DNA of 64,000 nt from Acidimicrobiia bacterium (GTDB lineage Bacteria > Actinomycetota > Acidimicrobiia > Acidimicrobiales > Bin134). Of the stretch, positions 1 through 64,000 are shown one piece after another. The position numbers and the translations under genes are program-made. The DNA lies in assembly GCA_022826705.1 (NCBI GenBank), contig JAJDUJ010000010.1, forward strand, positions 62,001 through 126,000, given 5' to 3'. Position 1 is the first letter of the stretch. Every line of letters begins with the position of its first letter. The notes beneath the pieces were generated by a model. That model saw nothing but the letters and a program-made list of their open reading frames with translations. It was not told the origin of the DNA and ran no database searches.

Positions 1-897
1 GGTATGCCCTACGCCATCAGCGGTGCCGGTGCTTGCCACATCGTGCTGCGCAAGGTTGACGGCGCGGAGATCCTGCGCCGGGTAGAACACCATGGTGTGA
101 CCTACCTGTGCGGGGCCCCAGCGGTGGTGGCCGCCGTTTTGGATGCGGCTCAAGATTGGGAAGGGGAGATTCCCGGTTCGGGACGAGTGCGAATGACGGT
201 GGCCGGAGCACCTCCGCCCACCCGCACCATCGAGCGGATGGAGACTGAGTTGGGCTGGGAGTTCATGCAGCTCTACGGCCTCACCGAGACTGCGCCCTAT
301 CTGACCATGAACCGCCGCCGGGCGGAATGGGACCACCTGAGCCCGGCCGAACGGGCGGTCAAGCTATCCCGCCAGGGCGTTCCGGCGCTGGGCATTTCGC
401 TGGACGTAGACGAATCGGGCGAGGTGCTGGCCCGGGGCAACCACGTGCTGGAGGGGTACTGGGAGCAGCCCGACGCCTCGGCCGAGGCCCTGGCTGGGGG
501 TTGGTTCCACACTGGCGACGGCGGCCTCATCGACGAGGAGGGCTACCTCACCCTTTCGGACCGCAAGAAAGACGTGATCATCTCCGGCGGGGAGAACGTG
601 TCGTCGATCGAGGTGGAGGATGCTCTGTTCGCCCACGAAGCGGTGGCTGAGGTGGCCGTGATCGGCGTGCCCGACGAGAAGTGGGGTGAGACGGTGAAGG
701 CCCTGGTGGTGCTGGCCCTCGGCACGTCGGCGACCGAGGACGACCTGATTCAGCACTGCCGGAGCCGCCTCGCCCACTACAAGTGCCCCACCTCGGTGGA
801 GTTCCGCGAAGAGCTGGCCCGCACCGCCACCGGCAAGCTCCAGAAGTACCGCCTGCGCGAGCCCTACTGGGCCGGCCACGACCGCCAGATCAACTGA
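1..897 (+). CDS. Acyl-CoA synthetase (AMP-binding), C-terminal part
   Basis: This is the C-terminal part (about 298 residues) of an ANL-superfamily acyl-CoA synthetase, which activates a carboxylic acid to an acyl-adenylate and then an acyl-CoA. The reading frame is open at base 1, so the gene starts left of the window; the ATG at 4 is internal. Visible signatures are YGLTET (A5 motif), the hinge region with GDGGLIDEEGYL and DRKKDVIISGGENVSS, and the C-terminal lysine motif TATGKLQK. Family members are usually 500-550 residues. The acid substrate cannot be told from this part. It converges with the fumarase gene 22 bases downstream. Confidence 0.9.
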   Translation, partial: GMPYAISGAGACHIVLRKVDGAEILRRVEHHGVTYLCGAPAVVAAVLDAAQDWEGEIPGSGRVRMTVAGAPPPTRTIERMETELGWEFMQLYGLTETAPYLTMNRRRAEWDHLSPAERAVKLSRQGVPALGISLDVDESGEVLARGNHVLEGYWEQPDASAEALAGGWFHTGDGGLIDEEGYLTLSDRKKDVIISGGENVSSIEVEDALFAHEAVAEVAVIGVPDEKWGETVKALVVLALGTSATEDDLIQHCRSRLAHYKCPTSVEFREELARTATGKLQKYRLREPYWAGHDRQIN

Positions 898-911
898 CTC
901 GATCAGTCAAT
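892..911. terminator. Weak inverted repeat between convergent genes
   Basis: AACTGACT (892-899) and AGTCAATT (904-911) form an 8-bp stem with one mismatch and a 4-base loop. It spans the stop codon of the acyl-CoA synthetase and lies just outside the fumarase stop. A bidirectional terminator is possible, but the T-run is poor. Confidence 0.3.
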
Positions 912-918
912 TAGTCAG

Positions 919-2553
919 CTAGCTGATGGCCACCGGGGTGGAAACCTCGGTGAAGAAGTCGTTGCCCTTGTTGTCGGTCACGATGAAGGCGGGGAAGTCC
1001 TCCACCTCGATGCGGAACACCGCCTCCATGCCCAGTTCGGGGTATTCCAGCACCTCCACCTTGCGGATCGAGTCTTTGGCCAGGCGGGCCGCGGGGCCGC
1101 CGATTGATCCCAGGTAGAACCCGCCGTGGCGGGCGCAGGCGTCGACCACTTGGCGGGACCGGTTGCCCTTGGCCAGCATCACCAGGCTGCCCCCGGCCGC
1201 CTGGAACTGGTCCACATAGGCGTCCATGCGCCCCGCGGTGGTGGGACCGAACGATCCGGAGGCATAGCCCTCGGGAGTCTTGGCCGGACCGGCGTAGTAC
1301 ACCGGATGGTCGCGCAAGTAATCGGGCATGGGCTCTCCGGCGTCCAAACGCTCCTTGATTTTGGCGTGGGCCAAGTCGCGGCCCACCACCAGGGTGCCAG
1401 TGAGCGACAGCCTGGTCTTCACCGGATATTTCGACAGCTCGGCCTGGATGTCGGCCATGGGCTGATCCAAGTCGATGCGCACCACCTGGCCGCTCAGGTC
1501 TTCATCGGTTACCTCGGGCAGGAACCGGGCCGGGTCGGTCTCCAGCTGCTCCAGGAAAATCCCCTCAGAGGTGATCTTGCCCAGGGCTTGGCGGTCGGCT
1601 GAGCACGAAACCGCCACCCCCACGGGGCAGGAGGCGCCGTGGCGGGGGAGCCGGATCACCCGAACGTCATGGCAGAAGTACTTGCCGCCGAACTGGGCGC
1701 CGATGCCGAATTGCCGGGTCAGCTCCAGTATGCGGTCTTCCCACTCAAGGTCCCGGTAGGCGTGTCCGGTCTCTGATCCCTGTGTGGGCAGTGTGTCGAG
1801 GTAATGGGCCGAGGCGTACTTCGCCACCTTAAGCGTGTACTCCGCAGAGGTTCCGCCGATCACCACCGCCAAGTGGTAGGGCGGGCAGGCCGCGGTGCCC
1901 AGGGTGCGGAGCTTCTCGTCCATAAAGCGGGTGAGCGAGTCGGGGTTGAGCAGCGCCTTGGTCTCCTGGAACAAGTACGACTTGTTGGCCGAGCCGCCAC
2001 CCTTGGCCATGAACAGAAACGAATAGGCGTCTCCCGGCGCGGCGTAGATCTCGATCTGCGCGGGCAGGTTGTTGCCGGTGTTGCGCTCCTCGAACATGGT
2101 CAACGGAGCCATCTGGGAATAGCGCAGGTTCGAGGTCTGGAAGGTGTCGAAAACTCCTCGGGCGATGGCCCGTTCGTCGTCGGCGTCGGTGAGCACCCGC
2201 TCGCCCTTGTGGCCCACTACTACCGCCGTCCCGGTGTCCTGGCAGCTGGGCAGCACTCCGCCCGCGGCGATGTTGGCGTTGCGGAGAAGTTCTGTGGCCA
2301 CAAACCGGTCATTTTCCGACGCCTCGGGATCGTCCAAGATGGAGGCCAACTGCGCCAAGTGCTCGGTGCGCAGCAGGTGGGCGATGTCTCTCATGGCTTC
2401 GCTGGTGAGAAGTCGGAGGGCTTCGGGGTCGACCTGGAGGAACTGGCGGTCGCCCAGCGAGATGGTGGAGACGTAATCCGTCGTCAGCAGGCGGTATTCG
2501 GTGGTGGTGTCAGGCCCCTTGGGGAGCAGTTCGGAGTAGGCGAAATCGGCCAT
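919..2553 (-). CDS. fumA: Class I (iron-sulfur) fumarate hydratase
   Basis: This is a 544-residue class I fumarase, the oxygen-sensitive [4Fe-4S] enzyme that interconverts fumarate and malate in the citric acid cycle. Its length is close to E. coli FumA (548). The three expected cluster cysteines are present at about residues 104 (SCQDTGTA), 223 (AACPPYH) and 317 (AVSCSAD), matching C105/C224/C318 of E. coli. The N-terminal alpha domain and the C-terminal beta domain ([14 protein letters not shown]) are fused in one chain. The ATG at 2553 is preferred over the adjacent in-frame TTG at 2556 because GAGG lies just upstream. An [Fe-S] fumarase fits the nearby SUF genes. Confidence 0.95.
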
Positions 2554-2589
2554 CAACCTCGGCTATCAACTCGGCTTAGTTGGCTCATC

Positions 2590-3078
2590 TCAGCCTAGCG
2601 CCGGGGTCCCGGCGAACGGCGATGGGTCTCCGGCGTCGGGGATCACCGGAGGGTGCCAGCTCATCGCCTGACCGAGTTGGCTGGCGAAGTCCCTCCAGTC
2701 GGGAGGGTTCCAGCCCTCGGCGGAGGCCCGCAGATTGAGCTGATGGTCGAGGTGGACGATGGCCGGCAGAGACTCCAGACCCAGAGCTCGCACCACAGAG
2801 CGGTCCTCGTCGGCAAACGTCAGGATCTCCTGGGTCCACGGCCCGAGGAACTCCTCGGTCTCCTGGGGCGAGGCAGTGACCATGAAGGCCACCCGGCAGT
2901 CGGCGCCGACGAAGTTTCGCAGAATGCGACCAGCAGTGTCGATCATCCACGAGCTCTCATAGGTGTACGGGTCGAGAACTACGATCACCAGATGGAAGAC
3001 GGTGACCCAATCGCCAATCGGACGGGGTTCGCCGTTCAGCGGTGTGAGGTTCACATCGGCATCAAGCGTGGTGGACAT
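2590..3078 (-). CDS. Thioredoxin-fold-like protein without CxxC
   Basis: This 162-residue protein is not assigned to a named family with certainty. The pattern of a beta strand (FHLVIVVLDP), helix, strand (CRVAFMVTAS), helix, a strand preceded by a proline (LESLPAIVHLD) and a final helix resembles the thioredoxin/redoxin fold. The redox CxxC is missing: the expected site reads DPYTYESSW, and only one cysteine is present. An upstream in-frame ATG would extend the protein to 3210, but that would overlap the divergent gene, so the ATG at 3078 is chosen. It is 36 bases upstream of the fumarase on the same strand and may be co-transcribed with it. Confidence 0.6.
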   Translation of the reverse strand: MSTTLDADVNLTPLNGEPRPIGDWVTVFHLVIVVLDPYTYESSWMIDTAGRILRNFVGADCRVAFMVTASPQETEEFLGPWTQEILTFADEDRSVVRALGLESLPAIVHLDHQLNLRASAEGWNPPDWRDFASQLGQAMSWHPPVIPDAGDPSPFAGTPALG

Positions 3079-3170
3079 CGCATCTGAAATTAGCCCAGCC
3101 CGGGGGCCGAACCCGGTGTCGTGGCTGATGAACGGGCTGATGATCAGATCGAATCGCATACGCTTGGGCG

Positions 3171-3971
3171 GTGCACCCCATCGAGCACTTGCGTTACGTG
3201 GCCCGGTCATCCGGGGTGGGTCAGGAATCGCTGGTGCGGGAGACAGCCGGGGCGCTGTTGAGCTTCGGCCACGACCCGGCCGGGCTGGTCACCACCTGTC
3301 GGCGGATGCTCGCCCGCCAGCCGTCCTCGGGTCCGCTCATGTGGCTGGCCTCCCGGGTTCTCACCGCGGCCGACCCCCGGTCTGAAGTCCGGGCGTGCAT
3401 GGAGGCGATTGCCGAAGACCGAACTGCTCGGCTGTTGTCGCGCGAGCTCCCGGTCGAGGCCTCGGTCTGCGTGCTGGGTTGGCCGGACCTGATCGGTCGG
3501 GCTTTGCGGCTCCGGGGCGATCTTCGGGTGCTGGTGGTAGATGTGTTGGGGGAGGGCCACCACCTGGTGCGGCGATTGTCGGAACAGGACAGCTGGGTAG
3601 ACGAGGTGTCCGAAAGCGGGCTGGGTGCGGCGGCTGCGTCAGCAGATGTGGTGCTGTTGGAGACAGCCGCAGTCGGCCCCGATGGATTCCTTGCCGTCGC
3701 CGGGTCTCGGGCCGCGGCGGCGGTTGCCCATGCTGCCGATGTTCCGGTGTGGCTGGTGGCTGGCAAGGGCACGATGCTTCCTGGCCCCATGTGGGACTCG
3801 CTGATCGAGACGGCGTTGGGAATGGTGGATGCGTGGGAGGCTGACGAAGAGGTCGTGCCACTCGCTCTAGTAGACCAAGTGGCCGGACCCGATGGGCTGG
3901 TCTCGGTAACCGAGGCAGTATCGAGCACCGACTGTCCAGTGACTCCCGAGCTGTTCTGCTCAGCCATTTGA
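3171..3971 (+). CDS. eIF-2B/ribose-1,5-bisphosphate-isomerase-like protein
   Basis: This 266-residue protein resembles the eIF2B alpha/beta/delta-like Rossmann domain family, which includes translation initiation factor 2B regulatory subunits and sugar-phosphate isomerases such as methylthioribose-1-phosphate isomerase. The supporting pattern is an N-terminal helical region followed by alternating strands: VCVLGWPDL, LRVLVVDVLGEGH, ADVVLLETAAVGPDGF and VPVWLVAGKGTMLP, the last two resembling the family's D..L.GA..i..dG and P..v.a...k segments. The catalytic Cys and Asp of the isomerases are not evident, so enzymatic function is uncertain. The GTG start is supported by the length and the 92-base divergent gap. 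Its stop overlaps the TTG start of the next gene (TTGA). Confidence 0.55.
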   Translation: MHPIEHLRYVARSSGVGQESLVRETAGALLSFGHDPAGLVTTCRRMLARQPSSGPLMWLASRVLTAADPRSEVRACMEAIAEDRTARLLSRELPVEASVCVLGWPDLIGRALRLRGDLRVLVVDVLGEGHHLVRRLSEQDSWVDEVSESGLGAAAASADVVLLETAAVGPDGFLAVAGSRAAAAVAHAADVPVWLVAGKGTMLPGPMWDSLIETALGMVDAWEADEEVVPLALVDQVAGPDGLVSVTEAVSSTDCPVTPELFCSAI

Positions 3972-5311
3972 TCGATACGCGTCTGCACTCCCGGCGAACT
4001 TGCCGCTCCAAGGCGGCTGTGCTCGCCACGTTCATCGGCCTGGTTGTCTGGCTGGGCGGGTGTGGCGGCCAAGAACCCAAGGCCTCACCCGCGGCCCCCA
4101 CGCCCGTTGCCTCGCCTACTGCGGTTTGGCCGGAATCCGCCCCGACGCCAACGCCCGCACCCACCCTTGAGCCAACGCCCGCGCCCACCCTTGAGCCAAC
4201 GCCCGGGCCAACGCCTGTACCCACCCTCGAGCCAACGCCTATACCCACACATGATCCAACGCCTGCTCCGGAACCGGTTCTCCGACAGGCCCGGTTGGCT
4301 TTCACGGGAGATCTGCTATCGCACGGATCGGTATTCCGCCAGGCACAGGCCAACGGCGGCGATGAGTTGGTCTACGACTACCGCCCTATGTTCGATTTGG
4401 TGCGGGAGGCCGTGAGCGACGCTGATTTGGCGGTCTGCCATCTAGAGACGCCGTTGTCGCCCGACAACCGCAACCTTTCCGGATACCCGGTGTTCAATGC
4501 CCCCGGCGACCTGGCCGCTGCCATTGCCCAGGTGGGCTATGACGGCTGCTCGACCGCGTCGAACCACTCCCTGGACCAGGGGATCACCGGCGTTGAGGCC
4601 ACTCTCGATTTGTTCGACCAGGTAGGGCTAGGACATGCCGGCATGGCCCGCACATTGTGGGAAGCCACCTTCCCGCGGCTGTACCACGTGAACGGCATCA
4701 CCATCGGTCACTTGTCCTACACCTACGGCCTCAATGGCTTCATCCTCCCCGAAGACCAGCCTTGGGCCGTGAACATCAATTCTGTCGACGACATCCTGGC
4801 TGAAGCTCGAGTGGCAATCGATCTCGGGGCCGAGTTCGTGGTGCTGAGCATCCACTGGGGAGCGGAAAACCGAGTGCAGCCCACCGAGCAGCAGCGGGCG
4901 TTGGCCAAAGAGATCCTGGCCGGCGACGAGGTCGACCTCATCGTCGGCACACACGCCCATGTGATTCAGCCAGTGGAGCGGCTCGGAGGCAACTTGGTGA
5001 TCTATGGCCTTGGGAACTTCTTGTCTAACCAGTCACCCCAGTCGTGCCGGTCGTGCCCGCCGGAAAGCGCCGACGGCGTCATCGTGCAGGTTGATCTGAT
5101 GGAAGGCGATTCAGGTGACGTGGAAGTGGCCGCGATCAGCGCGATACCGACCTGGGTCGATCGGCGAACCTTCACCATCGTCGACGTGAGCGCCGCGCTA
5201 GCCGCCGATTCCTTCCCCGAGCTCACCACACAACTCGAGCAGTCGTTGGCCCGGACCACCAGCACACTCCGCAGCTACGGCGTAGATGTGATGGTCGCAG
5301 GACCGCCGTAG
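3968..5311 (+). CDS. CapA-family metallophosphatase-like lipoprotein
   Basis: This 447-residue protein belongs to the CapA/PgsA family (poly-gamma-glutamate capsule-associated, metallophosphoesterase fold). The N-terminus is Arg-rich, then hydrophobic, then LGGC, a lipobox, so a lipoprotein anchored outside the membrane is predicted. Residues of about 35-100 form a Pro/Thr/Glu linker of repeated PTPAPTLE units. The catalytic-like domain shows TGDLLSHG, SNHSLDQG, SIHWGAE, GTHAHVIQP and YGLGNFLSNQ, which carry the Asp/Asn/His ligands of the family. The TTG start at 3968 overlaps the upstream stop. The other capsule genes (capB, capC) are absent, so a role in polymer synthesis is not implied; cell-envelope phosphoester or amide hydrolysis is possible. 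Confidence 0.85.
   Translation: MIDTRLHSRRTCRSKAAVLATFIGLVVWLGGCGGQEPKASPAAPTPVASPTAVWPESAPTPTPAPTLEPTPAPTLEPTPGPTPVPTLEPTPIPTHDPTPAPEPVLRQARLAFTGDLLSHGSVFRQAQANGGDELVYDYRPMFDLVREAVSDADLAVCHLETPLSPDNRNLSGYPVFNAPGDLAAAIAQVGYDGCSTASNHSLDQGITGVEATLDLFDQVGLGHAGMARTLWEATFPRLYHVNGITIGHLSYTYGLNGFILPEDQPWAVNINSVDDILAEARVAIDLGAEFVVLSIHWGAENRVQPTEQQRALAKEILAGDEVDLIVGTHAHVIQPVERLGGNLVIYGLGNFLSNQSPQSCRSCPPESADGVIVQVDLMEGDSGDVEVAAISAIPTWVDRRTFTIVDVSAALAADSFPELTTQLEQSLARTTSTLRSYGVDVMVAGPP
4148..4270 (+). repeat. 24-bp tandem repeat encoding Pro/Thr linker
   Basis: Units starting with CCAACGCC begin at 4148, 4172, 4196, 4232 and 4256. The first two are 24 bases and differ by one base; the third carries a 12-base insertion. 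They encode PTPAPTLE-type units in the linker of the CapA-like lipoprotein. Because the units are multiples of 3, copy number can change without a frameshift. Confidence 0.85.
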
Positions 5312-5403
5312 CTGGCAACACTGCCCAACGCGGGGTCGTAAGGGGGCAGCCACTAACCTTTCTGCTGTTGAGGGACGAAGCCTGTTCCTCCTGAGGAGTC
5401 CAA

Positions 5404-5901
5404 GTGTCTGACAGCCCCCCGTTCGACTCGGCGTTCTTCCGCCAAGTGCTCGGACAGTTCCCCACCGGCGTGACCGTGGTCACCGCCGCGGGACCCGAAG
5501 GGCCCGCCGGATTGGCCATCGGCTCCTTCGGCTCCGTATCGCTTGACCCGCCGCTGGTGATGTTCATGCCCGGCAAGACGTCCACGAGTTGGCCGGCCAT
5601 CGAGGCCGCAGGCCATTTCGGGGTGAACATCCTGGCTGAGGACCAAGTGGACATGTCCAACCTGTTCGCCTCCAAGGCTGAGGACAAGTTCGCCGGCTTG
5701 GCGTGGACGACCAAGGTCACCGGTGCCCCCATCTTCGAGACCTCCCTGGCCTGGATCGACTGCGAGATCGACCAGGTAGTGGAAGGAGGCGACCACTGGA
5801 TCGTCCTGGGCCGGGTATTGGATCTGGGAGTCCAGCGAGACGACGTGGGGCCGCTGGTGTTCTTGGCCGGAAAATACGGCTCCTTCGACCCGCTGGGCTG
5901 A
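5404..5901 (+). CDS. Flavin reductase family protein (FMN-binding split barrel)
   Basis: This 165-residue protein is of the HpaC/flavin reductase-like family, which binds FMN and supplies reduced flavin to partner monooxygenases. The family signatures are FRQVLGQFPTGVTVVTA at the N-terminus, SFGSVSLDPPLVMFMP in the middle, FGVNILAEDQ and the C-terminal FLAGKYGSFD. The GTG start at 5404 follows GAGGAG (CTGAGGAGTCCAA) at good spacing. No partner oxygenase lies next to it; the Rieske oxygenase at 15237-16364 is 10 kb away and on the other strand. The next gene starts 6 bases downstream, so the two form a small operon. Confidence 0.88.
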   Translation: MSDSPPFDSAFFRQVLGQFPTGVTVVTAAGPEGPAGLAIGSFGSVSLDPPLVMFMPGKTSTSWPAIEAAGHFGVNILAEDQVDMSNLFASKAEDKFAGLAWTTKVTGAPIFETSLAWIDCEIDQVVEGGDHWIVLGRVLDLGVQRDDVGPLVFLAGKYGSFDPLG

Positions 5902-5907
5902 TCGGCC

Positions 5908-6426
5908 ATGCCGCTGTACGCATTGGGAGACATCGAGCCCGACATCCACCCCGAGGCGTTCGTTCACCCCCAGGCGGTGATCATCGGCCTGGTGAGCGTG
6001 GGGGCCGAGTCGACCATTTGGCCTGGAACGGTTCTCCGGGGCGACGGGGCGGGAATCACCATCGGGGCCCGCACTTCGATTCAGGACAATGCCGTCATCC
6101 ACAACACCGACGAGTTGACCACCGTGGTGGGCGACGACGTGACCGTTGGCCACCTTGCCCATTTGGAGGGCTGCACCATCGAGGACGAAGCGCTGATCGG
6201 CGTGGCGTCTGTTGTGCTGCACGAAGCGGTGGTGGGCCGGGGGGCATTGGTGGGCGCTAGTGCAGTGGTGACCAATCACATGAAGATCCCACCGCTGGCT
6301 TTGGCCATCGGCGTGCCGGCCAAGATTCGGGAGGGTCACATGGCCGAAGGGCAGAACCGGGAGGACGCCCAGGGGTATGTCGCTCGCTGCCACCGATATC
6401 GGGCAGAGATGCGCTTATTGGGCTGA
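5908..6426 (+). CDS. Gamma-carbonic-anhydrase-like hexapeptide-repeat protein
   Basis: This 172-residue left-handed beta-helix protein is like gamma carbonic anhydrase and YrdA/PaaY proteins. Repeats of the I-G-x-x-x type run through residues of about 20-130. The RGD..., IQDN..VIHN and VTVGHLAHLEGC segments place Arg, Gln and two metal-site histidines as in the family. The usual third metal ligand, the His in the LHGC position, is Glu here (LEGC), although a nearby His (LAH) could substitute. Carbonic anhydrase activity is therefore uncertain. The gene follows the flavin reductase closely and ends 50 bases before sufB. Confidence 0.85.
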   Translation: MPLYALGDIEPDIHPEAFVHPQAVIIGLVSVGAESTIWPGTVLRGDGAGITIGARTSIQDNAVIHNTDELTTVVGDDVTVGHLAHLEGCTIEDEALIGVASVVLHEAVVGRGALVGASAVVTNHMKIPPLALAIGVPAKIREGHMAEGQNREDAQGYVARCHRYRAEMRLLG

Positions 6427-6478
6427 CCGCCGGTAGTATTCAGGTCAACCACGCCACCCCTATTACTAGGATTTGGAT

Positions 6479-7882
6479 ATGTCGTCGGAAGCCCTCGCCT
6501 TAGATCTCGGACGGTACAAGCTCGGCTGGAGCGACGAGGAAGATTACGTCTTCAAGCCCAAAAAGGGGCTGAACACCGACATCGTGCAGGAGATGTCGTG
6601 GATGAAGAGCGAGCCCGACTGGATGCGGAACTTTCGCATGAAGTCCCTGTCCCGATTCGAGAAGCGGCCCATGCCCACCTGGGGCGGCGACATGTCGGGC
6701 ATCGACTTCGACAACATCTACTACTACATCAAGCCTACCGAGAGCCTGGCCGACGACTGGGATGCCGTGCCCGACTCGATCAAGGACACCTACGAGAAGC
6801 TGGGCATCCCCGAGGCGGAGCGCAAGTACCTGGCCGGCGTGACCGCCCAGTACGAGTCTGAGGTGGTGTACCACCGCAACCGGGAGGACTTGGAGCGCCA
6901 AGGCGTGCTGTTCTGCGATATGGACACTGCGCTCAAGGAGTATCCCGAGCTGGTCAAGGAGCACTTCGGCACCATCATCCCGCCGGGCGACAACAAGTTC
7001 TCCGCCCTGAACTCCGCAGTCTGGTCGGGGGGAAGCTTCATCTATGTGCCTCCCGGTGTGTCGGTGGAGATGCCGCTTCAGGCCTACTTCCGCATCAACG
7101 CCGAGAACATGGGGCAGTTCGAGCGGACCCTCATCATCGCCGACGAAGGTTCACAGGTTCACTACATCGAAGGGTGCTCGGCCCCGGTGTACACCAGCGA
7201 TTCGCTGCACTCCGCGGTGGTTGAGATCCTGGTCAAGAAATCGGCCCGGGTCACCTACACCACCATCCAGAACTGGTCCAACAACGTGTACAACCTGGTC
7301 ACCAAGCGGGCCAAGGTAGAGGCCGAGGGCCACATGGAGTGGATCGACGGCAACATCGGCTCCCGGCTCACCATGAAGTACCCCGCAGTGGTGATGGTGG
7401 GTCCCAAGGCCTCGGGCGAGGTGCTGTCGGTGGCCTACGCCGGTCCCGACCAGCATCAGGACGCCGGGGCCAAGATGACCCACGCCGCCCCCGAGACCAC
7501 CTCCAAGATCGTGTCCAAGTCGATCTCCAACGGCGGTGGCCGCACCAGCTACCGGGGCTTGGTCCGGGTGGAGGACGATGCCTACGGGTGCCGCAGCCAC
7601 GTGCAGTGCGATGCGCTGATTCTCGATGAGGACAGCGTGTCCGACACCTACCCCTACATGGAAGTGGGCACTCGGGACGCGGAGATCGGCCACGAGGCCA
7701 CCGTCTCGAAGGTGGCCGATGAGCAGCTGTTCTATCTGATGAGCCGGGGACTGACCCAGGAGCAGGCCATGGGCATGATCGTCAACGGCTTCATCGAGCC
7801 CATTACCCGCACCCTGCCGATGGAGTACGCCGTGGAGTGGAGCCGGCTGATCGAGTTGCAGATGGAGGGATCTGTCGGCTGA
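6479..7882 (+). CDS. sufB: SUF Fe-S cluster assembly protein SufB
   Basis: SufB is the scaffold subunit of the SufBCD complex on which Fe-S clusters are built with sulfur from SufS/SufU. The protein is about 467 residues, usual for the family, and has the beta-helix core with [29 protein letters not shown] and the conserved Cys segment SHVQCDALI followed by the GHEATVSK and MSRGL..QA C-terminal segments. The ATG at 6479 is chosen over the in-frame TTG at 6473. TAGGAT at 6467-6472 lies 6 bases before the ATG and there is no Shine-Dalgarno, so a leaderless transcript is possible. The stop overlaps the next start (ATG within GATG), making this the first gene of SUF operon 1. Confidence 0.96.
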
Positions 7883-8253
7883 TGCCCATGCGGCAGGATT
7901 GCAAGTTCTTCGAGAGCCGGTCGTACCCCAATGGCGAGACCGTCCGGAAGTGCGATTTGGATCTGGCCCCTGAGGCCCCGTGGCGCTGTCCCGACGACTG
8001 CTCGGCCTATGAACGGCGCATGGTGGACGTGAATTGGTCGCACGGCACCTTGGTCACGCCGCCCACTCCCGAGGCGCCGGCCAGCGTGGGCAGCGATGAG
8101 AGCATCGGCGCCCTGTTGGACGCGGCCGAAGACATCGTGAACGAAGCGGGCCCCCGGGTTATGGCCGAACTGGAGAGGGAGAAGTCCCGGCGGCGGTCAA
8201 GAGCGGGTGGCGGCGGAAAGGCCAAGCGGCGAAAGCGCCGTCGGCGTTCGTGA
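7882..8253 (+). CDS. Small Cys-containing basic-tail protein in the SUF operon
   Basis: This 123-residue protein is not recognised as a named family. The N-terminal 45 residues hold four cysteines: CKFFES, RKCDLDL and WRCPDDCSAY, a spacing that could bind a metal or an Fe-S cluster. A Pro-rich stretch and an acidic helix follow, and the last 25 residues are strongly basic (RRRSRAGGGGKAKRRKRRRRS), suggesting nucleic-acid or acidic-partner contact. Its start overlaps the sufB stop by one base and its stop overlaps the sufD start (GTGA), so it is translationally coupled to both. A role in SufB/SufD assembly or in sensing cluster status is an inference from position only. Confidence 0.8.
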   Translation: MPMRQDCKFFESRSYPNGETVRKCDLDLAPEAPWRCPDDCSAYERRMVDVNWSHGTLVTPPTPEAPASVGSDESIGALLDAAEDIVNEAGPRVMAELEREKSRRRSRAGGGGKAKRRKRRRRS

Positions 8254-9515
8254 TCGAAACCCAATTCACCCCCGATGCGGCCGGTGCCATACCCGGCCCC
8301 GATTGGCTGGCCCGCCGTCGAGTGGCGGCTGCCGAACAGGTGGCTGCCGCGACGATGCCCTCGGTGGAGGAAGAGGTGTGGCGCTACACGCCTATCGGGC
8401 AGTTGGATCTCAGCCGCTATCAGCTGGCCGACGATGGCGGCGGCACTTCGACGGCCTCTGTTCCCGAGCACAGCGCGATGGCCGAAACCAGCAACGGGCG
8501 TCTTGGCGGCGTTGAGCTGCCCGCCGAGGTTGCAGCCCAAGGCGTAGAGGTCCGGCCACTGGGCGAAGGCGACGCTGAGCTGGCCGCCTCGGTAGACGTG
8601 GACATGTTCGCCCTCATGAATGCCGCGTTCTCCGTTGAGCCGCTGCTGGTTCGGGTGCCCCCGGGAGTGAGTGTGGAGGGGCCCATCGTGGTGCGCCATT
8701 GGCTCGACGCTGATGGGGGAGCGGTCTTCCCCCGGCTGATCGTGGACGCTGGGGCCGATTCCTCGGTCGAGGTACTGGAGTTGTACGGCTCAGCCGATAT
8801 CTCTGCGTTCATCAGCCCGGTGATCGAGATCAGAGTAGCTGCCGCCGCCCGAGTGGGGTATCTGGCGGTGCAGGACTTGGGGCCCAAGGTATGGCACATC
8901 GGCTCGCAGGTCAGTCACATCGGCGCGCAGGCCCACCTGCGTTCGTCATCGGCGGCGTTGGGTGGCGAATACGCCCGGACGCGGCTGGACACCCATCTGT
9001 CGGGCCGGGGGGCCACCGGTGATCTGATCTCGCTGTACTTCGGTGATGGCGAGCAGACTCTCGACTTTCGCACCTTTCAAGATCACGCCGCTCCGGACAC
9101 CACCAGCACCCTGCTGTTCAAGGGTGCGGTGGACGACTCCTCCCGGTCGGTATACACCGGGCTGATTCGGGTGCGCCCCGATGCCCGGGGCACCAACGCC
9201 TACCAGACCAACCGCAACATCAAGCTGTCGGAAGATGCCTGGGCCGAGTCGGTGCCCAACCTGGAGATTGAGAACAACGAGGTCCATTGCAGCCACGCAT
9301 CTGCGGTGGGTCCTATCAACAGCGACCAGCTGTTCTACCTAGAAAGCCGGGGGGTGCCCACCGAGACCGCCGAGCGCCTGATTGTTGCCGGGTTCTTCGA
9401 CGAGGTGTTGGATCAATTTCCCGTCCTCGAGGCCGTGCCTGCTGTGCGAGATCGGCTCCAATCCAAAATCGAGGGGTTGGGCCATCGCGGTGTCGATGGT
9501 GAGACCGGGTCATGA
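8250..9515 (+). CDS. sufD: SUF Fe-S cluster assembly protein SufD
   Basis: SufD is the SufB paralogue that completes the SufBC2D scaffold and is needed for iron acquisition in the complex. The protein is 421 residues. The N-terminal helical part (LARRRVAAAEQVAAATMPSVEEEVWRY is the family-typical entry) is followed by a beta-helix with [16 protein letters not shown] and the C-terminal core containing NLEIENNEVHCSHASAVGPI and DQLFYLESRGV; the conserved His of the CSH segment is present. The GTG start overlaps the previous stop and the gene overlaps the Rieske ferredoxin start by 4 bases (ATGA). Confidence 0.95.
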   Translation: MIETQFTPDAAGAIPGPDWLARRRVAAAEQVAAATMPSVEEEVWRYTPIGQLDLSRYQLADDGGGTSTASVPEHSAMAETSNGRLGGVELPAEVAAQGVEVRPLGEGDAELAASVDVDMFALMNAAFSVEPLLVRVPPGVSVEGPIVVRHWLDADGGAVFPRLIVDAGADSSVEVLELYGSADISAFISPVIEIRVAAAARVGYLAVQDLGPKVWHIGSQVSHIGAQAHLRSSSAALGGEYARTRLDTHLSGRGATGDLISLYFGDGEQTLDFRTFQDHAAPDTTSTLLFKGAVDDSSRSVYTGLIRVRPDARGTNAYQTNRNIKLSEDAWAESVPNLEIENNEVHCSHASAVGPINSDQLFYLESRGVPTETAERLIVAGFFDEVLDQFPVLEAVPAVRDRLQSKIEGLGHRGVDGETGS

Positions 9516-9853
9516 ATCCAGAACGAGTGACTCTCTGCTCGCTCGCTGAGGTGGGCGATGGGGAAGCCCGGCGGTTCGACGTCGAGGCCGGCGGTCTGGT
9601 CCACCAGATTGCAGTCATTCGCTTGGGAGACGACCTGTATGCCCTGGGCGACACGTGCAGCCACGCCGATTACTCGCTAGCGGAGGGAGAGGTGGACGCC
9701 GAGGAGGGCACCATCGAGTGCTGGAAGCACGGCAGCCTGTTCAACCTGTCTACGGGGGAGGCTGAGACCTTGCCAGCTACCCGCCCGGTGCCGGTGTATG
9801 ACGTGGGCGTGGAAGACGGCCAAGTCTGGCTAGAGGTCGGCCACGATGAGTGA
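9512..9853 (+). CDS. Rieske [2Fe-2S] ferredoxin in the SUF operon
   Basis: This 113-residue protein is a single Rieske domain of the bacterial ferredoxin/NirD type. The cluster ligands are visible as C-S-H (DTCSHADY) and C-x2-H (IECWKHGS), about 20 residues apart. There is no signal peptide or membrane segment, so it is cytosolic. Sitting between sufD and sufC with 4-base overlap to sufD and 8-base overlap to sufC, it is part of the operon. It could carry electrons for cluster assembly or be a client; electron supply is inference from position. Similar genes occur in other actinobacterial suf clusters. Confidence 0.93.
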   Translation: MNPERVTLCSLAEVGDGEARRFDVEAGGLVHQIAVIRLGDDLYALGDTCSHADYSLAEGEVDAEEGTIECWKHGSLFNLSTGEAETLPATRPVPVYDVGVEDGQVWLEVGHDE

Positions 9854-10652
9854 GCAGCAGGGCGGTCCAGCTATGAGCGAATTGGTCGTTGAGGACCTGC
9901 ATGTCCAAGTCGGCGGGCAAATGGTGCTGAACGGGGTGGACCTGCGGGTGGCGTCCGGCGAAGTCCACGCGGTGATGGGCCCCAACGGCTCGGGGAAGTC
10001 AACCCTGGCCTACGCCATCATGGGCCGTCCCGGCTATGAGGTCACCTCAGGGTCGATCACTCTGAATGATGTTGATCTCGTCGAACTGTCCCCATGGGAG
10101 CGAGCCCACGCCGGGCTGTTCTCCACCCAGCAGTACCCCACCGAGGTCCCGGGTGTGGGTCTGGAGAACATGCTGGAAGAAGCAGTGGAAGCCGCGGGAG
10201 GCGATCGGAGCGCCGTGGAAGCCCAAGTTGCCGCCGAGGCCGAGCTGGTCGACTTCGACCCCGACCTCCTGTACCGCTCGCTAAACGTCGACCTGTCCGG
10301 CGGCGAGATGAAGCGAAGCGAGGCAGTGCAACTCGGCGTGCTCCGCCCCCGAATCGCCATCTTGGACGAGTTGGACAGCGGCCTCGACGTGGACGCTCTT
10401 GCCGCGGTGAGCCACCGGATCGAGCAGGCCACCCATGAGGACAACCTCGGCGTGCTGGCCATCACCCACTTCAGCCGTTTGTTGACTGTGCTCCACGCCG
10501 ATGTGGTCCACATCCTCATCGACGGTGCAATCGCGGAGACCGGAGGCCCAGAGTTGGCCGCCCAGCTGGAGGACACTGGCTACGATCCCTGGATCGACAC
10601 CCGCGCCGAATCACCGGTTGAAATCCATCTAGGAGGCGACCCATGGCCGTAG
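9846..10652 (+). CDS. sufC: SufC-type ATPase, divergent copy
   Basis: SufC is the ABC-type ATPase that drives conformational change in the SufBCD scaffold. This 268-residue copy has Walker A GPNGSGKST, signature LSGGEMKRSEAVQLG, Walker B AILDELDSGLD with the catalytic Glu, and the switch His in ITHFSR. It departs from the classic family text: STQQYPTEVPGV instead of AFQYPxExPGV at the Q-loop, SGGEMKR instead of SGGEKKR, and DELDSGLD instead of DE[ST]DSGLD. A second, more canonical SufC is at 18240-18998. The ATG at 9846 overlaps the Rieske gene by 8 bases; an internal ATG at 9873 is an alternative start. Confidence 0.92.
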   Translation: MSEQQGGPAMSELVVEDLHVQVGGQMVLNGVDLRVASGEVHAVMGPNGSGKSTLAYAIMGRPGYEVTSGSITLNDVDLVELSPWERAHAGLFSTQQYPTEVPGVGLENMLEEAVEAAGGDRSAVEAQVAAEAELVDFDPDLLYRSLNVDLSGGEMKRSEAVQLGVLRPRIAILDELDSGLDVDALAAVSHRIEQATHEDNLGVLAITHFSRLLTVLHADVVHILIDGAIAETGGPELAAQLEDTGYDPWIDTRAESPVEIHLGGDPWP

Positions 10653-10942
10653 ACGCCGATGCCAAGAGACTGCTCAGCGACGAGGAGATCGCCGCCGCCT
10701 TGGAAGACCTGCCCGGATGGGAGCGCCAAGGAGACAAGCTGGCGGCAACTTTCAACTTCTCAGACTTCTCCGAAGCCTTCGGCTTCATGTCCCGAGTAGC
10801 ACTGATCTCCGAGCGCCTCTTTCACCACCCCGAGTGGTCCAACGTCTGGTCCACCGTAGAGATCGCCATAACCAACCACGCCGCCGGTGGCCTCACTGAG
10901 CTGGATCTCGAATTCGCCCGCCGCGTCAACGCCCTGGTCTGA
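10643..10942 (+). CDS. Pterin-4a-carbinolamine dehydratase
   Basis: This 99-residue protein is a pterin-4a-carbinolamine dehydratase (PhhB/PCD family), which recycles oxidised tetrahydropterin after aromatic amino-acid hydroxylation; related proteins also act in molybdopterin metabolism. The family pattern is present: LPGWERQGDKLAATFNFSDF, FMSRVALISERLFHHPEWSNVWSTVEI (the H-H-P and downstream His) and TNHAAGGLTELDLEFA. The start overlaps the sufC stop by 10 bases, so it is the last gene of SUF operon 1. No pterin-dependent hydroxylase is in the window, so the reason for its linkage to SUF is unknown. Confidence 0.92.
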   Translation: MAVDADAKRLLSDEEIAAALEDLPGWERQGDKLAATFNFSDFSEAFGFMSRVALISERLFHHPEWSNVWSTVEIAITNHAAGGLTELDLEFARRVNALV

Positions 10943-10962
10943 AGCAGAGACTCAGACGAATT

Positions 10963-10983
10963 GGTCTGCCTGATCAGACTTTT
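10963..10983 (+). terminator. Putative terminator after SUF operon 1
   Basis: GTCTG (10964-10968) and CAGAC (10975-10979) form a short stem with loop CCTGAT, followed by TTTT. Upstream, GTCTGA (10938-10943) can also pair with TCAGAC (10952-10957). The stem is short and overlaps the vapC stop codon on the opposite strand. Confidence 0.35.
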
Positions 10984-11390
10984 CCTGTGAAAGGGTTGAG
11001 CACTGGGACTTTGAGATGTTCGAAGTCGCGGGTGTTTCTTGTGACCACGGTGAGTCGGTGGACGATGGCGACGGCGGCGATCAGGGCATCTTGTAGCAGG
11101 TTGTCGGCTTGCCGGTGCATCAGCCGGGCCCATTCGCGAAATGCGGCCGCGTCTACTGGCAGAACTTCGTAGGCATCTAGCACCCGCTCCAGCCAGGTCT
11201 CAATCTCTTCGGCCTTGTCCGGGTCTTGCTCGCGGGTGATTTCGATACCGGCTTGAATCTCGCCGATTGTGACCGATGAGAGATGAAGCTGATCGGCAGG
11301 GATGTCCTGTATCCAGTTCAGCACCGATTGGTGGGGACGAGGGCGACGTAGCTCGGAGACCACATTGGTATCGAGGAGGTACATGGGCAA
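10974..11390 (-). CDS. vapC: PIN-domain toxin VapC
   Basis: This 138-residue PIN-domain ribonuclease is the toxin of a type II toxin-antitoxin module; VapC toxins cleave tRNA or rRNA. The acidic catalytic residues are visible: Asp in MYLLDTNVVSEL at the N-terminus, Glu in VTIGEIQAG, Asp in NLLQDALIAA, and Asp in TRNTRDFEHL near the end. The order antitoxin then toxin with a 3-base gap is standard, and the pair is probably co-transcribed from the operator at 11680-11715. It converges with the end of SUF operon 1. Confidence 0.93.
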   Translation of the reverse strand: MPMYLLDTNVVSELRRPRPHQSVLNWIQDIPADQLHLSSVTIGEIQAGIEITREQDPDKAEEIETWLERVLDAYEVLPVDAAAFREWARLMHRQADNLLQDALIAAVAIVHRLTVVTRNTRDFEHLKVPVLNPFTGKV

Positions 11391-11393
11391 GGA

Positions 11394-11657
11394 CTAGTCG
11401 AAGGACAGCGGTGCTCGTTGACGGAGTTCCTGTCGCGGCGGGATCAACGATTCAGTGCGGGCATCCGGGTCCAGAAGCAACTCTTTAAGGTTCGGCTTAG
11501 CCCTGCCAATCAGTCGGCGCCACTGGTCGATAGGGACCACCACCGCCGTCTCTACCCCCCGCTTAGTCACAACCTGAGGACCTTCAGCAAGGCTGGTTTC
11601 CAGCAACTCGCTGAATCGAGCCTTCGCCTCCTGCACCTGCCAGACCTTTTCTTCCAT
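11394..11657 (-). CDS. Phd/YefM-type antitoxin
   Basis: This 87-residue antitoxin of the Phd/YefM family pairs with the PIN toxin immediately downstream. The N-terminal DNA-binding part VWQVQEAKARFSELLETSL and VVTKRGVETAVVVPIDQWRRL fit the family; the C-terminal third would wrap the toxin. The ATG at 11657 is preferred over the in-frame ATG at 11672 because GGAGG lies 4 bases before it. Such antitoxins repress their own promoter with the toxin as co-repressor, in line with the repeats just upstream. Confidence 0.9.
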   Translation of the reverse strand: MEEKVWQVQEAKARFSELLETSLAEGPQVVTKRGVETAVVVPIDQWRRLIGRAKPNLKELLLDPDARTESLIPPRQELRQRAPLSFD

Positions 11658-11679
11658 GCTGCCTCCGGTCATAAACTAT

Positions 11680-11715
11680 CTAGTCAGCACACTAGTCAGA
11701 ATACTGATCAGCATA
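11680..11715 (-). promoter_or_regulatory. Three 12-bp repeats, likely antitoxin operator
   Basis: CTAGTCAGCACA, CTAGTCAGAATA and CTGATCAGCATA follow one another exactly every 12 bases, starting at 11680, 11692 and 11704. They lie 23 bases upstream of the chosen antitoxin start. Their place and regular spacing suggest binding sites for the Phd-type antitoxin. Confidence 0.6.
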
Positions 11716-11736
11716 TATCGGATTTAGGCAATGCAG

Positions 11737-12183
11737 CTAGAAGCACGAGGCGAGGCCTTGCATCTCCGTTTCGACCTGGCCTTGGAGCCAGTCTCCGAGA
11801 TATTGCTCGGCTAGGCAAAAGGGTCCCTTAAAGTTGAACTCGTAGGAATGGGTCACGTCGGTGGTCCCGTCTTGGCACTCGTGGCAAGCGATCGTCCCGG
11901 TGAAATCGAAAACCAGCCGGGCTGGTTGGCGGGGTGCCGCCGTGAAGGTCAGCTTGGTCCAGGGTTCCAAAATGAAATCTTGCCGGTCTGGTGCCGGTGG
12001 CAAGCCCTTAACCTTGCCCCAGATTATTGCCGAACCCCGCCCCTGGTCATCTGGGCCTTCCACAGAACGCACTCGCTTGATCTTGGGGTCAAACTGGCGG
12101 TACTGATCCAAGTCGAGCACGAACTCCAAGACATCCTGCGGACTCGCTCCCACATTCACCGTTGCTTGCGCGGTGATGGTCAC
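11737..12183 (-). CDS. SRPBCC (START-like) domain protein
   Basis: This protein of about 148 residues has the SRPBCC/polyketide-cyclase-like fold used to hold hydrophobic ligands. It begins with the typical ITAQATVNVGASPQDVLEFVLDLDQYRQF strand-helix entry, followed by a beta-rich middle (GRGSAIIWGKVKG, LTFTAAP, VFDFTGTIAC, DVTHSYEFNF) and a long C-terminal helix (EQYLGDWLQGQVETEM). The GTG at 12183 gives the usual N-terminus; an ATG at 12222 would add 13 residues. No ligand can be inferred. GC content of this stretch is lower than in the flanking SUF genes, as in other accessory genes here. Confidence 0.8.
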   Translation of the reverse strand: MTITAQATVNVGASPQDVLEFVLDLDQYRQFDPKIKRVRSVEGPDDQGRGSAIIWGKVKGLPPAPDRQDFILEPWTKLTFTAAPRQPARLVFDFTGTIACHECQDGTTDVTHSYEFNFKGPFCLAEQYLGDWLQGQVETEMQGLASCF

Positions 12184-12215
12184 ACCTAGAAAGTAGCCAG
12201 TATGAGTGGGTCTTC

Positions 12216-12410
12216 TCAGCAATGCTGAATTTTCGTATGCCTCAGTTCAGCTAGAGCCTCAGATGTGGCCTCCAGCGCGGCCAGCCGCTCCGCGGCCTTG
12301 ACGTCGTGGCTGGCGGCACGCTTGGAGGATTGCAATTCCTCTCGGACGATCCGCTCGGCAGCGACCGCATTGTGCTGGCGCGCCATCTTGGCCACCGCTT
12401 GAGACTTCAT
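12216..12410 (-). CDS. Small helical protein, uncertain
   Basis: A 64-residue reading frame rich in Ala, Glu, Arg and Lys (VREELQSSKRAASHDVKAAERLAALEATSEAL) would form one long amphipathic helix. It starts 14 bases after the stop of the acetyltransferase-like gene on the same strand with a weak GGGTGG upstream. No family is recognised, and it may be spurious. Confidence 0.35.
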   Translation of the reverse strand: MKSQAVAKMARQHNAVAAERIVREELQSSKRAASHDVKAAERLAALEATSEALAELRHTKIQHC

Positions 12411-12423
12411 CGCCGCCACCCCG

Positions 12424-13233
12424 CTATTTTGCGAGCAGAACAACCTGGAGATGGAACTCCTCTGCTTCCAGCACTTTGCGAAGCTCGTCATCGTTGCTGG
12501 CAGAAACCACAACGAGTTGGGTATCTCCGCGAGTGCTAGCTCCGGATTGGGCCAAGTTCAGAGCAACCCCTCGATCAGGGCCGCCGATCTGATCCACTAC
12601 GCAGGTCGGTCCACCGGGGTCATAGATCGGTGGTTCGACACTGGGAGACCCGATGGCGTAGTTACCCCTCTCATCACTGACTACCAACGAACCAGGAATC
12701 GCGGGGTCGAAGGCGACTCCTCCGAACGTGTGTGCTGGCCCATCTGGTCTGTGCTCTGGAATGTTTGAGGCTTCCGCGACTTGGGATGTGTCAGCTTCTG
12801 GAGGGCGTTCATCCATCAGCTTGTTCCAGTACGACGAGATCGGCGTTGCCCCCACCGAGGAGAGCGCGTCGATGCGGTCAGAATCGTGGGGAGACACACA
12901 CGTCACCCACCGGGTTGAGCCCAGGTCGCCGGTCAGGAGTTCGGCCACTCCTTCCCAGAGCAGGGGATTCTGCAAACACAAGTCATCAACCCATACGTGA
13001 TGGGGTTGCTTGGCTAGTCGAAAGAAGCCAACAACAGTGCCATCGTGGACGAACACGCTTGCGTGCTGATCGGGAGATCCAACCGCAAATTCCAAGAACT
13101 GTGCGTGCGCCTCATCAGCCCCAGCCCGAGGCCGAAAATACACCGGCGACCAAGTGGCAAGCTGACTACGCATCGCCGACGTCAGCTCCAGGATCTCAGC
13201 AAGGTCTTCTGCCTGTGCATCTCGCACTCTCAT
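12424..13233 (-). CDS. GNAT-like acetyltransferase domain protein
   Basis: This 269-residue protein begins like a GNAT N-acetyltransferase: MRVRDAQAEDLAEILELTSAM, then HASVFVHDGTVVGFFRLA (the strand 2-3 hairpin) and HHVWVDDLCL (strand 4). The acetyl-CoA loop R/Q-x-x-G-x-G/A is not clear. The C-terminal 120 residues do not match a family known to me. The ATG follows GGGAGGGG at 7 bases, a strong Shine-Dalgarno. Substrate unknown; moderate GC and position in the accessory block suggest acquisition. Confidence 0.6.
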   Translation of the reverse strand: MRVRDAQAEDLAEILELTSAMRSQLATWSPVYFRPRAGADEAHAQFLEFAVGSPDQHASVFVHDGTVVGFFRLAKQPHHVWVDDLCLQNPLLWEGVAELLTGDLGSTRWVTCVSPHDSDRIDALSSVGATPISSYWNKLMDERPPEADTSQVAEASNIPEHRPDGPAHTFGGVAFDPAIPGSLVVSDERGNYAIGSPSVEPPIYDPGGPTCVVDQIGGPDRGVALNLAQSGASTRGDTQLVVVSASNDDELRKVLEAEEFHLQVVLLAK

Positions 13234-13291
13234 GGGCAGTCCCCTCCCTGGCCGTGGATGATCGGGTGGGTTTCCGAAGCTTCGCCCGTCA

Positions 13292-13822
13292 TTATTGCGG
13301 CCAAGAGTCGAGGTCTACTCGCAGGCTGCCATCGAGGAGGGCGGCTCTGCATGCCTCGATGACCTGTTCGGCCGGTGCGTCCGACGAGATGACATGAGAC
13401 TCAAGCTCTCCCAGGTCGGCGAACTGGTCGTACATGGTTTCGGCACCAGAGGTCTCGGGCGTATCGCCACGCCCCTGCACTCGTTGCGACGCCGTGGCGC
13501 GCTTCGGTCGCAGCACGAGGTACTGCACACGGATTTCACGATCGCCAAGGCGTCGGGCAACCAGACCTAGGAACCACGGCCCGACAATTCCATCCCAGAC
13601 GACCGTGTAGCCGGCATCGACATATGCAGCCGCAGCGTCCGCGACGGCCACCATTACGGCAGCATTCTGGCCGTGCGCCTCCGGTAGCCATGGTGCAACA
13701 AACCCGGACCGGATGGACCTAAAGAACCAGTCCGACTCCAGATGGACACCTCGCTCGTAACTCAAAGCGAGAGCGGCGCTCACGGTCGTCTTCCCCGAGC
13801 CCGGCGGGCCTGACACGATCAC
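13292..13822 (-). CDS. P-loop kinase-like protein (AAA_33 / CPT-like)
   Basis: This protein of about 176 residues is a small P-loop kinase. Walker A is GPPGSGKTT at the N-terminus. HLESDWFF carries the Asp seen after strand 2 in chloramphenicol phosphotransferase-like and zeta-toxin-like kinases, VVWDGIVGPW is the third strand, and REIRVQYLVLRPKRATASQR supplies the lid arginines. The substrate is unknown. Two GTG starts are possible: 13840, and 13822, which has GAGGAG five bases upstream and is chosen. It lies 58 bases upstream of the acetyltransferase-like gene on the same strand. Confidence 0.72.
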   Translation of the reverse strand: MIVSGPPGSGKTTVSAALALSYERGVHLESDWFFRSIRSGFVAPWLPEAHGQNAAVMVAVADAAAAYVDAGYTVVWDGIVGPWFLGLVARRLGDREIRVQYLVLRPKRATASQRVQGRGDTPETSGAETMYDQFADLGELESHVISSDAPAEQVIEACRAALLDGSLRVDLDSWPQ

Positions 13823-13906
13823 TACTTCTCCTCGGGTCACGGAGAGTGAATGTAGGCGATAGCAGTTACAACTCCTTGGCGTTTCTTGAGGCAGCCGGAG
13901 TCAGCT

Positions 13907-14470
13907 TTAGTCGAAGGCCAGGGTTTCGCAGCGTTGGAGGGCTCGGTCTGCGGCGGCGCGGTCGGGGATGAGGATGGCGGTGAGCCAGACGCCGTTTTGC
14001 TCTATGAGGATGTCGGCGGCTCGGCGTTCGATGTCGGCTCGGGGGAGGTCGGGGCGGGCGGCGGCGATGAGTTCGGCGAGCTGTTCGAGATAGCGGCGCT
14101 GGGCGGTTTGGTTGATGTCGGCGAACTGGGGGTCGACACCGGCCAGTGACCAGAGCTGGAGCCGCAGGCTCAGGTAGTCGGGGGCGAGGAATGCGGGGTC
14201 GAGGGCTCGTTGCAGGCAGTAGCGGAGCTGTTCGGCGGCATCCGCGTTGGGTGGGGGAGTGACCAGCTCCAAGTCTTGGTCGCCTACCCGTCGCAGGGCT
14301 GCGCAAATGAGCGATGTCTTGTTGTCGAAGTGGTAGTTGGCCAGGCCCACTGCGACGCCGGCCTCCCGGGCCACGGCCCGCATGCTGACCCCGGCGATGC
14401 CCTCCCGGGCCAGAACCGCAAGGGTGGCATCCAAGATCCGCTCGTCGGCCATGACCAATGTGTCGGCCAC
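13907..14470 (-). CDS. TetR-family transcriptional regulator
   Basis: This protein of about 187 residues has an N-terminal TetR helix-turn-helix: ILDATLAVLAREGIAGVSMRAVAREAGVAVGLANYHFDNKTSL with the usual YHF followed by a helix. The C-terminal all-helical half would bind an unknown ligand. It starts 2 bases after the SDR stop (GTG at 14470; ATG at 14452 is an alternative), so it is the third gene of the Rieske oxygenase / SDR / TetR operon. The perfect palindrome TTGAACG-AC-CGTTCAA upstream of the operon is a suitable operator, so self-repression plus control of the two enzymes is likely. Confidence 0.88.
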   Translation of the reverse strand: MADTLVMADERILDATLAVLAREGIAGVSMRAVAREAGVAVGLANYHFDNKTSLICAALRRVGDQDLELVTPPPNADAAEQLRYCLQRALDPAFLAPDYLSLRLQLWSLAGVDPQFADINQTAQRRYLEQLAELIAAARPDLPRADIERRAADILIEQNGVWLTAILIPDRAAADRALQRCETLAFD

Positions 14471-14472
14471 GG

Positions 14473-15240
14473 TCAGAATCTCATTTGCTGGATCTGGGCG
14501 GAGAGGCCGCCGTCGAGCACCCACAGCTGGCCAGTGGCGTAGCGGGCCTCATCGGAGACGAGCCAGTGGACCAGGTTGGCCATATCGGTAGGGGTGCCGA
14601 TGGTGCCGAGCGGGTGGATTCGCCTGGCTTCGGCGTGGGCATCCGCTAAATCGACATGATCAGGGTAGAACTGCTCCAGCATCGGGGTGTCGATGTAGCC
14701 GGGGCAGATGGCGTTGACCCGGATGCCCTCACGACCATGGTCGCAGGCCATCGCCTTGGTCAAAGCGTGCACTGCCCCTTTGGTGGCGCAATAGGCGGCC
14801 AGCTTGGGGTCGGCGATGAAGCCGTCGTAGGAGCCGAAGTTCACGATCGACGCATGGTCTGACCGGCGCAGCAGCGGCAGGGCGTGCTTCGAGGTCAGGA
14901 ACGTACCGGTCACGTTGATGGCGAAGATGCGATCCCACTCCTCGAGCGACGTGTCTTCGACGGTCTTCTCGATCTCGATGCCGGCTGCGTTGACCACGAT
15001 GTCGAGGCGGCCCCGAGCCGACTCAATGGCAGCGATGCCGGCGATGACCTCGTCTTCGGAGGTGACATCGAACCGGAGGAATTCCCCAGCCGGGGGCTCG
15101 CCCTCCACACCTCCGTCGTCGCTGAGTCCGGCGGCGTAAACGTGGGCACCCTCGTCAACGAAGCGGCGGCAGACGGCCCGACCCGCCCCACCCCGGCCGC
15201 CGGTCACCAAGGCGACCCGTCCTTCCAACGTTCCGGTCAT
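14473..15240 (-). CDS. SDR-family oxidoreductase
   Basis: This 255-residue classical short-chain dehydrogenase/reductase uses NAD(P). The cofactor motif is TGGRGGAGR, NAAG is present, and the catalytic Ser-Tyr-Lys set is seen in SIVNFGSYDG and YCATKG. The C-terminal part reads RVNAICPGYIDTPM and ends with ATGQLWVLDGG. Its ATG overlaps the Rieske oxygenase stop by 4 bases, so the two enzymes are translationally coupled. A dihydrodiol or alcohol product of the oxygenase is the natural substrate (inference). Confidence 0.93.
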   Translation of the reverse strand: MTGTLEGRVALVTGGRGGAGRAVCRRFVDEGAHVYAAGLSDDGGVEGEPPAGEFLRFDVTSEDEVIAGIAAIESARGRLDIVVNAAGIEIEKTVEDTSLEEWDRIFAINVTGTFLTSKHALPLLRRSDHASIVNFGSYDGFIADPKLAAYCATKGAVHALTKAMACDHGREGIRVNAICPGYIDTPMLEQFYPDHVDLADAHAEARRIHPLGTIGTPTDMANLVHWLVSDEARYATGQLWVLDGGLSAQIQQMRF

Positions 15241-16364
15241 GAAGTGACTCCCTTGTAAGCGTCCAGCACGAGTCCGTGGAAATGGTGCACGGCGTGTTCA
15301 GACAGCCCCGACCCGCTCGGGTCGTACACAATGCGGCCCTGCTGGAACGCCGGAGTGGACATACCCCGCTGCACGCTTTCCACCAAGTTGATGTCTTCCA
15401 CCTGGAGCACCTCATCGAGGTAGCGGATCGACTCCAATTCCGCCTCGTTGGGCTCGGCGGTCTCCAAGAAGAAGTCGTAGGTCTCATAAGTGAGGTCGGG
15501 ACCAGCGGGGATGACCTTCAACACGATGAAGTTGCCTCGCCCGGGGTACCGCATCATGCAGGTATTGGGCCACAGCCACCACACCGCGTGGTCGGTCACC
15601 GTGGCCTTGCTCACGTCGTAGGCGGTGTTGGCGTTCTTGCCGGCCTCAGCCATGTGGCTGGAGTAGATGCCGTGGGTGGTCACCACATAGGTGTCCATGT
15701 CCACCAGCGACACGAAGTCCTTGTGGGCGATGTGGCAGTGGTAGCACTCCAAGAAGTTGTCCACCACGTTCTTCCAATTGCTGTTGATCCTGTAGGAGAG
15801 GCGATGCGCGTGAGTGAGCTGCTCGACATCCGGGGCCCAGTGGGCGATCTCGGCCCCCAGGTCGCCCGACTGCTCCTGAAGGGGAGCGGCCTCGGGGTCG
15901 AGGTTGACGTATACGAACCCGCCGAACTCGGTGATCTGCACCGGGTCGAGGCAGATCTGATCGGTGTCGAAGTCGACGAGGTGATTGGTGTGGCGAGCGG
16001 CTTGAAGCTGACCCGACAGGTCATAAGACCAGCCGTGATAGGGACAGACCAGGTTCTTCAGCTGGCCTTCGCCCTCAACAAGCTCGTGGGCCCGGTGCTG
16101 GCACACGTTGTAGAACGCCCGTAGCTCCCCATCGAGGCCGCGGATGGCGAAAATCGGCTGCCCGGCGATGGCTTCAGCCACAAAACTGCCTTGGTGGCGG
16201 AGCTTCTCGCCGTGACAGATCCACTGCCAGGTCCGACTGATGATTGCCGATTGGTCTGCGTCGAACCACCGCTTCTTGGTGTAGGCATCGGAGTGCAGTG
16301 AGAGCGAAACGCCGGGGTCGGGGTGCCAACCCTGTCCGATATCGACAGCAGACTCTCCGCTCAT
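15237..16364 (-). CDS. Rieske non-heme iron oxygenase, alpha subunit type
   Basis: This 375-residue protein has an N-terminal Rieske domain with CQHRAHEL and CPYHGWSYD (C-x-H...C-x2-H) and a C-terminal START-like catalytic domain with the mononuclear iron ligands in DNFLECYHCHIAH. Such oxygenases hydroxylate or demethylate aromatic, terpenoid or quaternary-amine substrates using electrons from a reductase. No beta subunit, ferredoxin or reductase gene is adjacent; the SUF-operon Rieske protein and the flavin reductase in this window are possible but unproven partners. It is the first gene of an operon with an SDR and a TetR regulator. Confidence 0.92.
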   Translation of the reverse strand: MSGESAVDIGQGWHPDPGVSLSLHSDAYTKKRWFDADQSAIISRTWQWICHGEKLRHQGSFVAEAIAGQPIFAIRGLDGELRAFYNVCQHRAHELVEGEGQLKNLVCPYHGWSYDLSGQLQAARHTNHLVDFDTDQICLDPVQITEFGGFVYVNLDPEAAPLQEQSGDLGAEIAHWAPDVEQLTHAHRLSYRINSNWKNVVDNFLECYHCHIAHKDFVSLVDMDTYVVTTHGIYSSHMAEAGKNANTAYDVSKATVTDHAVWWLWPNTCMMRYPGRGNFIVLKVIPAGPDLTYETYDFFLETAEPNEAELESIRYLDEVLQVEDINLVESVQRGMSTPAFQQGRIVYDPSGSGLSEHAVHHFHGLVLDAYKGVTS

Positions 16365-16373
16365 TGCCCAAGT

Positions 16374-16409
16374 CCGTGTATTGGGCCGTGTATTGGGCCG
16401 TGATTTGGA
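16374..16409. repeat. 12-bp tandem repeat in the oxygenase 5' leader
   Basis: CCGTGTATTGGG occurs exactly at 16374-16385 and 16386-16397, followed by a degenerate copy (CCGTGATTTGGA) at 16398-16409. The array sits between the predicted promoter and the ATG of the Rieske oxygenase. A wider inverted pair, TTGGAAT (16405-16411) and ATTCCAA (16429-16435), overlaps its end. Confidence 0.75.
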
Positions 16410-16433
16410 ATGCGTTTCCGCAGCACTGATTCC

Positions 16434-16461
16434 AATCTAGCAGCATTGAACGACCGTTCAA
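16434..16461 (-). promoter_or_regulatory. Promoter with overlapping TetR-type palindromic operator
   Basis: On the minus strand TTGAAC (16461-16456) and TAGATT (16439-16434) are separated by 16 bases, a plausible sigma-70-type promoter. The -35 box lies inside the perfect palindrome TTGAACG-AC-CGTTCAA (16446-16461). It is 82 bases upstream of the Rieske oxygenase start and is the natural target for the TetR regulator encoded at the end of that operon. Confidence 0.65.
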
Positions 16462-16481
16462 GATGTGACGGTCTGGCCGGA

Positions 16482-16952
16482 TCAGGAGTTGGCTTGGGCC
16501 TCTTCGACAGCTTGGGTGAGGGTGTGCCACGAGAGGGTGGCGCACTTGATGCGGACCGGGAACTTGACCACGCCTTTGAGGGCTTCCAAGTCGCCGAGTT
16601 TGACGTCGGCGCTGTTGCCGTTGGTGGGGGCGGGGTTGTCGGGGTCGGGCTCGATCGACATCATCGATCTGAAGGCATGGTTGAACTGTTGCAGCTCCTC
16701 GACAGTGCGGCCCTTGACGGCGGCCGACATCATCGACGAGGAGGCCTGACTGATCGAGCAGCCTTGGCCGCCGAACTTGATGTCTTCGATCACCCCGTCG
16801 GCCACTTGCACATAGATGATCACCTCATCACCGCACAGGGGGTTGAAGCCCTCGGCCCGGACGGCAGGCGGAGTGTCCAGCTCTCCCCGATTGCGGGGAT
16901 TGCGGTAGTGGTCGAGGATGATCTCGCGGTAGAGATCTTCAAGGTCAGGCAT
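16482..16952 (-). CDS. sufU: SufU-type sulfur-transfer protein
   Basis: SufU accepts persulfide sulfur from SufS in Gram-positive and actinobacterial SUF systems. The 156-residue protein has LYREIILDHYRNPRNRG at the N-terminus, then the zinc/sulfur-binding Cys and Asp in NPLCGD, the GGQGCSISQASSS segment, and the third Cys in RIKCATLSW. The 18-21-residue insertion between the second and third Cys region (DPDNPAPTNGNSADVKLG) typical of SufU relative to IscU is present. It follows sufS by 64 bases on the same strand. Confidence 0.95.
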   Translation of the reverse strand: MPDLEDLYREIILDHYRNPRNRGELDTPPAVRAEGFNPLCGDEVIIYVQVADGVIEDIKFGGQGCSISQASSSMMSAAVKGRTVEELQQFNHAFRSMMSIEPDPDNPAPTNGNSADVKLGDLEALKGVVKFPVRIKCATLSWHTLTQAVEEAQANS

Positions 16953-17016
16953 GGCGACGGTTCAACAGTCTACGGGCGAGGACTCAGCGATATGCAGTCT
17001 TTCTTCATTCAATACT

Positions 17017-18249
17017 TCACTCAATAAAGAAGACGTCAGCTTCGCCAAGCGCATCAGCCAGGGCATCGACGTCGGACTCATCGTTGTACACATACATCGA
17101 GGCCCGACTGGTGGCGGCGCAGCCCAACACCCGCATCAGCGGCTTGGCGCAGTGGTGGCCAGCCCGCACGCACACCCCGGATCGGTCCAGCACCTGGGCC
17201 ACATCATGGGGATGGATCCCCTTGTACTCGAACGACAGCACTCCGCCCCGCTCCGCCGGCTCGGTCGGCCCGTGGATGGTGATGTCGTCGCCGTAGCGCT
17301 GATTCAGGGTCCGCAGGGCATAGCCGGTTAGGGCCACCTCGTGCTCCCGCACCTGCTCCATCCCCAGACCGGTGAGATAGTCCACCGCGGCTCCCAGTCC
17401 AACTGCTTCGGCGATGGGCGGGGTGCCGGCCTCGAACTTCCACGGGACCGCGGCGGTGCTGAACCCCTCCTTGGTCACGTTGAGGATCATCTCGCCCCCG
17501 CCCAGGAACGGCGGCATGGCCTCGAGCAGCTCGGGCTTGGCCCACAGCACCCCGATTCCCGTGGGGCCGCACATCTTGTGGCCGGTGAAGGCCACAAAGT
17601 CGGCCCCCATCTCTTTCACGTCGGTGGGCAGGTGGGGGGTGTACTGGCTGGCGTCCACCATCATCAGCGCGCCGGCATCGTGGGCGGCGTCGGCCAATTG
17701 CCGGATGGGATTGATGGTGCCCAGCACGTTGGACACCGCGGCCACACTCAGCAGCCGAGCACCGTCGAGCAAACGGTCGAGATCGGTCAGATCCAGGTGG
17801 CCATCGCTGCGGATGGGGATCCAGCGCAGTTCGATGCCCTGCTCGGCGGCCAGCATGTGCCAGGGGACGATGTTCGCGTGGTGCTCCAATTCGGTGATCA
17901 CCACCGGGTCGCCCGGCCCCAGATTGGCCCGGCCCCAGGTTCGGGCCACCAGGTTGATGGCCTCGGTCGCGTTCTTGGCGAAGACGATCTCAGAGTCCTG
18001 GTCGGCTCCGATGAAGTTGGCGACCTTCCTCCGAGCCTCTTCCAAAGCCTCGGTAGCCTCCACCGCCAGCTGGTACGACCCTCGATGGACGTTGGAGTTG
18101 AAGCGCTCGTAGTAGTCGGTGACTGCGTCGATCACCGGCCTGGGCTTGTGGGAGGTGGCGGCCGAGTCGAGATATACCAGGCGACGGCCATGCACCTCTC
18201 GGCACATGATCGGAAAATCGGCGCGAACAGCAGCAGTATCTAGCGCCAT
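17017..18249 (-). CDS. sufS: Cysteine desulfurase SufS (group II)
   Basis: SufS removes sulfur from cysteine with PLP and hands it to SufU. The 410-residue protein shows YLDSAATSHKP at the N-terminus, the PLP-binding Lys in AFTGHKMCGPTG, ASQYTPH, and the active-site Cys at about residue 367 in RAGHHCAKPLMR, the short-loop form of group II enzymes. The ATG overlaps the sufC2 stop by 10 bases. It belongs to minus-strand SUF operon 2, 6 kb away from sufB and sufD, which is an unusual split. Confidence 0.96.
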   Translation of the reverse strand: MALDTAAVRADFPIMCREVHGRRLVYLDSAATSHKPRPVIDAVTDYYERFNSNVHRGSYQLAVEATEALEEARRKVANFIGADQDSEIVFAKNATEAINLVARTWGRANLGPGDPVVITELEHHANIVPWHMLAAEQGIELRWIPIRSDGHLDLTDLDRLLDGARLLSVAAVSNVLGTINPIRQLADAAHDAGALMMVDASQYTPHLPTDVKEMGADFVAFTGHKMCGPTGIGVLWAKPELLEAMPPFLGGGEMILNVTKEGFSTAAVPWKFEAGTPPIAEAVGLGAAVDYLTGLGMEQVREHEVALTGYALRTLNQRYGDDITIHGPTEPAERGGVLSFEYKGIHPHDVAQVLDRSGVCVRAGHHCAKPLMRVLGCAATSRASMYVYNDESDVDALADALGEADVFFIE

Positions 18250-18998
18250 GCCTCGTACCCTTCGGCGTCGAGCTGCGCGGCAAGTTCGAATCCGCCGCTG
18301 GCCGCGATCTTCCCGTTCATCAGGATGTGGACGTGGTCGGGGGCCAGATGGTCCAGCAGTCGGCGGAAGTGGGTGATGGCCAGCACTCCCATCTCGGGGC
18401 GAGAGGTCCGCACTTCCTGCACTCCGTTGGCCACGATCTTCAACGCGTCGATATCCAACCCTGAGTCGGTCTCATCCAAGATGGCCATCTCCGGCTCCAA
18501 AATGGCCAGTTGGAGCACTTCATTGCGCTTCTTCTCGCCGCCGGAGAACCCGTCGTTCAGATAGCGGTCGGCAAACGAGGGGTCCATGTCGAACCGCTCC
18601 ATCCACTCCATCACCGCCAACCGCAATTCCAGCACCGACAAGTCGATGCCCTTGCGGGCCGACAGCGCCTGGCGCAGGAAGTTCATCACCGACACGCCGG
18701 GGAACTCCTGGGGGTACTGAAAGGCCAGGAACAATCCGGCCTTGCCCCGCACATCGGCGGGCCAGTCGGTGATGTCATCGCCCTTGAAGCGGATTCGCCC
18801 CCCGGTCACCTCGTACTCGGGGCTGGCCAGCAGCGCGCTGGCCAGAGTTGACTTGCCCGAGCCGTTGGGCCCCATGAGGGCGTGTACTTCACCGGCCCCA
18901 ACGGTGAGATCGATGCCCGACAGGATCGGGATGCCGTCTTCAGCGGTAGCGACGTGCAGGTTTTCGACCTCAAACAGCGGGGCCTCGGGGGGGCTCAC
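18240..18998 (-). CDS. sufC: SufC ATPase, canonical copy
   Basis: This 252-residue SufC has every classic feature: Walker A GPNGSGKST, Q-loop AFQYPQEFPGVSVMNFLR, signature FSGGEKKRNEVLQLA, Walker B AILDETDSGLD and the switch His in AITHFRR. It is closer to textbook SufC than the copy at 9846-10652. It is co-directional with sufS (10-base overlap) and begins with GTG. Which of the two SufC proteins joins SufB and SufD, or whether both do, cannot be told from sequence. Confidence 0.95.
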   Translation of the reverse strand: MSPPEAPLFEVENLHVATAEDGIPILSGIDLTVGAGEVHALMGPNGSGKSTLASALLASPEYEVTGGRIRFKGDDITDWPADVRGKAGLFLAFQYPQEFPGVSVMNFLRQALSARKGIDLSVLELRLAVMEWMERFDMDPSFADRYLNDGFSGGEKKRNEVLQLAILEPEMAILDETDSGLDIDALKIVANGVQEVRTSRPEMGVLAITHFRRLLDHLAPDHVHILMNGKIAASGGFELAAQLDAEGYEAWR

Positions 18999-19069
18999 CA
19001 GATCAGTCTACGCCGGAGGGGGTGCTATCCCTATCACCGGAAAGCCGTGAGGCGCACCCACGAGCGGGC

Positions 19070-19678
19070 CTACCAGCCCCGGTCGATCCACTCCTGGAGA
19101 TGGGGGGCCTCGGTGCCGATGGTGGTCTGGTCGCCGTGGCCCGGCAGAACCATGGTGTCAGCCGGCAGGGGGGAGAAGATCCGCCGGTCGATGGACTTGA
19201 TGATGGTGTCAAAGTCACCACCCTCAAATCCGGTGGCCCCGGGTCCGCCCGGAAAGAGGGTGTCGCCCGAGAAAAAGATGGGCGAGCCCTCCAAGCGGAA
19301 CGACATCGACCCCGGCGTGTGACCGGGCGTGTGGACGCAGTGCAGGCGGAGCCGGCCCACTTCGATCACCGACTCGTCCTCGAGCAGGTAGTCATAGGAG
19401 TCGAGCATGGCGGCATCCTCCGCGGTCACCCCCACGTCGTAGCCGGCGTCGCGCACCGCGGGGATGGCCTGAATGTGGTCCCAGTGCCCGTGGGTCTCCA
19501 GAACGGTTCGGACCCCAAGAGCGGAGCACATCTCCAGCAGAAGATCGTGTTCGTTGGCTGCATCGATCAGCACCGCATCGCCGGTTTGGCGGCAGCGGAG
19601 GACGTAGACGTTGTTGTCCATCGGACCTACGACCACTTTATGGATCTCGGCCTGGGTGTCTTGCCAGTGCAAAGTCAT
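19070..19678 (-). CDS. MBL-fold metallo-hydrolase (glyoxalase II-like)
   Basis: This 202-residue protein has the metallo-beta-lactamase metal motif THGHWDH, further ligands in VHTPGHTPGS and FFSGDTLF, and the last His in VLPGHGDQT. This set fits the hydroxyacylglutathione-hydrolase-like / persulfide-dioxygenase-like branch of small MBL hydrolases. No rhodanese domain is present. It lies 71 bases upstream of sufC2 on the same strand, so a link with sulfur or thiol-ester metabolism is possible but only inferred. Confidence 0.88.
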   Translation of the reverse strand: MTLHWQDTQAEIHKVVVGPMDNNVYVLRCRQTGDAVLIDAANEHDLLLEMCSALGVRTVLETHGHWDHIQAIPAVRDAGYDVGVTAEDAAMLDSYDYLLEDESVIEVGRLRLHCVHTPGHTPGSMSFRLEGSPIFFSGDTLFPGGPGATGFEGGDFDTIIKSIDRRIFSPLPADTMVLPGHGDQTTIGTEAPHLQEWIDRGW

Positions 19679-19819
19679 GGCGGGCTCTTCTCGCTCTCCG
19701 ACTCAGAGAATACTGAGACTCAGGGAAAACTGGTTGGCCCCACGATTGTGCCCTATCTGTCGGGTCCATGACAGGTTCGGGCGTGGCTACATGAAGTGCG
19801 GTCTAGTAGAAACAGAGCC

Positions 19820-20935
19820 GTGAACTTTGCCTTCAGCGAGGAACAAGAAGAGCTGCGGCGCTTCGTGCGGCAGTTCTTGGAGGACAAATCCCCGGAATCG
19901 GAGGTCCGTGACCAGATGGACACCGAAAAGGGCTACGACGACGCCGTCTGGAACCAGATGGCCGAGCAGCTCGGATTGCAGGGCCTCATCATCCCCGAGG
20001 AATACGGGGGAAGCGGATTCAGCTATATCGAGCTGATTGTGGTGCTGGAGGAGATGGGCCGGGCGCTGCTGTGCGCTCCGTTCTTCTCCAGTGTGGTGCT
20101 GGCCGCCAACACCCTCATCCACAGCGGTGACGAGGAGGCCAAGAATGCGCTACTGCCCGGTATCGCGGCCGGTGAGACGGTGGCCGCGTTGGCCTTCACC
20201 GAGGAGAACGGCCGCTGGGACGAGTCGGGCATCACTGTGGAAGCGAGCGCCGACGGCGACGGCTGGCGCATCAGCGGTACCAAGATGTTCGTGATCGACG
20301 GCCACACCGCCGATCTGGTGCTGGTGGCCGCCCGCACTGCTGGCGGGGTGAGCCTGTTCTGGTGCCCCAGCGATGCTGACGGACTGACCCGCACCGCGCT
20401 GTCCACCATGGATCAGACTCGCAAGCAGGCCCGCTTGGACTTCGACAACACCCCGGTCACGCTGATCGGCGCCGAGGGCGGGGGCTGGGCCGTGCTGGAG
20501 CGGGTGCTCGACCTGGCTGCGGTGGCCCTGGCCGCTGAGCAGGTGGGCGGTGCCCAGATGTGCTTGGACATGTCGGTGCAGTACGCCAAAGACCGGGTGC
20601 AGTTCGGCCGGCCCATCGGGTCGTTCCAGGCCATCAAGCACAAGTGCGCCGACATGCTGCTGGAAGTGGAGTCGGCCAAGTCGGCCGCCTACTACGCCGG
20701 TTGGTGCGCCTCGGAACTGAACGACGAGCTTCCCTCGGTGGCCAGCTTGGCCAAGGCCTACTGCTCGGAGGCCTACTTCCACGCCTCGGCGGAGAACATC
20801 CAGATCCACGGCGGGATCGGCTTCACCTGGGAGCACCCCGCTCACCTGTACTTCAAGCGGGCCAAGTCGTCGGAGCTGCTGTTCGGCGACCCGACGTACC
20901 ACCGCGAGCTCCTGGCTCAGCGCATCGGCATCTGA
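19820..20935 (+). CDS. Acyl-CoA dehydrogenase
   Basis: This protein of about 371 residues is an FAD-dependent acyl-CoA dehydrogenase. It shows FSEEQEELRRFVRQFLED, GLIIPEEYGGSGFSYIE, AFTEENGRWD, the cofactor segment QYAKDRVQFGRPIGSFQAIKH and the C-terminal QIHGGIGFTWEHPAHLYFKRA. Substrate cannot be defined. The GTG at 19820 (MNFAFSEEQ) is chosen over an upstream in-frame ATG at 19796 because families of this type begin at this point. The region 19679-19819 is a divergent intergenic area with CTCAG repeats and no clear operator. Confidence 0.92.
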   Translation: MNFAFSEEQEELRRFVRQFLEDKSPESEVRDQMDTEKGYDDAVWNQMAEQLGLQGLIIPEEYGGSGFSYIELIVVLEEMGRALLCAPFFSSVVLAANTLIHSGDEEAKNALLPGIAAGETVAALAFTEENGRWDESGITVEASADGDGWRISGTKMFVIDGHTADLVLVAARTAGGVSLFWCPSDADGLTRTALSTMDQTRKQARLDFDNTPVTLIGAEGGGWAVLERVLDLAAVALAAEQVGGAQMCLDMSVQYAKDRVQFGRPIGSFQAIKHKCADMLLEVESAKSAAYYAGWCASELNDELPSVASLAKAYCSEAYFHASAENIQIHGGIGFTWEHPAHLYFKRAKSSELLFGDPTYHRELLAQRIGI

Positions 20936-20961
20936 CAGCTCTAATCATCATCGCCGCAGTC

Positions 20962-21402
20962 TTGGTGGTCGGGCTGGCCGCCTACGCGGTGATGCGGGCG
21001 TCGTCTCGTCTGGCCCATACCCGGGCCCGGGCCGTGTACGACCTGTACGAAGCAGTGGAGTTCGTAGCTGAGCGTCTGCCCGACGAACTGTCGGCCAAAT
21101 TGAGCTACGACGATGTGGAGGCGGTGCTGCTTTGGCGGCTGGATCACCTGCGACTCCAGGGCTCTGCCACCTACGGCCGGGGTGATGTGACCGCGGCCGA
21201 AGCAGAGGGCCGGAACGAAGAGGTGGTGACCAGCGACGACGACTCGGTGGACTATGTGCTGGCCAAGGCCACTGAGTCGGGCCGCGACGTCGACGCCCTC
21301 GACGTGGTGGTGGTGCTCGACTTGGAGAGCCAATACCTCGAAGCCATCGGTGCGCTGGGCCCTCCAGCCGAAGAATCCGATCAACAAGGCGGTACGGTTT
21401 AG
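20962..21402 (+). CDS. Membrane-anchored hypothetical protein
   Basis: This gene follows the acyl-CoA dehydrogenase closely and encodes about 146 residues. The N-terminus is hydrophobic (VVGLAAYAVMRASSR after IIIAAVL), a single membrane anchor, followed by a cytosolic domain with YDLYEAVEFVAERLPDELSAKLSYDDVEAVLLWRLDHL and an acidic C-terminal half ending LESQYLEAIGALG. No ATG is available before the anchor: TTG 20962 or GTG 20965 are possible, and a rare CTG at 20932 would give a fuller membrane segment. I do not recognise the family; the spacing of conserved-looking helices suggests a real gene. Confidence 0.65.
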   Translation: MVVGLAAYAVMRASSRLAHTRARAVYDLYEAVEFVAERLPDELSAKLSYDDVEAVLLWRLDHLRLQGSATYGRGDVTAAEAEGRNEEVVTSDDDSVDYVLAKATESGRDVDALDVVVVLDLESQYLEAIGALGPPAEESDQQGGTV

Positions 21403-21404
21403 AG

Positions 21405-21596
21405 ATGGACAGGCCGCGGTCGTTGGAGGGCTTCCGGTACGTGGGCGACAAGCGGTCCCAGCTGGTGTACGACTTGGACGAGATCAACGACGAGTCGGTC
21501 ATCGAGGAGCTGGTGGCATCGGAGCAGTTCTTGGTGTTCGGACCCGACACCCTGGCCGAGGCCCGCAACCGCGGCTATCGGCCCCGAGTGGTGTGA
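21405..21596 (+). CDS. Small conserved-looking protein (63 aa)
   Basis: The 63-residue product reads MDRPRSLEGFRYVGDKRSQL...DLDEINDESVIEELVASEQFLVFGPDTLAEARNRGYRPR in part. It starts with ATG 2 bases after the stop of the preceding gene, so it is probably translated from the same message. The mix of charged and hydrophobic residues and the tight spacing argue for a real gene; function unknown. Confidence 0.6.
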   Translation: MDRPRSLEGFRYVGDKRSQLVYDLDEINDESVIEELVASEQFLVFGPDTLAEARNRGYRPRVV

Positions 21597-21657
21597 GCCG
21601 CTGGAAGTTGCCCAACTGGCCCGCACCGCGGGAGCAATTGACCGGGATCGTGATGGT

Positions 21658-22416
21658 GTGACGCACTGGCAGACCACCGGCGGACTGAAGCTTGCCGGGC
21701 ATTTGGCCGTGCCGGAGAACCGGCGAATGAGGGCGCTGCCCGGCGTGGTGCTGTGTCCCGGGTTCCCATCAAAGGCCAATGGGGGTTCGAGGGCGGCGGA
21801 GCGGATCTATCCCTTGGCTGAGCGGATCGCCCAGAACATGGAGTGGGCCGCGCTGGTGCTCAACTACCGGGGGTGCGGCGACAGCGAGGGTGATTTCTCG
21901 CTGGACGGATGGACCGACGACATCCGCAGCGCCATCGACTATCTGAACGGGCTCGAGCAGGTGGAAGGGGTATGGCTGGCCGGATTCGGCATCGGCGGGG
22001 CGCTGGCCGCCCACGTGGCCCAGGACGACAGCCGAGTCAGGGGAGTGGCCACCATGGGAGCACCGGTGGACTTCGCCCACTGGGGTCTCGATGCCTCTCG
22101 GGTTGTTGACTACGCCCGTTCCCTCGGAATCATCTCTGCCCCCGAATTCCCCGAGGCCATAGATTCCTGGGCCAAATCCGCCCGTTCGATCCAGGTAGAC
22201 CGCTGCGCGGCCGAGATCGCTCCTCGACCCATGCTGGTACTGCACGGCTCCAACGACCGGGAGGTGTCGCCCCTCGACGCCCGAGCCATCGCCGACGCCC
22301 ACGGCGACGCCGGCCTCCGCATAATCAGCGGCGCCGGCCACCGCCTCCACTCCGACCCCCGCTGCATCGCCATCCTCCTAGGCTGGCTCGACTCCCAAAT
22401 AACCCTCATCCCCTGA
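21658..22416 (+). CDS. Alpha/beta-hydrolase-fold protein lacking the Ser nucleophile
   Basis: This 252-residue protein has the alpha/beta hydrolase layout: PGVVLCPGFPSKANGG (oxyanion region), ALVLNYRGCGDSEGDFS, the nucleophile elbow, MLVLHGSNDREVSP with the acid, and GAGHRLHSDP with the catalytic His. The elbow is LAGFGIGGALA, so the usual G-x-S-x-G serine is Gly. Acid and His are kept. It may be a non-hydrolytic family member or use another residue. It starts with GTG 61 bases after the 63-residue protein and ends 14 bases from the convergent MazF gene. Confidence 0.82.
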   Translation: MTHWQTTGGLKLAGHLAVPENRRMRALPGVVLCPGFPSKANGGSRAAERIYPLAERIAQNMEWAALVLNYRGCGDSEGDFSLDGWTDDIRSAIDYLNGLEQVEGVWLAGFGIGGALAAHVAQDDSRVRGVATMGAPVDFAHWGLDASRVVDYARSLGIISAPEFPEAIDSWAKSARSIQVDRCAAEIAPRPMLVLHGSNDREVSPLDARAIADAHGDAGLRIISGAGHRLHSDPRCIAILLGWLDSQITLIP

Positions 22417-22430
22417 CAGCTCTCCGCTCG

Positions 22431-22787
22431 CTAGTAGTTCAGGAGCGTCTTGATCACTGTGGCCACTTGGCGGCAAAGGTCGGGCTCCAAAGTGCCCAGG
22501 CGGTGGATGAGGCGGTTGCGATTCACCGACCGGATGAGCTCGCATTGGGCGAAGCTGGTTTCAGACAGACCATTGAGATTGGTGGCTTCTAATTCGATGT
22601 GGAACGGCAAGCCGCGATGAGTGGTTGTCAGCGGCACGACGATGATGAAGGGAAACTCCACACCTGATTGGTCAGGTTGGCTGAAGATGGAAGATGGCCC
22701 GATGACGAGCGCCGGTCGAATGGATCCGGGTTCTCCAGGATGGCGTTCTCCAAAGTCAATCAGCCAAAGCTCGTCAACTGACGCCAT
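22431..22787 (-). CDS. MazF/PemK-type toxin
   Basis: This 118-residue protein is a MazF/PemK-family endoribonuclease toxin, which cuts single-stranded RNA at short motifs. The family text is visible: ELWLIDFGERHPGEPGSIRPALVIGP at the N-terminus, PFIIVVPLTTTHRGLPFHIEL, and the segment SFAQCELIRSVNRNRL. It overlaps the antitoxin reading frame by 14 bases, which couples translation of the toxin to that of the antitoxin. Confidence 0.9.
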   Translation of the reverse strand: MASVDELWLIDFGERHPGEPGSIRPALVIGPSSIFSQPDQSGVEFPFIIVVPLTTTHRGLPFHIELEATNLNGLSETSFAQCELIRSVNRNRLIHRLGTLEPDLCRQVATVIKTLLNY

Positions 22788-23010
22788 CAGCGACGTGGGT
22801 CTCTTCAGCCTCAGCCAGATATTCCTGCCAGGCTTCTGGATCGTTCTGGAGTTCGCCGAGCTGCCTCATTGCGTGGCGAGCGAACCGTTCACGCCAAAGT
22901 GCCTCAGCAGCGTCTCGAACTGTTGCCACTAGGGACGTGTCTGCGTCGCGGCTCATCTCCAGCAGTCGAGCGTGAGTGTTGGTGTCCACACGGATCGTGG
23001 TGGTGTCCAT
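22774..23010 (-). CDS. RHH-type antitoxin of the MazF-like toxin
   Basis: The 78-residue protein begins with MDTTTIRVDTNTHARLLEMS, typical of a ribbon-helix-helix DNA-binding antitoxin, followed by a helical, partly acidic C-terminal half (RQLGELQNDPEAWQEYLAEAEET) that would cover the toxin. The palindrome at 23018-23034, 7 bases upstream of the start, is the expected self-repression operator. Confidence 0.85.
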   Translation of the reverse strand: MDTTTIRVDTNTHARLLEMSRDADTSLVATVRDAAEALWRERFARHAMRQLGELQNDPEAWQEYLAEAEETHVADGVS

Positions 23011-23017
23011 GAATGAA

Positions 23018-23034
23018 GTCTACATTATGTAGAC
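23018..23034 (-). promoter_or_regulatory. Perfect palindrome, likely antitoxin operator
   Basis: GTCTACAT-T-ATGTAGAC is a perfect 8-bp inverted repeat with one central base, ending 8 bases before the antitoxin ATG. It includes an AT-rich CATAAT that could be the -10 box on the minus strand. Position and symmetry fit binding by a dimeric RHH antitoxin. Confidence 0.65.
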
Positions 23035-23092
23035 AACAAACCAAGGGTGCATCGCGTCATAACTTGGGAAATGCCCGCTGAGGTTCAGCCCC

Positions 23093-23998
23093 TCAATCCA
23101 TTCTTGGAGATAGGTACTGATGGACTTCATGGAGGGTGGAGATGACATTGCATCGGCCTTCGGAAAGGGTGATGGGATGGGGGTCATCTGGATGGCGGGC
23201 AATGAGGAGTGCGGCCATGCCGAGGTTGAGGGCGGGGTTGATGTCGCGGGTGACGCTGTCGCCGACAAAGACGGCTTGCTCGGGGGCTACTCCGAGTTGG
23301 TCTAAGGCAAGTAGGAACGGCTCAGGGCTGGGTTTGCCGATACCGATCTCGCCGGCGACGACAGTGGGCAAGCTGAAGCGATCGAGTCCGGTAAGGCTCA
23401 ACTTGGTTCGCTGGGTGTCGGGGGCGCCGTTGGTCACGATGGCCATCGGTACCTCTGGCTGAAGCTGGCTGATTACTGGCTCGGCGTCGGGGTAAGCCTC
23501 CATGCGGTTGATGCGCTCGGCAACGAAGCGCTCGGACAGCTTTTCGACCGTGTGTGGGTCGACGGTGGTCTGGCGCTCAATCGCCTCACGCCACACGGCC
23601 TGTCGATGAGAAAGCCGCACTGCTCGGAGGTCACCTAGTTCTTCGCCGGGTCCTTCGAAGGTCGCCCACAGGGCTTCCCAACTGGCAATGCCTACCCGGC
23701 GAGCAAATTCAATAGTGGGCAGGCTCGACCACTGGGATTTGGCCTCGTCGAAGACATCTTGCTCGAGCTGGTCCGGATCGACGCTGAGCACGGCGGCGGC
23801 ATGCCGGCACGTCGCCGCCATTGCTGCTTCGGCTGCGGGCCGCTCGACAACGAGGGTGTCGTCGAGATCCCAGATCACTGCTTCAACTGGAATGGGTAGA
23901 CCGTCTCCTTGATTCAGGTTGGCCAGGTGATCGCTCCATTTGGGTCCACACTGCCACGGTTGATCCTGGCGTCGCCTGAACCATACTGCGAGACACAT
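23093..23998 (-). CDS. HAD-superfamily phosphatase
   Basis: This is a HAD-like hydrolase with all four motifs: VIWDLDDTL (nucleophile and acid), IVTNGAPDTQ (motif II), GKPSPEPF with the motif III Lys, and VFVGDSVTRDI (motif IV). The cap domain between motifs I and II is helical. This is the GMP/pyrimidine-nucleotidase or phosphoglycolate-phosphatase-like group; the substrate is unknown. The ATG at 23998 adds about 40 residues before motif I, which is long; GTG at 23878 is an alternative, and an AAGGAG lies just upstream of that region. It probably is transcribed toward the toxin-antitoxin pair. Confidence 0.88.
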   Translation of the reverse strand: MCLAVWFRRRQDQPWQCGPKWSDHLANLNQGDGLPIPVEAVIWDLDDTLVVERPAAEAAMAATCRHAAAVLSVDPDQLEQDVFDEAKSQWSSLPTIEFARRVGIASWEALWATFEGPGEELGDLRAVRLSHRQAVWREAIERQTTVDPHTVEKLSERFVAERINRMEAYPDAEPVISQLQPEVPMAIVTNGAPDTQRTKLSLTGLDRFSLPTVVAGEIGIGKPSPEPFLLALDQLGVAPEQAVFVGDSVTRDINPALNLGMAALLIARHPDDPHPITLSEGRCNVISTLHEVHQYLSPRMD

Positions 23999-24051
23999 CC
24001 AATTGAGATTGGCTTGAGAGCAACTGTCACTGCCTTCCGTATCATTGTTGC

Positions 24052-25224
24052 ATGGATTTTGGGGCTGTGACCTGCGGGAATACCCAAAGAGGTGTGCATG
24101 TCGAGGCAGTGGATGTGGCCGGGTTGGACGACGCCGGGTTGGAGGCTCGGCTGCGGTTGATCGGGTCTTCCCGCAATCGGTTGGAGGGGTTTTTGGCTGA
24201 GGTGGTGGCTGAGAAGACTCGGCGCAGCAGCTCGTTTGACGCGGCGAACTCTTTGAAGGCCGAGCTGCGGCAGTCGAGGCATCAGGCTGATCGGACGCTG
24301 CGCGATGCTGAGCAGTTGGAGAAGCTGGCGGCGACTCGGGACGCTCTGGTGGACAGTCGGATCAACTCAGAGCATGCCCGGATTTTGGGGACTGCGGCTC
24401 AGAGCGGGCCGCTGGATGAGGCCAAGATGCTGGAGGCGGCTGAGACGCAGACGCCGGAGCAGTTGCGCAAGACGGTGCGCGACCATCAAAACGAGTTGGC
24501 CGGCGATGACGGGGCCAAGCGGTTCGAGCGCCAGCGCAAGGCTCGCACGGCCAGGTTCTCTGAGCGCGATGACGGGATGTGGCAGCTGTTCGCACTGTTC
24601 GACCCGGTCGCGGCGGCGCGGATCCGCAAGGCGCTGAACAAGGCGACCGACGACGACTGGCGGACCGACAACCGCCGCGAGCACACCGCCGACCGGCACC
24701 GCCGGGCCGATGCGCTGGAGCGGCTCATCACCCGCACGGTCTCCGCGGACGGCAGCGAGCAGCCCCAGGGCACCACGCTGTTGTTGATGGCCGACTACGA
24801 CCTCGTCGACGACAAGCTGGGCCGCCCCCGCCTGGCCGACGGCACCCCGCTTCCCCCAAGCGAGTTCCACCGGCTGGCCTGCGATGCCGACATCTTGTGC
24901 GGCCTGTTCAAACAAGCAAGCACCGAGCCCATCTGGATGGGCTCAACCAGCCGCCACCCCAACTTCGCTTTGCGGGCCGCCCTCGAAGCCCGAGACCAAG
25001 GCTGCATCGGCTGCCGCAAAGAACCCGAATGGTGCGTGTCGCACCACATCGTGGAATGGCAACACGGAGGCCCCACCCAACCCGACAACCTCGTACTTGC
25101 ATGCCACGACTGCCACCAAAAAGTCCACCACCGAAACTGGGCCGTCGAAAAACACCCCGACACCGGCCGTCCATACCTGAGACCACCTTGGCAACAACCC
25201 CCCGAACCTGCTTTGAGACGCTGA
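24052..25224 (+). CDS. DUF222 / HNH endonuclease (13E12-like)
   Basis: This 390-residue protein has an N-terminal DUF222 helical region (about 30-270) and a C-terminal HNH nuclease domain with CIGCRKEPEWCVSHHIVEWQ and LACHDCHQKVHHRNW. Such proteins are multicopy in many actinobacteria and similar to the mycobacterial 13E12 repeat family; their role is unclear. TATCAT at 24040-24045 lies 6 bases before the ATG and no Shine-Dalgarno is seen, so the message may be leaderless. The coding strand is G-rich in the first half and strikingly C/A-rich in the last 250 bases, which looks like a composition break. Confidence 0.9.
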   Translation: MDFGAVTCGNTQRGVHVEAVDVAGLDDAGLEARLRLIGSSRNRLEGFLAEVVAEKTRRSSSFDAANSLKAELRQSRHQADRTLRDAEQLEKLAATRDALVDSRINSEHARILGTAAQSGPLDEAKMLEAAETQTPEQLRKTVRDHQNELAGDDGAKRFERQRKARTARFSERDDGMWQLFALFDPVAAARIRKALNKATDDDWRTDNRREHTADRHRRADALERLITRTVSADGSEQPQGTTLLLMADYDLVDDKLGRPRLADGTPLPPSEFHRLACDADILCGLFKQASTEPIWMGSTSRHPNFALRAALEARDQGCIGCRKEPEWCVSHHIVEWQHGGPTQPDNLVLACHDCHQKVHHRNWAVEKHPDTGRPYLRPPWQQPPEPALRR

Positions 25225-25288
25225 CAACGGGTCAGTGACGCGCCCGCCTAGACAGAGCGGCGGGCCCGATTGAATGTGGGTTTGATCT

Positions 25289-26353
25289 TCAGTCGAAGAG
25301 ATCTTCGAATATGCCAGGCCAGGTGAGAATCACTCCATGTTCCTCGCAGAGCTCACTCCAATATGTGTCTGTGGGTGGATGCTCTACTGCAAGAACCGCC
25401 TGCACATCGTTCGTTCCAGGCCAATCCAGGAGGAAGGCATAGCTGAGTACCTGCCCCAGTCCAAGACGAAGCTGTCGGTCTTCGTTTTGCTTGGTCATAC
25501 TCTTCACCTCGACCACGAATGCCGAATCTCCGATCTGCCACGCGATGTCGAATTGAGGCCCCTCAAATTCTGGTGACCGAGGCTCCAATCCTGCAGACCG
25601 GACAGCCTTAGCCAATTCATCTTGCACGTCCATGTGCGCTGCGGTTCCCCGGTCAATGAGATCGGGGTCAACCTCAAACACTCTCCTTCGCTCGGTCGCT
25701 TCTTGCCGAGCCGGTGATTTGTAGTCGCTGCCACCGCGCTCTTTGGTTGGTAGTGGTTCCGAAATGGCGGGACCAGTTGGGTTGAAGCCAGGTCGATGGA
25801 CAGTCAGCTTGGCTAGCAGATCGCGTCCTGTATCAGTGATCGTGAGGGTACCTCCATCCAAAGGCATGATCATGCCGGCCGACTGCAACCAGCCTCGTCG
25901 TCTGCCTACTTGGGTCCGCGTCGTCCAGTTGAAGCCGTAGTTCGCCGCAGCTAGGCGTAGCTCTTCAGATGATCTGGGCTGCTCGCTCACTTCCGACAGC
26001 ATTTCGCCGAAGAATTGAACTCTGCTGTGAAGGAAGGCAAGGAGTATGCCGCTGTCCTGCGACTCAATCCACTTCGATGCTGGCTTGCCAACCTTGAGCC
26101 CGTCATCTGCAAGTGTCAGCACCTCTATCCTCCGAAGAAAACTCTCAATTTTCCTGGCCTGTTTCTCGCCGGTGCCAAAGCGAAATTGGATCCACTCGGT
26201 CAGAGTGTGGGGGGACATCTCGTGCCCGTCTACTTGCTTACAGATAATGCGTAGAGAACTGAGGTAGTTGTTGTACCCCAGAGGCATGGGTTCGACGCTC
26301 GAAGTTCTCTGATCCCAACTAAGAGGGACCGGGATGTCGGCTGGGTTGGTCAT
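25289..26353 (-). CDS. Orphan PD-(D/E)XK-type nuclease
   Basis: This 354-residue protein is not assigned to a named family. The N-terminal 220 residues are winged-helix-like (TLTEWIQFRFG, RKIESFLRRIEVLTLADDG and TLTITDTGRDLLAKL), while the C-terminal part has the restriction-endonuclease-like core: EFEGPQFDIAWQIGDSAFVVEVKSM, in which the Asp of FDIAW and E-V-K give D...ExK, followed by a Gln-containing helix (LGLGQVLSYAFLLDW) as in Mrr/NERD-like nucleases. No methylase or other subunit is adjacent. GC content is clearly lower than in flanking genes, which suggests recent acquisition. A defence role is plausible. Confidence 0.7.
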   Translation of the reverse strand: MTNPADIPVPLSWDQRTSSVEPMPLGYNNYLSSLRIICKQVDGHEMSPHTLTEWIQFRFGTGEKQARKIESFLRRIEVLTLADDGLKVGKPASKWIESQDSGILLAFLHSRVQFFGEMLSEVSEQPRSSEELRLAAANYGFNWTTRTQVGRRRGWLQSAGMIMPLDGGTLTITDTGRDLLAKLTVHRPGFNPTGPAISEPLPTKERGGSDYKSPARQEATERRRVFEVDPDLIDRGTAAHMDVQDELAKAVRSAGLEPRSPEFEGPQFDIAWQIGDSAFVVEVKSMTKQNEDRQLRLGLGQVLSYAFLLDWPGTNDVQAVLAVEHPPTDTYWSELCEEHGVILTWPGIFEDLFD

Positions 26354-26387
26354 AGGGGCGGTGCCAACCTAGGGAAGGCTGCGGTGG

Positions 26388-26963
26388 TCAGTCTTGCTTG
26401 CCCTTACCCTTTGCCTTTTGGGCTTTTTTCCAGGCTCTTACTTCGGCTAGGGCTTCGGGGCTGTCTATGTCGGCGACGGTGCGGGGGGTGGGGTCGGAGA
26501 AGGGGGCGGCGGCGGCTTCCCAGCCTTCGGGGGTCACTTCGAAGCGCTTGGCCAGCAGGGCGAGGAAGATCTTGGCTTTTTCGTCGCCGTAGCCGGGGAG
26601 GGCTTTGAGCCGCTTGAGCAGGTCTTGGCCGGTGGGAGCCTCGGCCCACAGCTTGGCGGCGTTGCCGTCGTAGTGGTCCACGATGTGGCGGGCCAGGTCT
26701 TGGGCCCGGCGGGCCATTGATCCGGGGAAGCGGTGCAGGGCGGGCTTCTCCTTGAAGGCGGCCTCAGCCTTCTCGGGGTCCATCTCAGCCAAACCCGCGG
26801 CGGAGAAGTTGTCGGGGATGCGCTCCTTCAGTCGCAGGGGTGACTTGAAGGCCCATTCCATGGGGATCTGCTGGTCGAGCATCATGGCCAGCAGCAGGGC
26901 GAACGGGTCATCGATGAGGAGTTGGTCGGCGTCGTGATCGCCGGTGACGGCAAGTGTTCCCAT
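26388..26963 (-). CDS. HhH-GPD-family base-excision-repair-like protein
   Basis: This 191-residue protein matches the actinobacterial HhH-GPD-type family often mislabelled HesB. It shows PFALLLAMMLDQQIPMEWAFKSP at the N-terminus, a helix-hairpin-helix in LLKRLKALPGYGDEKAKIFLALL, and a basic C-terminal tail (WKKAQKAKGKGKQD). The catalytic Lys/Asp of classic glycosylases is not clear, as PGYGDEKA replaces the usual LPGVG..TA, so glycosylase activity is uncertain. No Cys cluster ligands are present. Confidence 0.82.
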   Translation of the reverse strand: MGTLAVTGDHDADQLLIDDPFALLLAMMLDQQIPMEWAFKSPLRLKERIPDNFSAAGLAEMDPEKAEAAFKEKPALHRFPGSMARRAQDLARHIVDHYDGNAAKLWAEAPTGQDLLKRLKALPGYGDEKAKIFLALLAKRFEVTPEGWEAAAAPFSDPTPRTVADIDSPEALAEVRAWKKAQKAKGKGKQD

Positions 26964-27030
26964 CCGCCTATCGTACTGGCCGCCGAAGGAAGATCACGAG
27001 GGAAAGACCGCAAGGACGTAGCCTGGAACC

Positions 27031-27240
27031 GTGATTCAATCGCTGGCCAAGTTGCTCACGCGTCCCAGCCTTTGGACGACGGCTATTCGGCTTGGATGGC
27101 GGTTGAGGCTGGCCCCCGATCCGGCATATTTGCGGTTCCGGATGGTCACCATGTACGGGGATTCCGAAGCCCAGCCCCGCGCCGATGACCTGGTTACCTA
27201 TTTGCAGTGGTGCAGGTCTTGGGAGCGGACCACCAGGTAA
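27031..27240 (+). CDS. Small conserved-looking protein (69 aa)
   Basis: A GTG-started frame encodes 69 residues with LTRPSLWTTAIRLGWRLRLAPDPAYLRFRMVTMYGD in the first half and ADDLVTYLQWCRSWER at the end. The text YLRFRMVTxYGD..P..DDLVxYLxWCR resembles short conserved proteins of actinobacteria, as far as I can recall. It lies in the gap between the HhH-GPD gene and the HNH gene. Function unknown. Confidence 0.55.
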   Translation: MIQSLAKLLTRPSLWTTAIRLGWRLRLAPDPAYLRFRMVTMYGDSEAQPRADDLVTYLQWCRSWERTTR

Positions 27241-27336
27241 AGCTGCATTGAACCGCCCCTTGCGGGCATTCAACCCAGAGGTGTGTTCTAGGTAATCCGC
27301 GCAAAGCAGCCCGGCGGGTTCACTATGGTTTCCACC

Positions 27337-27855
27337 ATGAGCCGGGCGCTGGTGCTCAACGCATCCTTCGAGCCGCTGAGTGTGGTGTCGCCCCGGCGCG
27401 CTCTCGTGCTGGTGATGGCCGAGAAGGCCGAAGTCGTGCTGGAGTCGGGCGAGCGAATCCGCTCAGAGCGGCTCGATCTGCCAGTGCCGTCGGTGGTCCG
27501 ACTGCGCTATTACGTCAAAGTGCCGTTCTTCCGCACCGGCGGGCTCAGCCGCCGGGGAGTGTTTGCCCGAGACGGCTACCGCTGCCAGTACTGCGGTCGT
27601 CACGCCGACTCCATCGACCACGTGCGCCCCCGCAGCCGAGGCGGCACCCACTCTTGGGAGAACGTGGTGGCCGCGTGCCGCCGGTGCAACATGGCCAAGC
27701 GAGACCGGCTGCTCTCGGAGACGCAGATGCGGCTGATGCGCCCTCCGGCCGAGCCGCCCCGCTCGGCCTGGGTAGCTTCGGCCGTGGGCCATGTGCCTTC
27801 CGACTGGCTGCCCTACCTAGACCCAGCAGCCGAGTCCGTCGCCCAGACTGCTTGA
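27337..27855 (+). CDS. HNH endonuclease
   Basis: This protein of about 172 residues is of the widespread actinobacterial HNH family that begins with MSRALVLNASFEPLSVVS. The HNH domain is CQYCGRHADSIDHVRPRSRG followed by WENVVAACRRCNMAKRDRL, with two CxxC pairs for zinc and the DH pair of the active site. The ATG at 27337 fits the family start; the in-frame ATG at 27325 would add MVST. Its cellular role is not known. Confidence 0.9.
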   Translation: MSRALVLNASFEPLSVVSPRRALVLVMAEKAEVVLESGERIRSERLDLPVPSVVRLRYYVKVPFFRTGGLSRRGVFARDGYRCQYCGRHADSIDHVRPRSRGGTHSWENVVAACRRCNMAKRDRLLSETQMRLMRPPAEPPRSAWVASAVGHVPSDWLPYLDPAAESVAQTA

Positions 27856-27887
27856 GCCTGTCGCGGGATGCCCGACGACATGGATCG

Positions 27888-28568
27888 GTGAGCACCAAGA
27901 CTGAGCCTCTGTCGATCCAAGGGGGGTGGAAGGCGCACCGGCTGAGCGGAACGGTGGGGGAGTTGCATGCCCTGAGTCCCGATCCTGGCGCTGAACGGGA
28001 GGTCTGGCTGATGTCGCCCCTCGACACCGCTCTGGTGCTGGGGTCGGCCCAACCTGAGGAGACCGCATTGAGTCCGATTGCCGAAAGCACTGCGGTGGTG
28101 CGGCGCCGCAGCGGAGGGGGCGCAGTGCTGGTGGCTCCGGACCACTCGGTGTGGATCGACGTGGTGATCGGCCGGAGCGACCCGCTCTGGGATGACGATG
28201 TGAACCGGGCCCCCCTGTGGCTGGGAGAAGCGTGGATGGCGGCTCTGGCCTCGCTGGGCATCACGCACGGGGAAGTATTCGACCGCTATGAACCCGGCCC
28301 ATGGGGACGGTTGGCCTGCTTCGCCAGTCGGGGGCCGGGCGAGGTGCTGGTGGCCGGGTCCAAAGCGGTCGGCATCACCCAGCGCCGCACTCGGACCACC
28401 GCACGATTCCAAACCCTCTTGTATCGCCACTGGGCCCCCGACGATTTGTTTGCTCGCCTGGCGGAGTCATCTGAGGAGCTTCGAAACACCCTCTCGTCGG
28501 CCGCCTGGCCGGTAGACGCCCAGCCCGACGACATTCACGCCGCGTTCTTAGCCTCGCTGCCCCGATAG
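27888..28568 (+). CDS. Lipoate-protein ligase A-like protein
   Basis: This protein of about 226 residues resembles the BPL/LplA/LipB family, which attaches lipoate, octanoate or biotin to carrier domains. The conserved RRxxGGG core is seen in TAVVRRRSGGGAVLVAPDHSVWIDVVI, and AGSKAVGITQRRTR supplies the Lys and the QRR of the binding site. The start GTG 27888 lies 32 bases after the HNH stop. The C-terminal accessory domain is absent, as in many such actinobacterial proteins, so the exact ligand is open. Confidence 0.8.
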   Translation: MSTKTEPLSIQGGWKAHRLSGTVGELHALSPDPGAEREVWLMSPLDTALVLGSAQPEETALSPIAESTAVVRRRSGGGAVLVAPDHSVWIDVVIGRSDPLWDDDVNRAPLWLGEAWMAALASLGITHGEVFDRYEPGPWGRLACFASRGPGEVLVAGSKAVGITQRRTRTTARFQTLLYRHWAPDDLFARLAESSEELRNTLSSAAWPVDAQPDDIHAAFLASLPR

Positions 28569-28619
28569 GCGGACCAAAAGACCTCGCTGCTCAATTAAGC
28601 GGCCCAAGGGGCCTCTCTG
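28569..28619 (+). repeat. Imperfect 21-bp direct repeat after the LplA-like gene
   Basis: GCGGACCAAAAGACCTCGCTG (28569-28589, given in two parts in the sense GCGGACCAAAA and GACCTCGCTG) recurs 30 bases later as GCGGCCCAAGG plus GGCCTCTCTG (28599-28619), with 16 of 21 identical. The second copy can fold as GGCCC-AAG-GGGCC and could act as a weak terminator. The rest of the gap to the mraZ promoter shows nothing clear. Confidence 0.45.
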
Positions 28620-28726
28620 TTCGCGTTCGCCCTTGCTTTTGCTAGCTCTTCGCGCCCGCGCTCGTTCACGTTCGCGGCTCCCCGCGAGCGCGGTGGAACC
28701 CCGACCCTCTAATTCCCTGCATAGAG

Positions 28727-28780
28727 TTGCGCTGGTGGGGCGATGGGGGATAGTGTGGGACGAAGTGGGAGAGAAGGGGA
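28727..28780 (+). promoter_or_regulatory. mraZ promoter with MraZ-type operator repeats
   Basis: TTGCGC (28727-28732) and TAGTGT (28751-28756) are 18 bases apart and form a plausible promoter. Overlapping it are four direct repeats with exact 10-base spacing: GGGGGA (28745), GTGGGA (28755), GTGGGA (28765) and AGGGGA (28775). Repeated GTGGG elements with 10-base period upstream of mraZ are the known binding site of MraZ, so self-regulation of the dcw cluster is likely. Confidence 0.75.
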
Positions 28781-28807
28781 ATTACTCGGGACCCGTTGGG
28801 GGGAATC

Positions 28808-29215
28808 GTGCTCACCGGTGAGCACACTCGTTCCCTGGACGACAAGGGCCGGCTCTCGTTGCCGCCGGCCTTCCGCTCGGTGCTGGCCGAAGGGGCGTAC
28901 GTGGCCATCTACAGGCAGTGCCTCGGCATTTGGACCGCGGAAGAGGCCCGCAGTGCGCTGGAGCGGCTCGAGGCGGCGGTTCGGGCCGGAGAGGCCACCG
29001 GCGACGAGCTCCGGGCATTCTCCTCCAGCCTCGAACCGGCCACCGTGGATGCCCAAGGCCGGTTGAACCTCCCCTCCTCCAAGCGTGAGGTGCTGGGTCT
29101 GGACAAGAACGTGGTGCTGGTCGGTGTGTTCAACCGCGGCGAGGTGTGGGACGCGGAGCAATGGCAGTCGCTGCAAGCCGAACTCGGCGAGGCAGACGTA
29201 GACCGGTGGTTGTGA
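28808..29215 (+). CDS. mraZ: Transcriptional regulator MraZ
   Basis: MraZ is the AbrB/SpoVT-like regulator at the head of the dcw cluster. The protein of about 135 residues holds two swapped-hairpin domains: GEHTRSLDDKGRLSLPPAFR and PATVDAQGRLNLPSSKREVL, each with the D-x-(K/Q)-G-R-L-x-L-P motif. The GTG at 28808 follows a GGGGGGAATC Shine-Dalgarno and fits the family start; the frame also contains a TTG at 28796. The repeats in front of the gene match its known operator type. Confidence 0.93.
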   Translation: MLTGEHTRSLDDKGRLSLPPAFRSVLAEGAYVAIYRQCLGIWTAEEARSALERLEAAVRAGEATGDELRAFSSSLEPATVDAQGRLNLPSSKREVLGLDKNVVLVGVFNRGEVWDAEQWQSLQAELGEADVDRWL

Positions 29216-29239
29216 TGTGGATTCGCAGACAGACAACAG

Positions 29240-29420
29240 GGTCGGTGACCTCCATGTAGGCCGACCAGGAGTGCGCTCATGGGCAGTCCTCCGTCCGACG
29301 AGATGGAAGGCCCCTACTCCGCCCGCTTGCCATCTGACACAACCGGGGAGAAATCCCGGAGTGCGGTCGCCGGGCGGAGGACTGCCGATGGGCGACATTC
29401 TTGCCGTCCGATCCCATCGG
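29240..29420 (+). ncRNA. Structured leader of rsmH (mraW RNA-like)
   Basis: The 264-base gap between mraZ and rsmH can fold into several stems. GGTCGG (29240-29245) pairs with CCGACC (29261-29266). A 16-bp stem joins 29282-29297 with 29371-29386 with one G-U pair. Inside it are AGATGG/CCATCT (29301-29306, 29330-29335) and CCGGG/CCCGG (29343-29347, 29355-29359). CCGATGGG (29385-29392) pairs with CCCATCGG (29413-29420). A conserved mraW RNA motif is known upstream of mraW in actinobacteria; this position and architecture fit, but the match to its consensus is not checked. Confidence 0.7.
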
Positions 29421-29479
29421 GCGCAAAAAACAGGCCCTTCACACAGCAGTCTGCTGAGCCGCCAGGGAGGTGAAAAATC

Positions 29480-30460
29480 ATGAACGGGGGGACACCGACA
29501 GCGATCGAACGTCGTTTCGCCCATCACCCCGTCATGGTTACAGAAGTGGTGGAGCACCTGTCTACGGTCCCGTCGGGAGCCTTTCTCGACGCCACCGTGG
29601 GCGGGGGAGGTCACGCTCGGGCGCTCTTGAACGCCCGCCCTGACCTCTCGCTAATAGGCCTCGACCGTGACCCCTCCGCGGTCGAGGCCGCCACCACCGT
29701 CTTGGCTGGCCGCGGCGCCACGATCTGTCAAGCCAGCTTCGGCCAGCTGGGCGACGTTCTGGATTCCCTGGGCGTTGCTCGCATTGTGGGATCGCTGTTC
29801 GACTTCGGGGTGAGCTCTCCGCAACTCGACCAGCCCGAGCGCGGGTTCAGCTATCGCCACGATGGTCCGCTGGACATGAGGATGGACGGCGGCCAGCAGC
29901 TCTCGGCCGACGAAGTGGTGAACGCATGGTCAACAGACGAACTGGTCAAGATCCTGCGCTCTTACGGCGATGAGCGCTACGCCCACCGCATCGCCGCCGC
30001 CATCGCTTCGGCTCGGCCGATCGGGTCTACCACCGAGTTGGCCGAGGTGGTTCGCAATGCCATTCCCGCTCCCGCCCGCCGCCGGGGAGGCCACCCGGCC
30101 AAGCGGACCTTTCAGGCCATTCGCATTGCGGTGAACGATGAGCTGAACCAGATCGAGCCTGCCCTGGAAACAGCCATAAACCGGATGGCACCCGAAGGCC
30201 GGGGGGTGGTCCTCAGCTACCACAGCGGGGAGGACCGCATCGTCAAACAGGTTCTCCGCCGCCGGGCCGGACTTTCCGACGAGTCCCGCTATCTGGGGCT
30301 GCCCCGCTCTGACACCCAGGCCCCACCCGCAATCGAGTTGGTTCCCCGGGGCAGTCGCAAGCCCAGCCCTGCGGAGGTGGCCGACAATCCCCGAGCCTCC
30401 AGCGCCCGCTTTCGGGCCTTCTGCAAGCTGGGGGCCGATCAGGATGAGGTGATCGGCTAA
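29480..30460 (+). CDS. rsmH: 16S rRNA m4C1402 methyltransferase RsmH (MraW)
   Basis: RsmH methylates the N4 of C1402 in 16S rRNA using SAM. The 326-residue protein shows HHPVMVTEVVEHL, the SAM-binding FLDATVGGGGHARALL, the SLFDFGVSSPQLDQPERGFSY segment, DMRMD, HPAKRTFQAIRIAVNDEL, and LSYHSGEDRIVK near the C-terminus. A strong GGGAGGTG lies 8 bases before the ATG. Its stop overlaps the ftsL start by one base. Confidence 0.96.
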   Translation: MNGGTPTAIERRFAHHPVMVTEVVEHLSTVPSGAFLDATVGGGGHARALLNARPDLSLIGLDRDPSAVEAATTVLAGRGATICQASFGQLGDVLDSLGVARIVGSLFDFGVSSPQLDQPERGFSYRHDGPLDMRMDGGQQLSADEVVNAWSTDELVKILRSYGDERYAHRIAAAIASARPIGSTTELAEVVRNAIPAPARRRGGHPAKRTFQAIRIAVNDELNQIEPALETAINRMAPEGRGVVLSYHSGEDRIVKQVLRRRAGLSDESRYLGLPRSDTQAPPAIELVPRGSRKPSPAEVADNPRASSARFRAFCKLGADQDEVIG

Positions 30461-30849
30461 TGGTCGCCCCGCAACACCGCCCCCAACCGTCGCCGGCCGA
30501 TCCGGCCCACCAGACCGACCAGCCCCGCCAGCACCTTCGGGCGGCGCCACGGCCGAAACGCAGGCTGATGCCCGTGCTGGGCTGGGCTGCGGCCATCACC
30601 GTGGTTGTCGCCCTGTTCGCCCTCGCCCTCCTTCATGCCGTGATCGTGGACCGACAAACCACTCTCGACAATCTGAATCAGCAGATTGAAGACGTTCGAG
30701 CCGTGAACGACCGATTGCAGCTCAACGTGGCCAGGGCAGAAGCTCCCAACCGCATCGTGGCCGAGGCGCTGTACCGGTTGGGGATGGTGGAGCCCGATGG
30801 CCGGACCTACCTGCCCCCGCTGGAATCGGACGAGGGTGGAGCGAGGTGA
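30460..30849 (+). CDS. ftsL: FtsL-like cell division protein
   Basis: The 129-residue protein has a Pro-rich cytosolic N-terminus, one membrane segment (PVLGWAAAITVVVALFALALLHAV) and a short periplasmic-side coiled coil (TTLDNLNQQIEDVRAVNDRLQLNVA), followed by IVAEALYRLGMVEP. This layout and the place between rsmH and ftsI are those of FtsL, which joins FtsQ and FtsB in the divisome. Sequence identity in this family is low, so the name rests on layout and context. Confidence 0.85.
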   Translation: MVAPQHRPQPSPADPAHQTDQPRQHLRAAPRPKRRLMPVLGWAAAITVVVALFALALLHAVIVDRQTTLDNLNQQIEDVRAVNDRLQLNVARAEAPNRIVAEALYRLGMVEPDGRTYLPPLESDEGGAR

Positions 30850-32855
30850 GCCCTTCCGAGGAGGTTGCCGGGCGGAGCTCGCGACGTCGCCGTGGTACGG
30901 CCATGGCGGTGGTGTTCGCCTTGGTGGCCGTGGTTCTAGGCATCCGACTGGCCGACCTTCAGCTCTTCAGCTCTGACGCCTTTGTGGAGTACGGCCAGCA
31001 GCAGCGAACCCGAACGGTCAAGCTGACCGCGGATCGGGGCCAGATCTACGACCGAAACGGGGTGGCGCTGGCCCTGTCGGTGCCGCAATGGACAATCTGG
31101 GCCGACCCCAGCCAGGTGGATGATCCAGCCGCCGCCGCGGCTGCTCTTGCCCCCGTGCTGAACATGGACGGGAACCATCTGCTCCAGTTGCTGAGCGAGC
31201 CCGACCAGCACGCCTATCTGGCTCGGACCGTGCCCGACGACATCGCTGCGGCAGTGGCCGACCTCAACATCAAGGGAGTGTTCCGGTTGGAGGAGTCCGC
31301 CCGGTTCAACCCGGCCGGCTCCCACCTGGCGCGGGCCGTGGTCGGAACCGTGGATGTCGACCAAACGGGCATCAGCGGCATCGAATACCAGTACGACGAG
31401 TTGCTGGGCGGCGTGCCCGGCGAGATGGTGCTGGAGAGCAGCCAAGACGGGCGCACGATCCCCACCGGCGCCCGCCACATCAGACCCGCGCAACCGGGGG
31501 CCGACCTGTACCTGACCATCGACCGCTCCTTGCAGTTCGAAGCCGAGCGGGCGTTGATGCGCCAGATTGAAGAGGTAAGTGCCGCCAGCGGCACCGTCAT
31601 CATCATGGTGCCCGGCACCGGCGAGATCCTGGCCATGGCCTCGGTGGGTCGAGATCAAGAGGGAAATCCGGTCTCCCTCAGCGAGAACCGGGCGGTGACC
31701 TGGGCCTTCGAGCCCGGATCGGTGATGAAGAGCGTTCCGCTCTCCGGGGTGATTGAGACGGGGCTGGGCGAGCCGCACCATGTGCGCGAAGTCAATCACT
31801 GGCTTGAGCTCTACGATCAGACGTTCACCGACCACACCGAGTACGGGACCGTGCTCTACAGCATGGAGGAGATCCTGGCCCGTTCGTCCAACACCGGCAC
31901 CGTGGAGTGGGCTCTGGTTCTGGGCTCCACCCGCCTGGCTGCCTACATGTCCCGGTATGGGCTGGGGTCGGCCACCGGGCTGGGCTTCAGGGGCGAGTCG
32001 TCTGGATTGGTCCCGCAACTCTTGAGCTGGAGCGGCACCGACGTGGCCAGCTTCGCTCTGGGCCAGGGCATTCTGGCCACCCCGTTGCAGGTGCTGATGG
32101 TGTACAACACCCTGGCCAACGGAGGGGTGCGGGTGCCGCCCACCCTGGTGCAATCGGCCGTCGACGCCGATGGCCAGACGATCCGATTGGAACAGGGCGA
32201 CCCGGTGAGGGTGGTCTCCGCGCACACCGCCTCACAGATGACCGACATGCTGGTCACGGTTGTGCGGGAGGGAACCGGACGAAATGCCCAGGTCGAGGGC
32301 TACTCCATCGCCGGCAAGACGGGAACCGGCCAGAAAGTGCTGTCGGGCGGCAACTATGAGGACGACGAGGGGTTCAGCCGCTACACGGCCACGTTTGCCG
32401 GCTTCTATCCCGCCGAGGATCCGCAGCTCTCGATGATCGTGGTGATCGACGAGCCGGTGACCAACTTCTACGCCAGCCAGTCGGCCGCTCCGCTGTTCGC
32501 CGAATTGGCCAAGTACTCCCTCCAACGCCTCCGCATCGCCCCTCCCGCCGCCTACTTCACCCTCGGGTCCAAGTTGGGACCGGCCCCCACCCCCCAGCCG
32601 GCCCCAACCCTGGATCCGGCCGCTGCCTCCGACCCAGAAACAACCAGCACCCCCGAGCCCGCGGCCGAACCGACAGGACCAGAGCCGGTGACGGAACCGG
32701 TTGAGCCTGAAACGGTGGCCGAGCCCGAACCGGTGGCTGAGCCCGAGCCGTCGGCAACGCCTTCGCCGGTTCCCACGTCGGAACCCACCGCCGAGCCGAA
32801 TGCCCAGCCTGTGGCCGAGCCGGCACCAGCCCCTGGAGCCGAGAACGGGCCATGA
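30846..32855 (+). CDS. ftsI: Peptidoglycan transpeptidase FtsI (PBP3), with Pro/Glu tail
   Basis: FtsI cross-links septal peptidoglycan. The 669-residue protein has a basic cytosolic N-terminus, one membrane segment (AMAVVFALVAVVLGIRLADL), a dimerisation domain (DRGQIYDRNGVALA), and a transpeptidase domain with S-x-x-K in EPGSVMK, S-x-N in RSSNTG and K-T-G in AGKTGTG. After about residue 575 comes a tail of roughly 95 residues rich in Pro, Glu, Thr and Ala (repeats such as AEPEPVAEPEP), on the outside of the membrane and longer than usual. The GTG start overlaps the ftsL stop, and the stop overlaps murE. Confidence 0.95.
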   Translation: MSPSEEVAGRSSRRRRGTAMAVVFALVAVVLGIRLADLQLFSSDAFVEYGQQQRTRTVKLTADRGQIYDRNGVALALSVPQWTIWADPSQVDDPAAAAAALAPVLNMDGNHLLQLLSEPDQHAYLARTVPDDIAAAVADLNIKGVFRLEESARFNPAGSHLARAVVGTVDVDQTGISGIEYQYDELLGGVPGEMVLESSQDGRTIPTGARHIRPAQPGADLYLTIDRSLQFEAERALMRQIEEVSAASGTVIIMVPGTGEILAMASVGRDQEGNPVSLSENRAVTWAFEPGSVMKSVPLSGVIETGLGEPHHVREVNHWLELYDQTFTDHTEYGTVLYSMEEILARSSNTGTVEWALVLGSTRLAAYMSRYGLGSATGLGFRGESSGLVPQLLSWSGTDVASFALGQGILATPLQVLMVYNTLANGGVRVPPTLVQSAVDADGQTIRLEQGDPVRVVSAHTASQMTDMLVTVVREGTGRNAQVEGYSIAGKTGTGQKVLSGGNYEDDEGFSRYTATFAGFYPAEDPQLSMIVVIDEPVTNFYASQSAAPLFAELAKYSLQRLRIAPPAAYFTLGSKLGPAPTPQPAPTLDPAAASDPETTSTPEPAAEPTGPEPVTEPVEPETVAEPEPVAEPEPSATPSPVPTSEPTAEPNAQPVAEPAPAPGAENGP

Positions 32856-34270
32856 CCGCTCCATCGATGGCGTTGCCGGTGCTGGCTGAATCTGCTCCCG
32901 GGCTGATCGACAAAAGCGGAAACGTCGAGATCACCGGGTTGGCCCACGACTCCCGCACTGTGAATTCCGGCGATCTGTTCTTCTGCGTGCCGGGCGCCCA
33001 GCACGATGGACACGACTTCGCAGCCGACGCGTTGGCCCGCGGGGCCGCGGGGCTGGTGGTGGAGCGCCCGCTCGATTTGGACTGTCCCCAGTTGCAAACC
33101 AAATCGGTGCGCCAGGCCATGGGCCCCATCAGCTCGAAGTTCTACGGACACCCCTCCCACTCCATGACGGTGATTGGGGTTACCGGCACCAATGGCAAGA
33201 CCACGGTATGCAGCCTGCTGAGATCGGTGCTCGATGCCGCCGGACTGCAAAGCGAGATCCTGGGCACGCTCACGGGAGTCTTGACCACCCAGGAGTCGGT
33301 CGACTTGCAGCACCAACTGGCCTGTTGGTGGTCGGCTGGGACCGAAGCGGTGGTGATGGAGGTTTCGAGCCACGCGCTGGCCCAGCACCGGGTGGACGGC
33401 ATCCGCTTCGACGCCGCGGTGTTCACCAACCTCACCCCCGACCACTTGGACTACCACCGCACCATTGAGGAGTACTTCGCCGCCAAGGCCCGACTGTTCA
33501 CGCCCCAGCTATCAGACCGGGGGGTGGTGAATGGGGACGATGACTATGGCAAGCAGCTTGCGGCCGATCCCCGCATCCCCACCGTGGTCTATGACCCCAA
33601 GAACATGCCGGTCCGGCTTGGATCCCGAGATCTGGCCTTGAAGTGGAGAAAACAGGACGTGCGCCTGCCCCTCATCGGCCGGTTCAACGCCGCCAACGCT
33701 CTGGCTGCGGCGGAGACCGCTCTTCTGCTGGGTGCCAGCCCGTCGGAGGTCGTGGTTGGGCTGGAGTCGGTCGCCCCGGTACCGGGCCGGTTCGAGACCA
33801 TCGAGTCGGATAGCCCGTTCACGGTGGTGGTGGACTATGCCCACACTCCTGATGGCCTGGCCCAGGTGCTGACCGCCGCCCGTGAGCTGGTGGCCGGCTC
33901 GGGTTGCCTGCGGGTGGTGTTCGGCTGCGGGGGTGACCGTGATTCCGGCAAGCGCCCGATGATGGGCAAGGTGGCGGCCGAGTTGGCCGATCAAGTGATC
34001 GTCACCTCCGACAACCCTCGCACCGAGAACCCCGAAGCCATCATCGCCGACATCTTGAGCGGTGTGCCCGAGGACTCCGGTGGAGTCTCCACCCAACCCG
34101 ACCGGGCGGCGGCCATCGCCCAATGCCTCGATAGCGCATCCGATGGCGATGTGGTGGTGGTGGCCGGGAAAGGCCACGAGACCACCCAGGTGGTGGGCGA
34201 CCGGGTGATTCCCTTCGACGACCGAGTGGTGGCCCGAGAGGCGTTGGCGGCTAGGGGGGCCACCCGATGA
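32852..34270 (+). CDS. murE: UDP-MurNAc-tripeptide synthetase MurE
   Basis: MurE adds the third amino acid to the peptidoglycan stem peptide. The 472-residue protein has the ATP loop TGTNGKTTV, the carbamylated-Lys region (EVSSHALAQHRVDG), VVDYAHTPDGL, FGCGGDRDSGKRPMMG, and DNPRTENP. The DNPR text is the signature for meso-diaminopimelate, so peptidoglycan is probably of the DAP type. ATGA overlaps link it to ftsI and mraY. The gene normally found next, murF, is missing here. Confidence 0.95.
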   Translation: MTAPSMALPVLAESAPGLIDKSGNVEITGLAHDSRTVNSGDLFFCVPGAQHDGHDFAADALARGAAGLVVERPLDLDCPQLQTKSVRQAMGPISSKFYGHPSHSMTVIGVTGTNGKTTVCSLLRSVLDAAGLQSEILGTLTGVLTTQESVDLQHQLACWWSAGTEAVVMEVSSHALAQHRVDGIRFDAAVFTNLTPDHLDYHRTIEEYFAAKARLFTPQLSDRGVVNGDDDYGKQLAADPRIPTVVYDPKNMPVRLGSRDLALKWRKQDVRLPLIGRFNAANALAAAETALLLGASPSEVVVGLESVAPVPGRFETIESDSPFTVVVDYAHTPDGLAQVLTAARELVAGSGCLRVVFGCGGDRDSGKRPMMGKVAAELADQVIVTSDNPRTENPEAIIADILSGVPEDSGGVSTQPDRAAAIAQCLDSASDGDVVVVAGKGHETTQVVGDRVIPFDDRVVAREALAARGATR

Positions 34271-35298
34271 TCCGCCTGCTGTTCGCCGTTGCCATTGCCG
34301 GTGTGGTCTCGGTGATCGGCACCCGTTTCTCGATCACCTTCCTGCGCAAGCACTCCATCGGCCAGCCCATCCGCTTGGACGGGCCCCAAGGCCATGTCAG
34401 CAAGGCGGGGACACCCACCATGGGGGGAGTGGCCATCGTGATCGGCGCGCTGGCCGGGTACGGCATCAGCGACCTCTACAACGGCATCTTCACCCGCACC
34501 GGCCTGATCGTGATGCTGGCCATTCTCGGCTCGGGGGTCGTCGGCTTCGTCGACGACTGGCTCAAGGTGTCCCGAGAGCGCAACCTGGGCCTCGGAAAGG
34601 GCACCAAGATCCTGGGCCTTCTCATCGTGGCGGTGGGATACGCGGTGCTGATGATCCAACTGACCGACGTCCGCACCGAGCTCTCCTTCACCCGCTACGA
34701 CTCCCTGAACATCGACTTAGGGCCGTGGGGCTGGGGACTTTGGGCCGTGCTGTTGATCTTGGGCACGAGCAACGCGGTGAACCTGACCGACGGGCTCGAC
34801 AGCCTGGCTGCTGGCTCTTCGGTGTTCGCCTACGCCGCCTTCGTGGCGATCGGCTTTTGGGCCTTCCGCAACGAGGACATCTACGGCATACCCCACGCCC
34901 TGGACCTGGCCATTTTGGCCGCGGCCATGTTGGGGGCCAGCGCCGGCTTCATGTGGTGGAATGCCGCGCCGGCCCGCATCTTCATGGGTGACACCGGATC
35001 GCTGTCGTTGGGCACCGGGATGGCCGCGCTGGCCTTGGCCACCAACACCCACCTGCTGCTGCCCATCATCGGCGGCTTGTTCGTGATGGAGACCCTGTCG
35101 GTGATCATCCAGGTGTTCAGCTTCCGGGTGTTCGGTACCCGAGTGTTCCGCATGGCTCCGATCCACCATCACTTCGAACTGGGCGGCTGGCCCGAGACCA
35201 CCGTGATCATCCGGCTGTGGATCATGACCGGCTTCGCCACTGCGGTGGCCCTCGGACTCTTTTACGCCGACTTCGTTTCCATCGGAGGGGCAGATTGA
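34267..35298 (+). CDS. mraY: Phospho-MurNAc-pentapeptide transferase MraY
   Basis: MraY makes lipid I on the inner face of the membrane. The 343-residue protein has about ten membrane segments and the family motifs: GTPTMGG region (AGTPTMGGVAIV), FVDDWLKVSRERNLGL, NLTDGLDSLA, FMGDTGSLSLG, and the HHH pattern in PIHHHFELGGW. The stop overlaps the TTG start of murD. It starts 3 bases inside the murE stop, leaving no space for murF. Confidence 0.96.
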   Translation: MIRLLFAVAIAGVVSVIGTRFSITFLRKHSIGQPIRLDGPQGHVSKAGTPTMGGVAIVIGALAGYGISDLYNGIFTRTGLIVMLAILGSGVVGFVDDWLKVSRERNLGLGKGTKILGLLIVAVGYAVLMIQLTDVRTELSFTRYDSLNIDLGPWGWGLWAVLLILGTSNAVNLTDGLDSLAAGSSVFAYAAFVAIGFWAFRNEDIYGIPHALDLAILAAAMLGASAGFMWWNAAPARIFMGDTGSLSLGTGMAALALATNTHLLLPIIGGLFVMETLSVIIQVFSFRVFGTRVFRMAPIHHHFELGGWPETTVIIRLWIMTGFATAVALGLFYADFVSIGGAD

Positions 35299-36641
35299 GC
35301 CCGGCACCCGTGCTTCTGGTGGGCTTCGCCGTGACCAACCAGGCGGTCTGCGCCCAGTTGACCGAGCGCGGCCATGCTGTAGTGGCGGCCGACGATGCCC
35401 CCAACGACCAGGCTCGCCGCCAGGCCGCGGCAATGGGCGTCGATCTCATTGAGAGCCCTGCTCCTGAAGACTGGCCAGCGCTGGTGGCCGACGCCCGGGT
35501 TGTGGTCCCCACTCCGGGGCTTCCCGAGTCCCACCCTTCGCTCGGAGCCGCCGAGGTCGCGGAAACACCCGTGATCTCCGAGTTCGACCTGGCTCAGCGG
35601 TGGGACGCGCGCCCCACGCTGGCGGTTACGGGCACCAACGGAAAAACCACGGTGACGCTTCTGGCCGCAGCCATGCTGGAAGCCTCCGGGGTGCCAACGA
35701 CGGTGGCGGGGAATACCGAGACACCGCTGGTGGAGGCCATCCGAGACGAGCGGCCCGCGGTTTTCGTCGTGGAGGCGTCCTCATTCCGACTGGGCCACAG
35801 CCGGTGCTATCGGCCCGCAGTGGGCGCGTGGCTGAACTTCGCCCCCGACCACCTCGACGTTCATGCGTCTCTGGCCAGCTATCGCACGGCCAAGGCTGCG
35901 GTGTGGAGCAGGGCCGACGACCAATCCATCTCGGTGGTGAACCAGGACGATCCGGTGGTGGTCGCCCACACCCCTGATCGGGGCCAGGTGGTGACCTTCG
36001 GTGTCGATGAAGGCGATTTCCGGGTGAGCGGGGGAGCCCTGCGGGCGGGGTCGGAAAAGCTGGCCGACACCGCAGAGCTGCACCGGGCCCATCCCCATGA
36101 GCTTTCGAACCATCTGGCCGCGGCGGCCGTGGCCATGGCCTCAGGCGCCCACCGGGAAGGAGTGAGGGAGGCCCTGCTGGCCTGGACCGGGCTTCCCCAT
36201 CGGGTGGTCTTGGTGGCCGAGCACAAAGGGTTGAGCTTCTTCGACGACTCCAAGGCCACCACGCCCCACGCGGTGTGCGCCGCAGTCCGGTCGGTAACGC
36301 GATCCTTGGGGCAACCCGCGGGCCAAGCAGTTCTCATCGCCGGGGGACGAAACAAGGGGCTCGATCTGGAACCGATGGGTGAGGTGGCGCAAGGCGTGCG
36401 CGCAGTAGTGGCCATCGGGGAGGCTGCGGTCGAGGTTCATGAGGTGTTCGCCGGCCGCTGCCCGGTGACCATCGCCCAATCCATGGAGGATGCGGTGGGT
36501 AAGGCCGCCGAGATCGCCCAAATCGGTGACGCAGTGCTGCTGTCACCCGGCTGCGCCTCATTCGACTGGTACGGCTCCTACGCCGAGCGGGGCGACCATT
36601 TCTCTCTGCTGGTACGCGAACTGATCGGAGGATCACCATGA
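35295..36641 (+). CDS. murD: UDP-MurNAc-L-alanine:D-glutamate ligase MurD
   Basis: MurD adds D-Glu to UDP-MurNAc-L-Ala. The protein of about 448 residues contains VTGTNGKTTVTLLA, AGNTETPL, the VVEASSFRLG segment with the carbamylated-Lys neighbourhood, NFAPDHLDVH, NDPV text as QDDPVV, FFDDSKATTPHA, LIAGGRNKGLD and LSPGCASFDWYGSYAERG. The TTG at 35295 overlaps the mraY stop (TTGA), as at other junctions here; GTG at 35310 is an alternative. Expected length of the family is 440-480. Confidence 0.93.
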   Translation: MSPAPVLLVGFAVTNQAVCAQLTERGHAVVAADDAPNDQARRQAAAMGVDLIESPAPEDWPALVADARVVVPTPGLPESHPSLGAAEVAETPVISEFDLAQRWDARPTLAVTGTNGKTTVTLLAAAMLEASGVPTTVAGNTETPLVEAIRDERPAVFVVEASSFRLGHSRCYRPAVGAWLNFAPDHLDVHASLASYRTAKAAVWSRADDQSISVVNQDDPVVVAHTPDRGQVVTFGVDEGDFRVSGGALRAGSEKLADTAELHRAHPHELSNHLAAAAVAMASGAHREGVREALLAWTGLPHRVVLVAEHKGLSFFDDSKATTPHAVCAAVRSVTRSLGQPAGQAVLIAGGRNKGLDLEPMGEVAQGVRAVVAIGEAAVEVHEVFAGRCPVTIAQSMEDAVGKAAEIAQIGDAVLLSPGCASFDWYGSYAERGDHFSLLVRELIGGSP

Positions 36642-37804
36642 CTACTTTCGCTCCCCAGATCCCCCGACGGGGGTTGGTGGCGGCACTCCGGTCGGCGCCG
36701 GCGGGTCAGGCCACCATGCCGTTCTACGTGCTGTTCGGGATGGTCCTCACCCTCAACGCCATCGGGCTAGTCATGGTGCTGTCGGTTTCGTCGGTCACCA
36801 ATCACTATGTGGGACAGTCCACCTGGTACACCTTCCAGCGCCAACTGGTGTGGAGCGTCGGTGCGCTCTTGGCTCTGATGTTGGTTATGCGGGTGGACTA
36901 CCGGCAGTGGCAGAAGTACTCCAAAGCCGTTTTGGCCTTCACCGGGCTGCTGCTGGTGGCCGTGCTGATCCCCGGAATCGGCACCACGGCAAACGGCGCC
37001 TCCCGCTGGATCTACTTCGGGCCGATCAGCTTCCAACCCTCTGAGCTGGCCAAGTTGGCCATGGCCCTCTTCGCCGCCGCGTGGCTGGCCGACAAGGCGG
37101 GCAAGGAGCGCAACACCCGCACCACGATCCGCCCGGTGCTGGTGGTGTGCAGCCTCATGTCCGGGCTCATCCTGCTCCAACCCAATCTGGGGACCGCGGT
37201 GATCATCGCGATGATTGCCTTCGCCGCCCTGTTCATGGCCGGGGTGCCCTTGCTCCCCCTCACCGGCTGGTCGCTGATCAGCGCGGCCGCGGCCGCTTTG
37301 GCCGCCTGGGGATCGGGCTACCGGCGCGACCGCTTGACCGCCATGCTCGACCCGTGGTCCGACCCCCTTGATACCGGATGGCAGACCATCCAATCGTGGG
37401 TGGGCATTGCATCGGGAGGCGCCTCCGGGGTGGGGCTGGGCGAGAGCCGGATCAAATGGGGCTTTTTGCCCGAGGCCCAAACCGACTTCATCTTCGCCGT
37501 TCTCGCCGAGGAGATGGGCTGGCTGGGCGCGATGTTCGTCATCGGGCTCTTCACCGGCTTCGTCGTGTGCGGGATGTGGATCGCCCTGCACACCCCCGAT
37601 CGCTTCGGCCAAGTTCTGGCCACGGGCATCACCGTGTGGGTGGGAGCCCAGGCGTTTGTGAACATCGCCGCGGTGGTCGGGGTGCTGCCCATCACCGGTG
37701 TTCCCCTTCCGTTCCTGTCGGTGGGAGGCTCCGCACTGCTTACCAGCATGATTGCCACCGGCATTCTGCTGAACATCGCCCGCCAGACCCGAGTCGAGCC
37801 GTGA
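36638..37804 (+). CDS. ftsW: SEDS peptidoglycan polymerase FtsW
   Basis: FtsW polymerises septal glycan strands together with FtsI. The 388-residue protein has ten predicted membrane segments. SEDS features seen are VMVLSVSSVTNH near the start, GASRWIYFGPISFQPSELAKLA, LQPNLGTAVII, the large loop with WSDPLDTGWQTIQSWVGIASGG, GLGESRIKWGFLPEAQTDFIFAVLAEEMGWLG and ITGVPLPFLSVGGSAL. The murD and ftsW genes overlap (ATGA), as do ftsW and murG (GTGA). Confidence 0.96.
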   Translation: MTTFAPQIPRRGLVAALRSAPAGQATMPFYVLFGMVLTLNAIGLVMVLSVSSVTNHYVGQSTWYTFQRQLVWSVGALLALMLVMRVDYRQWQKYSKAVLAFTGLLLVAVLIPGIGTTANGASRWIYFGPISFQPSELAKLAMALFAAAWLADKAGKERNTRTTIRPVLVVCSLMSGLILLQPNLGTAVIIAMIAFAALFMAGVPLLPLTGWSLISAAAAALAAWGSGYRRDRLTAMLDPWSDPLDTGWQTIQSWVGIASGGASGVGLGESRIKWGFLPEAQTDFIFAVLAEEMGWLGAMFVIGLFTGFVVCGMWIALHTPDRFGQVLATGITVWVGAQAFVNIAAVVGVLPITGVPLPFLSVGGSALLTSMIATGILLNIARQTRVEP

Positions 37805-38952
37805 GCGAAAGCGCTCCGGTGTGGGCGGTGATCGCCGGGGGCGGGACCGCCGGCCATGTCCACCCTGGCCTGGCCGTGGCTCGGGCCCTGGTTCGGCGCG
37901 GCCACCAGCCCGAGAGCATCCACTTTGTGGGCTCGGCCCGGGGAGTGGAGCGAGATCTGGTCCCGGCGGCCGGATTCGAGTTGACCCTGCTCCCCGGACG
38001 GGGGATCAAGCGCCAGCTCACATGGCAGAACCTCAAGTCGGCCGCCGGCCTGGCCCGGGCAGTGGTCCAGGCCCGAAGAATGCTGCGGCGCTTGCAGCCC
38101 GAGGTTGTGCTGGGGCTGGGCGGCTACGCCAGCGTGCCCTGCGCCCTGGCTGCTCGAATGCTCAGGATCCCGTTGGTGGTAACCGAGCAGAATGCGGTTC
38201 CCGGTTTGGCCAATCGCTGGGCCGGGCGCTGGGCCCGAGCGGCCGCGGTGTCATTCCCCGGCACCAAGCTGCCCCGGGCAGTGCTCACCGGCAATCCGGT
38301 GCGCGATGAGGTCCAGAGGGTCAACCGGGACGATGACCGGTCGGCGGCCCGAGCCTCTCTTGGCGTGGGTGAGGGGCGGCGTCTTGTGGTGGTGGCCAGC
38401 GGGTCGTTGGGCGCGGCTCGAATCAACCGGGCCGCGTTCGAAGCTGTTGGCCACTGGGCCGAACGGGAAGATCTGGCGGTACACCATGTGATCGGTCGAA
38501 GGGATTGGGAGGAGCTGTCCCACCTGCGACCCGACCTCTCCCAGGCGGCGCTGGAATACCGGGCCGTGGAGTACGAGATGGACATGCCCACGGTGTATGC
38601 CGCCGCCGATCTGGTGGTGGGGCGAGCCGGAGCGTCGAGTGTGGCCGAGTTGGCGGTGGTCGGGCTGCCGTCGGTGCTGGTTCCGCTGCCGGGCGCGCCC
38701 GGCGATCACCAGACGGCCAACGCCGCCCACCTGGCTGCCGTCGGCGGGGCCGTGATGATTCCCGACGCCGAGATGGACGGCCCCCGCATGGTCGAAGAGG
38801 TGGAGAATCTGCTGAAGGTCCCCGGCCTTCTTGGGGCCATGGGGAGAGAGGCAGCCGGTGTCGGTCGCCGAGATGCCGACACCCGGGTAGCCGATCTCCT
38901 CGAGCAGCATGCCCATAGACCCCACCAGAGGTACCGGAGGAAGCAAAAATAG
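37801..38952 (+). CDS. murG: Lipid II synthase MurG
   Basis: MurG transfers GlcNAc to lipid I. The protein of about 383 residues has GGGTAGHVHPGLAVA, FVGSARGVERDLVPAAGF, LPGRGIKRQ, VLGLGGYASVPCALAA, TEQNAVPGLANRW, GSLGAARINRA and the nucleotide-sugar site GRAGASSVAELAVVGLPSVLVPLPGAPGDHQTANA (shown in parts in the family). The GTG start overlaps the ftsW stop. The end is basic (QHAHRPHQRYRRKQK). Confidence 0.95.
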   Translation: MSESAPVWAVIAGGGTAGHVHPGLAVARALVRRGHQPESIHFVGSARGVERDLVPAAGFELTLLPGRGIKRQLTWQNLKSAAGLARAVVQARRMLRRLQPEVVLGLGGYASVPCALAARMLRIPLVVTEQNAVPGLANRWAGRWARAAAVSFPGTKLPRAVLTGNPVRDEVQRVNRDDDRSAARASLGVGEGRRLVVVASGSLGAARINRAAFEAVGHWAEREDLAVHHVIGRRDWEELSHLRPDLSQAALEYRAVEYEMDMPTVYAAADLVVGRAGASSVAELAVVGLPSVLVPLPGAPGDHQTANAAHLAAVGGAVMIPDAEMDGPRMVEEVENLLKVPGLLGAMGREAAGVGRRDADTRVADLLEQHAHRPHQRYRRKQK

Positions 38953-38956
38953 GGCC

Positions 38957-40330
38957 ATGGTCGATTTGAGCCCCACAACCCGGGTTCATCTCTTAGGAGT
39001 GGGCGGGGCGGGGATGTCGGCTATTGCCGTGGTGTTGCATGGGCTGGGGTGTCGGGTCAGCGGCAGCGACTCGGCCGACTCACCGGTGCTCCACCGTCTG
39101 CGGGAGGTCGGGGTCGAAGTTTTTGTTGGTCACGACGCGGCCCAGGTCTCCGGCGCCGATCTGGTGGCCCGGTCCACCGCCGTGGGCGACGACAATCCCG
39201 AGGTGGTCGCGGCTGTACAGGCGGGCATCCCTCTCTATCGCCGGGCGCAGATCCTGACCGCGATCACCGCGATGAGATCCACGGTGGCGGTGGCCGGCAC
39301 CCACGGCAAGACCACCACTGCGGCCATGCTGTCCCATGTGCTGCTGGCGGTAGGTGCCGATCCCGGCTTTGTCGTCGGCGCGGTGATGGCCGACGGCAGC
39401 ATCGGGGCTCGCTGGTCGCAGAGCCCTTGGTTCGTGGTGGAGGCCGACGAGAGCGACGGGACCTTTGGCGAGTTGAGCGTTAACCGGGCGGTGCTCACCA
39501 GCGTGGAGCCCGACCATTTGCGCCGCGATCGCCCAGTAAGCGAACTGGAGGCCGAGTTCGCCCGGTTCTGCGCCGGTGCCGCCGATGGGCTGGTGGTGTG
39601 CGCCGACGACCCCGGTGCCATGAAGGCCTCGGAGGGCTGCCACCGGGTTCTCTACGGAACCGGCCCCGAGGCCGACTACCGCTGGCGACTCCTGCGGCGC
39701 CACCGGCACTCCATCGATGGGGAGGTGTCGTTCCGCGGCGATGTGCTCGGCTCGGTAACCGTGCCCATGCCCGGAGACCACAACGCGCTCAACGCCACGG
39801 GAGCGCTGGCCATGGCCTGCCAACTGGGGATCGACGGAACCGATGCCGCGGCCGCGTTGGCCGACTTCGGGGGTGTGACCCGCCGGTTCGAATCGCGAGG
39901 AGAGGCCGCCGAAGTCGAGTTCATCGACGACTATGCCCACCTGCCCACCGAGGTGGTCTGCTCGCTGAAGACGGCATCCGAAGGGGGGTGGGGCCGGGTG
40001 GTGTGCGTGTTCCAGCCCCACCGCTACACCCGAACCTCGCAGCTTTGGTCGGAATTCGCCCATAGTTTCCAGGCCGCCGACATGGTGATCATCACCGACA
40101 TCTACTCCGCCGGTGAAATGCCCATTCCCGATGTGTCGGGTGAGTTGGTCTGGCGGGCAGTAGCCGAGGCCCACCCCGAATGCGACGTTGCCTATGTGCC
40201 TCGCCTCGGCGACGTCGCCACCCGATTGGCCGAGGTGCTGCGGCCACAGGATCTGTGTTTGACCCTGGGGGCCGGTGATCTGACCAAGCTGCCCGACCAG
40301 GTGATCTCGATGCTCGCGGGACGCCGATGA
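38957..40330 (+). CDS. murC: UDP-N-acetylmuramate:L-alanine ligase MurC
   Basis: MurC adds L-Ala to UDP-MurNAc, the first amino-acid step. The protein of about 457 residues has VHLLGVGGAGMSAIA, VAGTHGKTTTAAML, VVEADESDGTF, VEPDH, PGDHNALNATGALAMA, FIDDYAHLPTEV, VCVFQPHRYTRT and ITDIYSAGEMP. The ATG at 38957 fits the family start, with AGGG just upstream; an in-frame ATG at 38909 would overlap murG by 44 bases. Its stop overlaps the murB start. Confidence 0.95.
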   Translation: MVDLSPTTRVHLLGVGGAGMSAIAVVLHGLGCRVSGSDSADSPVLHRLREVGVEVFVGHDAAQVSGADLVARSTAVGDDNPEVVAAVQAGIPLYRRAQILTAITAMRSTVAVAGTHGKTTTAAMLSHVLLAVGADPGFVVGAVMADGSIGARWSQSPWFVVEADESDGTFGELSVNRAVLTSVEPDHLRRDRPVSELEAEFARFCAGAADGLVVCADDPGAMKASEGCHRVLYGTGPEADYRWRLLRRHRHSIDGEVSFRGDVLGSVTVPMPGDHNALNATGALAMACQLGIDGTDAAAALADFGGVTRRFESRGEAAEVEFIDDYAHLPTEVVCSLKTASEGGWGRVVCVFQPHRYTRTSQLWSEFAHSFQAADMVIITDIYSAGEMPIPDVSGELVWRAVAEAHPECDVAYVPRLGDVATRLAEVLRPQDLCLTLGAGDLTKLPDQVISMLAGRR

Positions 40331-41274
40331 GCGCGCTTCGCTGGGATCGGCTGGCCCAAGACTTGGCTGGCGTGTTGGGGGAGCAGGCGGTGAGCCGGGA
40401 GCGCCCGATCGGACCCGACACCACCTATCGCGTCGGCGGCGCGGCCCGGGTGGGCGTGACGCTCCCCGTGGATGCTGATGTTGCGGCGATGGCCAAAGCG
40501 GTGGCCGCCCACTGCCCTGACGTGCTGGTGGTGGGCAAGGGCTCCAACATGTTGGTGGCCGAGGCCGGTTTCGACGGGGTGGCCATTTGGCTGGGCGCGG
40601 GATACGACTGGGTGGAGGTCAACGGCTTGCACCTCAAAGCGGGGGCGGCGGCGGGTCTGCCAGTTCTTGCTCGCCAAAGCGCGGCCGCAGGGCTGACCGG
40701 ATTCGAGTGGGCAGTGGGGGTGCCGGGATCGCTGGGGGGAGCGGTCCGCATGAATGCCGGCGGTCATGGTTCAGACATGGCCGCAACGCTGGTGCAAGCC
40801 GAGGTCCTCGACCTGCGGCGCGGCTGCGTCGAGCAGTGGGCGCCGGGGCGGCTGGAACTGGGCTACCGGAGCTCGGCGCTGGCCGAACACCACATGGTGC
40901 TGGGAGCCGAGATGGGCCTGGCCACTGGTGATGCAGAATCATCCCAGGCCACCATCGCCGAGATCGTGGCGTGGAGGCGCGAGAACCAGCCGGGAGGGCA
41001 GAACGCAGGCTCGGTGTTCACCAACCCGGAGGGCGACAGCGCGGGCCGGATCATCGAAGCGGCCGGACTCAAGGGGCATCGGGTGGGGACTGCCTCGGTT
41101 TCAAACAAGCACGCCAACTTCTTCATTGCCGACCGGAACGGCACCGCCGATGATCTCCACGCCCTGATGGGCGAGGTGTTCGAACGCGTCCTCGCTGAAT
41201 TCGATGTGACGCTGCGGCCCGAGACCCGTCTCGTGGGATTCGGAGCTGGTCCATGGGCAGGTCAGGCAGGCTGA
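40327..41274 (+). CDS. murB: UDP-N-acetylenolpyruvoylglucosamine reductase MurB
   Basis: MurB reduces the enolpyruvyl group to make UDP-MurNAc using NADPH and FAD. The 315-residue protein has TYRVGGAARVGVTLPVD, VVGKGSNMLVAEAGFDG, GFEWAVGVPGSLGGAVRMNAGGHG (FAD site), YRSSAL, and the catalytic segment GGQNAGSVFTNPEGDSAGRIIEAAGLKG with its Ser. It is followed after one base by the ftsQ start. Confidence 0.94.
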   Translation: MSALRWDRLAQDLAGVLGEQAVSRERPIGPDTTYRVGGAARVGVTLPVDADVAAMAKAVAAHCPDVLVVGKGSNMLVAEAGFDGVAIWLGAGYDWVEVNGLHLKAGAAAGLPVLARQSAAAGLTGFEWAVGVPGSLGGAVRMNAGGHGSDMAATLVQAEVLDLRRGCVEQWAPGRLELGYRSSALAEHHMVLGAEMGLATGDAESSQATIAEIVAWRRENQPGGQNAGSVFTNPEGDSAGRIIEAAGLKGHRVGTASVSNKHANFFIADRNGTADDLHALMGEVFERVLAEFDVTLRPETRLVGFGAGPWAGQAG

Positions 41275-41275
41275 A

Positions 41276-42175
41276 GTGTCCTCTGATAAGCCCACTCAAG
41301 ATCCGCCCGAGGACCAGCCGGAAGGCAAGCCGGAGAGCCCTAAGCCTCAAGTAGACCTTCCTGCGGAACCTCCGAAGAGCCCTAAGCCCCAGGTCAACCC
41401 GCCCGAGGGCCAATCAGGGAGCCCTAAGCCTCAGGTCGATCCCCGCATCCAGGCCCGGCGCACCGGCGTCCGGACTCGGCGGCGTCTTCGAGTGTGGATA
41501 TCTATCGGGGTTATCGCCGTGTTGGCGGCGGCGGCATACGGCGTCACCCAGAGTCGCCTCATGGACGTCGACGAGATCGAGGTCATCGGAGCCGGGCGCA
41601 CCAGCACCGCCCAAGTCTTGGAGGCGGCGGGTATCGAGTTGGGGACACCGCTGTTGGGCTTGAACTTGTCTGGCCCCCGTAGATCGATCGCTGCGCTGCC
41701 TTGGGTGGATCAAGTTCGTTCCAGCCGGACGTGGGGGGGCAAGGTCACGTTCGACATCACCGAGCGCGAGGCCGTGGCCCAGATTCCCGTTGGCGAGGAG
41801 TGGGCGTTGGTCGACCGTGAGGGAAGGGTGCTCCAATTGAATCCGGTTCGCGGCGCTCTGCCGGTAGTGCAGTTCACCCCGGTCCCCCAGCCCGGCGGGT
41901 GGCTGCACGGGTTGGCCCTGCCTCTGTTGGAGGTGAGCGAGGCGCTCATACCTGTTCAACAAAGGGACATCGGGGCGATTTCTCTGATGGATGGGAAGGT
42001 GGTTGTGGATCTGCCCGGTGAAGGGCGGGCCCACTGGGGCGCCCAAGACGATCCTCACGGAAAAGCCGATGCACTAGCCCGAATACTGGCCGAAGTTGAT
42101 ATGAGTTGCGTGGAGATCGTGGATCTGAGCATCCCGGAACTTCCCGCCTTGACCCCAATCGACGACTGCTCGTAA
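41276..42175 (+). CDS. ftsQ: Cell division protein FtsQ
   Basis: FtsQ links FtsL/FtsB and regulates septal synthesis. The 299-residue protein has a cytosolic N-terminus of about 75 residues with three copies of a (E/K/G)SPKPQV(D/N) unit, a membrane segment (VWISIGVIAVLAAAAYGV), a POTRA domain (VDEIEVIGAGRTSTAQVLEAAGI...) and a beta domain (TFDITEREAVAQI, WALVDREGRVLQL). The Pro/Lys repeats are unusual and are seen at DNA level as repeated AGCCCTAAGCC. The start is GTG. Confidence 0.9.
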   Translation: MSSDKPTQDPPEDQPEGKPESPKPQVDLPAEPPKSPKPQVNPPEGQSGSPKPQVDPRIQARRTGVRTRRRLRVWISIGVIAVLAAAAYGVTQSRLMDVDEIEVIGAGRTSTAQVLEAAGIELGTPLLGLNLSGPRRSIAALPWVDQVRSSRTWGGKVTFDITEREAVAQIPVGEEWALVDREGRVLQLNPVRGALPVVQFTPVPQPGGWLHGLALPLLEVSEALIPVQQRDIGAISLMDGKVVVDLPGEGRAHWGAQDDPHGKADALARILAEVDMSCVEIVDLSIPELPALTPIDDCS

Positions 42176-42282
42176 GCTAGATACACCTCAACTAGAGGAA
42201 TAGGTTCTAAAGCCTCAACTCTTCGTTCATATCAACCAAAAGTAGAGAGTGAAGTTTTGGGCTTTTGGAGTGAGGAATCACC

Positions 42283-43368
42283 ATGGCTGATCCCCAGAAT
42301 TATCTAGCGGTTATCAAGGTCATCGGCGTCGGCGGCGGCGGTGTTAACGCAGTCGACCGCATGATCGAAGCTGGCCTGCGCGGCGTTGAGTTCGTCGCCG
42401 TCAATACCGATGCCCAGGCGCTGCTCATGAGCTCTGCTGAGGTCAAGCTCGACATTGGTCGAGAGCTGACCCGAGGTTTGGGCGCGGGCAGCGACCCGGA
42501 GGTCGGCTCCCAAGCGGCCACCGATCACCGCAAGGAGATCGAAGAGGCGCTCAGCGGCGCCGACATGGTGTTCATCACCGCGGGAGAGGGTGGCGGCACG
42601 GGCACCGGAGCTGCTCCGATCATTGCGGAGATCTCCAAGAGCCTCGGCGCGCTCACCATCGCGGTGGTTACCCGACCGTTCGGCTTCGAAGGTCGCCGCC
42701 GGTCGGTTCAGGCCGAAAGCGGCATCCAGGCCCTCAGAGACAAGGTCGACACCCAAATCGTCATTCCCAACGATCGACTCCTCACCATTTCCGACGACCA
42801 CACGTCGGTGGTGGAGGCGTTCCAGAAAGCCGATGAGGTATTGCTGCACGGCGTGCAGGGCATCACCGACCTCATCACCACCCCGGGGCTCATCAACACC
42901 GACTTCGCTGATGTGCGCATGGTGATGCAGGACGCTGGTTCTGCGCTCATGGGCGTGGGCATATCCTCCGGCGAGGGGAAGGCCGTAAGTGCAGCCCGCA
43001 AGGCCATTGCCAGCCCGCTGCTCGAGGCCTCGATCGAAGGCGCTCGCGGGATCCTTCTGAGCATCTCCGGCGGTGCCGATCTGGGCATCTTCGAGGTGAA
43101 CGAGGCCGCAGAGATCGTCCAGGGCGTTGCCCACCCCGATGCCAACATCATCTTCGGCACCGTGGTGGACGAGTCGATGGGCGACCACATCCGAGTCACC
43201 GTGATCGCCGCCGGTTTCGACCGGTGGGAGGGCGAGCGGGCCACCCGGATGACGGCCGCCGACGCAGAGGGCGCTTCAGGAGTACCCGATGTGTTCGGCG
43301 ACGCCGACGACGACCTGCTGTCGTCTGAAGTCGACGACGAGTTCGACATCCCCTCCTTCCTCCGGTAG
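42283..43368 (+). CDS. ftsZ: Cell division GTPase FtsZ
   Basis: FtsZ forms the division ring. The 361-residue protein has [22 protein letters not shown], the tubulin signature [24 protein letters not shown], and [15 protein letters not shown] short acidic linker leads to the C-terminal tail [10 protein letters not shown], which binds SepF. A Shine-Dalgarno-like GTGAGGAATCACC precedes the ATG. The 107-base gap after ftsQ (42176-42282) is AT-richer than the surroundings and probably holds an ftsZ promoter, but no clear boxes were assigned. Confidence 0.97.
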
Positions 43369-43390
43369 CCCGGCCAGCTGAGACATTGAT

Positions 43391-44050
43391 TTGATCAGCG
43401 CCGCAGAGGTAGCCGACCGCCTAGGCGCTCTGCGAGACCGGTTGTCCCGAGCCGGGGGCGGTCAAGTACGGGTGGTGGCGGTGACCAAGGGCTTCGGCCC
43501 TGATGCGGTGGCCGCGGCAATCGAAGCAGGCCTGGCCGACGTTGGTGAGAACTACGCCCAAGAACTGCTGGCCAAAGCAGGCGGCTTGAGCACCCAGCCT
43601 GAAGCCGCGCTTCAACCCCGCTGGCACTTCATCGGTCGATTGCAGCGCAACAAGATCCGCAAGATCGCCAACTTGGTCCACCTCTGGCAGAGCGTGGACC
43701 GCCCCGAACTGGCTGCCGAGATCGCTCGGCGGGCGCCGGGGGCCCGGGTGCTGGTGCAGGTGGACATCGCCGGCAAGGGGGGCCGGGGCGGTTGTGGTCC
43801 CGAGGACACGGCCGGGCTGGTGCAGCACTGCCGCGACGCCGGTCTGGAAGTGGCCGGTCTAATGGCGGTTGGTGCGCCGGGGCCGCCAGAAGAGGCCCGC
43901 CCTGGCTTTCGCCTGCTGGCGTCCCAGGCCGAAGACCTCGGCCTGGCCGAGCTCTCGATGGGAATGACCGACGACATGGAGGTTGCCGTCGAAGAGGGTG
44001 CCACCATGGTAAGAGTGGGCACCGCGTTGTTCGGACCTCGCCCCAGCTGA
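43391..44050 (+). CDS. PLP homeostasis protein YggS (PLPBP)
   Basis: This 219-residue protein of the YggS/PROSC family binds PLP without enzymatic activity and buffers the vitamer pool. The PLP Lys lies in VRVVAVTKGFG, followed by VGENYAQELLAKA, WHFIGRLQRNKIRKI, VHLWQSVDRPELA, VLVQVDIAGKGGRGGC, LEVAGLMAVG and ELSMGMTDDMEVAVEEGATMVRVGTALFG. The TTG start at 43391 gives the usual length. The gene lies between ftsZ and sepF as in other actinobacteria, but the usual yfiH between ftsZ and yggS is missing. Confidence 0.92.
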   Translation: MISAAEVADRLGALRDRLSRAGGGQVRVVAVTKGFGPDAVAAAIEAGLADVGENYAQELLAKAGGLSTQPEAALQPRWHFIGRLQRNKIRKIANLVHLWQSVDRPELAAEIARRAPGARVLVQVDIAGKGGRGGCGPEDTAGLVQHCRDAGLEVAGLMAVGAPGPPEEARPGFRLLASQAEDLGLAELSMGMTDDMEVAVEEGATMVRVGTALFGPRPS

Positions 44051-44148
44051 GCGTCTTCCAACTACTGCGCCCCCCTCCCCGAAACTGGGGGCTGCTTCCT
44101 GTACCATCGGAAAGGCTAAGTGATCCACTGCCGAAAGGGGATGAGCCC

Positions 44149-44670
44149 ATGTCGTCCGTGTGGCAGAAAACCAAGTTCTGGCTCGGATTCGGAACCGAGG
44201 AGGAGTTCGCTCCTGGAGGGTATGCCGAGCAGGAATCTGACATGCGCCTCGTGTCTCAGACGCCTGATGAGCAGTATCAGATGGGCCCTGATGTCGGCTC
44301 GGTCCGCCCCGTTCCCGCCGGCGACCATCCAGAGGGCGAAGGGACCGCTGAGCAACCTCGGACCAGCTTCGTCCGCCCCATCCCCTCTACCTCCTCCAAG
44401 CCGTCGGTGGTCACCCCGATGTCGTTCGACGACGCCAAGGATGTGGCGGACTGCTTCCGAGGCGGGCAAGCGGTCATCGTGAACTTGCAGCACAGCAGCC
44501 GGGAGGTGGCCCGCCGGCTCATCGACTTCTCCAGCGGCCTGTGCTACGGACTGGACGGCCGCATGGAGCGGGTGGCCGACCATGTGTATCTGCTGACCCC
44601 CACCAATGTGGAGGTGTCGGCCGAGGAGCGCCGCCGCATGGAGCAGGCCGACTACCAGAACAACGGCTGA
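44149..44670 (+). CDS. sepF: Cell division protein SepF
   Basis: SepF tethers FtsZ to the membrane in bacteria without FtsA, as here. The 173-residue protein has an N-terminal amphipathic-like segment (MSSVWQKTKFWLGFG), a disordered linker and the SepF core: SVVTPMSFDDAKDVADCFRGGQAVIVNLQHSSREVARRLIDFSSGLCYGLDGRMERVADHVYLLTP (visible as shorter family pieces). An in-frame ATG at 44140 would add three residues. The gene ends 6 bases from the convergent ileS stop; yggT and divIVA, which usually follow, are absent. Confidence 0.95.
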   Translation: MSSVWQKTKFWLGFGTEEEFAPGGYAEQESDMRLVSQTPDEQYQMGPDVGSVRPVPAGDHPEGEGTAEQPRTSFVRPIPSTSSKPSVVTPMSFDDAKDVADCFRGGQAVIVNLQHSSREVARRLIDFSSGLCYGLDGRMERVADHVYLLTPTNVEVSAEERRRMEQADYQNNG

Positions 44671-44676
44671 CGCTTG

Positions 44677-47600
44677 CTAACCGGCTTTCGCTAAGCGGAT
44701 CTGCAACCGGCCCGCGTCGATCGCAGTTTCGTTCACCAGCACCGCTTCTACCTCCGAAACAATGAGGTCCGGGTTGCCTACGGCCAGCACTTGCTCGCAC
44801 ACATAGGTCTGGTGGGCCTGGACTGCCTCGATGATGTCGGCCCCCGCGGTCAAGGCCAGCGTGATCCGATCGGTGACGTCCAGGTCTTGATTCTTGCGCT
44901 CAGCTTGGATCACCCTGACCACGTCGCGGGCGATGCCCTCGGCAGCCAGCTCACCGCTCACCGCAGTGTCAAGGGCCACTAGGGCGTCGTTGGTGCGCAG
45001 CGCCGCCGCAGTGGTGCCCTCCACCGGATTCAAGGCCAAATCGAACTCGCTCTCCGACAGGGTGTGGCCGGCCACCGCCACCGAGCCGTCGGAAGTGAGC
45101 TCCCACTGGCCTTCCCGGGCGGCGGCGAACACCCCCTGCACGTCCTTGCCCAGTCGCGGGCCCAGTTCCTGGCCGTTGGGCCGGAGCACGAACTGCCCAT
45201 AGGCGGCTAGATCGTCGCTGAGACGGACGTCTTTCACGTTCACCTCGTCGGCAATCAAGGCGATGAACGGCGCCAGCGTGTCGGCTTCTCGGCCGGCCAC
45301 GGTGAGCGAGGGCAGGGGCTGTCGAACCCGGATTCCCTCGTCTTCTCGAACTCTCAGTCCGGTGGAGCACACGTCGCGCACCCGGTCCATGGCCGCCACG
45401 AGCTGGGGGTCGGCGGGAAGCTCGGCGGGGTCGGGCCAATCGCACAGGTGAACACTCGACTCTGCGGTGAGGCCCCGATAGATCTCCTCGGACACCAAGG
45501 GCAGGAATGGCGCCAGCAACCGGGCCAGGGTGGTGAGCACGGTGAACAGGGTGTCGTAGGCATCCTGCTTGTCGTCGGCCGACGACGGCCGGGCCGGGGC
45601 CCAGAACCGGTCGCGGCTGCGGCGGATGTACCAGTTGTTGAGGGAGTCGATGAACCCCTCCAACTCGGCGGCGGCACCGGGCAGGTCGTAGGCGTCCATG
45701 CGCTGGGTAACCGCCTCGGTCAGCTGGCGGGTCTTGGCCAGGATGTAGCGGTCCAAGAGCTCCTCGGAGTTGGCCCGGGGTTTGGCCTGGATGCCGTCGG
45801 CGTTGGCGTAGAGGGCGAAGAAGTAATAGGCGTTCCAGATGGGGATGATCACCTGGCGCAGCACGTCGTCGATTCCCGAGTCGTCCAAGCGGAGATCACC
45901 GCCCCGCACGATGGGAGAGCCCATCAAGTACCAGCGCAGCGCGTCGGCCCCTTTGGTGGCGAAGATCTCCTCGGGCTCGGTGTAGTTCCTCAGCTTCTTG
46001 GACAGCTTTCGTCCCTTGGCGTCGAGCAGGATGCCGTGGCAGATCACGTTGTTGAACGCGGGCCGGTCGAACAGGGCGGAGGCCAGCACATGGAGGGTGT
46101 AGAACCAGCCCCGGGTCTGGTTGATGTACTCCACGATGAAGTCGGCTGGGAAGTGGTGCTCGAACCACTCCTTGTTCTCGAACGGGTAGTGAACCTGGGC
46201 GAAGGGCATCGACCCCGACTCGAACCAGCAGTCCAGCACCTCGGGCACCCGCCGCATGGTGGACTGCCCGGTGGGGTCGTCGGGATTGGGCCGGGTGAGC
46301 TCGTCGATGAACGGGCGGTGCAGGTCCACAGGGCGCACCCCGAAGTCCCGCTCGATCTCATCCAGGCTGCCGTACACGTCGATGCGGGGATACTCGGGGT
46401 TGTCGCTGCGCCACACGGGGATGGGGGAGCCCCAGAACCGGTTCCGGCTGATCGACCAGTCGCGAGCCCCCTCCAGCCAGGTGCCGAACCGGCCGTCGCG
46501 CACATGACCGGGCACCCAGTTGATCTGCTGGTTCAGCTTCAGCATCTGCTGGCGGATCTCGGTGACCCGCACGTACCACGAGCTGAGCGCCCGGTAGATG
46601 ATGGGCTCGTCGGTGCGCCAGCAGTGGGGGTAGTTGTGCTCATAGGTGGCGTGGCGCAGGATCCGCCCCTGGTCCTTGAGCCGGGCGATGATGCCGCTGT
46701 TGGCCTCGAACACGTTCACCCCTGACCAATCGGCCACTTCCTCGGTGAAGCGGCCCTGATCGTCTACCGGAACCACCACGGGCACGCCGTTGGCCTCGGC
46801 CACCAACTGGTCGTCCTCGCCGAAGCCGGGGGCGGCGTGGACAACACCGGTTCCCTCGGCGGTGTCCACGAAGTCGGCTCCCACCACCTGAAACGCGCCG
46901 TCTTCGGCCAAGGGGGCGAAGTAGTCGAACAATGGCAGGTAGCGCCGGCCCACCAACTCGGCGCCGGCCACCGTGCCCACCACCCGGCCTTGGCCCAGCT
47001 CGGCCTCGTAGGCCTCCAGCGTCTCCGCCGCCAACACCACGTGGCCGCCGTCGTGCTCCACGATGGCGTACTCGATGTCCGGGCCCACCACCAGCATCAG
47101 GTTGGACGGAAGGGTCCACGGGGTGGTTGTCCAGGCCAGCATGCGCAGCGGCCCAGGGTCGCCGGACTCGGGTCGCAGATCGAAGGCCACGGTGATGGCG
47201 GGGTCTTGGCGGGGCCGGGTTGCATCGTCCAAGCGGATCTCAAAATTGGAGAGCGGGGTCTCGGCCGCCCACGAATAGGGCATCACCCGATAGGCCTCAT
47301 AAACGAGGCCCTTGTCCCACAGCGTCTTGAACGCCCACATGACCGATTCCATGTAGGGCAGGTCCATGGTCTTGTAGTCGTTCTCGAAGTCCACCCAGCG
47401 GGCTTGGCGGGTAACGGTGGTCTCCCACTCCTGGGTGTAGCGCTGCACCGATTGGCGGCAGTAGTCGTTGAACTCGGCGACGCCGTAGGCGGTGATGGCC
47501 GCTCGACCGGACACCGAGAGCTCCTTCTCGGCCTCCATCTCGGCGGGCAGGCCATGGCAGTCCCATCCGAAGCGGCGCTCCACGCGGCGGCCCCGCATGG

Positions 47601-47847
47601 TGTGGTAACGGGGGATCACGTCCTTCACGTAGCCGGTGAGCAGGTGGCCGTGGTGGGGGAGTCCGTTGGCAAACGGGGGTCCGTCGTAGAACACGTATTC
47701 GTTGTCGCCCTGATCGCCCGCGGGCCGTCCCTCTACTGAATGGGCAAAGGTCTCATCGGTGTCCCACGAATCCAGAACCCGGCGCTCGATATCGGGGAAG
47801 GAGGGCTTGGGGTCGACCTCGGGGTAGTGGGCAGACGGTTCGGACAA
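44677..47847 (-). CDS. ileS: Isoleucyl-tRNA synthetase, type 2
   Basis: IleS charges tRNA-Ile. The protein of about 1056 residues has the HIGH-like motif NGLPHHGHLLTG and the KMSKS-like motif RKLSKKLRNYTEP, both typical of the eukaryote-like IleS2 type that is often mupirocin tolerant. WDCHGLP, the editing domain (TTTPWTLPSNLM, VHAAPGFGEDD) and the anticodon domain (NNWYIRRSRDRFW) are all present. The TTG at 47847 follows GGAGG by four bases; ATG at 47862 has no Shine-Dalgarno. No T-box consensus was found upstream. It is oriented against the dcw cluster, unlike in related genomes. Confidence 0.94.
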   Translation of the reverse strand: MSEPSAHYPEVDPKPSFPDIERRVLDSWDTDETFAHSVEGRPAGDQGDNEYVFYDGPPFANGLPHHGHLLTGYVKDVIPRYHTMRGRRVERRFGWDCHGLPAEMEAEKELSVSGRAAITAYGVAEFNDYCRQSVQRYTQEWETTVTRQARWVDFENDYKTMDLPYMESVMWAFKTLWDKGLVYEAYRVMPYSWAAETPLSNFEIRLDDATRPRQDPAITVAFDLRPESGDPGPLRMLAWTTTPWTLPSNLMLVVGPDIEYAIVEHDGGHVVLAAETLEAYEAELGQGRVVGTVAGAELVGRRYLPLFDYFAPLAEDGAFQVVGADFVDTAEGTGVVHAAPGFGEDDQLVAEANGVPVVVPVDDQGRFTEEVADWSGVNVFEANSGIIARLKDQGRILRHATYEHNYPHCWRTDEPIIYRALSSWYVRVTEIRQQMLKLNQQINWVPGHVRDGRFGTWLEGARDWSISRNRFWGSPIPVWRSDNPEYPRIDVYGSLDEIERDFGVRPVDLHRPFIDELTRPNPDDPTGQSTMRRVPEVLDCWFESGSMPFAQVHYPFENKEWFEHHFPADFIVEYINQTRGWFYTLHVLASALFDRPAFNNVICHGILLDAKGRKLSKKLRNYTEPEEIFATKGADALRWYLMGSPIVRGGDLRLDDSGIDDVLRQVIIPIWNAYYFFALYANADGIQAKPRANSEELLDRYILAKTRQLTEAVTQRMDAYDLPGAAAELEGFIDSLNNWYIRRSRDRFWAPARPSSADDKQDAYDTLFTVLTTLARLLAPFLPLVSEEIYRGLTAESSVHLCDWPDPAELPADPQLVAAMDRVRDVCSTGLRVREDEGIRVRQPLPSLTVAGREADTLAPFIALIADEVNVKDVRLSDDLAAYGQFVLRPNGQELGPRLGKDVQGVFAAAREGQWELTSDGSVAVAGHTLSESEFDLALNPVEGTTAAALRTNDALVALDTAVSGELAAEGIARDVVRVIQAERKNQDLDVTDRITLALTAGADIIEAVQAHQTYVCEQVLAVGNPDLIVSEVEAVLVNETAIDAGRLQIRLAKAG

Positions 47848-47907
47848 CGGGCCTCCAGGCATACTGGGAAAACAAAAATAACCCGTTCCCATCCCGGTCC
47901 AGACATT

Positions 47908-47989
47908 GTTAAGCCGCTCTCGGCCCGATTGCGCCATTTGATAGCAATCCGGGTTAAGCCGTTCTCAGACCATTTGGCAGTAATCCGCG
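47908..47989. repeat. 45-bp imperfect direct repeat between ileS and the dksA-like gene
   Basis: GTTAAGCCGCTCTCGG at 47908 recurs as GTTAAGCCGTTCTCAG at 47953, exactly 45 bases later, followed in both copies by CCATTTG and an ATCCG end (GCAATCCG at 47944, GTAATCCG at about 47980). It lies in the divergent promoter region and may be a duplicated control site or a simple duplication. Confidence 0.7.
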
Positions 47990-48016
47990 GCGGTGGCGGC
48001 TACACTCCCGCCTGCA

Positions 48017-48655
48017 ATGACCGCCAAGAAGACCGCTCGCAAGCCTCCGGCCAAGAAGCCGGCAAAGAAGGCAGCCAGCACCGCCAAGTCGGCTGCGAGC
48101 AAGACGGCGGCCAAATCTGCGACGAAAAAGCCCGCGGCCAAGCCCTCGACCAAGTCTGCAAGCAAGCCAGCGGCCAAATCTGCGGCCAAGAAGCCCGCCA
48201 CAAAGTCAGCGGCCAAGCCGGCGGCAAAAAAGCCCGCGGCCAAGCCCGCGGCCAAAAAAACCGCCGCCAAGTCCACAGCCAAGAAGCCGCTGTTCGACAA
48301 GAAATATCTCGACAAGCAGCGCGATCTGCTGTTGGAAGAGCGCAGCCGCTACATCACCTCGGCTACCAGGCTCAAGGCCGAGGCCGATTCCCTGGTGGAA
48401 GAGCGGGAGCCGGGCGATGTCCAATTCGACGAAGAGTCGGGTGAGGGCGACACCTTGGCGGTGGAGCGGGAAAGGGATCTGGCCCTCAGTGCTCACGCCC
48501 GAGCGGCCGTCGACCAGATCGACGCCGCATTGGCCCGGATCGATAGCGGCACCTATGGCATCTGCCTGGTGTCGGGCAAGCCGATTCCCCGCCAGCGGCT
48601 GAATGCCATTCCGTGGGCAGCGGAGCGGGTTGAACACAAAGCCGGTGGATTCTGA
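48017..48655 (+). CDS. DksA/TraR-family protein with histone-H1-like N-terminal tail
   Basis: This 212-residue protein has an N-terminal tail of about 90 residues made almost only of Lys, Ala, Pro, Ser and Thr (KKPAAKP-type repeats), then a coiled-coil domain (FDKKYLDKQRDLLLEERSRY) and a DksA/TraR-like C-terminus with GTYGICLVSGKPIPRQRLNAIPWA. DksA proteins bind RNA polymerase in its secondary channel. Only one Cys remains at the zinc site, so zinc binding is doubtful. The tail resembles histone H1 or HupB tails and suggests DNA or RNA contact. The ATG 48017 opens with the lysine-rich tail; an in-frame start at 47993 would add eight residues. Confidence 0.85.
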   Translation: MTAKKTARKPPAKKPAKKAASTAKSAASKTAAKSATKKPAAKPSTKSASKPAAKSAAKKPATKSAAKPAAKKPAAKPAAKKTAAKSTAKKPLFDKKYLDKQRDLLLEERSRYITSATRLKAEADSLVEEREPGDVQFDEESGEGDTLAVERERDLALSAHARAAVDQIDAALARIDSGTYGICLVSGKPIPRQRLNAIPWAAERVEHKAGGF

Positions 48656-49226
48656 GATAGCTGCTTCGATTGACGAAGATCACCGGTCTCGTCGTCGCCA
48701 CAACCTGGTACTTCTGGGGGTGGCTGCGCTAGTAGTCGCCATCGACCAGCTAACCAAGTGGTGGGCGCTGGAGACGTTGGAAAACCGGACCATCGATTTG
48801 GTGTGGACGCTGCGGCTGCACCTGGTTTACAACACCGGAGCCGCCTTCGGCCTGGCCCAAGACTGGGACACCGTGATCGCTGTGGTGGCCCTGCTGTTTG
48901 TGATCGTGGTGGCATGGGCCAGCTGGGGGGGTCGCCGGCTGTCGATGCCGCCGGTGCTTCTGGGCATGGTGCTGGGCGGCGCCATCGGCAATCTGGCCGA
49001 CAGGGCGGTAAGGGCCGGTGACGGGTTTCTGGGCGGGGCCGTGGTCGACTTCATCGATCTCCAGTGGTGGCCGGTGTTCAACGCGGCTGACTCCGCCATC
49101 GTGGTGGCCGGGATCATCCTGGTGCTGATTGCCCCCCGCTACCGCCAAACCCAAACCGCGGATGAGGCTGATCAGCCCGGAGAGCCCGGCGGCTTCGGAG
49201 AGTCCGATGAGCCCGATGGGCCCTGA
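48645..49226 (+). CDS. lspA: Lipoprotein signal peptidase LspA
   Basis: LspA cleaves prolipoprotein signal peptides in the membrane. The protein of about 193 residues has four membrane segments and the two catalytic-Asp motifs: GAIGNLADR and VFNAADSAI, plus DQLTKWWALETL and YNTGAAFGL. The C-terminus is acidic and Gly-rich (GEPGGFGESDEPDGP). The GTG at 48645 overlaps the dksA-like stop by 11 bases; no better start is near. Its clients include the CapA-like lipoprotein in this window. Confidence 0.92.
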   Translation: MDSEIAASIDEDHRSRRRHNLVLLGVAALVVAIDQLTKWWALETLENRTIDLVWTLRLHLVYNTGAAFGLAQDWDTVIAVVALLFVIVVAWASWGGRRLSMPPVLLGMVLGGAIGNLADRAVRAGDGFLGGAVVDFIDLQWWPVFNAADSAIVVAGIILVLIAPRYRQTQTADEADQPGEPGGFGESDEPDGP

Positions 49227-50160
49227 CGAGGTTGTTCCCGACGCGCTGACCGGCGAGCGCCTCGACCGAGTGGTGGCGCTGGTCTGGGAGTGCAGCCGGG
49301 CCGAGGCCGCCCGGTTGATCGACCAGCAGAAAGTAGAAGTCAACGGCACTCCGGCGGCAAGCCGGTCGCAGCGGCTGATGTCGGGGGACCAGATCCGGCT
49401 TTCCGAGGCACCGGCCATGGGACAGCCGCTACCAGGGCCCGATCCCGAGGTGGAGTTGAACGTGGTCCATGCCGATGAATGGGTAGTCGTGGTGAGCAAA
49501 CCGGCCGATCTGGTGGTGCATCCTGGATCGGGCCACGCGACGGGGACGATGGTGAACGGCTTGCTGGCCCGATTTCCCGAGATCGCCGGCGTGGGAGAAC
49601 CGGAGCGCCCCGGCATTGTCCACCGGCTCGACCGAGGCACTTCAGGGCTGCTGATGGTGGCCCGCACCCAGCACATCTACGAGGCCCTCACCGCCGCACT
49701 GGGCCGGCGGGAGGTGCATCGGGGCTATGTGGCCCTGGTGAGCGGGATGCCGGCCGACGATCGAGGGGTGATCGACGCCCCCGTGGGACGCTCCACTCGC
49801 TATCCCATCAAGATGGCGGTGACCGCCGACGGCCGGCCGGCCCGCACCCACTACCAGGTAACCGCTCGCATGCCCGCCCCCACCGAGCCAACTGAAGAGT
49901 CGGTGCCGTTCGACACTGCACGCCTGGAGCTGCAACTGGAAACCGGGCGCACCCATCAGATCAGGGTTCACCTGGCTGCCATCGGCCACCCGGTTCTGGG
50001 TGACGACCTCTACGGCGGCCCCGATGCCCCCGGCATCAACCGCCCCCTCCTTCATGCCCACACCCTGGGCTTTGCCCATCCCGACACAGGCGAGCAGCTC
50101 CGATTTCAGGTGGATCCCCCTGAGGACTTCTCCCGCCTCTATCGGCTTCTCTGCGGATAG
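49207..50160 (+). CDS. rluD: RluD-family rRNA pseudouridine synthase
   Basis: This protein of about 317 residues makes pseudouridine in 23S rRNA. An S4 RNA-binding domain at the N-terminus (ERLDRVVALVWECSRAEAARLIDQQKVEVNG) is followed by the catalytic domain with the Asp in GIVHRLDRGTSGLLMVARTQ, then GRTHQIRVHLAAIGHPVLGDDLYGG and LHAHTLGFAHP. The ATG 49207 has GGAGAG four bases upstream and overlaps lspA by 20 bases. The gene ends 21 bases from the convergent Rrf2 gene. Confidence 0.94.
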   Translation: MSPMGPDEVVPDALTGERLDRVVALVWECSRAEAARLIDQQKVEVNGTPAASRSQRLMSGDQIRLSEAPAMGQPLPGPDPEVELNVVHADEWVVVVSKPADLVVHPGSGHATGTMVNGLLARFPEIAGVGEPERPGIVHRLDRGTSGLLMVARTQHIYEALTAALGRREVHRGYVALVSGMPADDRGVIDAPVGRSTRYPIKMAVTADGRPARTHYQVTARMPAPTEPTEESVPFDTARLELQLETGRTHQIRVHLAAIGHPVLGDDLYGGPDAPGINRPLLHAHTLGFAHPDTGEQLRFQVDPPEDFSRLYRLLCG

Positions 50161-50181
50161 CCAGATTCGATCAAACCTGAG

Positions 50182-50625
50182 TCAGTCGGACCCCGGCCAG
50201 GGGAGGAGGCCGCGTGCCGCCTTGGCAATGTCGTCCAGGGAGTAGTCGCTCAGCAGGTCGTGCATGATGTCGCCCACGTGGGTCCAGATGGCCAGCAGCA
50301 CGCATTGGCCCTCGTGATCGCAGGCACCGTCACTATGGGGCTGGCCGAAGTCACCCAGCACTATGGGCCCGTCCACCGCGCTCACTATCTCGCTCAACTT
50401 GATCTCGGAGGCCGGTCGGGCCAGGGCGTAGCCACCCCCCGCACCCCGCTTGGAGCGCACCAGGCCGGCACCCTTTAGCGCTTGGAGAATCTGCTCTAGA
50501 TAGGGCTGGGGTAGTCCGGTGCGCTCGGCGATGTCTCGGGCCGAAGTGGGACCGGACTCGTCGGGGTGCAGGGCCAGAGACAGCAGCGCCCTGCTGGCGT
50601 AGTCACCTCGAGTCGACACCCTCAC
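50182..50625 (-). CDS. Rrf2-family transcriptional regulator
   Basis: This 147-residue protein has the Rrf2/IscR winged-helix domain: MRVSTRGDYASRALLSLALH, TSARDIAERTGLPQPYLEQILQALKGAGLVRSKRGAGGGYAL. The C-terminal part has two cysteines spaced C-x5-C (ACDHEGQCVLLAIW) with a His between, while IscR has three. Rrf2 proteins often hold Fe-S clusters and control suf or isc genes, so it is a candidate regulator of the two SUF operons, 30 kb away (inference). Start GTG. Confidence 0.9.
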   Translation of the reverse strand: MRVSTRGDYASRALLSLALHPDESGPTSARDIAERTGLPQPYLEQILQALKGAGLVRSKRGAGGGYALARPASEIKLSEIVSAVDGPIVLGDFGQPHSDGACDHEGQCVLLAIWTHVGDIMHDLLSDYSLDDIAKAARGLLPWPGSD

Positions 50626-50685
50626 GAGCCATCACACTACTTCTCAATCTTCCCCGCATGGTTGAGCCGATAGTTTGAATGCCGA

Positions 50686-51873
50686 ATGGGAAGCCCAAGC
50701 CAGTACAGCCCTCCAGCAGCCAGCGGTGGGATCACCGGCTTTCCGGTGCTGCCCGACTACCGGGAGTCTTGCCTGAGCAATGTGGTGCCGGCCCTGCTCG
50801 GCCCGCCCGATGCCGCCCGGTGGCTGCCCGATCCAATCCGTGAGGCCAAGGCAGTGGTGCTGTTGCTGATCGATGGGATGGGGTGGGAGCAGCTCCAAGA
50901 CCGGGCCGAGCTGACCCCGGTGATGTCGGCCATGGAAGGAGGTCCCATCACCACGGTGGCCCCGACCACCACTACCACGGCCCTGACATCGCTGGTCACC
51001 GGGGCGACGCCAGGCGAGCACGGCCTGATCGGCTACCAGATCTACATCCAGGGGCAGGTGCTCAACGCCCTGCGGTGGACCGCGGGTGCCAAACCGTCTG
51101 ATGCCCGCAAGTCCCTCGTTCCCGAGCAGGTCCAAACCCGGCCCGCCTTCTTCGGGCGCCGGGTGCCGGCAGTGGGCCGCAGCGAATTCCGGGGAACCGG
51201 CTTCACCCGGGCTCATCTCGACGGGGTGGACCACAGGGGGTACAAGCTGACCAGCTCCATCGCCGTAGAGGTGCAGAAGCTGGTGGAGGGGGGTGAGCCG
51301 CTCGTTTACGCCTACTACGACGGGCCCGACCGGATTGCTCACGAGTACGGGTTCGGCCCCTACTTGGACGCCGAGTTCGCAGAAGTCGACCGCCTGGTGG
51401 CCCAGATCCTGGCCGTGCTGCCCCCAGAGGCGGCGCTGCTGGTGGTGTCCGACCATGGACAGGTCATGGTGGGCGACAACAAGGTGGAGCTGGCCCGCGA
51501 CGTTCTCGCCCTCACCGCGGTCACCTCGGGAGAGGCTCGATTCCGCTGGCTCCACGCCCGTCCCGGGCGAGCCGGCGAGCTTCTGGACGCGGCTTCCGAG
51601 CGCTATGGCCGCCATGGCCTGGTGGTAAACCGCCAGCAGGTGCTGGACGAGGGCTGGTTCGGTCCCCATGTGGGGCCGGAGGCCCGGTCTCGGATGGGCG
51701 ACGTGGCCCTGGTGCCCTGCGACCCGGTGGCCTTCGTGGAGCCCAAGCCCGTGCCTCAGAGCCAAACCGGGGGAGGGGGCCGGCCCACGTTTGAGCTGCT
51801 GGGCCGCCATGGCTCGCTGACATCGGCGGAGATGTTGGTTCCCTGTCTGGCCGCGTTCGGCGCCCGCGCCTGA
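50686..51873 (+). CDS. Alkaline-phosphatase-superfamily phosphodiesterase
   Basis: This 395-residue protein belongs to the type I phosphodiesterase/nucleotide pyrophosphatase group. The metal-binding Asp is in VVLLLIDGMGW, the nucleophile Thr in the run VAPTTTTTALTSLVTG, further ligands in YYDGPDRIAHEYG and VVSDHGQVMVGD. No signal peptide is seen, so it is cytosolic. Substrate may be a nucleotide or phosphonate-type diester. It is divergently placed from the Rrf2 gene with a 60-base gap. Confidence 0.88.
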   Translation: MGSPSQYSPPAASGGITGFPVLPDYRESCLSNVVPALLGPPDAARWLPDPIREAKAVVLLLIDGMGWEQLQDRAELTPVMSAMEGGPITTVAPTTTTTALTSLVTGATPGEHGLIGYQIYIQGQVLNALRWTAGAKPSDARKSLVPEQVQTRPAFFGRRVPAVGRSEFRGTGFTRAHLDGVDHRGYKLTSSIAVEVQKLVEGGEPLVYAYYDGPDRIAHEYGFGPYLDAEFAEVDRLVAQILAVLPPEAALLVVSDHGQVMVGDNKVELARDVLALTAVTSGEARFRWLHARPGRAGELLDAASERYGRHGLVVNRQQVLDEGWFGPHVGPEARSRMGDVALVPCDPVAFVEPKPVPQSQTGGGGRPTFELLGRHGSLTSAEMLVPCLAAFGARA

Positions 51874-51906
51874 GGATGTGCCCGAACTCGCCGGTGGGCG
51901 GGTAAA

Positions 51907-51976
51907 TTTCCAGCCATGTCAGACACCGGTCAGTTGGCCAGAGGGTAGGTTTCCAGCCATGTCAGACACCGGTCAG
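51907..51976 (+). repeat. 27-bp direct repeat duplicating the bpa start region
   Basis: The 27 bases at 51907-51933 recur exactly at 51950-51976, 43 bases apart. Both copies hold the start ATGTCAGACACCGG. The downstream ATG (51959) is the bpa start; the upstream ATG (51916) runs for ten codons (MSDTGQLARG) to a TAG at 51946-51948, 10 bases before the real start. Confidence 0.85.
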
Positions 51977-52462
51977 CCGGCATCGGCTGAGCCTGCGGAG
52001 ATCGTCCACGAGACGCCGCCCGTCGACGGCGACCCGGCGGAGCTCGCATCGGCCCGGGAGGCCATCGAGCAGCCGGCCAAGGTCATGAGGGTGGGCACGA
52101 TGATGAAGCAGCTCTTGGACGAGGTGCGCGACGCCTCCCTCGACGAGTCGAGCCGCGACCGGCTGAGAGAGATCTACGAAACCTCGATCGAAGAGCTGGG
52201 CTCCGCGCTGTCGCCCGACCTCAATGAGGAGCTCGACCGCCTGATCCTGCCCTTCCCCGAAGACCACCCTCCCAGCCAAGCCGAGCTCCAGGTGGCGAAG
52301 GCCCAGCTGGTGGGCTGGCTGGAGGGCCTAATCCAGGGCATCCAGGCTGCTTTGTTCGCCCAACAGGTGTCGGCGCAGCAGCAGCTGGCCAACATCCGCG
52401 CCGAACTTCCCCCCGGCGCCGCCCGCCTCCCGCACGACAAAGCACCGGGAACGTATCTCTAG
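51959..52462 (+). CDS. bpa: Bacterial proteasome activator Bpa/PafE
   Basis: Bpa (PafE) forms rings that open the actinobacterial 20S proteasome without ATP. The 167-residue protein matches the mycobacterial family strongly: EQPAKVMRVGTMMKQLLDEV, DESSRDRLREIYETSIEELG, LSPDLNEELDRLILPF, QLVGWLEGLIQGIQAALFAQQ, and the C-terminal GTYL that docks into the proteasome pocket. The four-helix body is complete. This implies a proteasome elsewhere in the genome. Its translation start lies in a duplicated 27-bp sequence. Confidence 0.94.
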   Translation: MSDTGQPASAEPAEIVHETPPVDGDPAELASAREAIEQPAKVMRVGTMMKQLLDEVRDASLDESSRDRLREIYETSIEELGSALSPDLNEELDRLILPFPEDHPPSQAELQVAKAQLVGWLEGLIQGIQAALFAQQVSAQQQLANIRAELPPGAARLPHDKAPGTYL

Positions 52463-52535
52463 CGGTCCAATAACCATGGAAAACGCGGGAATTCTCGGGA
52501 GACGAGCATGGGCCCTCCCGTCTTGGTATGGTCAG

Positions 52536-52583
52536 AAACTACAACTCTGTAGTTTTCCACAACCTAGCCACAGATTGTCCACA
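52536..52583 (+). promoter_or_regulatory. Palindrome and DnaA-box-like sites upstream of dnaE
   Basis: AAACTACA (52536-52543) and TGTAGTTT (52548-52555) are perfect inverted repeats around ACTC. Downstream lie TTTTCCACA (52553-52561) and TTGTCCACA (52575-52583), which resemble DnaA boxes, the second being close to the consensus TTGTCCACA of actinobacteria. The Shine-Dalgarno AGGAG of dnaE begins 2 bases later. A transcription control region for dnaE is likely; the binding factors are unproven. Confidence 0.55.
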
Positions 52584-52591
52584 GGAGTGCT

Positions 52592-55500
52592 GTGTCCAGT
52601 TCATTCACCCACCTCCACGTCCATACCGAGTACTCCATCCTCGACGGTGCCTCCCGGGTGAGCGAGCTCGTCCAGGCCGCCGCCGCCGACGGGCAGCCGG
52701 CGCTGGGGATGACCGACCACGGCAACATGTACGGGGTTGTCGACTTCTACAAAACGTGCCACTCCGAGGGAGTCAAGCCGGTGATCGGCACCGAGGCCTA
52801 CATGGCCCACGAGAACAGAAGTGAGCGGCCCACTCGGCGGGGCAAGGTCGACGACAGCGGGGGCAGCACCGAGGGGGGACACAAGCTCTATTACCACCTC
52901 ACGCTGTTGGCTGAGAACAACACCGGCTACAAGAACCTCATCCAGCTTTCCAGCCGGGCCTTCCTCGAGGGCTACTACTACAAGCCCCGGCTCGACTGGG
53001 AGCTGCTGGCCGAACACAGCGAGGGGCTGATCTGCTCCACCGGCTGTCTGGGCGGCCACGTTCTCCAGGCCCTGCTGCGCGACGACTACGACGACGCGGT
53101 GGCCAAGGCGGCCCGGCTCCAGGACATCTTCGGCAAGGAGAACCTGTTCGTGGAGATCCAAGACCACGGCATCGATGCGCAGATTCGCACCAACCCCGAA
53201 CTGATCAAGCTGGCCCGCCAGATCAACGCCCCCCTGTTGGCCACCAACGACAGCCACTACACCCATCGACACGACGCCGAGGCCCACGATGCCCTGCTGT
53301 GCGTGCAAACCGGCTCGCTGGTGGGCGACACCGACCGCATGAAGTTCGACGGCAGCGAGCACTACCTCAAGACGGCGGCGGAGATGCGCCACGTGTTCTC
53401 CGACCTGATCCCGGCCTGCGACAACACGCTGTTGATTGCGGAGCGGGCCAATGTGGAGATCGAGTTCGGCAAGCCGCAGCTCCCCGACTTCCCCATACCC
53501 GATGAATACGAGAACGCCGACGAATACCTACAAGCCCTGACCCTGAAGGGGGCCGAAGCCCGGTGGGGGAGTCCCCTGACTGATGTGGTGGCGGATCGGC
53601 TGGCCTATGAGCTCAAGGTCATCTCCGACATGGGCTTCTCCTCCTACTTCCTGATCACCTGGGACCTGATCCGCTACGCCCGGGAGCGGGGCATCCGAGT
53701 GGGGCCGGGCCGGGGCAGCGCGGCCGGGTGCGCCGTGGCCTACTCCCTCCAGATCACCGATCTCGACCCGATTCGCTACGACCTGCTGTTTGAGCGCTTC
53801 CTCAATCCCTCCCGGGTATCCATGCCCGACATCGACATGGACTTCGACTCCCGCTACCGCGACGAGATCATCCGCTACGTGTCCCACAAGTACGGCGAAG
53901 ACCATGTGGCCCAGATCATCACCTTCTCCACCATCAAGGCCCGGGCCGCGGTGCGCGACAGCGCCCGGGTGCTGAACTACCCCTACGCCCTGGGCGACAA
54001 GCTGGCCAAGGCCATGCCCCCGCTGGTGCTGGGCCGCGACACCCCGCTGTGGGCCTGCCTGGAGAAGACCGACGAATTCGCCGACGGCTACACCGCGGCC
54101 GCCGAGCTGCGGGAGATGTGCGAGAGCGACGAGGACGCCCGCAAGGTGGTGGATGTGGCCCGGGGCTTGGAGGGCCTGCGCCGCCAAGACAGCATTCACG
54201 CCGCCGCCGTGGTGATCACCAAGGATCCGCTCACCGAGCACCTCCCCATTCAGCGCAAGGCCTCGTCGGGGCAGTCCTACGAGGAGGCCCCCATCGTCAC
54301 CCAGTACGAGATGCACGCGGTGGAGGACCTCGGGCTGCTCAAAATGGACTTCTTGGGCCTGCGGAACCTCGACGTGATCGAGGACACCGTCGGCCTCATC
54401 AAGCAGTCCCACGGCGTGGACATCGACATCGACAATGTGCCGCTGGACGATTCCGCCACTTACGAGATGCTGGGTCGGGGGGAGACCATCGGGATATTCC
54501 AGCTGGAGAGCGGCCCGATGCGCTCGTTGATCCGGTCGCTCAAGCCCACCTGCTTCGACGACGTGGCCGCCCTGGTGGCCCTCTACCGGCCCGGCCCGAT
54601 GGCGGCCAACATGCACAACGACTACGCCGACCGCAAGAACGACCGCAAACCGGTGCAGGTGTTCCATGAGGACGCCGCCGACATCCTGTCCGACACCTAC
54701 GGGTTGATGATCTATCAGGAGAGCGTGATGCGGGTGGCCCAGAAGTTTGCGGGCTACACCCTGGCCGAGGCCGACAACCTCCGCAAGGCCTGCGGCAAGA
54801 AAGACCGGGAGATGATGGCCAAGGAGCGGGACTCCTTCGTAGCCGGCTGCGAGAAGAGCGGTTACGGCGAGGAGCTGGGCACCGAGCTGTTCGACATCAT
54901 CGAGCAGTTTGCCGACTACGCCTTCAACAAGAGCCACTCCTACGGCTACGGGCTCATCTCCTATCAGTGCTCCTTCCTCAAGGCCAACTATCCGGTGGAG
55001 TACATGGCCGCGCTGTTGACCAGCGTGAAAAGCAAGCTGGAGAAGGCGGCGGTGTATCTGGCTGAGTGCCGCCAGCGGGGGATCGAGGTAACGCTGCCCG
55101 ATGTGAACCGCTCCCAGTCCGACTTTGCGGCCATCGGCTCCGACCGCGGCGAGCAGTCCATCTCCTTCGGGCTCTCCGCAATCCGCAACGTGGGAGCGGG
55201 CGCGGCGCAGATGATCTTGGATGAGCGGGAGAAGAACGGGCCGTACAGCGACTTCCACGACTTCTGCCAGCGGGTTGATCCGCTGGTGCTGAACAAGGGG
55301 ACCGTGGAGGCGCTCATCAAAGGGGGCACCTTCGACTCCCTAGGACATCCCCGCCAGGGGCTGTTGAACGTGTTCGAGCCCATCGTGCGGCGCGGTGTCC
55401 AGCAGCAGCGAGAGCGCGAGCAGGGAGTGATGAGCCTGTTCGACGAGGGCGGTGCCGATGCCTTCCAAGACGACATAGAGATTCCCGATACCGAGTTCGA

Positions 55501-56128
55501 CAAGTCTCGGAGGCTGGCCGCCGAACGGGAGATGCTCGGGCTGTACGTGTCCGACCACCCCATCATGGGCATGGAAGGGGTGCTGGCCCGCAAGACCACC
55601 CATCGGATCGACCACCTGGCCGAAGCGGAGGAGGGCGCCTCGGTGAAAGTGGGCGGGGTGGTGAGCAACTTCCGCAAGAGGTGGACCAGGAAGGGCGACC
55701 AGATGGCGTCATTCGACCTTGAGGACATGTACGGAACCATGGAGGTGACGCTGTTCCCCCGGGCGATGGAAGAGCACGGTCACAAGATCGAGGACGATCT
55801 GGTGGTTGTTCTGGAGGGGCGACTGGATCACCGCGACGAGGAGCCCAACTTGATCTGCTACGGGGTGGAGCCGGTGCGGGCCGACTGGGCCAACGGCCTC
55901 GGCCCCCTTAAGGTGAACATCAACACCCAAAAGCTGACCATCGACCGGATCGATACCCTCAAGTCGATTTTCGCCAGCCATCCGGGGAAGTCAGAAGTGG
56001 TCTTGATGCTCGGTGACGACAAGGGAATCAAGCTCTCATCGGACTACGGAGTGGACACGGGAAGTGGGTTGATCGGCCTGTTGCGGGAGGAGCTGGGCAG
56101 CAACGCCATAGCCGTGCAGCCCGACTAG
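52592..56128 (+). CDS. dnaE: DNA polymerase III alpha subunit DnaE
   Basis: DnaE is the replicative polymerase subunit. The 1178-residue protein has an N-terminal PHP domain (FTHLHVHTEYSILDGAS, MTDHGNMYGVVDFY), the catalytic Asp motif SMPDIDMDFD, GPGRGSAAGCAVAY, YQESVMRVAQ, FNKSHSYGYGLISYQ, and a C-terminal OB domain (VKVGGVVSNFRKRWTRKGDQMASFDLEDMYG). Its length is usual for bacterial DnaE1. The GTG start at 52592 has AGGAG five bases upstream. Confidence 0.97.
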   Translation: MSSSFTHLHVHTEYSILDGASRVSELVQAAAADGQPALGMTDHGNMYGVVDFYKTCHSEGVKPVIGTEAYMAHENRSERPTRRGKVDDSGGSTEGGHKLYYHLTLLAENNTGYKNLIQLSSRAFLEGYYYKPRLDWELLAEHSEGLICSTGCLGGHVLQALLRDDYDDAVAKAARLQDIFGKENLFVEIQDHGIDAQIRTNPELIKLARQINAPLLATNDSHYTHRHDAEAHDALLCVQTGSLVGDTDRMKFDGSEHYLKTAAEMRHVFSDLIPACDNTLLIAERANVEIEFGKPQLPDFPIPDEYENADEYLQALTLKGAEARWGSPLTDVVADRLAYELKVISDMGFSSYFLITWDLIRYARERGIRVGPGRGSAAGCAVAYSLQITDLDPIRYDLLFERFLNPSRVSMPDIDMDFDSRYRDEIIRYVSHKYGEDHVAQIITFSTIKARAAVRDSARVLNYPYALGDKLAKAMPPLVLGRDTPLWACLEKTDEFADGYTAAAELREMCESDEDARKVVDVARGLEGLRRQDSIHAAAVVITKDPLTEHLPIQRKASSGQSYEEAPIVTQYEMHAVEDLGLLKMDFLGLRNLDVIEDTVGLIKQSHGVDIDIDNVPLDDSATYEMLGRGETIGIFQLESGPMRSLIRSLKPTCFDDVAALVALYRPGPMAANMHNDYADRKNDRKPVQVFHEDAADILSDTYGLMIYQESVMRVAQKFAGYTLAEADNLRKACGKKDREMMAKERDSFVAGCEKSGYGEELGTELFDIIEQFADYAFNKSHSYGYGLISYQCSFLKANYPVEYMAALLTSVKSKLEKAAVYLAECRQRGIEVTLPDVNRSQSDFAAIGSDRGEQSISFGLSAIRNVGAGAAQMILDEREKNGPYSDFHDFCQRVDPLVLNKGTVEALIKGGTFDSLGHPRQGLLNVFEPIVRRGVQQQREREQGVMSLFDEGGADAFQDDIEIPDTEFDKSRRLAAEREMLGLYVSDHPIMGMEGVLARKTTHRIDHLAEAEEGASVKVGGVVSNFRKRWTRKGDQMASFDLEDMYGTMEVTLFPRAMEEHGHKIEDDLVVVLEGRLDHRDEEPNLICYGVEPVRADWANGLGPLKVNINTQKLTIDRIDTLKSIFASHPGKSEVVLMLGDDKGIKLSSDYGVDTGSGLIGLLREELGSNAIAVQPD

Positions 56129-56160
56129 CTGGCGTTTTGCCGAAAGCGGTCAATCATCGA

Positions 56161-56184
56161 AAACCCTTGCAATCCTGCGGGTTT
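56161..56184 (+). other. Hairpin downstream of dnaE
   Basis: AAACCC (56161-56166) and GGGTTT (56179-56184) can pair with a 12-base loop 33 bases after the dnaE stop. No T-run follows, so intrinsic termination is doubtful. The rest of the gap to 56273 shows only the AAGGAGGG of the next gene. Confidence 0.35.
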
Positions 56185-56273
56185 GCGCGCCTACCGGAGC
56201 GATTGATGGACTATAGGGGTGCCCACGGGCGGAAATCTGTGGGGGACCAGCCAGCAAGGAGGGCGAGCAGCGC

Positions 56274-56942
56274 ATGGCAATCGACGTCGAAACCAAGGAC
56301 TGCACAGCGGTCACCGACGCTGAGCTGGCCGAAATGGCCGACATGTGTGCTGACGGCCCCAACCCCTTTTCGGTAGGGCTGCTCTCCAAGCAGACCGAGG
56401 AGTGGGTGTTGATCTCCACCGCCCGGGAGAACGGCAAGCTCCGGGGATTCGCCTTCTCCACCCTGGAGCGCATCGGCGGGACGCCGAGCGTGTTGGTGGG
56501 CCTGGCCTCAGTGGCCCGCACCTCCAAGCGCAGCACTGTTCTCCGCCAACTGGTCGACGCGCAGCTCCACCGGGCGCTGATGGCGTTCCCCGACGAAGAC
56601 GTGCTCTTGGGGACCCAGTTCGACAACCCCGGCGGGTTTGACGCGTTCAAGCCTCTGGTGGACATCGTTCCCCGGCCGGGCCACAAGGCCTCCGGTGAAG
56701 AGCGGGCCTGGGGACGCCGCCTGGCCAAGCGGTTCAGCATCAGCGCCAGCCGGTACCTCGACCGGGACTTCCGAGTAGTGGGCGACGACAGCCAGGCCTG
56801 CCTGCTCGACTACGAGACCGCCAAGCCCGAGGGCATCGAACCCGACGTGGCTGCCCTGTTCGACAAGGTGGACCGCGCCGGCGGCGACACCATGATCGCC
56901 TTCGGCTGGATCATGGCCGAAGACCTGCTCAAGTACACCTGA
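56274..56942 (+). CDS. Hypothetical protein, possibly GNAT-like
   Basis: This 222-residue protein is not recognised. The text ELAEMADMCADGPNPFSVGLL, KLRGFAFSTLERIGGTPSVLVGLASVARTSKRSTVLRQLV and LLGTQFDNPGGFDAFKPL is reminiscent of an acetyltransferase-like fold, in which a helix follows the R...R segment. It starts with ATG after AAGGAGGG, so translation is well supported. It opens the plus-strand set that ends at 61957, although the link may be only by adjacency. Confidence 0.7.
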   Translation: MAIDVETKDCTAVTDAELAEMADMCADGPNPFSVGLLSKQTEEWVLISTARENGKLRGFAFSTLERIGGTPSVLVGLASVARTSKRSTVLRQLVDAQLHRALMAFPDEDVLLGTQFDNPGGFDAFKPLVDIVPRPGHKASGEERAWGRRLAKRFSISASRYLDRDFRVVGDDSQACLLDYETAKPEGIEPDVAALFDKVDRAGGDTMIAFGWIMAEDLLKYT

Positions 56943-56973
56943 GCAACCGGGCGCCGGTCCGGCGGCCCTGGTC

Positions 56974-57564
56974 ATGAGCGACCCATCGCCCCTTCGGCGG
57001 CCGATGTGCCGCAACTTTCTCCCCGATCCGCTGCCCGACGGCCTGCTGCCCGAGCTGCTCGACCAGGCTCGCCGATCCCCGTCAGCGGGCAACACCCAGG
57101 CCGTGGAGTTCTGCGTGGTCACCGAGCCCGAGCGTTACTGGCAGCTCACCCTCACCCCGGAGCGCCGAGCCGAGTTCCCCTGGCCCGGCCTGCTGATTGC
57201 CCCCGTTCTGGTGGTGGTGCTCACCGACCCCGAGCGCTACGCCCAGCGCTATTCCGAGCCCGACAAGGCCCCCACCGGCCTCGGCGCCAGCCCCGAGGCC
57301 TGGCCTGTTCCCTACTGGTGGGTAGACGCCGGCATGGCGGTACACCATCTGCTTGTGTCCGCTACGGCCGCGGGCCTGGGCTCCTGTTTCTTCGGTGTAT
57401 TCGAACACGAAGCCGCCGTAATCGAGGGCCTCAAGATCCCCGAGGATCGCCGTATCGTCGGAACGGTGGCCCTGGGCTACCCGGATGAAGATCGACCGAG
57501 CTCCTCCGCCTCCCGCCCCCGTAGGCCATTGGACGAGGTTGTCTACTACGGTGGCCCGCCATGA
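56974..57564 (+). CDS. Nitroreductase-family flavoprotein
   Basis: This 196-residue protein fits the nitroreductase family of FMN enzymes. The N-terminus has RRPMCRNFLPDPLPDGLLPELLDQARRSPSAGNTQ, in which SPSAGNTQ binds the phosphate. WWVDAGMAVHHLLVSATAAGLGSCFFG and the C-terminal IVGTVALGYPDE are typical. Substrate unknown. The stop overlaps the next start (ATGA). Confidence 0.88.
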   Translation: MSDPSPLRRPMCRNFLPDPLPDGLLPELLDQARRSPSAGNTQAVEFCVVTEPERYWQLTLTPERRAEFPWPGLLIAPVLVVVLTDPERYAQRYSEPDKAPTGLGASPEAWPVPYWWVDAGMAVHHLLVSATAAGLGSCFFGVFEHEAAVIEGLKIPEDRRIVGTVALGYPDEDRPSSSASRPRRPLDEVVYYGGPP

Positions 57565-58049
57565 ACATGCCTGATCCTGTCGACCGCCTGGCCATCGAGG
57601 ACACCATCGTCCGCTACACCATTGCCATTGACGAGAAGGACTGGGACCTGCTCGACACGGTCTTCACCCCCGACGCCCACCTGGACTACTCCTCGTCGGC
57701 CCCCGGAGTGGACGACGCCAACGGCGACTATCCCACCGTCAAGGGCTGGCTCCAGATGGCCCTTTCCATATTCCCCATGACCCAGCACATGGTGGGCAAG
57801 ACCTACATTCGGAGCTGGGACGGCGACACCGCCCAATGCACGACGCTCTTCCACAACCCCATGGGCATGCCGGTAGACGGCGACGGCAAGTTCGACCCCA
57901 ACGGATCGGGGCTGCACCTGTTCTACGTGGGCGGCTGGTATCACGACACCGTCTCCCGGACCCCCGACGGATTCCGCATCGTCAAGAAGGTGGAAATCGG
58001 TGGGTACATGGACGGCGGGTTCCCCGAGGGATTCGACATCCCCGGATAG
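57561..58049 (+). CDS. SnoaL-like (NTF2-fold) protein
   Basis: This 162-residue protein has the SnoaL_4/NTF2-like fold: DRLAIEDTIVRYTIAIDEKDWDLLDTVFTPDAHLDYSSS at the start, HMVGKTYIRSWDGDTAQCTTLF in the middle, and GLHLFYVGGWYHDTVSRTPDGFRIVKK near the end. The family includes ketosteroid isomerase-like enzymes and aromatic dioxygenase beta subunits. It is coupled to the nitroreductase by a 4-base overlap. The true substrate is unknown. Confidence 0.85.
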   Translation: MNMPDPVDRLAIEDTIVRYTIAIDEKDWDLLDTVFTPDAHLDYSSSAPGVDDANGDYPTVKGWLQMALSIFPMTQHMVGKTYIRSWDGDTAQCTTLFHNPMGMPVDGDGKFDPNGSGLHLFYVGGWYHDTVSRTPDGFRIVKKVEIGGYMDGGFPEGFDIPG

Positions 58050-58117
58050 CCGACAATCGGCCCACGCGCCCGGCGCAGTTGGGCCGGTACAACAGCCGCT
58101 GAGGTAGTCTGCCCAGC

Positions 58118-58507
58118 GTGCAAATCCCACTCGTGGACTACCTCGTCTTGGGCGATGAGCCCTATCTGCAAGCCAACGAATGCACCAATTGCGGTGCCCG
58201 ATTCTTCGGCCGGCGCAACGCCTGCGCCCACTGCGGCCACCGAGAGTTCAAACCGGTACGGGTGAGCGACACCGGAACGCTGCGCACCTTCAGCATCGTC
58301 TACCGGGCCGCCCCCACCATTCCCACGCCCTACGTCTCGGCCATCGTGCTCACCGACGACGGCACCTCGGTTCGCTCCAATCTCATCAACATCGAGCCCG
58401 ATCCGGCCAAGATCACGCTCGGCATGAAGGTCAAGCTCGACACCTATGTCGTGGGCACCGACGACGACGGCCAAGAGGCCGTTGCCTTCGGCTACGCCCC
58501 GGTATGA
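58118..58507 (+). CDS. DUF35 zinc-ribbon/OB-fold protein
   Basis: This 129-residue protein has an N-terminal zinc ribbon (NECTNCGARFFGRRNACAHCG, two CxxC pairs) and a C-terminal OB fold (SIVYRAAPTIPTPYVSAIVLTDDG). DUF35 proteins form complexes with thiolase-like enzymes and help hold the CoA substrate. The thiolase gene follows 24 bases downstream, which is the usual pairing. Start GTG. Confidence 0.92.
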   Translation: MQIPLVDYLVLGDEPYLQANECTNCGARFFGRRNACAHCGHREFKPVRVSDTGTLRTFSIVYRAAPTIPTPYVSAIVLTDDGTSVRSNLINIEPDPAKITLGMKVKLDTYVVGTDDDGQEAVAFGYAPV

Positions 58508-58531
58508 CAGCAATTCAATAGGAGGCCGAAA

Positions 58532-59734
58532 ATGGCACAAGACATCTGGGTTCTGGGAACGCACATGACGGCGTTCGGCCGCTACCCCGACCAGGATGCG
58601 GTGGACTTGGCCGCCGCGGCGGCTCTGGGCGCACTGGACGACGGCGGGGTGACCATCTCCGACATGGACCTCCTCTCGTGCGGGACCCTGTTCCAGGCCA
58701 ACGCCGGCATGGGCCAGCAGGTGCAAAAGCAGATCGGCCAAACCGGCATCCCGGTGTACAACGTGTCCAACGCGTGTGCCACAGGTGCCACCGCCCTGCG
58801 CACCGTGATCATGGCCATCCGGGCCGGAGAGGCCGACATGGGCCTGGCCATCGGCGTGGAGCAGATGGGCAAGATGGGCCTTCTGGCCGGCGGCGCCCGC
58901 AAAGAGAAGAACGTGTATGAGCCGTCGGGCCGCTTCGGCGCGGTGATGCCCATCGACGGCATCCTGGGCACCGACACCATGCCCGGCGTGTTCGCCCAAG
59001 CGGGCATGGAGTACGCCAACGACAACGACGGGGTGGGCTTCGAGCAGTTCGCCAAGGTGGCCCAGAAGAACCACGCCCACTCCACGCTCAACCCCCTGGC
59101 CCAGTACCAGAAGGAGTTCAGCCTGGAAGAGGTCATGGGCTCGCCCATGCAGAGTTACCCCAACACGCTGCTGATGTGCTGCCCCACCGGTGACGGGGCC
59201 GCGGCCTGCGTGCTGGTGGGCGAGGAGCGGTTTGCCACCCTCAGCCGCGAGCAGCAGTCTCGGGCGGTGAAGATCTCCGCCTCGGTGCTCACCACCGACC
59301 CCTACGTGGAATCCGGTGCCATGCAGCCTGACGTGAACACCCTCACCCGCAACGCCGCCCAAACCGCCTACGAGCAGGCCGGGGTGAGCCCCGAAGACCT
59401 CAGCCTGGTGGAGCTGCACGACTGCTTCGCCACCGCCGAGCTCATCCACTACGACAACCTGGGGCTGTGCGAGCCGGGCGGCGCGGGCGACTTCATCGAC
59501 CGAGGCGCTCCGTGGCGCGACGGCGATACCCCGGTGAACGTGTCCGGCGGCCTCATCTCCAAGGGCCATCCCATCGGCGCCACCGGCGTGGCCAACGTGT
59601 ACGAGGTGGCCACCCACCTGCGGGGCGAGGCTGGCGACCGCCAGATCGAGGGCGCCAACGTGGGCCTGGCCCACGTGATCGGCCTCGGCTCGAGCTGCGG
59701 CGTCCACATACTGGAGAAGAGCGGGATCAGCTGA
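58532..59734 (+). CDS. SCP2-type thiolase-like protein
   Basis: This 400-residue protein resembles acetyl-CoA acetyltransferase / sterol-carrier-protein-2-type thiolases. It has the nucleophile Cys in VSNACATGATAL, SLVELHDCFATAE, and the C-terminal His in SKGHPIGATG, and ends near GLGSSCGVHILE. It could act as a beta-ketothiolase or a retro-aldolase-like partner with the DUF35 protein, as in steroid side-chain breakdown. An excellent AGGAGG precedes the ATG. Confidence 0.92.
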   Translation: MAQDIWVLGTHMTAFGRYPDQDAVDLAAAAALGALDDGGVTISDMDLLSCGTLFQANAGMGQQVQKQIGQTGIPVYNVSNACATGATALRTVIMAIRAGEADMGLAIGVEQMGKMGLLAGGARKEKNVYEPSGRFGAVMPIDGILGTDTMPGVFAQAGMEYANDNDGVGFEQFAKVAQKNHAHSTLNPLAQYQKEFSLEEVMGSPMQSYPNTLLMCCPTGDGAAACVLVGEERFATLSREQQSRAVKISASVLTTDPYVESGAMQPDVNTLTRNAAQTAYEQAGVSPEDLSLVELHDCFATAELIHYDNLGLCEPGGAGDFIDRGAPWRDGDTPVNVSGGLISKGHPIGATGVANVYEVATHLRGEAGDRQIEGANVGLAHVIGLGSSCGVHILEKSGIS

Positions 59735-59771
59735 ACGGGCTGGCCTCAAACCCCGAGAGGAGACCGCGATC

Positions 59772-60839
59772 ATGAGCAGCACTTGTCGGGGCGTTGTCTT
59801 CAACGGCGACGGCACCTTTCATTTGAGGGACGATTTCCCGGTGCCCGAGCCGCCGGCTGGTGGCGGGGTGCTCAAGGTGGAGGCTGTGGGCATGTGCGGC
59901 AGCGACGTGGCCCAGCTCCACGGCCACCAGCACGTCCCCGGAGAGAAATCACCGCTGGTGCCCGGCCACGAGATCGTGGGCCGGGTTCATGCCCTGGCTG
60001 ACGACGCCAACCTGGGCGTGGCAGTGGGCGACCGGGTGGCGGTGGACCTCGTTGTGCGGGCCCCGGTTACGGAGAACAACCCATTTGGCCTGGGCGAGGT
60101 GTACGGCTACACGATGGGCCTCGAAGACGGCCACGGCCTGTGGGGCGGCTACGGGGAGTACATGGGCGTGTTGCCCAACACCCATCTGGTGAAGCTGACC
60201 GACGACATTGACGCCGCCGAGCTGACCCTGTTCGAGCCGCTGGCCAACGTGTGCAACTGGTTCAGCCGGATGCCCGTGGGCGAGGGCGAGACCGTGGTGG
60301 TACAGGGTCCGGGCCACATGGGGCTGGTGTACGCCGCGGAGGCCAAGCGCCGGGGCGCAGAGACGGTAATAGTCACCGGCACCGGTGCCGACGCCCTGCG
60401 CCTGGAGGTGGCCCGCGAGGTGGGCGCCGACGTGACAGTCGATGTCACCGCCACCGACCTGGTGGCGTTTGTGGCCGAGATCACCGGCGGGGCCATGGCC
60501 GACATGGCCGTAGATCTGGCCGATGCCACCGCCACCGTGCCCCTGTGTCTGAGCCTGGTTCGCCAAGGGGGCAAGGTGCAGCTGGCCGGATTGAAGAACC
60601 TGGCGCCCGTGGAGGTGATCACCGACCTGATCGTGCTCAAGGGCCTCACGGTCCAGGGCGGCAGCGGTTCCACCCCCAGCTCTATGCGGGAAGCAGTGGA
60701 CATCCTGAACAGCGGGGAGTTCCCCACCGGGCCGTTGTTGGGCGAGGTGTTCGGCCTCGACCAGATCGACGAGGCCATGGCCCTGCTCCAGCGAACCGCC
60801 GATCACGATGCCGTGCGAGTTGGGCTTCGGCACAGCTAG
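59772..60839 (+). CDS. Zinc-dependent alcohol dehydrogenase-like (MDR)
   Basis: This 355-residue protein is a medium-chain dehydrogenase. The catalytic-zinc residues are in GMCGSD (Cys) and PGHEIVG (His, Glu), and the nucleotide loop is VVVQGPGHMGLVYAAEAKRRG. The structural-zinc Cys cluster of classic alcohol dehydrogenases is missing. GAGAGGAG lies before the ATG. The substrate is unknown, though the context (thiolase, SDR) suggests alcohol or hydroxyacyl oxidation in a catabolic route. Confidence 0.9.
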   Translation: MSSTCRGVVFNGDGTFHLRDDFPVPEPPAGGGVLKVEAVGMCGSDVAQLHGHQHVPGEKSPLVPGHEIVGRVHALADDANLGVAVGDRVAVDLVVRAPVTENNPFGLGEVYGYTMGLEDGHGLWGGYGEYMGVLPNTHLVKLTDDIDAAELTLFEPLANVCNWFSRMPVGEGETVVVQGPGHMGLVYAAEAKRRGAETVIVTGTGADALRLEVAREVGADVTVDVTATDLVAFVAEITGGAMADMAVDLADATATVPLCLSLVRQGGKVQLAGLKNLAPVEVITDLIVLKGLTVQGGSGSTPSSMREAVDILNSGEFPTGPLLGEVFGLDQIDEAMALLQRTADHDAVRVGLRHS

Positions 60840-60893
60840 CGGTAGCAGGGAGATGGGCGTCGAGATCGAGCGACTGACGGCGGCATTGAGATT

Positions 60894-61697
60894 ATGAGCG
60901 TCGAGATCGACCACTCGGGCAAGGTGGCGCTGGTCACCGGGTCGGGAGCAGGCATAGGCCGGGAGATCGCCCGGTGGATGGGCCGGGCCGGCGCATCGGT
61001 GGCAGTGAACGACATCCGGGGGGAAAATGCCGAGGAAACCGTGGCCCAAATTGCTGAAGAAGGGGGCACGGCGGCCGCATTCCCCGCTGATCTGCGCGAT
61101 GACGCCGCCATTGAGGCCCTGGTGGGCGATGTGGTGGCTTGGGGCGGGAGCCTGGACATAGCCGTCAACAACGTCGGCATGATGGCGGGTCGATCCCCAA
61201 CTCGGTTTGTGGACATGGACGGAGAATTCTGGCGGGACCTTGTAGACCAGAATCTGGTGCTGACCGCGTTGTGTGGCCGGGCCGAAGCTCTGGTGATGAT
61301 GGAGCAGGGCGGCGGGGTGATCATCAACGTCAGTTCGGGTGAGACCACCCGCCCTTCGCCCATGATGTCGAGCTACGCCGCCGCCAAAGCGGCCATCAAC
61401 CACCTGACGTGGTCGATGGCGGTGGAGCTCGGCCCCCACAACATCCGAGTCAACGCCATCGCCCCCGGCACCACCCCCACTGAATTGATAAGGGAAGCAT
61501 TTTCTCCCGAACACTACGAAGCCATCGTGGCCGCCACGCCATTGCGCCGGGAGACCTTGCCCGAAGAACTGGGCCGACTCTCGGTATACCTGGCCTCCGA
61601 CCTGGCCCGCTGCACCACCGGCCAGCTCATCCTGGCCGACGCTGGAGCCTTCCTGTCGCGTACGCGGCCTCCGAACCTGGGACAAGACGCCAGTTAG
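60894..61697 (+). CDS. SDR-family oxidoreductase
   Basis: This 267-residue classical SDR has the cofactor motif TGSGAGIGR, NNVG, the catalytic Ser in INVSSGE, and Tyr-Lys in SYAAAKAAINH. The end reads CTTGQLILADAGAF. It follows the alcohol dehydrogenase by 54 bases and is part of the same set. FabG-like or hydroxyacyl-CoA oxidation is possible. Confidence 0.92.
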   Translation: MSVEIDHSGKVALVTGSGAGIGREIARWMGRAGASVAVNDIRGENAEETVAQIAEEGGTAAAFPADLRDDAAIEALVGDVVAWGGSLDIAVNNVGMMAGRSPTRFVDMDGEFWRDLVDQNLVLTALCGRAEALVMMEQGGGVIINVSSGETTRPSPMMSSYAAAKAAINHLTWSMAVELGPHNIRVNAIAPGTTPTELIREAFSPEHYEAIVAATPLRRETLPEELGRLSVYLASDLARCTTGQLILADAGAFLSRTRPPNLGQDAS

Positions 61698-61708
61698 AAT
61701 CCATCGCC

Positions 61709-61957
61709 ATGGATCAAGCCCTGTTGGATGAGGCCGTCGGCGAACTCCGGGCCCTAGTGGCCCTCGATGGCGGCGACGTTGAATTCGTATCATCCGCCGA
61801 GGGCACCGTGGCCCTTCGGCTCATCCTGGAAGGCGCCGAATGCCGCGAGTGCGTCATGCCCAAGGAGTTCTTGGAGCAGATCGCTTTAGACATGGTGAGT
61901 ACGCGGTTGGCTCAGGTGAGTGCCGTAACCATCGACGACCCTCGCGTGGCGGATTAG
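61709..61957 (+). CDS. NifU C-terminal-like protein
   Basis: This 82-residue protein resembles a stand-alone NifU C-terminal domain: LVALDGGDVEFVSSAEGTVALRLILEGAECRECVMPKEFLEQIAL holds the CxxC pair (ECREC) after the beta hairpin. Such proteins carry or transfer [4Fe-4S] clusters. The usual text is GxCxxCPxS; here CRECVMP, which is a variant. It is the last gene before the terminator and starts 11 bases after the SDR stop. Confidence 0.75.
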   Translation: MDQALLDEAVGELRALVALDGGDVEFVSSAEGTVALRLILEGAECRECVMPKEFLEQIALDMVSTRLAQVSAVTIDDPRVAD

Positions 61958-61967
61958 GTCTTCTGCC

Positions 61968-61991
61968 GCGCTATCCCTTGGGGGTTAGCGC
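61968..61991 (+). other. Hairpin in the GC-rich 3' region of the catabolic operon
   Basis: GCGCTA (61968-61973) and TAGCGC (61986-61991) pair, with CCC/GGG able to extend inside. The following 130 bases are very GC-rich and hold further pairings such as GGCGGG with CCCGCC near 62006-62034. No reading frame of note is present; a structured 3' element or small RNA is possible. Confidence 0.4.
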
Positions 61992-62129
61992 TTGTCCGGC
62001 GGAGCGGCGGGTCCTGTCCCGGCCCAGCCCGCCGTCCTCGATGAACTCCGGGCGGCGGGCGCCCTGAGCCGGGCCACCCCCCGCACCGCCTAGTTCTGCC
62101 AGTTTGGGGCCTTGTCCGCAGCCCAGCTA

Positions 62130-62160
62130 GGCCGGGTGGTTTTGCCACCCGGCCGTTTTC
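62130..62160 (+). terminator. Strong intrinsic terminator
   Basis: GGCCGGGTGG (62130-62139) and CCACCCGGCC (62145-62154) form a perfect 10-bp stem with loop TTTTG, followed by GTTTTC. It ends the plus-strand operon and lies 3 bases from the stop of the convergent FN3 gene. Confidence 0.85.
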
Positions 62161-62162
62161 GG

Positions 62163-64000
62163 TCAGCTGGAGGTTGGGGTTCCAGCGGTTGGGCTGGTCC
62201 AGGGGCTGTATCCGTGGGTGTTTCGTGCTCGAAGACTTATGTCGTATTGCTGGTCGTTGGTCAACCCACTGATGGTGTAGATGTACTCGCCCGATTGATT
62301 GGGTGTCGGTCTCCCGACCCCGAATGTTGAGCAAGTTTCGGAGCCACCCGATGGGGTGTGACACCGTCGCATTTCGAAGCTGCTCACCGCGGGCTTGGGT
62401 GATTCATCTGCCTGCGTCCAAGTCACCGTCAGCCGTCCACTCTGGCCAGTTACATCAGCCACACTCGATATTGACGGGGCACTGAGCCTGCCGTCTGCGG
62501 GTGTTCCTGTGGCCGTAGTTGACCAGGGGCCCTCGCCGAAGCTGTTTCTCGCCCGGACCCGCACGTCGTAGGAGACGGCGGAGAGAAGCCCGGTGAGAGT
62601 ACATCCATAGGAGGCTCCTTGGGCCGCTATATCTCCGTCGATATCCCCGCTAGTGCAGTTGTAGGTGGTGTCTGTCCTGTCATCAAAATCGGTCAGGCTG
62701 CTGGAACTCCAGCTCGTGGTTCCGGTACGCCGGTATTGGATCGTGAAGCCAGTCAAAGCGGATTTGCCGGTTTCGCTTCCGGAAGTCCAAGTCACAGCGA
62801 GCTTCCTGTAGTCGTCGTTTGTTGAGACGCTAACGGCGGCCGCAGCCGGGCTCAGCGGTGCCTGGAGCGCTCCCGGCTTTACGGACTGGGTTGGAGACCA
62901 TGGTCCGGGGCCGTTGGCGTTGACCGACTGAATCCGGAAGTAATAGACGGTGTTGTTGTCCAAGCTGGAGAGTTGATGATTAGTGTCGCCAGAGCCCTTT
63001 GGCACCTGAGTGCAGGAGGCGTCGACCTGGCAGTTGCTGGCGAACCCGCTGCTGGTGTCCCACTGGAGGTTGTAGCTGTTCACCGCAGGCACACTCGTGG
63101 CCGTGTCCCAGAGCACATTGATCCGGTGACCGCCGTTCGGGTCAAGTCTGAAGTTTGTGGGCGCCGCTGCCTGGCCCAAGACAATTCGAGCTATTGACGA
63201 CCACGACCCGGCAATGTCCTGGTTGATGGCCCGGACCCGCACTTCGTACGTGTTCGAGGCGATCAAGGAGCCTGAGATTGGGACGGTGGTGGTGAGAGTG
63301 TCAGCACCGGCAACAGTGCGCTCGCGACTAGCAGCCCAGTTTTCTCGGGCAGTCACGTTGCGCCATTGCACTTGATAGTGGGTTGGTTGCCGGTTGGTGT
63401 CGGTGAGGCTGGGCTTCACCCAAATCGCAGAAATTTGGGAATTTGCCGCGGTGGTGATTGTCAACTCGGTGGGCTGCCCTGGTGAAGGCCGTGTGGCAGT
63501 CAGTCGAAGCGACTCAGTGAGCGACCATGTGCCGGGGCCGGCGGAGTTCACCCCTTGAACCCGAACGTAATAGGTGCCGTTGGAAAGTCCGGTGATGGTG
63601 TGGGTGAAAGTGCTAGCTGAGGTTGTTGCCTGACGGGTGGTGGACCAACCGCTTGGGCTCGTTCCCCACTGGATGACGTAAGAAGCGATGTTGTCATCGG
63701 AGTTGGTATCAAGCGGTGCTTGCCAAGTCGCTGTAATTCGGCCGAAGAACGGGCTAGTGAGAGCGTTGTCAGCAGGCCAACGAGGAGGCCCGGCCAATCC
63801 GGGGGTACTGGTCAGTGTTGGAGTGAACGGATCGCCGCTGGGCCCTCGCACCGCCTTGATCCGGATGTTGTAGGTCACCCTGTCGTTCAATCCAGTGATT
63901 AGGTAGCTAAAGGTGTTCTGGTCGGCGGTGATATGCCGGTTGGTGGTGGACCAGCCCTGTCCTTTCTGAGCCCACCACACCTCGTACTCGTACACGTCAT
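62163..64000 (-). CDS. Fibronectin type III repeat protein, partial
   Basis: This reading frame is open at the right edge, so at least 612 residues of a longer protein are seen. It holds about six fibronectin type III domains in tandem; repeated text such as YTISGLTNDQQYDISLRARN, HTITGLSNGTYYVRVQGVNSAGPGTWS and YFRIQSVNANGPGPWS marks the ends of the domains. The last domain ends at GTPTSS without sorting signal, membrane segment or catalytic domain, so any anchor or enzyme must lie at the N-terminus outside the window. It is likely extracellular, for polymer or surface binding. Confidence 0.88.
   Translation of the reverse strand, partial: DVYEYEVWWAQKGQGWSTTNRHITADQNTFSYLITGLNDRVTYNIRIKAVRGPSGDPFTPTLTSTPGLAGPPRWPADNALTSPFFGRITATWQAPLDTNSDDNIASYVIQWGTSPSGWSTTRQATTSASTFTHTITGLSNGTYYVRVQGVNSAGPGTWSLTESLRLTATRPSPGQPTELTITTAANSQISAIWVKPSLTDTNRQPTHYQVQWRNVTARENWAASRERTVAGADTLTTTVPISGSLIASNTYEVRVRAINQDIAGSWSSIARIVLGQAAAPTNFRLDPNGGHRINVLWDTATSVPAVNSYNLQWDTSSGFASNCQVDASCTQVPKGSGDTNHQLSSLDNNTVYYFRIQSVNANGPGPWSPTQSVKPGALQAPLSPAAAAVSVSTNDDYRKLAVTWTSGSETGKSALTGFTIQYRRTGTTSWSSSSLTDFDDRTDTTYNCTSGDIDGDIAAQGASYGCTLTGLLSAVSYDVRVRARNSFGEGPWSTTATGTPADGRLSAPSISSVADVTGQSGRLTVTWTQADESPKPAVSSFEMRRCHTPSGGSETCSTFGVGRPTPNQSGEYIYTISGLTNDQQYDISLRARNTHGYSPWTSPTAGTPTSS

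Follow-up and report, generated by a model that had tools for sequence, protein, structure and literature searches.

Several described systems resemble the RNA reported here. The mraW RNA motif (Rfam RF01746) is listed for Actinomycetales by Weinberg et al. 2010 (PMC2864571). At the division and cell-wall (dcw) cluster of Rhodobacter sphaeroides, an extended leader with the small RNA UpsM is described (PMC5089854); as described there it precedes the whole cluster and does not lie in the mraZ–rsmH gap, it is alphaproteobacterial, and we liken it to our RNA by description and not by sequence. In more general form, leaders that sequester a Shine-Dalgarno sequence, such as translational riboswitches and ribosomal-protein leaders, hold a downstream ribosome-binding site within a closing stem, and a conserved receptor-like loop is common to these leaders and to our RNA; in contrast to them, our RNA has the start codon placed beyond the stem in some lineages.

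We have analysed a 64,000-nucleotide stretch of an Acidimicrobiia genome (contig JAJDUJ010000010.1; hereafter the window) in which mraZ, a 264-nt gap and rsmH follow each other in the order expected for the dcw cluster, with a structured leader RNA between the two genes at the head of the cluster. This is the same mraZ–rsmH gap, in the same phylum, in which the mraW RNA is found, as the initial annotation correctly stated, and both RNAs combine a long GC-rich stem and an apical loop that is C-rich and conserved. The mraW RNA, however, is a single hairpin with the loop ACUUCCCC on a CCUGGCG-type hairpin and has no counterpart of the hairpin P3 described below, whereas the loop here is GCCCCUNACUCCGCCCG on GGAAG/CUUCC and is not that of the mraW motif. 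The mraW loci that we read also have no rsmH start codon within the stem, unlike about half of the loci with this RNA. The features of the window are as follows.

28796..29215, forward strand: mraZ, 139 aa, supported by tblastn with relatives
29274..29394, forward strand: whole conserved RNA; span of the R1 covariance model (cmsearch R1 125 bits, 1-121/121) and blastn core
29274..29299, forward strand: P1 5' arm, containing the 16-bp stem arm 29282-29297
29302..29334, forward strand: P2 hairpin, GAUGGAAG...CUU(G)CCAUC, bearing loop L2
29310..29325, forward strand: L2, the near-invariant C-rich loop, GCCCCUACUCCGCCCG, 16 nt
29337..29364, forward strand: P3 hairpin, loop GAGAAAU at 29348-29354; missing from many members in other orders
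29369..29394, forward strand: P1 3' arm, from the 59-sequence alignment and pair counts
29376..29380, forward strand: Shine-Dalgarno-like GGAGG inside the P1 3' arm, predicted unpaired probability 0.00
29388..29483, forward strand: AUG in P1 (29388-29390) and 31-aa ORF, whose end overlaps the rsmH AUG (ATGA)
29465..29482, forward strand: second Shine-Dalgarno sequence GGGAGGTG (29465-29472) and rsmH start codon as used in the window's genus
29480..30460, forward strand: rsmH (mraW), 326 aa, 16S rRNA m4C1402 methyltransferase, first gene 3' of the RNA

The 264-nt gap folds with z = -4.0, and none of 200 dinucleotide shuffles is equally stable. Its 16-bp stem pairs 29282-29297 with 29371-29386, including one G-U pair, and encloses a 73-base interior (29298-29370) with two more hairpins; in sequence and folds alike, these dimensions agree exactly with those first annotated. 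Past one G-G mismatch the stem extends outward by seven pairs (29274-29280 with 29388-29394), and P1 has an overall length of 23-25 bp. In alignment A1, comprising 59 sequences, the RNA forms a three-way junction in which P1 occupies columns 1-26 and 102-127, the P2 arms have the consensus GAUGGAAG and CUU(N)CCAUC around the loop GCCCCUACUCCGCCCG, and the P3 loop reads GAGAMAU. The near-invariant P2 loop can be written GCCCCU(N)ACUCCGCCCG, and its columns U48, C49, C50 and C52-54 are invariant across all 59 sequences. The span 29240-29420 originally annotated as a structured leader does hold a real structured RNA, although the conserved unit is narrower, and the 5' hairpin placed at its start (about 29240-29266) is present but confined to the closest relatives. 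As proposed, the 3' hairpin has two bases in common with the large stem (CCGATGGG at 29385-29392 with CCCATCGG at 29413-29420), but it is not conserved, and nor is the suggested competition between the two, as its pairs are broken in relatives within the genus (L006, L010, L012). Another small hairpin (29405-29423, CGTCCGAT-CCC-ATCGGGCG, followed by CAAAAAA) lies between the RNA and the rsmH Shine-Dalgarno sequence; it is kept in the genus only, with some paired changes (GAT/ATC to GACC/GGTC). A kissing interaction between CUCC of L2 and GGAG of the P3 loop was rejected, as the P3 loop drops GGAG, or P3 is gone altogether, while L2 stays.

Compensatory change in the leader is very strong. The comparative folding that the initial annotation proposed as a check finds changes on both sides in 35 of the 43 pairs over the 59 sequences, a number that none of 500 shuffles equals, and the covariation is 0.425 compared with 0.205 +/- 0.006 in the shuffles (0/500). 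The changes are spread over all three helices, with both-side changes at 23 of 25 pairs in P1 (94% of cells paired), four of eight in P2 (94%) and eight of ten in P3 (87%). Over the whole of A1, 92.7% of cells are paired and slid structures pair only 34-46%; because the structure was partly hand-drawn on A1 the percentage paired is flattered, and the double-change counts are less affected. The counts of pairs and of pair types are far beyond what kinship alone is said to give. Strand also matters: read on the gene strand, P1 contains many G-U pairs, and the R1 score of that strand is far above that of the opposite one. That the element is no RNA but an inverted repeat in the DNA or a conserved peptide is highly improbable: 30 of the 59 sequences do have a reading frame open across the RNA, as a peptide would have it, but the reading phase between landmarks is mixed and third codon positions vary least, which argues against a peptide, and the covariation and the one-stranded G-U pairs also speak against the proposal. 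On these sequence comparisons we regard it as refuted in practice.

The RNA is conserved across the class Acidimicrobiia. The R1 model matches 236 of 296 class genomes (about four-fifths) and 261 of 397 genomes of the window's order, and outside the class, in the phylum sample, its best matches have E-values of 0.35 or worse. Of 198 related genomes, 96 yield the core (query 59-180) in a blastn search with the gap, and in 95 order genomes it lies between mraZ and rsmH, with the mraZ end missing from one short locus and the rsmH end from another; the match L096 (G177) adjoins neither gene and was discarded. In nearly all loci examined mraZ lies 5' and rsmH 3' of the RNA, and rsmH is beside it in every locus of sufficient length; rsmH homologues themselves are present in 147 of 149 phylum genomes. 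MraZ identity is often only 30-40% in relatives that carry the RNA core. Among loci of other orders in the class, ACTCCGCCCGC is found in 37 of 40. In 23 short-form sequences from other orders all but one or two columns of L2 are invariant, and in these short forms P2 is longer and a conserved CCAGCG linker stands in place of P3. P3 is absent from L114, L115 and most short forms, and P1 and the loop stay. In the P3-less members L114, L115 and L289-L316, the linker that joins P2 to the P1 3' arm contains an invariant CAGCG, which perhaps substitutes for P3. Two members of one family (L202 and L271, f51) have the loop changed to CTACTCCACA and an unrecognisable P3, as if the element were decaying or switching partner.

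Almost all named records with the loop belong to Acidimicrobiia or to actinobacteria not specified further, among them Candidatus Microthrix, Microthrixaceae and the Sva0996 marine group. The Acidimicrobiia loop also occurs in records titled Bifidobacterium breve or Acidobacteria (L132, L134, L148, L168), which may be MAGs with wrong labels. Two differing copies of the core (G010:C289:913-1044 and G010:C184) occur in an incomplete genome of the genus, possibly as a second gene copy or through contamination. Where the RNA is lacking the gap is often short: among 23 genomes without an R1 match, mraZ and rsmH almost touch in several, and a few have degenerate copies (L202, L204, L207, L208), and the gaps that we read in other actinobacterial classes are mostly short and lack the loop. 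A plasmid collection gave no match to the RNA, no entry in Rfam 15 matches it, the hits to P35 and MIR3454 being chance ones far below their cut-offs, and a partial literature survey found no description of it.

The relation of P1 to the start of rsmH suggests what the RNA may do. Of 131 loci, 62 have a homologue of AUG 29388 (AUG or GUG) in P1 and in the rsmH reading frame, the others having it out of frame (40), absent (28) or in a sequence too short (1), and the other-order set has such a start in frame in 22 of 40 loci. Often no more than about 10 codons lie between the in-frame start and the conserved HxPVM motif, and where so few separate the two, the P1 codon must be the rsmH start. In about half of the loci P1 holds both the ribosome-binding site and the start codon of rsmH. 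The Shine-Dalgarno sequence of such loci (GAGGGG, GGGGGG or GGAGG) is also in P1, with GAGGGG or GGGGGG about 6 nt before the start, and in the window the predicted unpaired probability is 0.00 for the Shine-Dalgarno sequence and 0.005 for the AUG. The homologue of AUG 29388, an in-frame rsmH start in other genera, heads the 31-aa ORF in the window's genus, where rsmH starts about 90 nt downstream with its own Shine-Dalgarno sequence. This AUG is lost within the genus in L016, L018, L020 and L021 while the RNA stays, and the ORF is thus not essential in the genus. As the RNA is conserved where the rsmH start lies outside P1 or the AUG is lost, masking of the start is not its whole function, although, to judge from these sequences, it is one use of P1.

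The reading that we prefer, and to which we give an even chance, is that the RNA acts in cis as a leader of rsmH and the dcw genes behind it, with the start held in P1 and L2 as a receptor. Since the RNA encloses the rsmH start in many species, it probably controls how much of the dcw cluster is made. A closed P1 would hold down the translation of rsmH, and the invariant P2 loop would be the putative receptor of a trans factor, either a protein or a ligand, that decides whether P1 opens, with P3, where present, perhaps helping the loop in this role. For the window's genus our guess is that control could run through the P1-embedded AUG and a short ORF coupled to rsmH, or alternatively through processing or stability of the mRNA. 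Counting against the leader reading, many genomes of the order have mraZ simply next to rsmH with no RNA, and no alternative open fold is conserved. A conserved loop and a junction alone do not show that the RNA is a riboswitch, and transcription attenuation is not indicated, as no intrinsic terminator (a GC hairpin and U run) was found between 28614 and 29560. Upstream of mraZ, at 28730-28775, there is a run of TGGG boxes (TGGGGCGATGGGG...TGTGGGACGAAGTGGGAG) that by eye resembles MraZ operator repeats; one strict spacing pattern gave no match to it.

Several other explanations can be weighed against a cis-acting leader. A serious rival, albeit an unlikely one, is that P1, a duplex of more than 20 bp, is cut, for example by RNase III, which would split mraZ from the dcw message and free the rsmH start, possibly releasing a small RNA that bears L2. 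The length and regularity of P1 fit this, as do the lineages in which the RNA is conserved with the rsmH start outside P1, and there is an analogy in Corynebacterium glutamicum, where the 5' end of mraW at 2,266,932 falls inside the mraW motif (2,267,021-2,266,916); that end is, however, reported as a transcription start (PMC3890552), and processing alone does not explain an invariant 16-nt loop. It is less probable that the RNA is a divergent mraW RNA of common origin and the same function; the initial annotation suggested a possible distant or variant form. Besides the shared gap and phylum, both have C-rich apical loops on long GC-rich stems (ACUUCCCC versus ACUCCGCCC), and in the divergent members L268 and L269 the loop is of a CUUCGCC type, tending towards ACUUCCCC. 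Against this, the loops of the two RNAs differ and the mraW RNA lacks P3 and, in the loci that we read, a start codon in the stem, and the covariance-model search that the annotation called for found no RF01746 match in the window at the gathering cut-off or at E 5, in any order or class genome of the phylum sample, or in 11 divergent class members at E 1; such matches as RF01746 gives here fall in other families and never in the window's order. In the opposite direction, R1 has no match at mraW RNA sites save a single chance one on the wrong strand (E 0.28). As neither model recognises the other, we file this RNA as a new family of structured mRNA leader, an analogue and not a member of RF01746.

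It is tempting to take RsmH itself as the partner of the loop, given that the gene directly downstream encodes this methyltransferase for C1402. We considered an autogenous control, which we regard as improbable, in which RsmH keeps P1 closed by binding L2 as a look-alike of the 16S rRNA site that it methylates. As the assembly contains only a truncated 16S gene of the organism, the comparisons used 16S sequences from close relatives. L2 ACUCCGCCCG resembles 16S ACACCGCCCG around C1402, and CCGCCCG, the sole 7-mer of L2 found in the whole 16S of a relative, covers seven of about 1500 16S positions (0.5%), including C1402, but the match is statistically weak, as composition-matched shuffled loops do equally well in 5-7% of trials. 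In the main alignment the U of CUCCGC never varies, whereas 16S has an A at that place, and divergent members retain only about CUCCGC. For METTL15, the human homologue, binding to short h44 RNAs is at about 1-2 uM, but it binds polyA equally well (PMC10828496), and RsmH reportedly takes the 30S subunit, not free 16S rRNA, as its substrate (PMC5053481). More doubtful still is the class-wide form of this proposal, in which RsmH would read a copy of its 16S target site in the leader and so link ribosome maturation to dcw expression. Base-pairing of L2 with 16S or 23S rRNA was also tried and rejected, 47 of 60 shuffled loops being as good.

The 16-nt loop is almost unchanged while MraZ falls to about 30-40% identity, and we infer from this difference in conservation that the RNA must have a specific partner. 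The RNA sits before genes for division and wall synthesis and just 5' of an rRNA methyltransferase gene. A 2026 preprint reports that MraW-methylated ribosomes better translate messages with start-occluding stems (PMC13317604), and if that effect holds here a stem-bearing rsmH leader would make RsmH synthesis dependent on its own product. The RNA offers a second, independent case for comparison with the mraW RNA of mycobacteria and corynebacteria, and the identity of its partner would reveal what the widespread and mostly uncultured Acidimicrobiia sense when setting the expression of their division genes.
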